A DNA stretch of 36,690 bases from a virus. The notes under the pieces were generated by a model, which saw only the letters and a list, made by a program, of their open reading frames with translations, ran no database searches and was not told the DNA's origin. Numbering within the stretch: position 1 is the first letter of the stretch; each line of letters starts with the position of its first letter. The translations under genes were made by a program, and so were the position numbers. Of this stretch, positions 1-36,690 are shown piece by piece. The stretch covers positions 1-36,690 of IMG/VR virus record IMGVR_UViG_3300044855_000259; one strand, written 5' to 3'.

Positions 1-127
1 AAAAAGCGACCCGGTGTCAAGTCATCCTCGGCGGGACGACGCGTACCACGAACACGGTCTCGGGTCTGGATCGGAATTACCCGTTCCCCATCTCGCAGTT
101 TCAGATCAGCACCGTTCTGAACGCGAA
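1..127. repeat. Left copy of 127-bp terminal overlap (circular junction)
   Basis: These 127 bases are identical to 36564-36690. A protein frame runs without interruption through the joined ends, so the repeat is an overlap of one circular molecule. The length of 127 matches a common assembler k-mer, which argues for an assembly artefact over a biological terminal repeat. The unique circle is 36,563 bp. Confidence 0.95.
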
Positions 128-131
128 CTGA
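1..131 (+). CDS. C-terminal end of signal-peptide virion-region protein (wraps from 36164)
   Basis: This is the 3' end of the gene that starts at 36164. Reading from 36164 to 36563 and on to base 131 gives an uninterrupted 176-residue protein ending ...VLNAN with TGA at 129-131. The first complete codon here is at base 3. The stop shares one base with the ATG of the next gene at 131 (TGATG), which indicates translational coupling. The full description is under the 5' part at 36164-36690. Confidence 0.9.
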   Translation, partial: KATRCQVILGGTTRTTNTVSGLDRNYPFPISQFQISTVLNAN

Positions 132-574
132 TGGCCAACGAAGCGAAAAAAGTCTACGGCACGCAGTGGACGCTATCGTCCGGCTCGGACACTGCGATCG
201 CTTCGGCGGCCGTGGGGACGCCTGCCGGCGCGAGCAATCCGTATTCGTCGACGCAGACGGGGGACTATCCGAACCTGGAGCTGGTGTTGACCACGGGGTT
301 CGGAGCGACGCCGACAGAAAACGGCACTGTGGACGTGCACATTGTTCCGCACAACGTGGACGGCACCACGGATGCGAGGGACATTGATGCGACGTATCGT
401 CCGTACTACTTCGCGTCGTTCGTCATCGACAACACGTCGTCGTCGGCGACCTACGTCTGCTACGCATTCGATGTTCCGAAAGACGGAAAAGTGATGCTGT
501 ACAACGGCTGCGGCGCGCAGATCTCTGCGAATTACACCCTCAAGGCGCGGCCCGTTACCTTGGGCCCAGCGTAA
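131..574 (+). CDS. Hypothetical beta-rich phage protein, 147 aa
   Basis: Not recognised as a named family. I chose the ATG at 131 (MANEAKK...) because it overlaps the preceding stop by one base; the longer frame back to 14 would run over the upstream gene. The product is rich in Thr, Ser, Gly, Val and Tyr, has no membrane segment, and contains alternating hydrophobic stretches typical of all-beta virion proteins. It ends 6 bp before the fibre-like gene at 581 and lies in the block between terminase and portal, so a structural role as a decoration or fibre-base protein is plausible. That role is inference from position and composition. Confidence 0.75.
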   Translation: MANEAKKVYGTQWTLSSGSDTAIASAAVGTPAGASNPYSSTQTGDYPNLELVLTTGFGATPTENGTVDVHIVPHNVDGTTDARDIDATYRPYYFASFVIDNTSSSATYVCYAFDVPKDGKVMLYNGCGAQISANYTLKARPVTLGPA

Positions 575-580
575 CTCGGC

Positions 581-1951
581 ATGGCGATTTCCTTCGAGGT
601 CGTTCGTCGCGCGTGGTCGCGGCAGCCGCTGGCATACGCGAGGGCGCAAAGCGGTTTCCGATGGGATGTGCTGGTCAATCAAGCCGCGCCGATGGTCAAC
701 GCGGCTACCAGACAGCGCGTGACGCCAAGAGGCGCGGCGCTGTCGAGCAATGGGTTTGTCGGCCGAAACTGGTACGGCGTGAACGCGCTAGAACAGATTG
801 CCGCGCCCTTGCCGACCACGGCGACCGGGTATTCGTTGCTGTGGGTGGGGCCGATGAACGTATCCAACACCGGGACGCCGGTCTCGGTGATTCGAACGAC
901 AGGTGGCGGTGTGCGATTCGAGCCCTACACCACGCCTGGCGGTGCATACGTGACCGCAACGCACACGGGAGTCGCGTCGCTCAATGTGCCGGGCCCTTGG
1001 TCATGGGGATTCGATGCGCGGCCGTGGGTTGTGCTGGTTTCCTATGACGGCACGACGGCAACGGTGGAAGTGCGAACGCCAAATGGCGAATACGGCGTCG
1101 CGACGACGACGGCCAGCATGAGTTCCGGCACGGGCACGATTGATCTGTCGACGTCGTCCGGATCGTTCGGTGCGTACGTCGTGGGTTACGCCTGCCGGCC
1201 AATGCCGCGAGGCCTGCGGCAACGGCTGCTGAGCAATCCGTGGCTCGCGTTCGATGCGGCCGACGATCCGTTGTTCGTCGATGTTGGCGGCGGAGCGGCG
1301 ACGCTGGTGGTCGCGGATGCGCTGCAGGGGCATCTCGCCGATAGCATGACTTTGACGCAAGCGCACGTCCTTGCGCTCGCTGATGCTACCCAGGCGCACG
1401 TCGCAGATGCCGTGACGTTAACCCAGGCGCATGCCCTGGCCGTGTCGGAGGCCGTGCACGCGCACCTGGCCGACGGGGTGACGCTGACCCAGGCGCACGC
1501 CCTGGCCGTCGCCGATGCCGTGCACGCGCACGCCGCCGAACAGCCGACGCTGTCCACGGCCGGCGACCTGGTCCTCGCGGACGCGCTCCACGCGCACGCG
1601 GCGGACGGCGTGACGTTGTCCCAGGTGCATGCGCTGGCCGTGTCCGATGCCCTGCACGGTCACGCCGCGGACGGTATTGCGTTGACCGGGCTGGGTGATC
1701 TGCAGCTGTCCGACGCAGTCCATGCGCATCTTGCCGATGCGCTGTCGCTGTCGCAGGCGCACTACCTGGTCGTGTCGGACGCAGTGCATCAGCATCTGGC
1801 CGATGCATTGTCGTTGGGAATCCCTGGCGCAGGCGCCGTGAGTTCGGATCGTGTCCTGGTCGTTCGGGCCGCGGGTCGGACCTTGGTGGTGCTGCGTGCG
1901 TCGCGGGTGCTGTCTGTGGCTCCCGCGGGTCGTTCTCTCTCGGTGCACTGA
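581..1951 (+). CDS. Fibre-like protein with LamG-like head and 22-residue HxH repeats, 456 aa
   Basis: The protein has three parts. Residues 1 to about 220 are beta-rich and resemble a concanavalin/LamG-type phage module; they end in RGLRQRLLSNPWLAF, a closing motif seen in many phage fibre-like proteins. Residues 245-413 are 7.7 copies of a 22-residue repeat of the form (A/S)DAxHAHxADxxxLTQAHxL. The final ~40 residues carry short Arg-Val beta repeats (RTLVV, RVLSV, RSLSV). Six of the eight repeats hold an HxH pair. HxH motifs bind iron in T4 gp37 and in contractile-tail spikes, so a metal-stabilised trimeric fibre is a reasonable inference. It lies four genes upstream of the portal, in a cluster with a fibre-tail adaptor. 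It probably acts in receptor or surface binding. Confidence 0.75.
   Translation: MAISFEVVRRAWSRQPLAYARAQSGFRWDVLVNQAAPMVNAATRQRVTPRGAALSSNGFVGRNWYGVNALEQIAAPLPTTATGYSLLWVGPMNVSNTGTPVSVIRTTGGGVRFEPYTTPGGAYVTATHTGVASLNVPGPWSWGFDARPWVVLVSYDGTTATVEVRTPNGEYGVATTTASMSSGTGTIDLSTSSGSFGAYVVGYACRPMPRGLRQRLLSNPWLAFDAADDPLFVDVGGGAATLVVADALQGHLADSMTLTQAHVLALADATQAHVADAVTLTQAHALAVSEAVHAHLADGVTLTQAHALAVADAVHAHAAEQPTLSTAGDLVLADALHAHAADGVTLSQVHALAVSDALHGHAADGIALTGLGDLQLSDAVHAHLADALSLSQAHYLVVSDAVHQHLADALSLGIPGAGAVSSDRVLVVRAAGRTLVVLRASRVLSVAPAGRSLSVH
1313..1819 (+). repeat. 66-bp coding tandem repeat, 7.7 copies (22-aa HxH unit)
   Basis: The repeats are in frame with the 581-1951 gene. Units start at 1313, 1379, 1445, 1511, 1577, 1643 and 1709, with a partial eighth from 1775 to 1819. 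Protein conservation exceeds DNA conservation. The His pair is QGH or QAH in units 1-2, and HAH, HAH, HAH, HGH, HAH and HQH in units 3-8. A second conserved element, LTQAH or a variant, sits about ten residues later. Confidence 0.92.
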
Positions 1952-1952
1952 T

Positions 1953-2177
1953 ATGCGGATCATCATCGATTCAACGGCGCGGATCGGCCGAAACGAGTAC
2001 GTCGCCGGCGAGTTGCGCATCATGCAGTCCGACCAGGCGCAAGCCGACGCAGCCGTGTTGCTCGCCAACGGCTGGGCGCACCTCGAGGGCGCTGTGGCGA
2101 CCGACCCGGCGCCGGCCGCCCAGGTGACGCTGGACATTCACTCGGCCGCAGCTGGCCAGAAGACGACGGAGATCTGA
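1953..2177 (+). CDS. Small conserved phage protein, 74 aa
   Basis: Function unknown. The ATG at 1953 directly follows the stop of the fibre-like gene (TGA 1949-1951) and gives MRIIIDSTARIG..., whereas the longer frame would lie inside the upstream gene. The product has no signal peptide, membrane helix or Cys pair. The first ~50 residues look like a small alpha/beta domain, followed by a flexible Ala/Pro-rich tail. It sits three bases before the next gene and is probably translated with the fibre cluster; it may be a fibre chaperone or accessory protein (inference from position only). Confidence 0.7.
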   Translation: MRIIIDSTARIGRNEYVAGELRIMQSDQAQADAAVLLANGWAHLEGAVATDPAPAAQVTLDIHSAAAGQKTTEI

Positions 2178-2180
2178 TCG

Positions 2181-2549
2181 ATGGCGAAATTCGCGAACGA
2201 TGCCGTGATGGACGCCGCGTTGAACGAGGTCAAGAACAACGCGAACCTGATGATCGCCTGCAGCGCGCAGCCGACGACCCGCGCGGAAGCGGTGACGACC
2301 TACGCGCTGGCCGACGTGGCCATGTCAGGCACCGACTTCACACTGGCCAACGGTGACACGAGCGGTCGCAAAGCGACAGTCGCGGCAAAGTCGACAGTGA
2401 CGGTCGACACCTCCGGCACGGCCAACCACGTGGCGCTTGTGGACGGCAGCCGGCTCCTGTACGTCACGACGTGCACGTCGCAGGCGCTGACGTCTGGCAA
2501 TACGGTGAACTTCCCGGCCTGGGACATCGAGATCGCGGACCCGAGCTGA
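2181..2549 (+). CDS. Conserved phage protein of the fibre cluster, 122 aa
   Basis: Not assigned to a named function. The N-terminus (MAKFANDAVMDAALNEVKNN) is helical; the rest is Thr/Ser/Val-rich and predicted beta by pattern. Proteins of this general form recur in phages beside fibre-tail adaptors, which fits the gene that overlaps its stop (TGATGA at 2547). No export signal. A structural or assembly role is likely but unproven. Confidence 0.75.
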   Translation: MAKFANDAVMDAALNEVKNNANLMIACSAQPTTRAEAVTTYALADVAMSGTDFTLANGDTSGRKATVAAKSTVTVDTSGTANHVALVDGSRLLYVTTCTSQALTSGNTVNFPAWDIEIADPS

Positions 2550-2881
2550 TGACGGCTTTTCTGCGGGATGCCGCCGGGGACTACATCGTCAAGGACCCGG
2601 ATGCCGTGCTCGACTACTCGCTCGCCTGGGACGAATGGCTGGACGGGGACACGATCTCGTCGGCCTCGTGGACGGTGGCTTCCGGCCTCACGAAAGGCGC
2701 TGAGTCCATCAACTCCGGGGCGGTCACGTTGAACGGCGTGCCGCGGCCCGCATCAAGCGTGACGACGGTGTGGCTGTCCAGCGGTACGGCGGGCACGAAC
2801 TACACGGTCACCTGCCGCATCGTGACGGCGGCGGGCCGGACCGAGGACCGGTCGTTCCAGGTGAGGGTGGCGGCACGATGA
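2549..2881 (+). CDS. Phage fibre-tail adaptor-like protein, 110 aa
   Basis: The ATG at 2549 overlaps the preceding stop. The protein carries the pattern of the phage fibre-tail adaptor family: KDPDAVLDYSLAWDEWL at the N-terminus, then an Ig-like beta domain with SASWTV, TTVWLSSGTAGTNYTVTCRI and a closing RTEDRSFQVRV. The usual length is about 110-130 residues, as here. In the family's known setting it links side fibres to the virion. Its ATGA overlap with the portal gene (2878) shows that fibre and head genes share one transcript. Family assignment rests on motif recognition without a search. Confidence 0.75.
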   Translation: MTAFLRDAAGDYIVKDPDAVLDYSLAWDEWLDGDTISSASWTVASGLTKGAESINSGAVTLNGVPRPASSVTTVWLSSGTAGTNYTVTCRIVTAAGRTEDRSFQVRVAAR

Positions 2882-4269
2882 ACGTCATGCAGGCGGTGCG
2901 GCAGCGTCTCGGCCGGTTGATTGCCGGCGAGCCGTCGCCGTTCATGGACCCGAATGCCGAATGGGTGTTTCCGGGGCGACGCAACGCGAGCGGTGTGCGT
3001 CTGGAGGGCAATGCGGCGCTGAGTATCGCGGCAGTGTGGGCGTGCGTCCGGGTGATCTCGGAAGCGATGGCGGCGCTGCCGGTACACGTCGTCGAGCGGC
3101 GCGGCGATCGTCGCGACGTGGTCGAGACGCATCCGGCCGGATGGCTGCTCAGCGTGTCGCCCGACGAGGTGATGCCGGCCACGGCGTGGATCGAGGCGAT
3201 CACGGCGCACGCCCTGATGCGCGGCAACGGGTATGCGTCGATCCGGCGGCGGGAGAACGGCGAGCCCGTCAGTCTGCATCTCGAGCTGCCCGACCGTGTG
3301 CGCGTCCGCCTGGCCGAGCCGGGGGAGACGATTGGCGGCATCGTGCTGCGGGCGGGCGAAGTCGTGTATGAAGTCCAGACCGATGGCGGCGAGACGCAGC
3401 TGGTGCGCGGTGGCGACATGTTCCACTTTCGCGGGCTGGGGTACGACGGGCTGCAGGGCTACTCGGTTGTCGAGTTCGCGCGGCAGAGCATGGGCATGTC
3501 CTCGGCGTTGGAGACGTTCGGCGCGTCGTTCTTCGGCAAGGGTGCGCGTCCGGCTGGCGTGCTGGCGACCGACCAGGCGCTCAAGCCCGAGCAGGTCGAG
3601 CAGCTGCGAGATCAGTGGGAGAAGGCCCAGGGCGGGCCGCGCAACGCGCAACGGACGGCCGTGCTGGGCGGCGGCCTCAAGTGGATGGCGGTCGACGTTC
3701 CGCCGGAGGAGGCGCAATTCCTGGAGTCGCGGCGCTTTCAAGTCCTGGAGATCTGCCGCTGGTTCCGCGTGCCGCCGCACATGGTGGCCGAGCTGGAGCG
3801 GGCGACGCACAGCAACGTCGAACAGATGAGCATCGAGTTCGTCCAGTACGCGCTGCTGCCGTGGGTGCGGCGGTTCGAGACTGAGGCCGCGCTCAAGCTG
3901 CTGGGCAGGAATCAGCGGGGGCGCATGCAGATCCGGTTCAACCTGGCCGGGCTGCTGCGTGGAGACCTGAAGACACGATACGAGGCCTACGCGATCGGCC
4001 GGCAGAACGGCTGGCTGTCGCCCAACGATGTGCGGCGCCTCGAGGACCTGAACCCGATCGCCGGCGGTGACGACTACCACGTACAAGTCAACCTGACGCC
4101 GCTCGACACGCTGCGCCGGAAGGTGGAGCGGGAGATCGAGCGAGCCGACGCGCCGTCGCCGGAACCCGTCGAGCCGGACCCGGCCAACCCGGAAGACGAC
4201 GACTCGCCGGACGTGGTTGCGACCATGGCGTCGCGACTGAAACTCATCAACGGAGGGGCCGATGCCTAA
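2878..4269 (+). CDS. Portal protein, HK97 family, 463 aa
   Basis: Forms the dodecameric ring at one capsid vertex through which DNA is packaged. The start at 2878 overlaps the adaptor stop (ATGA). The pattern matches the HK97-type phage portal family (PF04860): ALSIAAVWACVRVISEAMAALPV near residues 44-66, the RGGDMFHFRG segment, GYSVVEFARQSMG, then the FLESRRFQVLEICRWFRVPPHMV stem/clip region and the ATHSNVEQMSIEFVQYALLPWV helix. The C-terminal tail is acidic and Pro-rich (SPEPVEPDPANPEDDD). It overlaps the protease gene by 8 bases. Function is secure. Confidence 0.97.
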   Translation: MNVMQAVRQRLGRLIAGEPSPFMDPNAEWVFPGRRNASGVRLEGNAALSIAAVWACVRVISEAMAALPVHVVERRGDRRDVVETHPAGWLLSVSPDEVMPATAWIEAITAHALMRGNGYASIRRRENGEPVSLHLELPDRVRVRLAEPGETIGGIVLRAGEVVYEVQTDGGETQLVRGGDMFHFRGLGYDGLQGYSVVEFARQSMGMSSALETFGASFFGKGARPAGVLATDQALKPEQVEQLRDQWEKAQGGPRNAQRTAVLGGGLKWMAVDVPPEEAQFLESRRFQVLEICRWFRVPPHMVAELERATHSNVEQMSIEFVQYALLPWVRRFETEAALKLLGRNQRGRMQIRFNLAGLLRGDLKTRYEAYAIGRQNGWLSPNDVRRLEDLNPIAGGDDYHVQVNLTPLDTLRRKVEREIERADAPSPEPVEPDPANPEDDDSPDVVATMASRLKLINGGADA

Positions 4270-4942
4270 CTTCCGGATTCGCCTGGCGGCCAAGAAGACG
4301 GCCGAGATTTTTCTATACGACGTGATCGGGCAGGACTGGTTCGGCGGCATCACGGCGAAGCAGTTTTCCGAAGAGCTGAAGGCCGCCGGCGACATCAGCA
4401 CGATCAAGCTGCGCATCAACTCGCCCGGGGGCGATGTGTTCGACGGGCTGGCGATCTATAACCAGCTCGTGCGCCATCCCGCCAAGGTCGAGGCCGACGT
4501 AGATGGGGAGGCGGCCAGCATCGCCTCGATCATCCTGATGGCGGCCAACAAGATCCGCATCGCCGACAACGCCATGGTGATGATCCACGACCCGTGGTCG
4601 TTCGCTGTCGGTAGCGCGGACGACATGCGGGAGAAGGCGGCGCTGCTCGACTCCGTGAAGACGAACCTGGTGCGCACGTACGCCGCGCGCACGGGGCAGG
4701 CCGAGGACGTGGTGAGCGAGTGGATGTCGCTCGAGACATGGATGGACGCGGCGACGGCCAAGGAGCGCGGTTTCGCGGATGTGATCACCGAGCCGCTGAG
4801 GGCTGCGGCGGTGGTGCGCGACCAGGTGCAGTGGTTCCGTCACGTGCCGCAAGCGCGGCGGCGGTCCGAGCAGGCCAGCGCTCGAGCGGCGATGGCGGGC
4901 GCAAAGATTCACGAGCTGGGGCAGCGTCTCCAGCGGCTGTAA
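4262..4942 (+). CDS. Prohead protease, ClpP-like (S14) family, 226 aa
   Basis: Cleaves scaffold and capsid N-termini during prohead maturation. It has the ClpP/crotonase fold pattern: INSPGGDVFDGLAIYNQL near residues 52-69, the nucleophile in GEAAS (Ser86) and the catalytic His in MIHDP (His109). The C-terminal ~50 residues are basic and Arg/Ala-rich (QARRRSEQASARAAMAG). Phages use either this S14 type or the unrelated U35 type; this genome has only the S14 type. It starts inside the portal gene with an 8-base overlap and is followed by a terminator-like hairpin before the capsid gene. Confidence 0.95.
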   Translation: MPNFRIRLAAKKTAEIFLYDVIGQDWFGGITAKQFSEELKAAGDISTIKLRINSPGGDVFDGLAIYNQLVRHPAKVEADVDGEAASIASIILMAANKIRIADNAMVMIHDPWSFAVGSADDMREKAALLDSVKTNLVRTYAARTGQAEDVVSEWMSLETWMDAATAKERGFADVITEPLRAAAVVRDQVQWFRHVPQARRRSEQASARAAMAGAKIHELGQRLQRL

Positions 4943-4967
4943 GGAATTTTCGCAGGTGTTCCACGGG

Positions 4968-4991
4968 ACCGGCCGCGAGCCGGTTTTTTTT
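4968..4991 (+). terminator. Intrinsic terminator between protease and capsid genes
   Basis: A 6-bp GC-rich stem (ACCGGC, loop CGCGA, GCCGGT) is followed by eight consecutive T residues (4984-4991). This is a textbook factor-independent terminator lying inside the late operon. It would lower read-through from the upstream cluster or act as an mRNA 3' boundary. The capsid gene has its own AGGAG Shine-Dalgarno site at 4999-5003. Confidence 0.8.
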
Positions 4992-5009
4992 CGACTATAG
5001 GAGTCACAA

Positions 5010-6410
5010 ATGGGTATCGAAGAACTGAAGGCCCGGCTCGCGGATCTGCACGAAACCGCGAAGGCCGTGCAGGCGAAGGCCGATATGGAAAAGCGCGATC
5101 TGTCCGACGACGAGCAAGGCCAGCTCGACGACATCTTCGCGGAGTTCGAGCGCACCGAACGTGCGATCGAGAACCTGAAGCGGCTGGCCGACCAGGACGC
5201 CAAGCTGAGCGCACCGCGTCCCCGGCCGACCGAGCCGCACCAGCCGCGCAGCGGCCCGGATGAGGATCCGCAGCCGGTCGCCCAGGCGCAGCGCGCCCGG
5301 GGCAGCGATGGTCTGCAGCACACCACGCTGCGCTCCGGTGGCGAAAAGGCCCGCTGGGGCTGGCAGACGTTCGGCGACTACGCGCGGGGCGTGCAAGCGG
5401 CCTCCGTCGGTCGCTACGTGGACGGCCGCCTGAACAACGCCGCGCTGGGCACCTACTCCGGCGAAGACTCTGGCGCGGATGGTGGGTTCGCTGTGCCTCC
5501 CGAGTGGCGCGGTCAGATCATGACCCTGGTCAACGGTGAGGACGCGTTGCTGGGCCGCACGGACAGCCAGCCGGTGTCCGGGTCGTCGATCACCTTCCCG
5601 GTGGACGAAACCACGCCTTGGCAGACGACCGGCGGCATGCAGGCGTTCTGGTCCAAGGAGGCCGCCGCGCAGTCGCAGAGCAAGACGGCCCTGCAGCCGA
5701 TTACGCTGCGGCTGGACAAGCTCACGGCGCTGATCCCGGTCACCGACGAGCTGCTGGAAGACGCGCCGGCCATGAGCAACTACGTCCCCAACAAGGCCGG
5801 GCAAAAGCTCGCCTTCAAGGTGAACGACGCGATCGTCAACGGCGACGGCGCTGGCATGCCGCTGGGTCTGGTGAACGCGCCGTGCACCGTGACGGTAAGC
5901 AAGGAATCCTCTCAGGCGGCCGACACGATCGTCGCGCAGAACATCCTGAAGATGTACTCGCGCATGCCGGCGGCCAACCGAAACCGCGCCGTGTGGCTGA
6001 TCAATCAGGACATCGAGCCGCAGCTGCTCAACCTGAACATCACGTTCCGCGACCTGGTGGGGTCGGCTGGCATTGCCGCGGGTGCTGCGGCGTACCTGCC
6101 GCCTCGTGGTCTGTCGGGCTCGCCCTACGCCACCCTCATGGGCCGTCCGATCCTGCCGACCGAAGCCTGCCCGACGTTGGGCGACAAGGGCGACATCATC
6201 TTCACGGACCTGGGCGCGTACCTGACCGCAGTCAAGGGCGGTGGATCTGGAATTCGCTCGGATGTCTCGATGCACCTCTGGTTCGACCAAGGTGCGACGG
6301 CGTTCCGATTCACGATGCGTCTCGCCGGCCGGCCCTGGCTGTCCGCGCCGATCGCACGCAAGAGCGGATCGAACACCCTGTCGACCGTGGTGGTCCTCGA
6401 GGCCCGCTGA
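5010..6410 (+). CDS. Major capsid protein, HK97 fold, with N-terminal scaffold domain, 466 aa
   Basis: Builds the icosahedral shell. Residues 1-65 are a charged coiled coil (MGIEELKARLADLHETAKA...), followed by a Pro-rich linker to about residue 100: the delta-type scaffold removed by the prohead protease in HK97-like phages. From about residue 115 the HK97 fold pattern follows: the GADGGFAVPPEWRGQIM strand/helix, ITFPVDETTPW E-loop region, LDKLTALIPVTDELLED, spine-helix region and the LMGRPILPTEACP segment near the C-terminus. A strong AGGAG lies 6 bases before the ATG. It follows the S14 protease, the usual order. Confidence 0.96.
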   Translation: MGIEELKARLADLHETAKAVQAKADMEKRDLSDDEQGQLDDIFAEFERTERAIENLKRLADQDAKLSAPRPRPTEPHQPRSGPDEDPQPVAQAQRARGSDGLQHTTLRSGGEKARWGWQTFGDYARGVQAASVGRYVDGRLNNAALGTYSGEDSGADGGFAVPPEWRGQIMTLVNGEDALLGRTDSQPVSGSSITFPVDETTPWQTTGGMQAFWSKEAAAQSQSKTALQPITLRLDKLTALIPVTDELLEDAPAMSNYVPNKAGQKLAFKVNDAIVNGDGAGMPLGLVNAPCTVTVSKESSQAADTIVAQNILKMYSRMPAANRNRAVWLINQDIEPQLLNLNITFRDLVGSAGIAAGAAAYLPPRGLSGSPYATLMGRPILPTEACPTLGDKGDIIFTDLGAYLTAVKGGGSGIRSDVSMHLWFDQGATAFRFTMRLAGRPWLSAPIARKSGSNTLSTVVVLEAR

Positions 6411-6420
6411 TTTCCTTCGT

Positions 6421-6444
6421 GAGAGGGGCCGGCAGGCCTCTCTC
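6421..6444 (+). other. Strong RNA hairpin just after the capsid gene
   Basis: Arms of ten bases (GAGAGGGGCC and GGCCTCTCTC) pair with one mismatch around a GGCA loop, starting 10 bp after the capsid stop. There is no T-run after the stem, so it is unlikely to end transcription. It may protect the capsid mRNA 3' end. Confidence 0.6.
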
Positions 6445-6466
6445 CGCCTGAACAGGAGCAAGACAA

Positions 6467-6910
6467 ATGATTGCAGGACACCTGGGCGAGATCCTCGCCG
6501 TCGTCGCGACGAGCGACCCGTCAACACATGCCAACACCGAGAAGTTTTCCGATGCCATCGATATGTCCAAGTTCGACCAGGTCATCGGCATCGCGCTGAC
6601 CGGCGACATGGCCTCGGAAACCATCGACTTCAAGGTCTACAAGTGCGACTCGGACGGATCGAACCGTACGGCGCTCAAGTCGGCCACGCAGCTGGCGGCG
6701 AATGCATCGGCCAACGACAACTCGCAGATCGTCATTGCGGTGCGTGCGTCAGATCTGAACGCCAACAGCGAGGCCGCGCGCTACATCACGTTCGGTCTGG
6801 TGACCGGCGGCGCAACCGGCGGTGTGGCGTCGATCGTGGCTCTCGGCCTCCCGGTCTACGGGATCGCCGCGTCGAACGACCTGGCCACGGTGAAGCAAAT
6901 CGTTTTCTGA
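6467..6910 (+). CDS. Small virion-type protein after capsid (possible decoration protein), 147 aa
   Basis: Function not established. AGGAG lies 7-8 bases before the ATG. No signal peptide or membrane helix. The middle (FDQVIGIALTGDMASETIDFKVYKC) and end (ASIVALGLPVYG) show alternating hydrophobic beta patterns. Genes directly after the major capsid gene commonly encode head decoration proteins or beta-rich minor capsid proteins, and strong flanking hairpins suggest a separately stabilised, abundant message. Calling it a decoration protein is inference from position. Confidence 0.8.
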   Translation: MIAGHLGEILAVVATSDPSTHANTEKFSDAIDMSKFDQVIGIALTGDMASETIDFKVYKCDSDGSNRTALKSATQLAANASANDNSQIVIAVRASDLNANSEAARYITFGLVTGGATGGVASIVALGLPVYGIAASNDLATVKQIVF

Positions 6911-6929
6911 TCGTGGTGCATTGAAGCCT

Positions 6930-6955
6930 GCGGCCTGCTCACGCGGGCCGCATTT
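6930..6955 (+). terminator. Hairpin with short T-run after 6467-6910 gene
   Basis: GCGGCCTGC and GCGGGCCGC (6930-6938 and 6943-6951) form a 9-bp stem with one G-T wobble and a TCAC loop, followed by ATTTT. The T-run is short, so this is a weak terminator or an mRNA-stabilising structure. Confidence 0.5.
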
Positions 6956-6978
6956 TCAGGGCATCGGAGGGTGACAAC

Positions 6979-7437
6979 ATGGGTGCAACGGTAGCAGGGC
7001 GCGGAGCGGATCAGGCGGCGGTCGATCCGCTCGGTCGGCTGGTGATGGTGGTGGATCGACTCGAGGCGCTGCTGGCGGGCGAGAACCAGGCGCTGGACCT
7101 GCTGGAGACGAGTGCGCCCGGGTCCTACGTTTCCGGCTCGGCTGTCACGACGGGCGTCGACATCAATCTTGGCACGCCTGGCGCGGCTGGGAACAAGCTG
7201 TTCGGCATCGGCGTGTACAACAACTCGGGATCGGCCTTCACGGGCTGTGTTCTGTACGACGGCGCGACGTTGGTCGACTGGCTGACGCTGGGCATGACGA
7301 CTTTGGCCAGTGGCAGCTATGCCACGTGGACGCCACCGGGCGGGGTGCTTGAATCCAAGAACGGCGGCTGGAAGCTGCGGATCACGTGTGCCGGCACGAT
7401 GGCGAACATCAAGTACGGCGCGGTCATCGCGGAGTAA
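6979..7437 (+). CDS. Hypothetical virion-region protein, 152 aa
   Basis: Not recognised. A GAGG element lies 8 bases before the ATG at 6979. The N-terminal ~45 residues are helical and basic/acidic (VVDRLEALLAGENQALDLLE); the rest is Gly/Thr/Val-rich and looks all-beta, with segments such as KLFGIGVYNNSGSAFTG. This helix-then-jelly-roll arrangement is seen in small phage adhesin-base or decoration proteins. It lies three bases before the beta-helix gene at 7441 and may serve as its partner (inference). Confidence 0.75.
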   Translation: MGATVAGRGADQAAVDPLGRLVMVVDRLEALLAGENQALDLLETSAPGSYVSGSAVTTGVDINLGTPGAAGNKLFGIGVYNNSGSAFTGCVLYDGATLVDWLTLGMTTLASGSYATWTPPGGVLESKNGGWKLRITCAGTMANIKYGAVIAE

Positions 7438-7440
7438 CCC

Positions 7441-8841
7441 ATGGCCATTCGATACACGGACTCCTCGATTTCCAGCGCGGCGTCGGCAGCAAATGACGGC
7501 CTCACGCCGCTGACGCCCAAGCGCTTGCCGTCGGATCACACTATCTCGTCAGGTGACGAGGTGTGGATCAAAGGCGGCGGTCCCGACTACCTGATGCCGG
7601 CAACGCCTATCCCGTGCCAGTGGTCGTCCGTGCTTAACGGCGTCGTGCAGCGCTGGCCCGGCACGCCAAAGCCCGTCATCCGGCACACGGACCCGGGCAA
7701 CCTTGGCACGCAAGCGCGGGTGTTCGCGCTGGGATCTGGTGGCAACTGGACGGTGCGGGGCCTCATCTTCCGGAACTGCGCGGGTGCGTGTGCCAACATG
7801 AACACAGGAGCGGGCACCGGCATACTCACCATTGAAGGCAATGAAGCCTATGACGTCGGGAAGACATTCTATGCGTCGGCATCTGGCTATCTCACGGCGT
7901 TTGGCGCCGGTGGGACAAGTCCGCTGGCAGAGGTCTACGCGTACAACAACATCGTGGACGACGTGGGGTCCGACATCATGTGGTTCCGCGCTACGACCAA
8001 GGCGGAATTTGCTTACAACCGGCTGACAAATCCATCCATGCTGGATTCGTTGGGTGATTGTCTTCAAATCTTTGAGGCGTGCACGGATCTGTGGGTACAT
8101 CACAACTATTTCGATCATCGTGCGGTCGACTCGAAGCAATGCTTCATTCAGTCTGGCGGCACGGGTGGTGTCACTCGATTCGAAGACAATGAAGTGTTGG
8201 GGTATGAAAGCGCGAGTTCGCAAGGGCATACCGCGGTTTACAGCGATCAGACTTTACTGTGTCGACGTAACCGCATTCGCGTCGGAGCCTCTGGAATTTA
8301 CTATGGGGCCAATGGGTCGCGCATATACGGAAACGTCATTGAGTACGGCGGCGGCCGGACAAACGTCGGCGCCATTTGGGGTGCGACAATCACGGATCTC
8401 CGGGTGCACAACAACACGATTTTCCGCGTGCTGCCCGGCGCCGACTCTGGGGAGGCGGCGATTCGCTCGACGACGTCGAACGCCGGGATCATGACCTACA
8501 ACAACATCATCGGGAACTTCACCCGGGGCATCCGGCGCGGCGCGAGCAGTTTGGAGGCGAACAACTGCTTCTATAACGTGACCACGCCGGTGGCGGACTC
8601 CGCCGGTACGGGCTCGCTGTCGCCGGTGAACCAGATCAACGTCGATCCGACGGCGTTCTTGAATCCGGACTATTCGCTCCGTATGGCATCGCCGACGCGA
8701 ATCGAAACGCTGTCGGTGGCGAATCCCCTGGCGCAGGCGGGTGTGTATGTGGAGGGGGTTGCGCTGATGAACGGGCGGGCGCGGCCGGGTATGACGCCCG
8801 TCGGTGCATTCCGTGCCCTGGTGCCGCGCGTCTCCCGATGA
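7441..8841 (+). CDS. Right-handed parallel beta-helix protein (tailspike or depolymerase-like), 466 aa
   Basis: The central ~300 residues repeat short coils of the pectate-lyase-type beta-helix: FRNCAGACANMNTG, IEGNEAYDVG, VYAYNNIVDDVG, AYNRLTNPS, VHHNYFDH, FEDNEVLGY, RNRIRVGASGIYYG, IYGNVIEYGG, VHNNTIFRV and TYNNIIGNF. The Asn ladders (NN, HHNY, GN) are typical. The fold is used by tailspikes and polysaccharide-degrading enzymes; catalytic residues cannot be assigned by eye. The end (ADYSLRMASP-type segment and a C-terminal closing motif) resembles secreted beta-helix proteins. GC falls to about 52% across 8041-8340, against about 68% in the adjoining connector gene, suggesting recent acquisition. 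Its place among head genes is unusual. Confidence 0.85.
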   Translation: MAIRYTDSSISSAASAANDGLTPLTPKRLPSDHTISSGDEVWIKGGGPDYLMPATPIPCQWSSVLNGVVQRWPGTPKPVIRHTDPGNLGTQARVFALGSGGNWTVRGLIFRNCAGACANMNTGAGTGILTIEGNEAYDVGKTFYASASGYLTAFGAGGTSPLAEVYAYNNIVDDVGSDIMWFRATTKAEFAYNRLTNPSMLDSLGDCLQIFEACTDLWVHHNYFDHRAVDSKQCFIQSGGTGGVTRFEDNEVLGYESASSQGHTAVYSDQTLLCRRNRIRVGASGIYYGANGSRIYGNVIEYGGGRTNVGAIWGATITDLRVHNNTIFRVLPGADSGEAAIRSTTSNAGIMTYNNIIGNFTRGIRRGASSLEANNCFYNVTTPVADSAGTGSLSPVNQINVDPTAFLNPDYSLRMASPTRIETLSVANPLAQAGVYVEGVALMNGRARPGMTPVGAFRALVPRVSR

Positions 8842-9410
8842 ACCCCACGATCGTCACCGCTCCGGCCGAGGAGCCGCTGCAGCTGGCCGAGGTCAAGGCG
8901 CATCTGCGCGTCTCGGTCGCGGACGAGGACGCGCTCATTCAGCGGCTCATCGTCGCCGTGCGTCGCAAGGTCGAGGCCGACTGCGGCCTGGCGCTGGTGA
9001 CGCAGACGCTGGATGCCACCTATGACCGCTGGCCGTGCGACGGGACGATCCGTCTGCCTCGAGGCCCGGTGGCGTCGGTCACCTCGGTCAAGTACGTCTC
9101 CGCGGTGGGCGTGCTCTCGACGCTGCCCGGCGCGCAGTACGAAACCGATCTCACGGGGGCTCCGGCGCGCATCCGGCCGGCCTACGGGTACACGTGGCCG
9201 ACGATCCTGCCGACCCTCGGCGCTGTGGTGGTGCGCTTCGTGGCGGGCTACGGCGACCGGGCGGCGGTGCCGGCCGACATCAAGGCGGCGATGTTGATGA
9301 TGATCGGTCACCTGTACGAGCACCGGGAGGACGTTGCCGACTTTCAGGTCTACCACGTGCCCAAGGCGGCCGACTGGCTGCTCGCTCCGCACAAGGTCCA
9401 CTGGTTCTGA
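8838..9410 (+). CDS. Head-tail connector, gp6-like (phiE125 gp8 family), 190 aa
   Basis: The first neck adaptor that binds the portal from outside. It has the family pattern of an N-terminal EEPLQLAEVKAHLRVSVADEDALIQRLI segment, GLALVTQTLDATYDRWP, PRGPVASVTSVKY and the C-terminal YGDRAAVPADIKAAMLMMIGHLYEHRED helix. Length is typical. The start overlaps the beta-helix stop (ATGA), and the next gene overlaps its stop (TGATG), so translation is coupled through the neck genes. Confidence 0.93.
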   Translation: MNPTIVTAPAEEPLQLAEVKAHLRVSVADEDALIQRLIVAVRRKVEADCGLALVTQTLDATYDRWPCDGTIRLPRGPVASVTSVKYVSAVGVLSTLPGAQYETDLTGAPARIRPAYGYTWPTILPTLGAVVVRFVAGYGDRAAVPADIKAAMLMMIGHLYEHREDVADFQVYHVPKAADWLLAPHKVHWF

Positions 9411-9736
9411 TGCGTGCCGGTCGTCTGTCTGAGCGGGTCGATCTCCAGGCCAAGGTCGTCACGCGCGATGCCCTGGGCGCCGAAGTCATCTCGTGGGCGA
9501 CGGTGCACACGGTTCCGGCCGAAGCGCAGCCGCTGTCCGGCCGGGAGTTCGTGGCCATGCGACAGGCGCAGAGCGACATCAGCATCCGGTTCCGCCTGCG
9601 CTACCTGCCCGGCATTAACACCGGCATGCGGGTCGTGTGGCGGGGCACGGCGTACAACGTTCTCGAGGCGATCAACGTGCGGGCGCGGGATACGGAGCTC
9701 GAGCTGCTCTGCGCGGGGGATGCCGGCAATGCGTGA
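9410..9736 (+). CDS. Head closure / head-tail joining protein (PF05521-like), 108 aa
   Basis: A small beta-barrel protein that plugs the connector after packaging. The family signature is visible: MRAGRLSERVDLQ, then SGREFVAMRQAQSDISIRFRLRYLPGI, then MRVVWRGTAYNVLEAINVRARDTELELLC. Length is exactly typical (about 105-115 residues). The ATG at 9410 overlaps the upstream stop, and its end overlaps the gp10-like gene by 8 bases. Confidence 0.93.
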   Translation: MRAGRLSERVDLQAKVVTRDALGAEVISWATVHTVPAEAQPLSGREFVAMRQAQSDISIRFRLRYLPGINTGMRVVWRGTAYNVLEAINVRARDTELELLCAGDAGNA

Positions 9737-10250
9737 CGAGATCTCGGTGCGGATCAACTTGCCAGACTTCCGGCGGCAGCTGCAGGAAATTGGCGATCGC
9801 ATGGAGAAGCGCGTTGTACGAGGTGCGCTGAGGGATGCGTCGCGGGTGTTCCAACGGGCGGCGAAGCAGAAGGCGCCAGTGCTCCGAAAGCCAGATCCAC
9901 GCCGAATTCCCGGCCGTCTGCGTGAGGCGATCGTCGTGGCGTCCGTGCGCGCCCCGCGTGGCCTCATCCGGTTTCGCGTCGTTCCTCGGGCTCGAAAGGC
10001 TACCCGCAGGCGTGGCAAGGCGGATCTGCCGTTCTACTGGGTGTGGTTGGAGGGCGGGTGGATTCCCCGGGGGCCCGGCCGACGAGTGCGCGGCAGCGTC
10101 GCCCGCAAGCGCGAGATCCGCGCCTCGTCGGGCCGCACGTATCGGTATCCGTTCCTCGCCCCGGCCTTCCAGTCGGCGCAAGGCGCGGCGCTGGCGGCCT
10201 ACAACTCGGGATTCGAACGGCGCCTGGCGCTGATCCAGTCGGTGAAATGA
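9729..10250 (+). CDS. HK97 gp10-like neck/tail protein, 173 aa
   Basis: A tail-completion-type protein of the HK97 gp10 family, joining head and tail. Visible elements are the helical N-terminus LPDFRRQLQEIGDRMEKRVVRGALRDASRVFQRAAKQKAP, a basic central stretch and the C-terminal YRYPFLAPAFQSAQGAALAAYNSGFERRL, which matches the P-F-(L/M)-x-P-A motif of the family. It is very basic (pI clearly high by composition). The start at 9729 lies inside the head-closure gene and ends in ATGA with the next gene. Confidence 0.92.
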   Translation: MRDEISVRINLPDFRRQLQEIGDRMEKRVVRGALRDASRVFQRAAKQKAPVLRKPDPRRIPGRLREAIVVASVRAPRGLIRFRVVPRARKATRRRGKADLPFYWVWLEGGWIPRGPGRRVRGSVARKREIRASSGRTYRYPFLAPAFQSAQGAALAAYNSGFERRLALIQSVK

Positions 10251-10609
10251 GCGCAGAAACACAACTCTTCGCCACGCTGTCAGCGGCGTCGGCGGTGACG
10301 GCGCTCGTCTCGCAGCGCATCTATCCGGACGTCACGCCGGCGGAGGCGACGCTGCCTTGCGTGGCCTATGCCCGTCTCGAAACTTCCTACGTTCAGACCA
10401 TTCACTCTGCTGCTCCGGTGGCCGAGACAGCGGTGCTCGAGGTGATGTGCATGGCGACGTCGCGCGATGGCGCCGAGACGCTGTGCAGTGCGGTACAGGC
10501 CGCGCTGTTCGCGGCGGGCTTCACGCCGGTCGGGCGGCGGGCCGAGTTCGACTTCGATTCAGACATGTGTGCGGCGGTGCTGACCGTCGAGAAGTTTTCC
10601 AACCTATAG
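10247..10609 (+). CDS. Tail completion protein, DUF3168 family, 120 aa
   Basis: Terminates the tail tube and binds the neck, like lambda gpU. The pattern fits DUF3168: an N-terminal helix ETQLFATLSAASAVTALVSQRIYPDVTP, a strand LPCVAYARLETS, a mid segment AVLEVMCMATSRDGAETLCSAVQAAL, and a C-terminal strand pair. Start by ATGA overlap with the gp10-like gene; nine bases separate it from the tail tube gene, which has its own AGGAG. Confidence 0.9.
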   Translation: MSAETQLFATLSAASAVTALVSQRIYPDVTPAEATLPCVAYARLETSYVQTIHSAAPVAETAVLEVMCMATSRDGAETLCSAVQAALFAAGFTPVGRRAEFDFDSDMCAAVLTVEKFSNL

Positions 10610-10618
10610 GAGCAGACA

Positions 10619-11272
10619 ATGGCCAATGTGCAGAAGTGGTCGAACGTGGCGGTCAGCATGCAGAGTTCGCTGGCAACGGCCGTCACCATCACCGGTATCA
10701 CGAACGCGAACCCGGGCGTGGTGTCATGGAGCACCGGGACCGATCCGTCGAACGGACAGTTCGTGATCATGCAAGTCGTGGGGATGAACAACAAGCTCGC
10801 GAACAAGGTCGTGCGGGTGGCCAACGTCAACGGCGCCGGCAACACCTTCGAGCTTGAGGGCGTCGACACCACGACGTTCGGAGCCTTCGCGTCCGGAACT
10901 TTTCAAGTGATCACCTTCGGCACCTCGATCGGGATCCTGCGGGACGTCTCCGGCAGCGGTGGTGAGCCCGAGGAACTGGACGCCACCACGATTCACGACT
11001 CGATTCGGCAGATCGAGTACGGCGCAGCCACGTCCCAGCGGTTTTCGGGTACGGCCCTGTGGGACCCGCAGGACGCCGGCTATGTGGCGCTCAAGGCGGC
11101 ATCCGACACCGGTGCGTCTCGCGCGTTCCTGTTCACCTTCGAAACCGGCTTTAAGTATGCGTTCTACGGTCGGGTGTTCGCGAGCGGCGCCCCGACCGGA
11201 GCGGCGCAGCAGATCGTCGAGACGCCGGTGTCGATGACGGTCCGCGGCACCGGCACGGCTTACGCCAGCTGA
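10619..11272 (+). CDS. Major tail tube protein, 217 aa
   Basis: Forms the stacked hexameric tail tube of a siphovirus. It is Thr/Ser/Val-rich and beta-dominated, with no export signal, and sits in the fixed place between the DUF3168 protein and the frameshifted chaperones. The segment DVSGSGGEPEELDATTIHDSIRQIEYG followed by FSGTALWDPQDAGYVALKAASDTGASRAFLFTFETG corresponds to the core of siphoviral tube proteins. It has an AGGAG site 6-7 bases ahead of the ATG, as expected for an abundant product. The stop overlaps the next start (TGATG). Confidence 0.92.
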   Translation: MANVQKWSNVAVSMQSSLATAVTITGITNANPGVVSWSTGTDPSNGQFVIMQVVGMNNKLANKVVRVANVNGAGNTFELEGVDTTTFGAFASGTFQVITFGTSIGILRDVSGSGGEPEELDATTIHDSIRQIEYGAATSQRFSGTALWDPQDAGYVALKAASDTGASRAFLFTFETGFKYAFYGRVFASGAPTGAAQQIVETPVSMTVRGTGTAYAS

Positions 11273-11607
11273 TGAGTACGCTGATCGAGCGGCTGCGGGC
11301 CGCGCGGGAATCCACGGTCGAGATCGACGGCATCAAGCTGAAGGTGCGCCGGCCGACGCATACCGACCTGGTGTACCTGCGATCCGACACCGACGAGCAG
11401 TTCGTGCGTCGGTGCGTGGTCGGGTGGGTGGGCGTGCGTGAAGTGGATGTGGTGCCGGGTGGCGCGGCGCATTTCGTCGACTTCGACATTGATGTCTGTG
11501 TCGAGTGGTTCAAGGATGTGCCGGGCCGCTGGGGAAAGTTGGGCGAGGCGATCAGCACGATCATCCGCGCCTACTTCGCCTCTCTGGAGTCGGCGGAAAA
11601 AAAATAA
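11272..11607 (+). CDS. Tail assembly chaperone, G-type (zero-frame product), 111 aa
   Basis: Binds the tape measure protein and brings tube subunits to it, like lambda gpG. The short product ends at TAA 11605-11607, immediately after an A8 run. It sits between tail tube and tape measure genes, where nearly all siphoviruses carry a frameshifted pair. The N-terminal half contains VEIDGIKLKVRRPTHTDLVYLRSD, matching small chaperones of this type. The zero-frame form should be the major product. Confidence 0.9.
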   Translation: MSTLIERLRAARESTVEIDGIKLKVRRPTHTDLVYLRSDTDEQFVRRCVVGWVGVREVDVVPGGAAHFVDFDIDVCVEWFKDVPGRWGKLGEAISTIIRAYFASLESAEKK

Positions 11608-11849
11608 CGGCCGCGCTGGATAGGGCGGAACTCAGCGCGGCGTTCGGTAGGGCTCCAGAGGTCGAGCCCGATCTGCTGTCAGATCAAGTCCGGGAGATCT
11701 GGAACATGCTCGGCGGGAAGATCGACTGGTTCGGTGTCGAGGTGCTGTGCGAGATGCTAGGTGTCGTCCAGCCCGAGCACGTGATCCGCGGACTGATCCA
11801 GATACGCAAACACTTCGAGGACAAGGAACGTGCCGCGCTTCTCAATTGA
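11272..11849 (+). CDS. Tail assembly chaperone, GT fusion by -1 frameshift, 192 aa
   Basis: A -1 shift at the A8 run (slippery A AAA AAA, 11598-11604) avoids the TAA and continues ...EKK-ITAALDRAEL... to TGA at 11847-11849. The join is 11272-11604 and 11604-11849. The T part (EIWNMLGGKIDWFGVEVLCEMLGVVQPEHVIRGL) binds tape measure in lambda. There is no good start codon for the T frame by itself, and it lies exactly in the -1 phase, so the fusion is well supported. The end overlaps the tape measure start by 20 bases. Confidence 0.88.
11598..11604 (+). promoter_or_regulatory. -1 ribosomal frameshift site (A AAAAAA)
   Basis: The zero frame reads GAA AAA AAA TAA. The heptamer A-AAA-AAA lets both tRNAs re-pair after a -1 slip. 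The stop codon directly after the slippery site may help pausing. GC-rich sequence just downstream (CGGCCGCGCTGG) could fold but no clear pseudoknot was seen. Confidence 0.85.
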
Positions 11850-13803
11850 TGTCGAGGCGCGTCTCGCGTCATTCGAGCAAGGCCTCAAGCGCATCGAGCA
11901 GTCGACAGCCGGCGTCGCCGGTCGGCTGGAGTCGGCGTTCGGTGGTCTTCGGTCTGCCCTTGCCGCGATCGGTGGCGTGGTGGCGGTCGGGCAGATCACG
12001 AACATGGTGCGCTCGTTCGTCGATGCTGCCGATGCCCTGGACGACCTGTCGCAGAAAACGGGCGTAGCGGTTGAGTCGCTGTCCGAGCTTCAGTACACGG
12101 CCAACATCGAGGGCGTGAACGTCCAGTCGCTGGGCGATGCGTTCACGAAGCTTTCGGTCAACCTGCAGGCCGGCGCCCGCGGGTCGAAGGAGCTGCAGCA
12201 AGCTTTCGCGCAGGTGGGCATTGCTGCGAAGGACCTGGGCACGATCGGCGCCGATCAGGCGTTTCGGCGAATCGCGGCGGCGTTCGAGGGCGCATCGGAC
12301 GGCCCGGAGAAAGCGGCCCTGGCGGTCAAGCTGTTCGGACGCGCCGGCGCCGATCTGATCCCGCTGCTGAACTACGGCGCCGACGGGCTGAAGCGCTCCG
12401 GCGATGAGGCGCGTCGCTTCGGACTGGTGATCGGCGCCGACACGGCCAAAGCGGCGGCGGAGTTCAACGACAACCTCACCAGGCTGCAGGCCTCGGCGCA
12501 AGGGTTCGGCTTTGCGATCGGCAATCAGGTGCTTCCGTCCCTGTCGCAGTTCGTCGCCGAGCTGCTCGAGGGGCAGCGGATCTTCGGCAGTTTCGCATCG
12601 GCCCTGGCCAACCTGGGCAACCCGTTCAACATCAACCCGTTCAAGGATCTGGCGGGCAACATCGCCGCGGTGCGCAAGGAGATCGAGCTGCTGGAGCGGC
12701 AGCGCAACAACTCGGCGAGCGAGGGGAACACGAACCTGGGTGGATTCGATGCGGCCATCGAGCGGGCGCGCAAGCGGCTGGAGTTCCTGAAGTTCCAGCA
12801 ACGCCAAAGAATCTCGACCGGGGACCCCAGCACGTTCGACTCCCGTGATCGTCGGCTGCAGGCGCAGGCAGACAAGCCGGCCTTTGCCGCGACGCCGGAA
12901 GATACGAGCGATCTGCGGGACCAGATCGAAAAGGGATCGCGCAAGGGCGCCGAGTTCCTGGTCAAGATCTACACCGACCAGTTCGCAGAGATTCGGCGCG
13001 AGGCCGTGCAGCTGCAGTCCGAGCTGGTGTCCATTCTTCAGGAGGGACCGGCTGAGGCTCAGCGGCAGGCCTCGGCGCGGCAGTCGGCGGTTGACGGCAT
13101 TCTCGGGCAGACACAGGTCGGCCGGGTGCGCGAGCTGCAGAGGCTGCTGGAGGATCTGGCGCGCGCCGGTGCTGAGGCGCCCCTCGAGATGCAGCAGCAG
13201 TACGAGCAGGCATTCGAGATCATCAATCAGCAGATCCAGGAAGCCAATGGCAAGCTCGACGGCCAGTTCGACAACATCGTCGAAGGGACAGACCTGGCCA
13301 AGGATGGGTTCTTGCGATTGCAGGCAGCGGTCGAGCGATGGGGAGACGCGACGGCGGATGAGATCGTGAAGGTGGTCGAGACCGGCAAGCTCAACTTTTC
13401 TTCGTTGATTAAGACGATCGCGTCGGATCTGTTGCGCCTCAGCATTCAGCAGTCAATCACGCGGCCGCTGTTCACGGCGTTGGCGGCGTCCTTGCCGGGC
13501 GGGCCTGGTACCGGGGCGCCGTCGGCGGCTGGCACGCCGTTCGGCTTTTCGTTTGGCGGCGGCCGTGCCACCGGCGGCAGCGTCACCGGTGGGCGCTATT
13601 ACACCGTCGGCGAGCGGGGGCCGGAAACGCTATTTGTAAATCCGGGGCAGTCGGGCACCGTGGTGCCGGCGGGTGGCGGCTCGGCTCCGGTGAACGTCTA
13701 CCTGGATGCGCGCACCGACTCCTCCCTCGTCCGGCAATACGTGATGCAGGCCGTAGCGCTGGCGCAGTCTGAACAAGCTCGCCGCTCCAGCATGGGGGTG
13801 TGA
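11830..13803 (+). CDS. Tape measure protein, 657 aa
   Basis: Sets tail length and is passed into the cell with the DNA. The start is GTG at 11830 with AAGGA just upstream, inside the end of the GT frame. Visible parts are an N-terminal coiled coil (FEQGLKRIEQSTAGVAGRLESAFGGLRSAL), the module LDDLSQKTGVAVESLSELQYTA typical of lambda-like tape measures, long helical coiled coil to about residue 520, then a Gly-rich C-terminal domain with YYTVGERGPETLFVNPGQSGTVVP, a common tape measure ending. At about 0.15 nm per residue the tail would be near 100 nm, which is short for a siphovirus. Confidence 0.95.
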   Translation: MPRFSIDVEARLASFEQGLKRIEQSTAGVAGRLESAFGGLRSALAAIGGVVAVGQITNMVRSFVDAADALDDLSQKTGVAVESLSELQYTANIEGVNVQSLGDAFTKLSVNLQAGARGSKELQQAFAQVGIAAKDLGTIGADQAFRRIAAAFEGASDGPEKAALAVKLFGRAGADLIPLLNYGADGLKRSGDEARRFGLVIGADTAKAAAEFNDNLTRLQASAQGFGFAIGNQVLPSLSQFVAELLEGQRIFGSFASALANLGNPFNINPFKDLAGNIAAVRKEIELLERQRNNSASEGNTNLGGFDAAIERARKRLEFLKFQQRQRISTGDPSTFDSRDRRLQAQADKPAFAATPEDTSDLRDQIEKGSRKGAEFLVKIYTDQFAEIRREAVQLQSELVSILQEGPAEAQRQASARQSAVDGILGQTQVGRVRELQRLLEDLARAGAEAPLEMQQQYEQAFEIINQQIQEANGKLDGQFDNIVEGTDLAKDGFLRLQAAVERWGDATADEIVKVVETGKLNFSSLIKTIASDLLRLSIQQSITRPLFTALAASLPGGPGTGAPSAAGTPFGFSFGGGRATGGSVTGGRYYTVGERGPETLFVNPGQSGTVVPAGGGSAPVNVYLDARTDSSLVRQYVMQAVALAQSEQARRSSMGV

Positions 13804-14399
13804 TGGCGCTCACCTGGCCGACCCTCACCCGCTACCCGACGCGGATCGACTGGGCCTTGCGCTCGCTTACTCAGGTGCACGAGTCGCCGCTCAACGGCTC
13901 GGTCCAGTCCCTCGAGCTGCCCGGCGCCCGCTGGATGGCTTCAATCGTGTACGAGAACGTGCGCGACGAGAGCGACAAGGCGGCGCTGCGAGCGTTCGCC
14001 CTGCAGATGCGCGGGCGAGCCGGGCGCGTCAATGTGCCGGTGTTCCAGCAGATCACGCCGCGCGGAACCCTGGGCGGTACGCCGCTGGTCGTCGGGGCAT
14101 CGCAGACCGGCGCCACCTTGAGCACGGACGGCTGGAGCGTCGGCGCCACGCTGCTGGCCGGTGATTTCTTCAAGGTCGGCGGCGAGCTGAAGATGGTCAC
14201 CACGAACGGCACGGCCAACGGTTCCGGCGTCATGAGCGTCACGTTCGAGCCGGTCTTGCGCGCCTCGCCGGCGGACAACGCGGCCCTCACGTTCACCGGA
14301 CTGACCGTCGAAATGATGGCGGTTGCCGACGACTTCGGCTGGACGTACCAGGCCGGCGCCGTGTTGTCGTTCGTCTTCGACTTGATCGAGGTCATCTGA
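13803..14399 (+). CDS. Minor tail protein after tape measure (distal tail type), 198 aa
   Basis: Not assigned to a named family with certainty. The ATG at 13803 overlaps the tape measure stop. N-terminal residues RYPTRIDWALRSLTQVHESPLNGSVQSLELPGARW are followed by a beta-rich domain (TLSTDGWSVGATLLAGDFFKVGGELKMV). Genes here encode the distal-tail ring or lambda gpM/L-like tip proteins, so this is probably the first tip ring protein. Its stop overlaps the next start. Confidence 0.85.
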   Translation: MALTWPTLTRYPTRIDWALRSLTQVHESPLNGSVQSLELPGARWMASIVYENVRDESDKAALRAFALQMRGRAGRVNVPVFQQITPRGTLGGTPLVVGASQTGATLSTDGWSVGATLLAGDFFKVGGELKMVTTNGTANGSGVMSVTFEPVLRASPADNAALTFTGLTVEMMAVADDFGWTYQAGAVLSFVFDLIEVI

Positions 14400-15067
14400 T
14401 GCCGCGCGATATCACGACGGCTGCGGCGACAGCCCTTGCACAGGAGCATGTGGTTTATGCCGTGCTGCTCCTCATCGACCTGCCGACGGGCGTGCTGCGC
14501 CTGTGCAGCGCGGCCACATCAGTGCAGTGGGACGGGCACACGTGGATCGGTGGCGCTGCCTTCACGGGGCTGAACCCGATCGAGGAACGGTCTACGCCGT
14601 CGGCTGCAGGCGTCGCGGTGCGCCTGTCCGGCATCGACGTCGACTACGTGCAAGACATCATGCAGGAGCACTACCAGGGGCGGCCGGCGTCCGTCTGGCT
14701 AGCGACTCTGGATGCAGCGCACCAGGTCATTGCCGATCCGATCTTGGTGTTCAGCGGGCGATGTGACAAACCGTCGATCGAGATGGGCGAGACGGCCACC
14801 ATCACCCTCGGGCTTGAGAACCGCTGGGCCGACTGGGATCGGCCGCGCATCCGGCGGTACAACCACGCCGATCAGACCGACGTCTATCCCACGGACAAGG
14901 GGCTGGAGTTCGTGGAGCAGATGGAGTCCGTCGAGATCAACTGGGGCACGTTCAAGGGGCCGCCGGCACCTAAGCTGCAGATCCCTGGTTGGGTCAAGCA
15001 GTACGCTGTGAACCCGTATCTGCCCGTTGTGAACTTTGTCTCCAAGACGTTGCGCAGGCTCTTCTGA
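14399..15067 (+). CDS. Minor tail protein, DUF2163-like tip protein, 222 aa
   Basis: A tail-tip hub component. Motifs resemble the phage tip proteins that resemble DUF2163 or BR0599 families: LLIDLPTGVLRLCSAATSVQWDGHTWIGG, SGIDVDYVQDIMQEHYQGRPASVWLATLD, and NRWADWDRPRIRRYNHADQTDVYPTDKGLEFVEQM near the end. The last motif is highly characteristic of proteins preceding J-like hub genes in these phages. The C-terminus is basic. Start and end both overlap neighbours by one base (TGATG). Confidence 0.85.
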   Translation: MPRDITTAAATALAQEHVVYAVLLLIDLPTGVLRLCSAATSVQWDGHTWIGGAAFTGLNPIEERSTPSAAGVAVRLSGIDVDYVQDIMQEHYQGRPASVWLATLDAAHQVIADPILVFSGRCDKPSIEMGETATITLGLENRWADWDRPRIRRYNHADQTDVYPTDKGLEFVEQMESVEINWGTFKGPPAPKLQIPGWVKQYAVNPYLPVVNFVSKTLRRLF

Positions 15068-17823
15068 TGGCACAGGCATCTCAGCAAGGCACCCAGCGGC
15101 AAATGCTAAAGGGCTCGGCCCTTGTTGCGGCCACTGCCGCCGCGGTGGCGTTCTTCACCGGCCAACCGGCTGCTGCCGCCTTTTTCATCACCTTCGCCAC
15201 GTCCTACACGCTTGGGCAGGTATCCGCGAGGATGGCGGCCAAGTCGTGGAACCAGGAAGTGATCGATCGCCGAGACATGGTGCGCTCGGCTGTTGCGCCT
15301 CGACGGGTCGTGTATGGCAACGTCTTGACGTCGGGCTCGCTGGTCTATGCCCAGGTCACCGGCTCCGAGAAGGAGTATCTGCACCTGGTCGTTGCGGTGG
15401 CAGAGGGGGAGGTGCATTCGCTGGGCGAGCTGTGGCTCAACGACCAGCGGCTGGACGATCCGGACGGCACGGGGCATATCTCCACCGGCCCGTACGCCAA
15501 CCTCGTGCGCATCAAGAAATACGTCGGCACGGCCACGCAGACCGCCGACGCCGATCTGGTGTCCGAGTCCGGCGGCAAGTGGACAACGAACCATCGCCTG
15601 CTCGGGATTGCGTACTTCTACCTGCGGCTCAAGTGGGATCAGAACGTTTTCGCCAACGGCATCCCGAACGCGCGAATCATGGTGCGCGGTCCGCGGGTGT
15701 TTGATCCGCGGGACTCCGGTTCTCGCGTCACGGCGAATCCGGCGCTGCTGCGTCGGCACTACTACCTGGCCAGCTACGGCCTCGGGTGTGACTCGACCGA
15801 GGTCGACGACACCACGATATCGACGGCGGCGAACTGGTGCGACGAGTGGGTCGCCCTCGACTCGTCTGTGTCGGTGTCTGTCACCTGTGACCACACGAAA
15901 GACATCCTGACCACGTCGACCAATGAGTCGCGGATCTCGACTGGCGACCGATGCACGCTGAACGCCTCCCTGGCGCCGACGGGGTTGCCTGGAGGGACGT
16001 ACTACGTGATCCGCCTCGACGCCACGACTCTGCGCCTGGCCTCGTCCTACGTGAACGCCCTCGAGGGGGTGCACGTCGCGTTCAGTTCCAACGGCACGGG
16101 CGTGACGCTGAATACCTTCTCTCAGCGTCGCTACGCCGCGCACGGCACGTTCACTCTGGACCAGACCCCGGCCGAGATCGACGACGGACTGCAGGCCGCC
16201 ATGGCGGGCTCGGCGGTCTATTCGGAGGGCAAGTGGCGCATGTACGCGGGTGTCTACACGGCGCCGGCGATCACGCTCACGGCCGACGACCTGCGCGGCC
16301 CGTACGTTGTCGAGCCGAGAAAGGCGCGGAAGGATTTGATCAACGAGATCCGCGGCACCTACACCGACCCGAGCAAGGGGTGGATATCCACAGACTTTTC
16401 CCCGGTCCGCGACGCCACCTACGTCTCCCAGGACGGCGGCGATGTCAGCACCAGGTCGGTCGATCTGGCCTGGGTGACCAATCCGTTCAATGCGCAGCGA
16501 CTCGCCAAGATCTTCTTGCGGCGCTCAAGGGCGGCGCAGATCGTGATGCCGTGCAAGCTGACGGCGTTCCAGGCGGCAACGGCTGAGGCCGTGAACGTCA
16601 CGCTGCCCCAGGTGGGCTACTCGGCGAGGGCTCACCGGATCATCGGCTGGAAGCTGAACGGCGAGGACGGCGCGATCGGCGTCGACATCGTGGCTGAAGA
16701 GGACTCGGCCAACATCTATGACTGGAGCGCGACCGAGGGTATACCGCCGCTGCAATGGTCGACCGTGACCCGCGTGGACCCGCTGACGGTCTCTCCGCCC
16801 ACCGGGCTATCGCTGTCTTCGTCGGACGCTGATGCGGTCAGCAACACGGATGGAACCAGGATTCCGCGGATCAATGTGTCTTGGTCATCTGCCGCAGACC
16901 CAAACCCCTCCGGGTACGAGCTGCAGTGGAAGACGGTGGCGGCAGCTGGCTACTCAGAGGCCATGACCGTCCCGTCCAACATCACCCAGGCGTATGTCGG
17001 CCCTGTGCGCGATGCAACGGCCTACAACGTGCGCGTGCGAACGGTTCGCAGCAACGGCCAGCGGTCGGAGTGGCTGACTGGCACGCATACCGTATCGCCC
17101 AAGACCGGCGGCGTGACGGCTCCGACCAGTCTGTCCGTCACGGCCGCGCCCGGTGGCTACGATCTGGTGTGGTCCGCCAGTCCGGACGCGGACTATCGCG
17201 ACTCGACTGTGCTGGAGGCCACGTCGAACAATCGAGCGGCGGCGGTGGAGCTGGTCACCGTCGGGGGCACCCGGTTCTCCCGGACGGGGCTGTCGGGGAG
17301 CGTGTCGCGGTGGTACTGGGTACGGCACAACGATCGCACCGGCAACGAGTCGACGTACTTCCCGGCCAGCGCGACCGCGGGTGTCACTGCCGTCACCCTG
17401 GCGCTCGGCGGTGGCGGTGTGCGTACGGTCGCCAACGCCACCACTATCACCGCAGCGCCTGGGAGCAATCCGCCTGGCGGTGACGACTACTGGGCGGTGT
17501 ACTCCGAGCATGACGACAAGATCTACCGCTGGTTGCCGGCCAGCGGCGCCTACTCTAAAGCGGCCGACGGCGGCGACCTGGTTGCGGGCAGCGTTGCGGC
17601 GGACAAAATCGCCGTGGCCAATCTGGCGGCAATTAGCGCCAACTTGGGCAGCGTTACGGCGGGCTCGATCGACATCGGCGGGGGCAAGTTTTCGGTGGAC
17701 TCGTCGGGCAACGCGACAATCCGCAGCGGCACGACCGGCCAGCGTCTCGAGGTGACCAACAATGTCATCCGGGTATACGACGCCAGCGGCGTGCTGCGGG
17801 TGAAGATCGGAGATCTCAGCTGA
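15067..17823 (+). CDS. Tip attachment / host specificity protein (J-like), 918 aa
   Basis: The central tip protein that contacts the receptor. The ATG at 15067 overlaps the preceding stop; the longer frame would enter the upstream gene. Residues 16-52 are hydrophobic (LVAATAAAVAFFTGQPAAAAFF), as often found at the N-terminus of such hub proteins. Residues ~70-300 hold the hub part (RRVVYGNVLTSGSLVYAQ). Two FnIII-like domains follow at about residues 575-680 and 680-780, then a C-terminal fibre-like region with VAADKIAVANLAAISANLGSVTAGSI, typical of J-like tails. FnIII copies and tip are usually the variable receptor-binding parts. Confidence 0.92.
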   Translation: MAQASQQGTQRQMLKGSALVAATAAAVAFFTGQPAAAAFFITFATSYTLGQVSARMAAKSWNQEVIDRRDMVRSAVAPRRVVYGNVLTSGSLVYAQVTGSEKEYLHLVVAVAEGEVHSLGELWLNDQRLDDPDGTGHISTGPYANLVRIKKYVGTATQTADADLVSESGGKWTTNHRLLGIAYFYLRLKWDQNVFANGIPNARIMVRGPRVFDPRDSGSRVTANPALLRRHYYLASYGLGCDSTEVDDTTISTAANWCDEWVALDSSVSVSVTCDHTKDILTTSTNESRISTGDRCTLNASLAPTGLPGGTYYVIRLDATTLRLASSYVNALEGVHVAFSSNGTGVTLNTFSQRRYAAHGTFTLDQTPAEIDDGLQAAMAGSAVYSEGKWRMYAGVYTAPAITLTADDLRGPYVVEPRKARKDLINEIRGTYTDPSKGWISTDFSPVRDATYVSQDGGDVSTRSVDLAWVTNPFNAQRLAKIFLRRSRAAQIVMPCKLTAFQAATAEAVNVTLPQVGYSARAHRIIGWKLNGEDGAIGVDIVAEEDSANIYDWSATEGIPPLQWSTVTRVDPLTVSPPTGLSLSSSDADAVSNTDGTRIPRINVSWSSAADPNPSGYELQWKTVAAAGYSEAMTVPSNITQAYVGPVRDATAYNVRVRTVRSNGQRSEWLTGTHTVSPKTGGVTAPTSLSVTAAPGGYDLVWSASPDADYRDSTVLEATSNNRAAAVELVTVGGTRFSRTGLSGSVSRWYWVRHNDRTGNESTYFPASATAGVTAVTLALGGGGVRTVANATTITAAPGSNPPGGDDYWAVYSEHDDKIYRWLPASGAYSKAADGGDLVAGSVAADKIAVANLAAISANLGSVTAGSIDIGGGKFSVDSSGNATIRSGTTGQRLEVTNNVIRVYDASGVLRVKIGDLS

Positions 17824-18122
17824 TGGCGTACGGGCTTGAAATCTTCAACGCATCGGGCGTGCGGACGCTGTCGGTAACGGCGCGGCTCACTCGGTTGATC
17901 TACACGCGGTTCCTGCCGGCGGCTGAAACGTCGTCCGCAAGCGTGTCCGGCTTTGACGCCGCCACGTGCGTGGCAATGGTGGTGCCTCGGCTTCCGTCAC
18001 TCACGGCATCAAGTAGTCGCGTTGGACACAACATCACCATATCCGGGACGACCGTCTCCTGGACTCCGGGCAGCGCGAGCTTTCGTGCGGACTCCGATCT
18101 GCTGGTGTTCGCGTACCAATGA
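17823..18122 (+). CDS. Tail-tip accessory protein with GLEIFNASG motif, 99 aa
   Basis: Begins MAYGLEIFNASGVRTLSV, a common opening for small phage tail proteins that follow J-like genes. It is all-beta in pattern and has no signal peptide. The same motif opens the next gene and recurs in its middle, so the two genes share a module. Start overlaps the J-like stop; the end is ATGA with the next gene. Probably a minor tip or fibre protein; function unproven. Confidence 0.82.
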   Translation: MAYGLEIFNASGVRTLSVTARLTRLIYTRFLPAAETSSASVSGFDAATCVAMVVPRLPSLTASSSRVGHNITISGTTVSWTPGSASFRADSDLLVFAYQ

Positions 18123-18823
18123 GCTTCGGAATCGAAGTGCAGAACGCGTCGGGGAACATCGTGATCGATGGCCAGTTCCGGAATCATGCTGTGATTGCCA
18201 GTGGTTCGGGCACCACTGCGTCCCTCGGCGGGTTCGTGCTGGATTCCAAGGTATTCAAGGCCACCCTCGGCTCGCCGATTGCCCTGTCTCGCAGCCCGAT
18301 GATCTGGGGACGCATCGGAACAGACAATGCCTACATGGGCCTTGTGGGGCTTGAGGTCAATGGGTCATCCGAACTGACGGGGTTCTGGATCGGCAGCGAC
18401 AACGCCTTCGGCGCCGGTCCATCGCGAACTGTTGACTGGCGAATCACTGCGGCATCCGTGGCTGGTAGCGGGGCGGCCTATGGCCTGCAGGTGTTCGATG
18501 CCGCCGGCGCTCGCGTATTCGATTCCGGTTTGGAGTATTTGGACATCGCCCATGCTTCGTCTGCGTTTACGCTGACAGACTCGGGGACGACGCGCACCTA
18601 CTCCACGCTTGCTAATCCCTGGTTCAATCTGTCGGCGTTGGCGTATCTGCGGACGACCAGCCCCAGCGGAGACGACACCCACTGGGAGTGCGCAATGGTG
18701 GCGCGCACGTCATCGACATCGGCCATCGTCGCGATCACGCCATATGCCTACCTGGCTGGAGACTTTTTCTACTCCGCGATCGGTGGCGGGTCTCAGCAGC
18801 GTCAACTGGTGCTTGCCGCATGA
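18119..18823 (+). CDS. Tail-tip protein with two GLEV-type modules, 234 aa
   Basis: Two tandem related halves are visible: residues 1-~110 start SFGIEVQNASGNIVIDGQ and residues ~120-234 start AYGLQVFDAAGARVFDSG. Both resemble the start of the preceding 99-residue protein. The composition is beta-rich and Ser/Thr/Gly-rich. Such proteins appear in the receptor-binding end of tail operons. No enzyme motif seen. Start by ATGA overlap. Confidence 0.82.
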   Translation: MSFGIEVQNASGNIVIDGQFRNHAVIASGSGTTASLGGFVLDSKVFKATLGSPIALSRSPMIWGRIGTDNAYMGLVGLEVNGSSELTGFWIGSDNAFGAGPSRTVDWRITAASVAGSGAAYGLQVFDAAGARVFDSGLEYLDIAHASSAFTLTDSGTTRTYSTLANPWFNLSALAYLRTTSPSGDDTHWECAMVARTSSTSAIVAITPYAYLAGDFFYSAIGGGSQQRQLVLAA

Positions 18824-19275
18824 ACAGCGTCGGCCGGCGTGACGAGCGAATGAGCGTGGAGACGGTCCAATACTACCTAGCCGACAGTGACGGCCGCATC
18901 GTAGAAACGGGGTGTTGCCGAAGGGATCACGTGTCGCTGCAGGCGCGTGAAGGCGTGACGGCGCACGAAGGCTGGGCGACGCACGAGCAATATCTACACC
19001 GCGCCAGTGGTGAACTTGTGCACCGTGCGCGCTGGGCCGCGCCCGAGATAGTGACCATCCGCGCGGATGGTGTTGATGCCGCCATCATCAGCGTCCCGCA
19101 CCGTGCGCGCTGCTACGTGAATGGGCCGGTACCGGTGCCGCCGTGGGTCCAAGACGAAGCGACCGGCTGCCGTATCACCACGATCGTGGCTGGCCGCTAC
19201 CAGCTGCACGTCGACCCGGTCGAGCAGATGCCGGTCGTTATCCACATCCACGCGGTGGTGGCGGAAAATCATTAA
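18820..19275 (+). CDS. Hypothetical protein after tail-tip genes, 151 aa
   Basis: Function unknown. I chose the ATG at 18820 because it overlaps the preceding stop (ATGA); an internal ATG at 18850 (MSVETVQYYLAD) is also possible and would remove ten residues. The product is beta-rich with many His and Arg residues and ends with QLHVDPVEQMPVVIHIHAVV. No signal or membrane segment. Position suggests a tail-tip or fibre-assembly protein. Confidence 0.75.
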   Translation: MNSVGRRDERMSVETVQYYLADSDGRIVETGCCRRDHVSLQAREGVTAHEGWATHEQYLHRASGELVHRARWAAPEIVTIRADGVDAAIISVPHRARCYVNGPVPVPPWVQDEATGCRITTIVAGRYQLHVDPVEQMPVVIHIHAVVAENH

Positions 19276-19292
19276 CTGCAACGGGTGAACGA

Positions 19293-19598
19293 ATGAAACG
19301 GCGCGGGAATGTGCTGATAAAAATGGTCAAGCTAAAGGCGATGGGGTTTCTGTGCGGCCTGGGTATCTTCGTCGGCACGATGGCAATGGCAAGTGGCGAG
19401 CTGGTGCTCAGTGCGTGGGAGGTCGAGCATCTGCTGGTCCCGCTGATGCTGGCGATCGTGTCGGCCGGCGCGTGGTTCATTCGCTCAATCGATCGGAGAC
19501 TGTCGCGGCTGGCAGAGCAGGTGGCCGGGGTCGGAAGTCGAATCTCGCACATTGAGGGCAAACTGGACATCTCTCAAACCGGCGGGCACGTCCGGTGA
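19293..19598 (+). CDS. Two-helix membrane protein of lysis region, 101 aa
   Basis: Two hydrophobic helices are seen: roughly residues 16-34 (AMGFLCGLGIFVGTMAMA) and 47-63 (HLLVPLMLAIVSAGAWFI), followed by a charged coiled-coil tail (RSIDRRLSRLAEQVAGVGSRISHIEGKLD). This layout fits a holin, antiholin or membrane-anchored accessory protein. It opens the lysis cassette. A separate, more typical holin lies at 20516, so this could be the antiholin or a second holin. Start ATG at 19293; its stop overlaps the next GTG start. Confidence 0.78.
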   Translation: MKRRGNVLIKMVKLKAMGFLCGLGIFVGTMAMASGELVLSAWEVEHLLVPLMLAIVSAGAWFIRSIDRRLSRLAEQVAGVGSRISHIEGKLDISQTGGHVR

Positions 19599-19720
19599 AC
19601 TGGTACGCCAACGCCATGTTCGGCGCCGTGATGTTTGCGGTGATCGTGCTGGCGATCGGCTGGTGGCTCGCGTCTCCCCGGCCCAAGAAGCGCCGACGTG
19701 GTAAGCGAGCGCGTCCGTAA
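19595..19720 (+). CDS. Small single-helix membrane protein, 41 aa
   Basis: A short gene with GTG start overlapping the previous stop (GTGA, 19595-19598). It encodes MNWYANAMFGAVMFAVIV..., one transmembrane helix of about 20 residues ending WWLAS, then a very basic tail (PRPKKRRRGKRARP). The tail should stay in the cytoplasm. Size and place fit a small lysis-region membrane protein such as an antiholin or regulator. The end overlaps the following gene by 23 bases in another frame. Confidence 0.6.
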   Translation: MNWYANAMFGAVMFAVIVLAIGWWLASPRPKKRRRGKRARP

Positions 19721-20069
19721 CCTGCTCGCGAAAATCGCCGGGCGATCGCCCGACGGTGACGCCGACTCGACGGAGCCGCTGATCGCGGCGTGGCATGACC
19801 TGCGGATTGCGCTCGACGATGCGGACGATCTGTGTACGTGCATCGAGCTGGCGGACGAAATTGAGCGCTGGGGCGCGATATTCGCCGCCACCGAGACGAA
19901 CGGCCTCATTCGAACGTTCATTTTTCTGGTCGGGCTTGCAAAGGACTACGAGCAACGCCACGGAAAAACGGCCGCTGCTCGCATGCTGCGGAATCTGATG
20001 GCGCTGATGGGCGAAACCGCCACGGTTGAAACGTTGCAGTTCGTCCAGGCAAAGGAGCCGCACGAATGA
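19698..20069 (+). CDS. Hypothetical soluble protein in lysis cassette, 123 aa
   Basis: GTG start at 19698. Almost entirely helical by pattern, acidic in the middle (LDDADDLCTCIELADEIERW), with no membrane segment or export signal and no enzymatic motif that I recognise. It ends with an ATGA overlap with the DUF5675 gene, so it is translated with the lysis genes. Its role is unknown. Confidence 0.7.
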   Translation: MVSERVRNLLAKIAGRSPDGDADSTEPLIAAWHDLRIALDDADDLCTCIELADEIERWGAIFAATETNGLIRTFIFLVGLAKDYEQRHGKTAAARMLRNLMALMGETATVETLQFVQAKEPHE

Positions 20070-20506
20070 ACCTGCTACTAAAACGCGAAGCGCTCATCGA
20101 GGACGTCACGGCGGGGTCGCTGTGGATAGATGGAGAGTTCTTCTGCTGGACCCTCGAGGACCCGGTGCGCGAGCTGGTCACGCCGCAGGGCTGGGTGTGG
20201 CGCCCGATCCTGAAGGTAGTCGGTAAGACGGCGATTCCCTCCGGCCGCTACCCGGTGACGGTGACATTCAGCAACCGGTTCCGCCGTCGGATGCCGCTGA
20301 TCATGAACGTGCCCGACTTCACGGGCATTCGGTTCCACGGTGGCGTGACCGTCGATCACACGGAAGGCTGTCCGCTGATGGGTCGGTGGCGGTCTGACGA
20401 TTATCGGACCATCGGCAACAGCGAGTCCCTGACCGGCGAGCTGGTGACGCTGATCGACAGCGCGGAGCGGCACGGCAAGGTGTACGTGGAAGTGCGGAAC
20501 CCATAG
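20066..20506 (+). CDS. DUF5675 family protein, candidate lysis enzyme, 146 aa
   Basis: The pattern fits DUF5675: N-terminal LLLKREALIEDVTAGSLWIDGEFFCWTLEDPVRE, a central TAIPSGRYPVTVTFSNRF, then GIRFHGG (His91), DHTEGCPLMG (His98, Cys102). The order HG...(T/S)xGC recalls the L,D-transpeptidase/YkuD catalytic motif, so a peptidoglycan-acting cysteine enzyme is possible. No other endolysin-like protein was found in the genome and this gene lies four bases past an overlap in the lysis cassette, next to the holin. It has no signal peptide, so it would rely on the holin. The enzymatic role is inference. Confidence 0.85.
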   Translation: MNLLLKREALIEDVTAGSLWIDGEFFCWTLEDPVRELVTPQGWVWRPILKVVGKTAIPSGRYPVTVTFSNRFRRRMPLIMNVPDFTGIRFHGGVTVDHTEGCPLMGRWRSDDYRTIGNSESLTGELVTLIDSAERHGKVYVEVRNP

Positions 20507-20515
20507 GAGACGCGG

Positions 20516-20710
20516 ATGGACGGATACAAGACATTGATCGGGGCTTTCGTCGCGGCGGCGGCCCAGGTGCTAGCCCTGGCCGGCATCCAGATCGAAGACG
20601 TGGCTGGCGTGACGAATGCCGTGGTGACACTCGTCGGCCTGGGCATTGTGATTTATGGGCGGCTCAAGGCTACAAAGCCCGGCCCGCTCGCAAAGCAACC
20701 GGAGAAATGA
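20516..20710 (+). CDS. Holin, 64 aa
   Basis: Short protein with two hydrophobic helices (LIGAFVAAAAQVLALAGIQI and NAVVTLVGLGIVIYG) and a basic tail (RLKATKPGPLAKQPEK). The form MDGYKTLIGAFV...YGRLKATKPG is a familiar phage holin pattern. An AGGAG-like site (ATAGGAGAC) precedes the ATG. It would form the inner-membrane lesion that lets the cytoplasmic lysis enzyme out. Confidence 0.85.
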   Translation: MDGYKTLIGAFVAAAAQVLALAGIQIEDVAGVTNAVVTLVGLGIVIYGRLKATKPGPLAKQPEK

Positions 20711-20711
20711 A

Positions 20712-21044
20712 ATGAAACAACTTGCATACGCTTGGGTGTTGCTGCTCCTGCTGGTGGGGTGCGCCAACCTGACCCGGCCGGCCAACCTCGAGCAGTCGCT
20801 CGCCTACGCCCAGGCGCAGGTCGGCGCGGCCTACAAGACTGTGGCGGATCTGACCCGTCGACAGCAGATCGACAAGCCGCGCGCCCGCGAGCTGATCGGC
20901 CAGATCGACCAGGCCGACGCCTCGATCAAGGCCTCGCGCGTCGCGTTCGCTGCCGGCGATCTCACAACGGCACAGGGGCGGCTCGACGCGGCCCTGGCGC
21001 TGCTCCTGACCGTCGAGACTGCCCTCGGAGGGGCCACGCCATGA
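20712..21044 (+). CDS. Phage lipoprotein in lysis cassette (possible outer spanin), 110 aa
   Basis: Signal peptide with lipobox: MKQLAYAWVLLLLLVGC, cleavage before Cys17. The mature part is helical and Ala/Gln-rich (EQSLAYAQAQVGAAYKTVADLTRRQQIDKPRARELIGQIDQADASI). A lipoprotein following a holin is the usual place of an outer-membrane spanin, but o-spanins are often shorter and Pro-rich, so the assignment is open. The stop overlaps the next start (ATGA). Confidence 0.85.
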   Translation: MKQLAYAWVLLLLLVGCANLTRPANLEQSLAYAQAQVGAAYKTVADLTRRQQIDKPRARELIGQIDQADASIKASRVAFAAGDLTTAQGRLDAALALLLTVETALGGATP

Positions 21045-21244
21045 CCGACACACAGAAGCTTGTGGGGCACATCGCCTCGCTGCTGCAGGCCGCAACGAAC
21101 GCCACGACGGCCGCCACGGAGATCTCCGGCATTCTGCAGATCATGCAGGCCGCCGGCCGGGACCGGCTGACGGACGACGAGTGGTCCCGGATTGATCAGC
21201 GGGTGGCCGATGCCCGGGCGGATGCGGTGGCGGCGGCGGGGTAG
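21041..21244 (+). CDS. Hypothetical helical protein, last late gene, 67 aa
   Basis: ATG at 21041 overlaps the lipoprotein stop. Small, helical, with LTDDEWSRIDQRVADARADAVAAAG at the end, a pattern seen in many small phage proteins of this region. No signal peptide or membrane helix. Function unknown; it is the final gene before the convergent integrase operon. Confidence 0.72.
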   Translation: MTDTQKLVGHIASLLQAATNATTAATEISGILQIMQAAGRDRLTDDEWSRIDQRVADARADAVAAAG

Positions 21245-21414
21245 CGTCCAAAACGAAACAAAACGGCACCAGATTCCATAGACACGAAAGTCGGCAAAGC
21301 GGGCCAGATTGAATTGGACGCCGAGCCGTGAATGTCTTGCCGCATCAGGGCGATGCGTGCAATCTCTTGCCGTGCTGCTGCATTACTGGCGTATGTCCTA
21401 AGCCGTTGATTCCG
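21245..21414. other. Probable attP region between late genes and integrase
   Basis: This 170-bp gap separates convergent gene sets and touches the 3' end of the integrase gene, a common site of attP in temperate phages. It contains one GTCCAAAAC at 21246-21254 that matches a palindrome inside the integrase end (21434-21451). No tRNA 3'-end signature was recognised and no coding region is seen. The exact core cannot be set without the host junction. Confidence 0.5.
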
Positions 21415-22413
21415 CTACCCCTTCTGTCTACTATTTTGGACCTGTCCAAAACTCGGGCCGTTTGCCTCGACAGGAGCCTTGTCGCGAAGGTACCGGATTG
21501 TGGTCCCTGAGTGCCGGTGCCCGGCCAGCGCAGTCGGGTCCTCGCCCTGCTGCCGGGCCGCTGTGATCGCCATGGCGCGGAGGTCGTGCAGGTGGGCGTC
21601 ATCGACCCGTGCACGTTCGCAGGCGGCGTCCCACTGATCGCGGATCGCGCGGTAGTCCGCCTGGCGGCCTCGCTTGCCCTGGATCAACCAGGCGCTCGTG
21701 ATCTTGCCCCGGAGTGTCCGGGCCCGGGCCACGACAGCGGCCAGCTCGGGATTGTGAACGATCATCTTCTGGCCGGTCTTCTGCTGGACAAATTCGATCG
21801 AGCCGTCGGGCTGCACGTGCTCGTGCCGGATCGACAGGACGTCCCCGATCCGCTGGCCGGTTAGGTAGCAAAGGTCCATCACGACCTGCAGGCGATCCGC
21901 GGCGGCGGCGTAGATGGCGGCGTACTCGTGTGGCGTGATCAGGCGGTCCCTCGGGCGCTGTGGCAGCCGCTGCACGGCCCGCGCGGGGTTGTCTGTGATC
22001 AACTCGAGGTCGAGGGCGTAGTCGAGGACGCCACGGAGCACCGAGAGGCATCGATTCGCCATGCCGGCCCGGTCTTTCATCCCTCGCAGTAGAGTCTTGA
22101 TGTGCACGGGGCGCAGCTGGTCGGGCTCGAATTCGGCGAACGCTTCTCTGAGGATGTCTGCGGCGGTGCGGTACTGTTCAGCGGTCGAGGCCTTGACCCT
22201 GGCGCAGATCTCGATCATGGCTTCGTCGACCAGTCGTGCCCAGTTGCCAGACGCCTGCGGTGCCGGCTGGATGCGCCTGGCGTACTCGGCCAGCGCTGCC
22301 GGTAGATCAGGTCCCAGCGGGTGCCACTTCTTTGCGACCACGTGATAGTACCGGCCGCGCCTGTGGTACACGCACGGTGGGAGGTGCCTGTCGGACTTCC
22401 TGGGTCGGGCCAC
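21415..22413 (-). CDS. int: Tyrosine-family site-specific integrase, 332 aa
   Basis: Integrates and excises the phage at attP/attB. N-terminal arm-binding pattern MARPRKSDRHLPPCVYHRRGRYYHV is typical of phage integrases. The core-binding domain spans about residues 55-145. Catalytic residues are seen: Arg188 (TGQRIGDVL), Lys212 (QQKTG), His276 and Arg279 (HDLR), His299 (GHRHS) and nucleophile Tyr308 (TTIRYLRDK). It is the last gene of the leftward operon and its 3' end borders the probable attP. Its 5' end overlaps the DUF4224 gene by 107 bases in a different frame. Confidence 0.96.
   Translation of the reverse strand: MARPRKSDRHLPPCVYHRRGRYYHVVAKKWHPLGPDLPAALAEYARRIQPAPQASGNWARLVDEAMIEICARVKASTAEQYRTAADILREAFAEFEPDQLRPVHIKTLLRGMKDRAGMANRCLSVLRGVLDYALDLELITDNPARAVQRLPQRPRDRLITPHEYAAIYAAAADRLQVVMDLCYLTGQRIGDVLSIRHEHVQPDGSIEFVQQKTGQKMIVHNPELAAVVARARTLRGKITSAWLIQGKRGRQADYRAIRDQWDAACERARVDDAHLHDLRAMAITAARQQGEDPTALAGHRHSGTTIRYLRDKAPVEANGPSFGQVQNSRQKG
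21434..21451. repeat. Perfect inverted repeat TTTTGGAC-CT-GTCCAAAA at integrase 3' end
   Basis: Two 8-base arms separated by CT lie inside the last codons of the integrase gene. The half-site GTCCAAAAC occurs again 198 bp away at 21246-21254. It may be an integrase or accessory-protein binding site, or a bidirectional RNA hairpin between convergent operons. Confidence 0.65.
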
Positions 22414-22555
22414 GGTCTAGGTCTCGGAGAAGGACGATGATTGTGCCATCTGTGCGTTTTCGATACGGAATTCCCAGCGCGGCGAGCTGGCGAGCCTGGG
22501 CGGACGGGCGACGGCGGCCGGTGATTGCCAGCAGCTCGTCGGCGGATAGGATCAC
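22307..22555 (-). CDS. DUF4224 family protein, 82 aa
   Basis: Contains the DUF4224 pattern: LSADELLAITGRRRPSAQARQLAALGIPYRKRTDGTIIVL. Genes of this family regularly precede integrases, so it may be an excisionase-like or integrase accessory protein; the N-terminal half resembles a small DNA-binding helix pair. The GTG start at 22555 overlaps the upstream stop (GTGA). The last third is Pro/Arg-rich and lies over the first 107 bases of the integrase gene. Confidence 0.85.
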   Translation of the reverse strand: MILSADELLAITGRRRPSAQARQLAALGIPYRKRTDGTIIVLLRDLDRGPTQEVRQAPPTVRVPQARPVLSRGRKEVAPAGT

Positions 22556-22776
22556 TTCGGCGGCTCCACGCGCGCAAAGTAAACGCAGTCGGTCGGGAGT
22601 TCCTTGCGCCGATTGATCGTGCCGCCGTTTGGAACGGGCTTTTGCAAAAAATACATAGACGCCGGCAGCTTCGGCGGGACGAATGTCCACGTACACATGC
22701 CGTCGCCACACGGGTGCAGTGCGCCCGACCTCGTGCGCAACCATGCCGCGTGCTTGCAGTGTGTGCAGTCTTTCAT
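22552..22776 (-). CDS. Small Cys-rich protein, 74 aa
   Basis: Start chosen at 22776 because GGGGAGGGGAAGGG lies directly ahead and it overlaps the upstream stop (ATGA). The N-terminal ~30 residues carry CTHC, HPCGDGMC and a further His, suggesting a small zinc-binding fold. The rest has no known motif. Function unknown; part of the leftward early operon. Confidence 0.72.
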   Translation of the reverse strand: MKDCTHCKHAAWLRTRSGALHPCGDGMCTWTFVPPKLPASMYFLQKPVPNGGTINRRKELPTDCVYFARVEPPK

Positions 22777-22904
22777 CCCTTCCCCTCCCCTGCCGCTGCC
22801 CACACGTTCGCGCAGATAACTGCGGTGTACGCAATCAAGTGTTTGTCCATCAAGAGCGCAACCACCGCAATTGCAAGCCACGCGGCTGGATAGTGCTTCC
22901 TCAT
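22773..22904 (-). CDS. Small membrane protein, 43 aa
   Basis: A very short gene with ATG at 22904 (ATGA overlap with the upstream stop). It encodes MRKHYPAAWLAIAVVALLMDKHLIAYTAVICANVWAA-type sequence with two short hydrophobic stretches split by DKH. The overlap at both ends supports real translation. Early-operon microproteins of this kind can act on host membranes or regulators; no specific role can be given. Confidence 0.6.
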   Translation of the reverse strand: MRKHYPAAWLAIAVVALLMDKHLIAYTAVICANVWAAAGEGKG

Positions 22905-23740
22905 TCTTTCCCCCATGCCGCGCGAATGTCGTCTTGCACCTTCAGGATTTCGGCCACTGACAGCGGGCGCTCTTTCGGCGCCGTCCCCCCTGCCGCGCGC
23001 AGGACGGCGCGGGCGTAGTCGCGAATGACGGTCATTGGCACATCGTCGTAGGTCCACAAATCGATTAGGTCTTCATCGCTCAACTCTGCCGACTCTGCCG
23101 ACTCGCGGCGGGGCTCCTCAACGCACTGCCACAGTTCCCCGAGCGTGCCGCCCGCCTTCACGGTGCAAGGCCGTCCCGGTCCTCGGCTTGTGTCGTGGCA
23201 CGTGCAGGGGCTGCGGCGGGGCTGCGCTCCGTTGACTGCGCTGATCTGTGCGGCACCCGCCGCCCACTGCGGCCAGTCCTTGAGGCCCACCTTGGCCTCG
23301 GCGATCTGGTCGACGAACGTGCCGTCAGGCTTGCGGCGGGGCGGGTGGAGGTCTTCGTCGACGTAGCTCAACTCGCCGTAGCCGCTCAGGCTATAGCCGA
23401 TCAACTGCGCGAACTGCCGCCGGTCCTCATCGCTGAAGTCCAGGCGCGCCAGCATGTTCATGTCGCACGTCGGGTGCGTGTCGAGCAGGTGCTGGACGAT
23501 CCGATTCGGCTTGAACCGCAGCACGCCGCGCTCGTCTTTCTCCAGTGGTTGCGTCGGGCCAGTGGCCGACTCGCGGCGGGGCGGGTGGGTGTAGACGGCC
23601 CCGCGGTCGTCTTGGCAATACGGCTCCGCATCTGCCTCGGCCAGCGCGGCGCTGATGATGTCGTGCAGCACGCCGTTCCGATCCGACATGGGGATCTCGT
23701 TCTCGCGAAACAGCGCGTACAAAGCTTCGAGTGCGCTCAT
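22901..23740 (-). CDS. Modular conserved phage protein with QFAQLIGYS motif, 279 aa
   Basis: ATG at 23740 overlaps the upstream stop (ATGA). The protein looks assembled from short modules joined by PRR-type linkers (HPPRRES, HPPRRKP, QPRRS, EPRRES). One module, RRQFAQLIGYSLSGYGELSYVDE, is widespread in early regions of phages from high-GC proteobacteria. Another, LSVAEILKVQDDIRAAW, closes the protein. The linkers are encoded by repeated GCGGCGGGGC (read on the plus strand near 23105, 23213, 23333 and 23573). No enzyme motif. Function unknown. Confidence 0.82.
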   Translation of the reverse strand: MSALEALYALFRENEIPMSDRNGVLHDIISAALAEADAEPYCQDDRGAVYTHPPRRESATGPTQPLEKDERGVLRFKPNRIVQHLLDTHPTCDMNMLARLDFSDEDRRQFAQLIGYSLSGYGELSYVDEDLHPPRRKPDGTFVDQIAEAKVGLKDWPQWAAGAAQISAVNGAQPRRSPCTCHDTSRGPGRPCTVKAGGTLGELWQCVEEPRRESAESAELSDEDLIDLWTYDDVPMTVIRDYARAVLRAAGGTAPKERPLSVAEILKVQDDIRAAWGKE

Positions 23741-24057
23741 CCCTCGTTCCCCGCCGCTTGCAACAGATCGTCCACGCTCCAGATCTCCAGTCCCAGCCGG
23801 TGCGCGATGTGCACCTCGAGGTGCGCGCCGCGGCTGCGTTCCCATCCCGGCAGCAGCGCGATGCCGTCGCAGTCGCACAGGGCTTTGATGTCCTCGCGCA
23901 TGTAGTCTTCCCACTTCCCGCCGGTGTCGGCGTTGATCTCGGCGGGGTTCACGGCCTCGATGCCAGCGGCGCGCAGCGCCTTCGCGGCCGCGTGGAACGC
24001 CGGGAAGTTGAATTCGGGCAGGCCGGTCATCGGCCCGCTGATGTACACGCGCTTCAT
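23737..24057 (-). CDS. DUF4406 family protein (nucleoside 2-deoxyribosyltransferase-like), 106 aa
   Basis: The start at 24057 gives MKRVYISGPMTGLPEFNFPAF, the hallmark of DUF4406, followed by LRAAGIEAVNPAEIN, a conserved DCDGIALLPGWERSRGAHLEVHIAHRLG. The fold resembles nucleoside 2-deoxyribosyltransferases, with the GPM and PGWERSRGAxLE motifs lining the nucleotide site. In phages it may modify or sense nucleotides; the substrate is not known. ATGA overlaps at both ends place it in the early operon. Confidence 0.88.
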   Translation of the reverse strand: MKRVYISGPMTGLPEFNFPAFHAAAKALRAAGIEAVNPAEINADTGGKWEDYMREDIKALCDCDGIALLPGWERSRGAHLEVHIAHRLGLEIWSVDDLLQAAGNEG

Positions 24058-24599
24058 GCTGCCAGGCCCCGTTCCGGCGCGTGGTTCCACACGCCTACGC
24101 TGCCCGACAAGAACCTTCCGAGCTGTCGAGTCTGAGCTGGCGTGAGCGCAACGTGCAGCTTGCCGCCGTCAGCGACCATCAGAAGCGTGCCGTCGTCGCG
24201 CAACGTGAGGATCAGGCGCGGGTCTGGCGGATCACCCTCTGCGGCTGCGTTCTTCTCAAGACGGAAGTTGAACGGTGGCTCAGGCCGAGCGCCCGCGGCC
24301 GCGTCCTGCTCCGCCTTGATCTCCTGCACCAGGTCGGCGACGGTGCCGGTGTTCGCGGCGGTCGGTCCGAGCAACCACTTCATGCCGATCCCTGTAAGCG
24401 ACCACATCGCGCACTTCTTGCCGTTCTCCACGGTCTCGCGACAGCTCACCATCTGGTGTCGCCGCTCAAGATGATGGAGCGCCACGGCGACTTCGTGATT
24501 CGATCCCATTGCGGCTGCGACGCGGATGGTGTCCAGCTTCGCCTCGTTTGCCTCGATACGGCACAGGGCGCGCAGAACGCTCTCCATCGCTGGCGTCAT
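24054..24599 (-). CDS. Early protein with N-terminal helical, possibly winged-helix, domain, 181 aa
   Basis: Not recognised as a named family. Start at 24599 by ATGA overlap (MTPAMESVLRALCRIEANEAKLDTIRVAAAMGSNHEVAVALHHLERRHQMVSC). This N-terminal ~70 residues fit a winged-helix pattern with helix-turn-helix and a following strand pair. The rest includes a helical linker and a beta region (RLILTLRDDGTLLMVADGGKLHVAL). Perhaps a transcriptional or DNA-binding early protein (inference). Confidence 0.75.
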   Translation of the reverse strand: MTPAMESVLRALCRIEANEAKLDTIRVAAAMGSNHEVAVALHHLERRHQMVSCRETVENGKKCAMWSLTGIGMKWLLGPTAANTGTVADLVQEIKAEQDAAAGARPEPPFNFRLEKNAAAEGDPPDPRLILTLRDDGTLLMVADGGKLHVALTPAQTRQLGRFLSGSVGVWNHAPERGLAA

Positions 24600-25243
24600 T
24601 CGGCTCTCCCGTTCGGTTGCTTCGGAAACGGCCACTCTTTCTCGCTCATCACGCGAGTCACGGGTTTGTCCGGTTCCGCCGCTGGAACGCGCTGGCGACG
24701 GTTCCCGCCTGGTCGCTTCTGCCGTGCGGGCTTTTCCGCCTTCGCGGCGCCGGGGTTCTTGGTAACCGTCACCTTCTCCCCGTTGGCCAGCGTCACGTCC
24801 TTCGGCACGCCGTCCTGCAGGCCCGTCAGGAGGTCCGGCACCGCGCGCACCTGCAGCTCGACCTTCTGCTGGAGGAGTTGGCTGAGACGCGCCACGAGCC
24901 CGGCCGTCGGGTACACCGTGACGGTGAATTCCACGCCGGCGGACAGGAGCGGGAAGGGCTGCACGTGAAACTTGTGGAGCCGTGCGTCGTCGATAACGAT
25001 GTCGTCCACCTGCACGTCGTGGTGCAAGAGCTCCGCCGTGAGCTTTACGGCATCGATGAGCCTCGCAAATCGCGGATTGCCCTCCCGGTCCCACAGCATG
25101 CCGCTCAGCGCTGGGTGAAACTCGACCAGGTCGTCGGACTCCAGGGTCGTGTCGAACTTGGCATCCATGACGAGGACCTTGTCGTCTTTCCCCTCTGCGC
25201 GCAGGTTCACGTGCGTCAGCGTAGCCAGCTTCGTAAAGTTCAC
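24596..25243 (-). CDS. Conserved early phage protein (NFTKLATLTHVN family), 215 aa
   Basis: The GTG start at 25243 overlaps the preceding stop (GTGA). The N-terminus NFTKLATLTHVNLRAEGKDDKVLVMDAKFDTTL and ...ALSGMLWDREGNPRF resemble a family repeatedly found in early operons of proteobacterial phages. The first ~130 residues form an alternating strand pattern; the C-terminal ~70 residues are basic and Pro/Lys-rich, suggesting a disordered, nucleic-acid-binding tail. Function is not known to me. Confidence 0.8.
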   Translation of the reverse strand: MNFTKLATLTHVNLRAEGKDDKVLVMDAKFDTTLESDDLVEFHPALSGMLWDREGNPRFARLIDAVKLTAELLHHDVQVDDIVIDDARLHKFHVQPFPLLSAGVEFTVTVYPTAGLVARLSQLLQQKVELQVRAVPDLLTGLQDGVPKDVTLANGEKVTVTKNPGAAKAEKPARQKRPGGNRRQRVPAAEPDKPVTRVMSEKEWPFPKQPNGRAE

Positions 25244-25602
25244 GCGGCCTGCTCCTTCTTCCGTTTGCCGTTGATCGGAGCGAACAGGCTCTGGCCCGCG
25301 TCGCTGCGGCCGCTCATGCGCTTGCCCTCGGCCTTCACCTTCGCAATGACACGCGCCACGACTTCTTCGCGGGACTCTGTCGACCGGGACCGCGCGATCG
25401 CCGCGCGGCAGTCCGCGCCAGACGGTACGGAGGCGAACGTCTCGATCACCTTGCCCGCTTGGATCACGTCCCACAGGTAACGCGGCGTCGCTACGCCGTA
25501 GTTCCGCCGCACGCGCACTTGCACGCCGTCGATGGTCACGAGGCCGGGCTTGTGGGTGTCGGGGTCGTCGCGGGACACGCGACGGATCTCGATGCGGTTC
25601 AT
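25240..25602 (-). CDS. Hypothetical early protein, 120 aa
   Basis: The start at 25602 (MNRIEIRRVSRDDPDT...) overlaps the upstream stop as ATGA. The N-terminal half is beta-like (LVTIDGVQVRVRRNYGVATPRYLWDVIQAG); the C-terminal half is helical and basic, ending GKRKKEQAA. No signal, membrane or zinc motif. Charge suggests nucleic-acid contact, which is inference only. Confidence 0.72.
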   Translation of the reverse strand: MNRIEIRRVSRDDPDTHKPGLVTIDGVQVRVRRNYGVATPRYLWDVIQAGKVIETFASVPSGADCRAAIARSRSTESREEVVARVIAKVKAEGKRMSGRSDAGQSLFAPINGKRKKEQAA

Positions 25603-25823
25603 CGTGGCGGGCCTCCCGTGGATCCGGCGGCACGCTTCACGAGCGCCAGGACGGCTTCGGGAGAGCCGCGTTCGCCCACGAACGTCCGCCGGTCGGTGCC
25701 GGCCAGGCGCCACACGCGGTAAGCGTGCACGCGCCCGGATTGGCCCCTGCGCACCGTGACAGCGAGGTTCGACTGGCGCGCGAGCTCGTGCGCCTTGTTC
25801 AGCGCTTCGTGTTGGCCGCTCAT
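25599..25823 (-). CDS. Hypothetical basic early protein, 74 aa
   Basis: Start at 25823 by ATGA overlap with the upstream stop (MSGQHEALNKAHELARQSNLAVTVRRGQSG). The helix-then-strand arrangement with a basic strand (HAYRVWRLAGTDRRTFVG) and a closing helix looks like a compact alpha/beta fold. Family not recognised. Probably translated as part of the early operon. Confidence 0.7.
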   Translation of the reverse strand: MSGQHEALNKAHELARQSNLAVTVRRGQSGRVHAYRVWRLAGTDRRTFVGERGSPEAVLALVKRAAGSTGGPPR

Positions 25824-26002
25824 GCCAGGAGTACCAGCACGGTGTCGGCCACGGCCAGCACGCCGGCCACGCTCAGCAGCGTGATCAGCCGGCGACGTTT
25901 CGCGCGCGCTTCCCGCTCCCGTTCCCACGGACGGCGCGGACCGTCGATGGTGATGTGGTGCGGATCGTCGAGGTCAAGCGGTAGGTGCAGCAGCGGCTCC
26001 AT
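25820..26002 (-). CDS. Small C-terminally anchored membrane protein, 60 aa
   Basis: Begins MEPLLHLPLDLDDPHHITIDGP, then a strongly charged stretch (REREARAKRRR), then a single hydrophobic helix at the very end (LITLLSVAGVLAVADTVLVLLA). A tail-anchored topology with the basic side in the cytoplasm is likely. It overlaps the preceding gene by 29 bases and the next by ATGA. Function unknown; it may be a superinfection-exclusion or host-takeover factor, which is speculation. Confidence 0.68.
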   Translation of the reverse strand: MEPLLHLPLDLDDPHHITIDGPRRPWEREREARAKRRRLITLLSVAGVLAVADTVLVLLA

Positions 26003-26162
26003 GCGATGCCTCCTTCACGGTGACGGCCAGCTTGTGCCAGCCAGGGGGAACCCACGGCGACAGCACGGTGCGTCGCCCATCGGTGATCAGATGCAGGTGC
26101 GCGGCGGCGGCCAGCCTGGCGGCCTCGAGCACGTCGGTGTCGCTGGGGATGATGGTCACCAT
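25974..26162 (-). CDS. Hypothetical early protein, 62 aa
   Basis: Start at 26162 (MVTIIPSDTDVLEAARLAAAAHLHLITDGRRTVL). A helix and strand pattern resembling a small alpha/beta protein, ending in an Ala/Pro-rich tail. It overlaps the upstream gene by 7 bases and the downstream membrane-protein gene by 29 bases. Not recognised. Confidence 0.68.
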   Translation of the reverse strand: MVTIIPSDTDVLEAARLAAAAHLHLITDGRRTVLSPWVPPGWHKLAVTVKEASHGAAAAPTA

Positions 26163-26620
26163 CGTTCGTCCGCCTTCAGGCCGATGGCGGCGCGCACGTT
26201 CATCGTTTCGCGCCGCATCCCGCAGAAGAGCGTGCACATGCGCACGATCTCCTCGTCCGTCGCTTCGTACCGGGCGGCCTGATTGCGAGAGAACCGCTTG
26301 CCGGGGATGGCTTCGTGCATCAGTGACCACGCGTCACCCGCTTGAGCGACCGCAGCGCGAACGCTGCCTGGCGGGAATGTGGTTACGGTGGAGCGCGCCT
26401 CGACCATCGGCGCCACGGTGATCTCTTTGCACTCTAGGAGCAGCGCCAGATCGGTCAACCGATTGGCTTCGGCAAGGTCACGGTCGCGAAACTCTGCCGC
26501 CGTGTGGGGGTCCGCCGCGTTCTGGCGTAGGTCGTGAGCTCGGATGCGGAGCGTCGCGACAATGTCTAGACGCTGTTCCTGCGTCAGGACGATCGGCGCG
26601 CTGTTGGCGGTCTTGGTCAT
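26156..26620 (-). CDS. Hypothetical early protein, 154 aa
   Basis: Start at 26620 by ATGA overlap (MTKTANSAPIVLTQEQRLDIVATLRIRAHDLRQ). The protein is mostly helical, with RDRDLAEANRLTDLALLLECKEI in the middle and RYEATDEEIVRMCTLFCGMRRETMNVRAAIGLKADE near the end. No known catalytic motif, signal or membrane helix. Function unknown. Confidence 0.74.
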   Translation of the reverse strand: MTKTANSAPIVLTQEQRLDIVATLRIRAHDLRQNAADPHTAAEFRDRDLAEANRLTDLALLLECKEITVAPMVEARSTVTTFPPGSVRAAVAQAGDAWSLMHEAIPGKRFSRNQAARYEATDEEIVRMCTLFCGMRRETMNVRAAIGLKADERW

Positions 26621-27393
26621 CTCGCGGACTCCGCCAGTCGACTGCCTTCGTAGTCCTTGTGCACCATCCCCAGGGTTTTGTTGCCGACGACGTGAGGCTG
26701 GACCCACGTGTATTTCCCCGGCGCGTACTGGCGAGGATGGCCGCGCCGCAGGTGCACCCGTGGGCTGTCGTGGGTGCCGCCCAGCGCTTCGCCGGCTTCG
26801 GAGCGCGACAAGTGAAGTGTCCAGTAGGAAAACAGCGGTTTCTTGCCGCGCTTGACGCGGGCGCGATTTAAACGGTCCGCCGGCCTGGTTTGTTTCTGGG
26901 TCACATTGCCGCAGTGCATTGCGGCGACGAACTTTAACGCCGCGTAGTGAAGCACCACGGCTTCGCGAAGATCGACAACGCCTAGCGCGGCCGTCGGTCG
27001 CTTGGAAAGCGTTGCGTCATCCAATTGCCAGGTGCCTCGGCACTCGAGACGGCCTAGGTACTTGCGAAACATCCAGGCGACGATGCCTAGCTCATCATCG
27101 TCGTGGAGCAGCAAACACAACAGGAGAGGGCCGGCCACTTCCTGAAACTGACATTCGAACCAGCACGTCTTGTAAGGCAGGCGCTGAAATTCTCTTGGGA
27201 GCTGATCGATCCGGTCGCGTTCCGTCTTGTTGTGAAACCAGCCTTGGAGGTCCCCCATCCAAAAGCATTGGGCATCGCGCGCAATGTGTCGAAACACCTC
27301 AAGGGCTTGTCTAGACGTTTCTGGCGAAACGCTTTCTGGCAGACGCCACTTAAGCTCGAGATCATCGGAGAGAAACTGGTGCAAATGATTCAT
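26617..27393 (-). CDS. Conserved phage protein with RRGHPRQ motif, 258 aa
   Basis: The N-terminal ~130 residues contain aromatic, Cys/Trp-rich segments (CFWMGDLQGWFHN, CWFECQF). The C-terminal part holds HDSPRVHLRRGHPRQYAPGKYTWVQPHVVG and MVHKDYEG, a pattern shared by many phage and prophage proteins of unknown function. GC across 27061-27360 is about 55%, lower than the neighbours, which suggests a separate origin. It overlaps genes on both sides (ATGA-type). Confidence 0.82.
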   Translation of the reverse strand: MNHLHQFLSDDLELKWRLPESVSPETSRQALEVFRHIARDAQCFWMGDLQGWFHNKTERDRIDQLPREFQRLPYKTCWFECQFQEVAGPLLLCLLLHDDDELGIVAWMFRKYLGRLECRGTWQLDDATLSKRPTAALGVVDLREAVVLHYAALKFVAAMHCGNVTQKQTRPADRLNRARVKRGKKPLFSYWTLHLSRSEAGEALGGTHDSPRVHLRRGHPRQYAPGKYTWVQPHVVGNKTLGMVHKDYEGSRLAESAR

Positions 27394-27545
27394 CGCTTCG
27401 CCTCTGAGTTGAACGCCCCGAGCGCCAGCATCGCGCTGGCCATCTGCTGCACCTGGTGGGGACTCAGCGTCGCGAGCACCGCGTTCAGCGCTGCCCGATC
27501 CTCGGCGGCCGAAACGGCCTCTTGTTCAAGGGGGGTGTTGTTCAT
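27390..27545 (-). CDS. Small helical early protein, 51 aa
   Basis: Start at 27545 (MNNTPLEQEAVSAAEDRAALNAVLATLSPHQVQQMASAMLALGA). Helical and mildly acidic, no membrane helix. It overlaps the next gene (ATGA) and lies 4 bases after the lipoprotein stop. The short length and coupling suggest a regulator or adaptor, but no family was recognised. Confidence 0.65.
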   Translation of the reverse strand: MNNTPLEQEAVSAAEDRAALNAVLATLSPHQVQQMASAMLALGAFNSEAKR

Positions 27546-27549
27546 CGGC

Positions 27550-27696
27550 TCACCACGGCATCGGCGAGGGAATGCGCGGCCGGTAGATCTCGCACTGCGG
27601 ATCGGTCGGCTGGCAAATGGACGAGCTGGGCGGGGGGCTATTGCGGCCGGACGAGCAACCAGACAACAGCAGGAACAGGGCAATCAGGAACGGCAT
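27550..27696 (-). CDS. Small phage lipoprotein, first gene of leftward operon, 48 aa
   Basis: Signal peptide and lipobox MPFLIALFLLLSGC (Cys14), then a short Pro/Ser-rich mature part with one further Cys pair (SSSICQPTDPQCEIY). A strong GAGGAGGT site lies about 6 bases before the ATG. It is the first gene after PL, so it should be made early after infection or induction. Early-expressed lipoproteins often block receptors or superinfecting phage; this is inference. Confidence 0.75.
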   Translation of the reverse strand: MPFLIALFLLLSGCSSGRNSPPPSSSICQPTDPQCEIYRPRIPSPMPW

Positions 27697-27806
27697 GGAC
27701 ACCTCCTCGAGAGATGTCGCCCTCACCCCCCTCACCGGAAGAGGTCACCGGCGGGCCGGTTCTCGGCGGGGAGGAGTGTTGCCTACCCGGCCCGGGTGAG
27801 GGCGAC
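27697..27806 (-). promoter_or_regulatory. Structured leader of the PL transcript (12-bp inverted repeat)
   Basis: The predicted PL start is about 27806. The first 12 transcribed bases (GTCGCCCTCACC) pair perfectly with the complement at 27716-27727, about 20 bases before the lipoprotein start, enclosing 67 bases. Smaller hairpins lie inside (for example ACCGG-CGGG-CCGGT at 27747-27760). A put-like antitermination RNA, as in HK022, or a translation-control element are the main options; neither is proven. Confidence 0.6.
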
Positions 27807-27812
27807 GGGAAA

Positions 27813-27841
27813 ATACTAGCCATGCTAATAGATTGAGTCAA
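27813..27841 (-). promoter_or_regulatory. Promoter PL for the leftward early operon
   Basis: On the minus strand: -35 TTGACT (27836-27841), 17-base spacer, -10 TAGTAT (27813-27818). This is close to the sigma70 consensus. Two operator copies flank and overlap it, so repression by the CI-like protein is expected. Start point about 27806. Confidence 0.85.
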
Positions 27842-27852
27842 TAGCAATGCTA
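27817..27852. promoter_or_regulatory. OL operators (two copies)
   Basis: TAGCCATGCTA at 27817-27827 lies in the PL spacer and -10 overlap; TAGCAATGCTA at 27842-27852 abuts the -35. Start-to-start distance is 25 bp. The same 11-bp pattern appears three times at OR, so both control regions should bind the same repressor. Confidence 0.85.
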
Positions 27853-27879
27853 GTGCGCCACGCAAAAAAAATGGGCAGG

Positions 27880-28365
27880 TCAGCGCGTAGGAAGTGTGAC
27901 GATGACTTTCTTACGTTCCCCGGCCGCAACGGTAACAGGGGCAATGGCGACCCCGCCGGTGCGTTGGACGGAGACCCCAGTGGCGTAGCTCCACTGGACG
28001 TTGCAGGTGACGTAGTAGCTGCCGGCGGGAAGGTTGGAAAACTCGAACGCGCCGAAGCCGTCGCCGGTGGTAGAGCGGATGTACTTCTTCAATCCCTCCG
28101 GCATGCTGTCTCTGACGTACACCTTGTCGAGTAGGGCGTCGTAAGCGCGATCGGTGTAGGTGCCTTTGGGCCAGAGCTGGACGGGTTCGCCGGCGCAGTA
28201 CTTCACGTCGCCGGCCATCGTCTTGGCAAACGCCTGGCCGAACAGGGATGCGGTGCCAGGCGCGCTGGCCCATGCGTATTCGCTTTCCCGATAGTGCTGC
28301 CCCAGTTCGACGACCGGTGTGCAGCCGGCGGTGGCAAGAATTGCCAGCAGTGCGGCGGCCCTCAC
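27880..28365 (-). CDS. Lipoprotein co-transcribed with the repressor (lysogenic conversion candidate), 161 aa
   Basis: GTG start at 28365 overlaps the repressor stop (GTGA), so it is translated from the repressor mRNA. The N-terminus MRAAALLAILATAGC is a signal peptide with a lipobox Cys15; the -3 residue (Thr) is less usual. The mature part includes a domain with SYYVTCNVQWSYATGVS and GERKKVIVTLP, like the carboxypeptidase regulatory-like (Ig-like) fold of surface proteins. Expressed in lysogens, it could block receptors (superinfection exclusion) or change the envelope. That role is inference from context; the lipoprotein call is sequence-based. Confidence 0.82.
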   Translation of the reverse strand: MRAAALLAILATAGCTPVVELGQHYRESEYAWASAPGTASLFGQAFAKTMAGDVKYCAGEPVQLWPKGTYTDRAYDALLDKVYVRDSMPEGLKKYIRSTTGDGFGAFEFSNLPAGSYYVTCNVQWSYATGVSVQRTGGVAIAPVTVAAGERKKVIVTLPTR

Positions 28366-28832
28366 TTCCCCTCGCTTTCGTCCGCCTCGCGCCGGCGCTT
28401 GAGATCTTCGGTGATGCGAGCGATCCAGCGCGAGTAACTGGCGGCCTTGTCCTCGGCCATCATGTGCTCGGAGCGTTCGAACTTGTACTGGATGAAGTCC
28501 AGCATCTGCTGGGCCTCGTTGATTGGCATCGACTCGACGATGTCTTCGAACAGATCCGCCGGGCGTCGCTGGGTCGGCGGAAGGTCTTCCGCCAAGGTCG
28601 GTGAGAATTCGGAAACATCACACGACAAACCTCGGGCAAACCGAACTGCGGCCCGCAGGTTTAACGGAATGTAGCCATTGAGGTACTGCCAGACGAGTGC
28701 CTGCGATCCGATGCCAAATCGCGCACCGAACTTCTCCTGCGTCTCCGGTCCGGCTGCCTCAAACAGCGCTTTTAAGCGAACAGCATCCTGTTTTTGCCAG
28801 TCTTCCAAAGGCTTACGACGAGTCTTATCCAT
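28362..28832 (-). CDS. CI-like repressor without peptidase domain, 156 aa
   Basis: Maintains lysogeny by binding OL and OR. Residues ~10-75 form an XRE-type helix-turn-helix domain (TQEKFGARFGIGSQALVWQYLNGYIPLNLRAAVRFARGLSC), with FSPTLAED following, the same opening used by repressors that normally carry an S24 peptidase tail. Here the tail is only ~75 residues of helical sequence with no Ala-Gly cleavage site or Ser/Lys dyad. I chose the ATG at 28832; longer frames would start within the operator region. It is divergent from the cro-like gene. RecA-driven self-cleavage is therefore unlikely. Confidence 0.88.
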   Translation of the reverse strand: MDKTRRKPLEDWQKQDAVRLKALFEAAGPETQEKFGARFGIGSQALVWQYLNGYIPLNLRAAVRFARGLSCDVSEFSPTLAEDLPPTQRRPADLFEDIVESMPINEAQQMLDFIQYKFERSEHMMAEDKAASYSRWIARITEDLKRRREADESEGK

Positions 28833-28842
28833 TGGGAAAACT

Positions 28843-28848
28843 GTACTA
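28843..28848 (-). promoter_or_regulatory. Possible PRM -10 for the repressor gene
   Basis: Minus-strand TAGTAC (28843-28848) lies about 11 bases before the repressor ATG at 28832. Seventeen bases upstream no good -35 is seen (AGTGGA), which fits a weak promoter needing activation by repressor on the adjacent operator. The transcript would start 4-5 bases before the ATG, with no Shine-Dalgarno site. Confidence 0.5.
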
Positions 28849-28906
28849 GCGTCCCTATAGATTGATCCACTAGGGACGCTATTGCGGGCGGCAAGTAGCA
28901 TTGCTA
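28847..28906. promoter_or_regulatory. OR operators (three copies)
   Basis: TAGCGTCCCTA (28847-28857), TAGGGACGCTA (28871-28881, exact reverse complement of the first) and TAGCATTGCTA (28896-28906). Start-to-start spacings are 24 and 25 bp. The third overlaps the -10 of PR, the first overlaps the -10 of PRM. Confidence 0.88.
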
Positions 28907-28910
28907 GTAT
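28882..28910 (+). promoter_or_regulatory. Promoter PR for the cro-like gene
   Basis: TTGCGG (28882-28887), 17-base spacer, TAGTAT (28905-28910), the same -10 as PL. The start point should be near 28916-28918, one to three bases before the ATG at 28919, giving a practically leaderless mRNA. Confidence 0.82.
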
Positions 28911-28918
28911 TGATCTCC

Positions 28919-29152
28919 ATGAACCTGTCTGAATACCTTCGAAGTCACGAGCTGACGCAACGACAGTTCGCCGACCGCATGGGTGTCACGCCCGGCATGG
29001 TCTGGCACTGGCTCAACGGGGCGTCCCGGATAACTGCTGAGCGTGCATGCCAGATCGAGGCGGTAACGGATGGTGCTGTGAAGCGCCATGAGCTGCGGCC
29101 AGATCTGTTCGATCCGCCCGCCCAGGCCCTGGCAGAGGAGGGCGCGGCTTGA
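28919..29152 (+). CDS. Cro/YdaS-like DNA-binding protein, 77 aa
   Basis: Competes with the repressor and favours lytic growth. Helix-turn-helix pattern LSEYLRSHELTQRQFADRMGVTPGMVWHWLNGASRITAERACQIEAVTDGAVKRHELRPDLFD is that of the YdaS family, whose members serve as Cro in many phages (HELRPDLF is diagnostic). I selected ATG 28919 over the upstream TTG at 28901, because the latter lies inside the -10 box. No Shine-Dalgarno site is present. The stop overlaps the TTG of a longer reading of the next gene. Confidence 0.88.
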   Translation: MNLSEYLRSHELTQRQFADRMGVTPGMVWHWLNGASRITAERACQIEAVTDGAVKRHELRPDLFDPPAQALAEEGAA

Positions 29153-29169
29153 ACGGCAACGGAGCGCAA

Positions 29170-29391
29170 ATGACAGAACGCCCGCAGGACCTCCCCCGTC
29201 AGTTCGTCGAGTGGACTCATGAGCGACCGGTCCGGCCGGCGAACGATGTCTCGATGACGGCATACATGCCCGTGGATCAAGGCCGGTCGTACTACCTCGT
29301 CGGAGAGCCGGCGGAGCGGCTGGACGTCACGTCGATTGCGGATGTGTTCCAGCGGCTGGTCTGGTCTGTACGACGCTGGCCCAGTGCCTGA
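29170..29391 (+). CDS. Hypothetical protein after cro, 73 aa
   Basis: ATG at 29170 has GGAG six bases ahead; a TTG at 29149 overlapping the cro stop would add seven residues. Product MTERPQDLPRQFVEWTHERPVRPANDVSM... is soluble and carries no recognised motif. It stands where lambda carries cII, but no CII-type helix-turn-helix is evident. Its last 65 bases lie over the convergent minus-strand gene. Confidence 0.68.
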   Translation: MTERPQDLPRQFVEWTHERPVRPANDVSMTAYMPVDQGRSYYLVGEPAERLDVTSIADVFQRLVWSVRRWPSA

Positions 29392-29566
29392 GTTTCTCGA
29401 ACGCCGAGTGCTCGATGTCCCGGAGGTCGAAGCTTTCCTTCGGGACTCGCACCGTGAACTGCGCGGATTCGTGATCCGAGATCCGGTGGTGAATCGACAC
29501 AAGCCATTCGCCGGCCAGTGGCGCGACGGTGATCGACACATTGTTCGGAGTTGCGAAAGGTTCCAT
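29327..29566 (-). CDS. Antisense small gene between cro and replication genes, 79 aa
   Basis: Start at 29566 is preceded by AGGAG at a good distance. The protein (MEPFATPNNVSITVAPLAGEWLVSIHHRISDHES...) reads like a genuine folded beta/alpha protein with no low-complexity bias, unlike the shadow frames nearby. It is convergent with the 29170 gene, overlapping it by 65 bases, and points against the PR transcript. No clear promoter was found for it. Function unknown. Confidence 0.65.
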   Translation of the reverse strand: MEPFATPNNVSITVAPLAGEWLVSIHHRISDHESAQFTVRVPKESFDLRDIEHSAFEKLRHWASVVQTRPAAGTHPQST

Positions 29567-29727
29567 GGATGGCTCCTGAGGTGACTGCACAGTCGAACGC
29601 TGCGGGCGGCAGCGACTGCCAGTGTAAATCCTCGGGAGCGTCCACCCGTCTCCTCCCACCGGCGCTCCGGCGCCGGCTTTGCGGTGTCAGTGCCTGCGCC
29701 GCGTTTTCTATTCGCTGAGGTTCTGCC
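29567..29727. other. Non-coding gap before the RHH-like gene
   Basis: No coding frame that I can support. It holds the Shine-Dalgarno site of the antisense gene near its left end and a GC-rich hairpin at 29659-29680. Confidence 0.6.
29659..29680 (+). terminator. Candidate terminator tR-like hairpin
   Basis: CCGGCGC (29659-29665), loop TCCG, GCGCCGG (29670-29676), then CTTT. The stem is strong but the T-run is only three. It lies on the PR transcript between cro-proximal genes and the replication genes, where a tR1-type terminator is common. Confidence 0.5.
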
Positions 29728-29934
29728 GTGTCCCTCGAACGCAAGGATTTGCGGTTGAAGCTGCATCCCGACGTGCACGCCGGCCTGGACGTGCTGGCGG
29801 ACGTCGACGGCCTGCAGCTCGCCGAGCTGGCGGAGCAGATGATTGAACGTGCCGTGCGTGAACGAATTCATGCAGCCACTGTAATTGCCGAGCGCGCAGG
29901 TCGCTTGGGAAAGGCCGGGAGTGGCCGGGAGTGA
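29728..29934 (+). CDS. Small conserved phage protein, ribbon-helix-helix-like, 68 aa
   Basis: GTG start at 29728, GAGG upstream. The N-terminus MSLERKDLRLKLHPDVHAGLDVLADVDGLQLAELAEQMIERAV fits a ribbon-helix-helix pattern (strand, then two helices), as in Arc/MetJ-type DNA binders, and a family of this form recurs ahead of phage replication genes. Its last codons (GRLGKAGSGRE) are spelled by the first copies of the 10-bp CCGGGA iterons. It may bind those iterons; that is inference. Confidence 0.78.
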   Translation: MSLERKDLRLKLHPDVHAGLDVLADVDGLQLAELAEQMIERAVRERIHAATVIAERAGRLGKAGSGRE

Positions 29935-29992
29935 CCGGGAATCGCCGGGAATTTCAGGGATTGGCCGGGAAAGCATTCCCGGCGATGCCCGG
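29911..29992. repeat. Ten-bp-phased CCGGGA iterons (candidate origin)
   Basis: CCGGGA ends at 29920, 29930, 29940, 29950 and 29970, with a degenerate CAGGGA at 29960. Inverted TCCCGG (29977-29982) and GCCCGG (29987-29992) keep the same 10-bp spacing. Ten base pairs is close to one helical turn, so bound proteins would line up on one face. It sits directly before the primase-helicase gene. Confidence 0.75.
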
Positions 29993-30002
29993 TCGGTGAC
30001 CC

Positions 30003-32426
30003 GTGCTCGACATTCAACGCATCGCGCAGGCCGCGCTCTCGCAGGCCAGAACACTGCTCCCCGCGTGGCTGCCGGGCGGGAAATGGGACGGGCAAGAGTG
30101 GCGCTGCGGAGATCTGTCTGGCGCGCCGGGAAAGTCGTTCGGATGCAACGCGAAATCGGGCAGGTGGAGCGACTTCGCGAGCGGGGAGTCAGGCGGTGAC
30201 CTGGTGTCTCTGTATGCCGCCATCCACGGCGTCGGCCAGGGCGAGGCCGCACGCGCGGTGGCCGGTGAGGTCGGGGTTGAAACGGACTCTGTTGTGGGTG
30301 GAAGCCACGGCCAGCAGCAACGGCCGAAAGAGGGGCGGCACGGGCGCCCGACGGCTGGCGCCGTCGAATCCCGCCGCGGGGGCGAGGAGCGCAAGACGGA
30401 ATGGCGCCCGGTCGTCCCGGTGCCAGACGATGCCGCACCGTTGCCCCTCGCGCACCCCGTCCGTGGGGCATACCAGTCCATATGGCGTTACCACGACCGG
30501 CAGTGCAACCTGCTCGGCGCCGTCTGTCGTTTCACGACCAGCGATGGTGGCAAGGAGATCCTGCCGCTGGTCTGGTGCGAGCATCCGAAGAAGCGGCCCG
30601 AGTGGCGGTGGCTGCAGTGGGACGAGCCGCGCCCGCTGTACCTGCCGAAGGTCTGGCCCGATGGTGACACGCAGCGCCCGGTCCTCGTGGTCGAGGGTGA
30701 GAAGTGCGCGCTGGCGGCGACCGAGGTGCTGTTCCCGTGGTGTCACGTGGTCTCGTGGCCTGGTGGTGGCAAGGCGGTCCACAAGGCGGACTGGTCGTGG
30801 ATCGCCGGGCGTCGCGTCATTCTCTGGCCCGACGCGGATGCCAAGCGCGACAAGAGCACCGGCGAGCTGCTCCCGCCGGAGCGCCAGCCCGGCATCGCGA
30901 CGATGCGCAAGCTGGCGGGCATTCTTGCAGTCCACGGCTGCAAAGTCCGCGTGGTCGACATTCCCGCGCCCGGGGAAAAGCCCGACGGCTGGGACGTGTA
31001 CGACGCGATCGAGGAGGGCGGCGACTTCGACTCGATCAAGGCGTGGATCCTCGATCGACTCATTGAACCGCCCGCGGCGTCCTCTTCCGCCTCACCTCCA
31101 GAACCTCCCCGCGCCCCTCCTCCTCCTGGTGGGTCTGACTATCCGCCCGACAGTGGTGCCAACTGGGACCACGTGCTCATCACGGGGCGTTCCGGGCCGA
31201 TCGACTGCCGCGAGAACGTCCTGCTGGTGCTCTCTCACCATCCCGTGTGGAAGGACGCCATCGGCTTCAATGCCTTCGCCTCGCGCACTGAATCGAGGCG
31301 CCGGACGCCGTGGGGAACGGGGCCCGGGGAATGGACCACTCGAGACGATCGCGAGTTGGGTCTGTGGCTCGCGCAGGGGTGCGACTTGCTGATCAAGTCC
31401 GAGGCCAACCTGTCCGCAGGCGTCGAGATGTACGCCGAGCGCAACACGTTCCACCCAGTCCTCGCGTATCTCGACTCGCTCGAATGGGACGGCACGGATC
31501 GCCTTTCGTTCTGGCTGACCGACTGCCTGGGCGTTTCCGACACGACGTATTCCCGCCTGGCCGGCGCCATGTTCCTGCGCTCGATGGTGGCGCGGGTGTG
31601 GAAGCCTGGCGCACAGGTCGATCACATGCTGGTGCTCGAGGGCGGGCAGGGCGCGGGGAAGTCGAGCGCGTTTCGTGTGCTGGGCGGCGAGTGGTTCAGC
31701 GACACGCAGTTCCGCCTCGGCGACAAGGACGCGCTGCTGCAGCTGGAGGACGTGTGGCTATATGAGGTTTCCGAGCTGGACGCCTTCTCGAAGGCGGACG
31801 TCACCGCGGTGAAGCAGTTCCTGACGACGCTGAACGACAAGTTCCGCGGCGTGTACGAGCGACGGTCCAGGCGCCGGCCGCGGCAGGTGGTCATGGGCGG
31901 CAGCACGAACCAGGATCGGTATCTGCGCGACTCCACCGGCAATCGCCGGTTCTGGCCGGTGACCGTGGGAACAATCCGGCTGGATCTGTTGCGGGCCGTG
32001 CGCGATCAACTGTTCGCCCAGGCGTACGCCGAGATCAAGGCCGGTGAGCGATGGTGGCCCACACGGGAGGAGGAGCGCGCGTACTTCATCCCGGCGCAGG
32101 ACTCGCGAGTCATCGTCGACCCGTGGTCCGACGAGCTGCAGAAGCGGCTCGCCGAAGCGAAGTATGGGGACCGTGTGGCGTTCACGACGTCGGAGCTGCT
32201 GGCCGTGCTCGGCGTGGCGTCCGACAAGATCGACGGCGGCGGCCAGATGGCGCGTCGCATCCAGCAAATCATGCACGCACTCGGGTGGACGATGGGTCGG
32301 CAACGCCGTCCCGATGGGACTCGTCCGCGCGTGTACATCCGGAAGGGCTCGGAGAGTTCGGTGGACCAGGGCGAGGACCTGGACCGCGTGGACCAGCCCG
32401 GGCAACCGATCGAGGTGCCGTTGTGA
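30003..32426 (+). CDS. Primase-helicase with TOPRIM and VapE domains, 807 aa
   Basis: Replication protein. Start GTG at 30003 (MLDIQRIAQAAL). The N-terminal ~90 residues resemble phage primase N-termini (WRCGDLSGAPGKSFGCNAKSGRWSDFASGESGGDLVSLYAA). A TOPRIM-like segment follows: VVEGEKCAL at residues 230-236 with WPDAD at 275-279. The C-terminal half is a VapE-type (virulence-associated E) AAA/SF3-like helicase: Walker A GGQGAGKS at 547-554, then WLYEVSELDAFSKAD and STNQDRYLRDSTGNRRFWPV. The last 25 residues are a repetitive DxVDQ tail encoded by TGGACC repeats. It is the only replication enzyme in the genome. Confidence 0.93.
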   Translation: MLDIQRIAQAALSQARTLLPAWLPGGKWDGQEWRCGDLSGAPGKSFGCNAKSGRWSDFASGESGGDLVSLYAAIHGVGQGEAARAVAGEVGVETDSVVGGSHGQQQRPKEGRHGRPTAGAVESRRGGEERKTEWRPVVPVPDDAAPLPLAHPVRGAYQSIWRYHDRQCNLLGAVCRFTTSDGGKEILPLVWCEHPKKRPEWRWLQWDEPRPLYLPKVWPDGDTQRPVLVVEGEKCALAATEVLFPWCHVVSWPGGGKAVHKADWSWIAGRRVILWPDADAKRDKSTGELLPPERQPGIATMRKLAGILAVHGCKVRVVDIPAPGEKPDGWDVYDAIEEGGDFDSIKAWILDRLIEPPAASSSASPPEPPRAPPPPGGSDYPPDSGANWDHVLITGRSGPIDCRENVLLVLSHHPVWKDAIGFNAFASRTESRRRTPWGTGPGEWTTRDDRELGLWLAQGCDLLIKSEANLSAGVEMYAERNTFHPVLAYLDSLEWDGTDRLSFWLTDCLGVSDTTYSRLAGAMFLRSMVARVWKPGAQVDHMLVLEGGQGAGKSSAFRVLGGEWFSDTQFRLGDKDALLQLEDVWLYEVSELDAFSKADVTAVKQFLTTLNDKFRGVYERRSRRRPRQVVMGGSTNQDRYLRDSTGNRRFWPVTVGTIRLDLLRAVRDQLFAQAYAEIKAGERWWPTREEERAYFIPAQDSRVIVDPWSDELQKRLAEAKYGDRVAFTTSELLAVLGVASDKIDGGGQMARRIQQIMHALGWTMGRQRRPDGTRPRVYIRKGSESSVDQGEDLDRVDQPGQPIEVPL

Positions 32427-32569
32427 CGACATCGCACGGCGACTGGCAGGGACAGAGATGGTGTGGACCGGCGGACCAGGGCGTAGCCCTGGTCCAGGTG
32501 CGTGCCGAAAAGTCACCAGTCGTCAGCGAGTTGCGCACGGTGGACCGCTGGACCGGGTGGACCGGGTAA
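32423..32569 (+). CDS. Possible small protein, 48 aa (doubtful)
   Basis: GTG at 32423 overlaps the primase-helicase stop (GTGA). The frame is open to TAA at 32567-32569 and would encode TTSHGDWQGQRWCGPADQGVALV... followed by a TVDRWTGWTG repeat. A perfect 10-bp inverted repeat lies within it and the end is made of TGGACC repeats, so it may be a chance frame over a cis-acting region. Low confidence. Confidence 0.3.
   Translation: MTTSHGDWQGQRWCGPADQGVALVQVRAEKSPVVSELRTVDRWTGWTG
32473..32495. other. Perfect hairpin GGACCAGGGC-GTA-GCCCTGGTCC
   Basis: Ten-base arms with a 3-base loop. No T-run follows, so transcription termination is unlikely. It lies within the TGGACC field and could extrude as a cruciform or act as an mRNA boundary after the replication gene. 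Confidence 0.7.
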
Positions 32570-32672
32570 CCCGCGCACACATGCGCACACGAGCGCGAGG
32601 GCGCAGGGGCGAGTGCGCGCATGCCCGCGTGCGCGCGTGGTCCATGTCCATCACATCATCAGAGAGGAACGA
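32570..32672. other. Non-coding, Z-DNA-prone spacer
   Basis: Strict alternation of pyrimidine and purine runs for 20 bases at 32572-32591, 12 bases at 32613-32624 and 14 bases at 32626-32639, mostly CG and CA steps. No gene is seen. The Shine-Dalgarno site of the next gene (AGAGAGG) lies at its right end. Confidence 0.6.
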
Positions 32673-32903
32673 ATGAGTGGATCGATGCGAGAGCAAATGC
32701 CCGAGTGCGCGGCGTGGATCGACGAACTGCGTCGGGTGTTCGGTGCTGAGAACGTGACCGCGTGGATTGCCCGAGGGATGCGCGATGGGTCGTTCTACGC
32801 AGCGGAAGGCGGTCATGAGATCGGCAAGCCGGCGGACACGAGCCGATGCGTGGTGCCGGTGCTCGGTCCGGAAGTGGTGCCAACCAAGGGGCGCAGCAAA
32901 TGA
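32673..32903 (+). CDS. Small conserved phage protein, 76 aa
   Basis: ATG at 32673 with AGAGAGGA upstream. The pattern MREQMPECAAWIDELRRVFGAENVTAWIARGMRDGSFYAAEGGHEIG is common to small proteins that lie just before late regulators in phages of high-GC proteobacteria. Mostly helical, no membrane segment. Function unknown. ATGA overlap with the next gene. Confidence 0.8.
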   Translation: MSGSMREQMPECAAWIDELRRVFGAENVTAWIARGMRDGSFYAAEGGHEIGKPADTSRCVVPVLGPEVVPTKGRSK

Positions 32904-33313
32904 GCGATGGACGGACGGAACTACCGCAGGACTTCCAGCGGCGGATGGTGAACTGGGCGCGCTGGAAGCTGGGCGGCGTGGCGACGGCGGAGATCTCGAA
33001 CGTCTATGCGGACTCCACCGGCGGCGGATATCGGGAGGCGCCAATCCCGCTGCTGCAGGGCGAGGCCGAAGACACCGAGGCAGCGCTCAACGCCATCCCG
33101 GAGCGCTATCGGTACGCGGTGCAGCAGGTGTGGGTGTACCTCGGTAGGCCATCGGCCTGGCACGCCAGGCTGCGTGGCGTCGACTATCGCACCTGGGACG
33201 TGTGGGTGAAGAAGGGGCATCACCTGCTGATGGAGGAGCTGGCCCGTCGTGCGGTAATTGCCAAGACGCTGCGAGTCCAGCGGGAAGAGTTCGAGCGCGC
33301 GATGATGTCTTGA
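32900..33313 (+). CDS. Putative late-gene regulator (Q-like position), 137 aa
   Basis: Start by ATGA overlap at 32900. The pattern LPQDFQRRMVNWARWKLGG at the N-terminus and AIPERYRYAVQQVWVYLGRPSAWHARLRGVDYRTWDVWVKKGHHLLMEELARRA resembles phage antitermination Q proteins, including a C-terminal helix-turn-helix-like segment. The best support is context: it is the last early gene, and a promoter followed by a strong terminator lies directly downstream, ahead of the terminase operon. No Q-family search was possible. Confidence 0.65.
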   Translation: MSDGRTELPQDFQRRMVNWARWKLGGVATAEISNVYADSTGGGYREAPIPLLQGEAEDTEAALNAIPERYRYAVQQVWVYLGRPSAWHARLRGVDYRTWDVWVKKGHHLLMEELARRAVIAKTLRVQREEFERAMMS

Positions 33314-33338
33314 CCGTGGGCGATTGTAGGTATATCGT
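33310..33338 (+). promoter_or_regulatory. Candidate late promoter (PR'-like)
   Basis: TTGACC (33310-33315) overlaps the stop of the preceding gene. A -10 of TATCGT (33333-33338, 17-base spacing) or TATATC (33331-33336, 15-base spacing) follows. The transcript would meet the terminator at 33387 after about 45-55 bases. Confidence 0.55.
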
Positions 33339-33386
33339 GCCGATCAGCGTAAAGACGGAAGTTGCGTCCAGCGACGATGTACCCCT

Positions 33387-33424
33387 AAAGCCCGGCACGG
33401 AATCCGTCCGGGCTTTTGCTTTTC
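33387..33424 (+). terminator. Strong intrinsic terminator before the late operon
   Basis: AAAGCCCGG (33387-33395) pairs with CCGGGCTTT (33408-33416); the stem is followed by T and mixed T-rich sequence (TTTTGCTTTTCT). Placed between the putative regulator and the HNH/terminase genes, it matches a tR'-type site that an antiterminator would overcome. Confidence 0.88.
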
Positions 33425-33437
33425 TGACGCCCGGAAT

Positions 33438-33797
33438 GTGCCAACGAAGCCTCCCTCACCATGCCCGAGATGCGGTGTCCTGGTGTACGGCGGAGGTATG
33501 TGCGCTCGGCACAAGGCGCAACGACAGCAGGAGCAGGACGCACGGCGCGGGACAGCGGCATCTCGGGGCTACTCGTCCAGGTGGCAGCGATACCGGATCA
33601 CCTTCCTGCAGGCGCACCCGGTGTGCGTGCGCTGTGGTGAAGCGGGTCGCGTCGAAGCGGCGACCGTCGTCGATCACATCACGCCGCATCGTGGCGACTA
33701 CCGCCTCATGTGGGACCCGGCCAACCATCAAGCGCTGTGCAAGCCGTGCCACGATCGCAAGACTGCGACGGAGGACGGTGGCTTCGGCCATGGGTGA
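33438..33797 (+). CDS. HNH endonuclease, 119 aa
   Basis: Works with terminase in cos cleavage in HK97-like phages (gp74 type). GTG start at 33438. Zinc knuckles: Cys9/Cys12 and Cys22/His25 at the N-terminus, Cys63, Cys66, Cys101, Cys104 around the catalytic core. HNH residues: His80 (VVDHI), Asn96 (DPANH), His105 (CHDR). Length is standard. The gene lies ahead of the small terminase, its conserved position. Confidence 0.93.
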   Translation: MPTKPPSPCPRCGVLVYGGGMCARHKAQRQQEQDARRGTAASRGYSSRWQRYRITFLQAHPVCVRCGEAGRVEAATVVDHITPHRGDYRLMWDPANHQALCKPCHDRKTATEDGGFGHG

Positions 33798-33898
33798 CGC
33801 GATGGGGATGGGGGGTCAGGAATTTTCGACCGACCCCGCGCAGACCGTCCTCTCAACCGTTTTTTCACGCTCGGGAGTTTCGGTAGGGGGGGGTGTCC
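33798..33898. other. Gap between HNH and small terminase (possible cos region)
   Basis: No gene is seen. In HK97-like phages with an adjacent HNH protein, the cos site is commonly near here, but no cos core can be read from the sequence. The AGGGGGGGG tract near 33884-33892 is the likely ribosome binding site of the terminase gene. Confidence 0.4.
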
Positions 33899-34432
33899 AT
33901 GGGTAGCCGTGGACCGAAGCCGCTCCCGAAGAACGTGCACCTGCTGCGGGGCAATCCGTCGCACAAGCCGCTGGCGTCGCTACTCGATGACGTGGTGCGG
34001 CCGGACGTCGCGGTTCCGAAGCGTTCGAAGCATCTTCGGCCCGAGGCCGAGGCGGAATGGAAGCGAATCACGCCGCATCTGCAGCGTCTCGGCCTGATCA
34101 GCGACATCGATCGGGCGATGCTGCTGGCGTATTGCATCGCGTACGGCGAGGTGGAGTGGGCGAACAAGCGCATCGCCGAGCTCGACGCGGAGGACGCCAC
34201 GGGCGAGTCGTCGCGGATCTGGGAGAACGCTGGCGGGTACAAGCAGATCTCCGTGCTGATCCAGCACCGCAACCGCCAGCTCGAGCTCCTGCAGAAATTC
34301 GCGGCTGAGTTCGGCATGTCGCCGAGCTCGCGCTCGCGCGTGACCGCGTCGGATCCGCAGCTGTCGCTCCCTGGGGTCGAGCCGAAGCCGGACGAACCGC
34401 AGGCCGGCGGTAGCGGCTGGAGTCAGTTCTGA
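33899..34432 (+). CDS. terS: Small terminase subunit, P27 family, 177 aa
   Basis: Recognises phage DNA for packaging. I chose the ATG at 33899, six bases after the G-rich ribosome site; GTG at 33893 would sit directly against it. Begins GSRGPKPLPKNVHLLRGNPSHKPL, typical of P27-type small terminases, with a helical core (LRPEAEAEWKRITPHLQRLGLISDIDRAMLLAYCIAYGEVEWANK) and a disordered tail (PGVEPKPDEPQAGGSGW). The stop overlaps the large subunit start (TGATG). Confidence 0.93.
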   Translation: MGSRGPKPLPKNVHLLRGNPSHKPLASLLDDVVRPDVAVPKRSKHLRPEAEAEWKRITPHLQRLGLISDIDRAMLLAYCIAYGEVEWANKRIAELDAEDATGESSRIWENAGGYKQISVLIQHRNRQLELLQKFAAEFGMSPSSRSRVTASDPQLSLPGVEPKPDEPQAGGSGWSQF

Positions 34433-36150
34433 TGGGCGAGTACCACGTCGATCACGTCGTCGAGGCGCGCGACTACGCGGACCGCGTGGTGGCCGGCCTG
34501 CAGCCGTCGTGCAAGTGGGTGCGCGCGGCCTGCCAGCGGTTCATCGACGACTTGGCGGAGTCCGCAGAGGGGCAATCGCCGTGGGAGTTCCGCCCCGAGC
34601 TGGCGGCGCGTGCCGTGACGTTCGTCGAACTGCTGCGCCACGTGAAAGGCAAGTGGGCCGGCGAACGGCTCAAGCTGGAGCCGTGGCAGAAGTTCATCCT
34701 GGCCAATGTGTTCGGCTGGGTAGCCCGGGAAACCGGCCTGCGGCGGTTCCGCACGGTGTACCTCGAGGTGCCGCGCAAGAACGCGAAAACCACGATCCTC
34801 GGCGGCATCGGGCTGTACATGCTGACGGCCGATGGGGAATTCGGCGCCGAGGTGTATTCGGCGGCGACGACCGAGGACCAGGCGGCCATCGTGTTCCAGA
34901 TCGCGCAGCAGATGGCGCGGATGGATGGCGATTTCCGCGCCCGCTTCGGCCTGGAGGTGCTGACGAACGTGCTGCTCGTGAAGGACACGGCCTCGAAGAT
35001 GGTGCCGCTGTCCGGCAAGGGTTCGACCCTCGACGGTCTGAACGTGAGCTGCGCGCTGATCGACGAGCTCCACGCGCACAAGACGGCGACCGTGCACGAC
35101 GTTCTGGACTCGGGCACCGGCGCCCGCGCGCAGCCGCTGCTGGTGAAGATCACGACGGCCGGCAGCAATCGCTCCGGCGTCTGCTATGACCAGCGCGACT
35201 ACCTGACCAAGGTGCTGAACGTCACGCTGCGCCGGCATGGTGGCCTGGGCTACCGCGTCGAGGGTGCATCCGCGGCTGACGATCGGACGTTCGGGCTGAT
35301 CTACACCATCGACGATGGCGATGATCCGTTCGACGAGTCAACCTGGCACAAGGCGAATCCGAATTTCGGAATCTCGGTCGACGCCGACGACCTGCGGGCA
35401 AAAGCGGCGGTGGCGCGCGTGCAGGCTGCGCGGCTGACGGAGTTTCTGACCAAGCACCTGAACGTGTGGGTCAACGCGGACTCGGCCTGGATGAACATGG
35501 CGGCCTGGGACAAGTGCGCGAATCCGGCGCTCACGCGCGAGGACTGCGCCGGGCAGCAGGCGGTCGTGGCGCTTGACGCCGCGTTCCGGAAGGACCTGTT
35601 CGCGAAGGTGGTGCTCGTGCGTGATGGCAACCGCGCCAAGGTCTTCTCCCGTTGCTACTGCTCGGAGGGGTTCCTCGAGCAGAAAGGGCTCGAGCAGCTG
35701 CGCGGCTGGGCGGCCGAAGGATGGATTCGCACCACGCCGGGCGACGTTCTGGACATCGAGGCTGTGCGCGAGGATCTGCGGGCCGATCTGGCGCTGTTCG
35801 ATGTCCTTGAGGTCGGTCACGATCCGTGGGCGCTGTCGCAGTTCGCGGGCGAGATGATGGCAGAAGGTGCACCAATGGTGGAGGTGCGGGCCAACGTGCA
35901 GAACTTCAGCGAGCCCATGAAGCGGCTCGACGCCATGGTCGCGGCTGGAGAACTGGAGCACCAGGGCGACCCGGTGCTCGCGTGGATGATCTCGAACGTC
36001 GTGTGCCATACCGACGTCAAGGACAACATTTACCCGCGCAAGGAACGGCCCGAGCAGAAGATCGACGCGGCCGTCGGCCTGATCATGGCCGTGGGTCGAG
36101 CGTTCGCGCCTCGTGAAGACCAAGAGGCGCCAGTGATTTTTGCGGTGTGA
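34432..36150 (+). CDS. terL: Large terminase subunit, 572 aa
   Basis: Packaging ATPase and nuclease (Terminase_1 type). N-terminal ATPase: Walker A-like VPRKNAKTT at residues 113-121, Walker B CALIDE at 207-212 (Asp211, Glu212), and a C-motif-like KITTAGSNRSG segment after it. C-terminal nuclease: DAAFRKDLF around residue 380, and a DVKDNIYPRKERPEQKIDAAVGLIMAVGRA ending typical of the family (KID/DA acid near the C-terminus). Length is typical. Translation is coupled to the small subunit. Confidence 0.96.
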   Translation: MGEYHVDHVVEARDYADRVVAGLQPSCKWVRAACQRFIDDLAESAEGQSPWEFRPELAARAVTFVELLRHVKGKWAGERLKLEPWQKFILANVFGWVARETGLRRFRTVYLEVPRKNAKTTILGGIGLYMLTADGEFGAEVYSAATTEDQAAIVFQIAQQMARMDGDFRARFGLEVLTNVLLVKDTASKMVPLSGKGSTLDGLNVSCALIDELHAHKTATVHDVLDSGTGARAQPLLVKITTAGSNRSGVCYDQRDYLTKVLNVTLRRHGGLGYRVEGASAADDRTFGLIYTIDDGDDPFDESTWHKANPNFGISVDADDLRAKAAVARVQAARLTEFLTKHLNVWVNADSAWMNMAAWDKCANPALTREDCAGQQAVVALDAAFRKDLFAKVVLVRDGNRAKVFSRCYCSEGFLEQKGLEQLRGWAAEGWIRTTPGDVLDIEAVREDLRADLALFDVLEVGHDPWALSQFAGEMMAEGAPMVEVRANVQNFSEPMKRLDAMVAAGELEHQGDPVLAWMISNVVCHTDVKDNIYPRKERPEQKIDAAVGLIMAVGRAFAPREDQEAPVIFAV

Positions 36151-36163
36151 ACAGGAGAACCGA

Positions 36164-36690
36164 ATGGCTGGTATGAAATGGATTCTGGCGGCGCTTCTCG
36201 TGTGCGTGAGTGTATTTGCGCATGGTCAAGAGTTGACGCCTGCTCAACGCACGACCTTGCGCACGGCCCTTCTGGCCGAGCCGACGATCGCCACCGCGGT
36301 CGCGAACCGCGACGACGGTGCAATCACCGTGTGGTGCAACGGGGCCAGCGCGACCGACGCATGGCTCGCGGCGGCAGACCAACGTGCACTGTTCGAAGCC
36401 ATCGATCTGACCAAGTACGACGCGCTGACGGGCGGGAAGAGGGCCTCGTGGGAACTGCTGGCGCGCAACGTGCCGATCGACATAGGCCGCGGAAAGATGC
36501 GGCAAGCGGTGCTCGACGTGTGGGGCGCGACAGACTCTATCGCCGTGCTGCAGGCGCTGCGGGAAAAAGCGACCCGGTGTCAAGTCATCCTCGGCGGGAC
36601 GACGCGTACCACGAACACGGTCTCGGGTCTGGATCGGAATTACCCGTTCCCCATCTCGCAGTTTCAGATCAGCACCGTTCTGAACGCGAA
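36164..36690 (+). CDS. Signal-peptide protein after terminase, N-terminal part (wraps to 131)
   Basis: AGGAG (in AACAGGAGAACCG) precedes the ATG at 36164. N-terminus MAGMKWILAALLVCVSVFAHGQ is a Sec signal peptide by pattern, with cleavage probably after AHG or GQ. The mature part starts ELTPAQRTTLRTALLAEPTIATAVANRDDGAITVWCNG and continues with a pattern shared by a family of small phage proteins in head modules, most of which I recall as beginning without a signal. Total length across the junction is 176 residues. It may be a virion or periplasmic protein; function is not established. Confidence 0.85.
   Translation, partial: MAGMKWILAALLVCVSVFAHGQELTPAQRTTLRTALLAEPTIATAVANRDDGAITVWCNGASATDAWLAAADQRALFEAIDLTKYDALTGGKRASWELLARNVPIDIGRGKMRQAVLDVWGATDSIAVLQALREKATRCQVILGGTTRTTNTVSGLDRNYPFPISQFQISTVLNA
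36564..36690. repeat. Right copy of 127-bp terminal overlap (circular junction)
   Basis: Identical to bases 1-127. The codon at 36563-36565 continues across the junction without a frame change. Confidence 0.95.

Follow-up and report, generated by a model that had tools for sequence, protein, structure and literature searches.

A probable lambda-type immunity switch on TAGC operators, and a phage repressor family with apparently exchanged tails

The 36,690-bp viral contig analysed here (the window, which is the entire IMG/VR record IMGVR_UViG_3300044855_000259) carries five short motifs that most likely serve as control sites in the lambda-like lysis/lysogeny switch of a temperate phage. We read the region around them as an immunity region with a lambda-type switch, in which a repressor would act on 17-bp operators at PL, at PR and in a shared OR (probability about 0.9). 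The anatomy of the promoters and operators, the homology and the conservation can be taken as established at the level of sequence. Looping between OL and OR is possible, being compatible with their distance of about 1 kb, although the evidence does not require it. The switch is real and of lambda type, with modest novelty; the part that looks undescribed is a family of repressors that swap tails while the operator code stays constant.

Operators and promoters of the switch

An earlier note on this DNA had listed five 11-bp near-palindromes, starting at 27817, 27842, 28847, 28871 and 28896, in two clusters about 1 kb apart with 24–25 bp between sites. All five were found there, with centre-to-centre distances of 25, 1005, 24 and 25 bp. 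The count of the motif in the rest of the genome, which the note had proposed as a check, also came out in its favour: TAG-N5-CTA occurs five times in the record, each time at one of these sites, against 0.6 expected (300 first-order Markov simulations; mean 0.6, maximum 3, at most two per 1.1 kb). Since the DNA analysed is the complete record, the motif has no further copies in the sequence examined. The full operator is 17 bp long, with the consensus YAnTAGCnnnGCTAnTR, and has the 11-mer as its core. Position 2 of this 17-mer lies outside the noted 11-mer, and A occupies it in nine of the ten half-sites in the record (P ~3e-5 under local composition). Among 270 half-sites taken from related loci, where the position was not selected for, the share with A is 89%. 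Lambda operators have the same length and likewise a conserved A at position 2. The core at 28847–28857 is the exact reverse complement of that at 28871–28881, and the two sites nearest the repressor gene deviate slightly from the family consensus (TAGGGACGCTA).

The sites are laid out on the promoters. PL (TTGACT-N17-TAGTAT, minus strand, running from 27841 to 27813) is the only sigma70-like match in 27300–29800, and PR (TTGCGG-N17-TAGTAT, plus strand) lies at 28882–28910 with its -10 at 28905–28910. Both are built alike, one operator adjoining the -35 and the next covering two bases of the -10. At PL, the second OL operator (27839–27855, core 27842–27852, minus strand) abuts the -35, and the one nearest the PL start (27814–27830, core 27817–27827, minus strand) overlaps the -10 and has a counterpart in the same place in relatives. 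At PR, the middle operator, equivalent to OR2 (28868–28884, core 28871–28881, no strand assigned), abuts the -35, and the operator nearest cro, equivalent to OR1 (28893–28909, core 28896–28906, plus strand), overlaps the -10. The earlier description of this last site as covering the PR -10 holds as an overlap, but one of only two bases (28896–28906 against 28905–28910). The operator nearest the repressor gene, equivalent to OR3 (28844–28860, core 28847–28857, minus strand), overlaps the predicted -10 of PRM (TAGTAC, 28843–28848), a weak promoter without a good -35. This operator lies at -25 from the repressor ATG, where most relatives have -21 to -26, and the three OR sites together stand at -74, -49 and -25 from the repressor start.

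The cro ATG follows the PR -10 by 8 nt and the repressor ATG follows the PRM -10 by 10 nt, so that both mRNA leaders are predicted to be only a few nucleotides long. Among 53 distinct loci, cro starts 6–7 nt past the PR -10 in 40, and the repressor starts 6–7 nt past the nearest PRM -10 candidate in 23; at such distances the transcripts of both regulators would have no leader in these relatives. The PL leader (27716–27806, minus strand) contains a 13-bp perfect stem, GTCGCCCTCACCC ... GGGTGAGGGCGAC (-60.4 kcal/mol, z -2.8), which possibly acts as an attenuator or in antitermination. In 24 relatives the PL leader has no counterpart of this stem, and the idea of a structured PL leader common to the group was dropped. 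Beyond the operators, PL (27830–27841) and the PRM region (28858–28870) have CAATCTAT between the sites and TTTTCCC downstream in common, as if one had been derived by duplication of the other. No tRNA or Rfam elements were found in the 36,690-bp record.

Repressor, Cro and the proposed mechanism

The repressor gene (28362–28832, minus strand) encodes 156 residues, as reported before, and comprises a lambda-CI-type N-terminal domain (about residues 1–84) and a three-helix tail. Residues 4–84 match lambda CI (phmmer E 2e-7, 1lmb/1rio), and a Foldseek search with the AlphaFold model (pLDDT 88) returned lambda repressor-operator complexes as top matches to the N-terminal domain (37% identity, 1.6 Å). 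The repressor is of lambda CI type in this domain, and its full length is not. An S24 peptidase/oligomerisation domain with its Ser-Lys dyad is absent from the 156 residues, and the 72-residue tail is instead confidently modelled as three helices (91–101, 104–121 and 127–155). The tail belongs to no Pfam family, has no match in the phage collection when searched alone, and gave no convincing match in the Foldseek search of the model, in which only the N-terminal matches were usable. Single-sequence searches of viral and genome contigs retrieved no close full-length relatives of the repressor, and relatives sought through the VapE-like replication protein were likewise not found. The earlier label of an unusual repressor is apt for a lambda-CI N-terminal domain without S24, but less so for the protein's general type, because short non-cleavable lambdoid repressors are known (PMC3121763).

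The cro-like gene (28919–29152, plus strand) encodes a 77-residue protein, again of the length given before, of the YdaS/P22-Cro type (Pfam YdaS_toxin, 55 bits against a cut-off of 30), and its PDB matches are Cro-like proteins. The recognition helices of Cro and repressor are similar across loci (for example GVSQGLIYQWLTG / GSQGMVWQYLNG).

Judging by homology, repressor dimers would bind the 17-bp operators through a lambda-CI-type helix-turn-helix. With one operator at the -35 and another over the -10, occupancy of the paired sites would block RNA polymerase at both PL and PR. The middle OR site is common to PR and the weak divergent PRM, and the repressor may activate PRM from there, while binding of the repressor-proximal operator over the PRM -10 would probably limit its own synthesis. 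Cro, with a recognition helix similar to the repressor's, is probably its competitor for these operators. A repressor without the self-cleaving S24 domain could not be induced by the RecA self-cleavage route of lambda; an antirepressor or host proteolysis is more likely, and a Gifsy-like antirepressor (PMC3121763) would be our first guess. No antirepressor was identified in the 36,690-bp record, in which unannotated small genes remain, and the LexA-like motif CTGT-N8-ACAG, with one mismatch allowed, occurs there 11 times against 10.6 expected, a count to be read knowing that the motif of the host may differ.

The same operators beside homologous repressors in other phages

We searched viral contigs for two operators 23–26 bp apart followed by GTA, a pattern that uses no protein information, and obtained 35 loci, in 19 of which the retrieved stretch encodes a repressor matching the present N-terminal domain, mostly at 42–54% identity. 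With the operator motif, such switches can be located in unannotated raw sequence. The converse search, by alignment of N-terminal domains alone, led to 74 loci (57 viral and 17 from genomes) that were not picked by their operators, although operator-selected loci had seeded the alignment and the two sets overlap in some contigs. Exact TAGCN3GCTA occurs 168 times in these 74 protein-chosen loci against 4.3 expected, mostly near -71, -46 and -21 from the repressor ATG and in a distant pair. A 17-bp matrix derived from the relatives was scanned over 61 sources, this record included, and gave 241 sites where shuffled sequence gave 14, with a spacing of 24–26 bp in 62 of 75 adjacent OR pairs and 45 of 57 OL pairs, and with an OL cluster present in 46 of the 61 sources. 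The distance between OL and OR in relatives, about 0.8 to 6 kb, varies with the number of genes in between.

That the repeats are a product of chance, or a mobile or other repeat unrelated to the repressor, has in its favour only the shortness of the core. Their frequency and position statistics speak against this explanation, and the way they recur, at fixed positions in phages that are independent, refutes it, so that we regard it as practically excluded. The lambda-like operators proposed earlier are, by the same token, strongly supported, both by the promoter geometry and by the same sites beside homologous repressors in dozens of phages. That recurrence of motif and 3+2 layout also makes the layout ordinary: the set of two and three sites singled out by the earlier note is present, but it is not in itself unusual when compared with N15 and phiKO2 (PMC4488713) or with 933W, which has no OL3 (PMC5977221).

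Named hosts of the family are Cupriavidus, Janthinobacterium, Herminiimonas, Alcaligenes, Achromobacter, Pandoraea, Burkholderia, Mitsuaria, Variovorax and one Aquidulcibacter MAG. About ten protein-selected members have no recognisable operators, several of them with a start or context suggesting something other than an intact immunity region. One repressor, of 395 aa (L052), has an additional HTH domain before the lambda-type domain and an S24 domain after it. Two loci (L094 and L096) combine the recognition helix QSAVGNF with operators of the type TATCAGCGGCGCTGATG, nearer to the lambda operator than to TAGC, and are possibly a natural bridge between the two operator codes. A rule that makes operator base 4 depend on residue 45 of the recognition helix fits these two loci (QSAVGNF, TATCAGC) but fails for L097 and L106, and was discarded.

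Probable tail exchange on a constant operator grid

The S24 domain of lambda is the source of its cooperativity, looping and SOS self-cleavage. In the present family some members have it and others do not: of 66 distinct N-terminal domains, 39 stand in S24 proteins and 27 in proteins without S24, a status assigned from the Ser motif and reading of the sequences (a Pfam scan of 16 short proteins found no S24). Parsimony on a tree of the N-terminal domains counts 13 changes of S24 state, of which at least three are forced by well-supported branches, the tree being drawn from a short alignment with many forks left without resolution. Many tails of the S24-less members are mutually dissimilar. The operator grid is found with both kinds of protein. 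Of the 35 loci with S24, 17 have three OR sites and 23 an OL cluster; for the 26 loci without S24 the numbers are 14 and 23. The 24–26 bp spacing is equal for both. These data point, with somewhat better than even confidence on our part, to a widespread and apparently undescribed repressor family, mainly of Burkholderiales phages and prophages among the named records, in which a lambda-CI-type N-terminal domain, TAGC-N3-GCTA operators and a 3+2 grid are constant and the C-terminal part is repeatedly swapped between S24 and unrelated short helical tails. If this is true, immunity specificity and mode of induction evolve as separate modules. The family offers a natural comparison between switches that use one operator code and an almost identical grid, with and without an S24 domain, from which one could learn which features of the lambda layout cooperativity and looping need and which follow from promoter geometry.

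Two accounts of the spacing and the two clusters have to be weighed within the lambda-type reading. In the first, which we hold to be an evenly balanced proposition, the operators are real at PL and PR and the clusters act independently, with neither looping nor tail-mediated cooperativity, and the 24–25 bp are set by the 17-bp promoter spacer and not by protein contact. The spacer already explains the spacing at PL and PR: it follows the -35/-10 geometry in this record and in the relatives, and it is the same for repressors with and without S24. The wide range of OL–OR distances (~0.8 to 6 kb) points the same way, as does the lambdoid phage 933W, in which binding is not cooperative and OL3 is missing (PMC3317979, PMC5977221). 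Less expected under independence are the third OR site at PRM, which keeps 24–25 bp without a promoter-imposed partner, and the extra OL site of the Cupriavidus type, whose 35-bp distance suggests more than promoter blocking; both are nonetheless compatible with it. In the second account, which appears the more doubtful of the two, the arrangement is a true lambda-like OL/OR system in which repressor oligomers bridge the clusters by looping and the three-helix tail is an oligomerisation module replacing S24. The two clusters are phased, lie 1 kb apart and have the repressor operon between them; this, the separate OL pair kept in 23 of 26 S24-less loci, and the confident prediction of a helical tail all agree with such bridging. 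Formation of tetramers or octamers by the repressor is, however, hypothetical, and the tails of its S24-less relatives are so unlike that a common bridging function would have arisen repeatedly.

In the Cupriavidus type, a third OL site at 35 bp from the other two is usual; it was seen only with the S24 repressor of 330–334 aa (L053–L055, L064, L107 and L110–L112). The middle OR site is perfect in the S24-less loci L075–L077, L083–L085, L118 and L121, whereas in S24 loci it usually has one broken half-site, as if cooperativity compensated for it; the pattern is inconsistent among the S24-less clades. A general requirement of S24-less repressors for a stronger middle site was rejected, as it scores ~21–22 in two S24-less clades but low in others.

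Relation to known switches

Like the lambda CI/Cro switch, the present region combines a repressor whose N-terminal domain is homologous to that of CI with 17-bp operators that carry A at position 2. In both, three OR sites spaced 24–25 bp lie where the repressor and cro genes diverge, a second cluster lies at PL, and operators overlap the -35 and -10. The present region differs in its TAGC core, in having two OL sites where lambda has three, in the absence of the S24 C-terminal domain, in its YdaS-type Cro, in a cro mRNA predicted to be near-leaderless, and in clusters 1 kb apart as against ~2.3 kb. The immB regions of N15 and phiKO2 have three OR and two OL operators, and in PY54 leaderless cI and cro mRNAs were found by experiment (PMC4488713). 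With these linear plasmid prophages our phage compares in layout (N15, phiKO2) and in mRNA starts (PY54; predicted here), but not in operator sequences. Stx phage 933W is a lambdoid switch that also has three OR sites and lacks OL3 (PMC3317979, PMC5977221), with a different operator specificity.

The Gifsy repressors GfoR and GftR are short, non-cleavable and lambdoid, and are served by LexA-controlled antirepressors (PMC3121763). They are likened to the present protein by their shortness (136 aa in Gifsy-1/-2 of LT2) and the missing self-cleavage motif; in contrast, neither an antirepressor nor an enrichment of LexA boxes was found in the 36,690-bp record, with the same caveat about the LexA motif of the host. 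Cryptic prophage CP-933P has in PaaR2 a ~15-kDa CI analogue, with YdaS as Cro and leaderless regulator mRNA (PMC8630535). It shares with our phage the pairing of a short CI analogue with a YdaS-type Cro and equally spaced palindromes, but has four sites with the consensus GTTTAGTAA, and sequence search did not detect PaaR2 as a relative of the 156-aa repressor. The 3+2 operators, short non-cleavable lambdoid repressors, the combination of a short CI analogue with YdaS, and leaderless cI/cro are all already known. For the TAGC operator family or its tail exchange, we found no published description in the open-licence literature.

Neighbouring genes

Between the repressor and PL lies a gene for a 161-aa protein with a lipoprotein-like start (27880–28365, minus strand; PHROG 14789). 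Its start codon overlaps the repressor stop, and it is probably co-transcribed with the repressor from PRM. A role in lysogenic conversion or superinfection exclusion is possible. Pseudomonas phage Fyn8 has a homologue of this gene at the same place behind an S24 repressor. Downstream of cro, 29728–29934 (plus strand) encodes a 68-aa protein that matches a PHROG transcriptional regulator (phrog_7146, E 8e-11) and is possibly a second lytic regulator.
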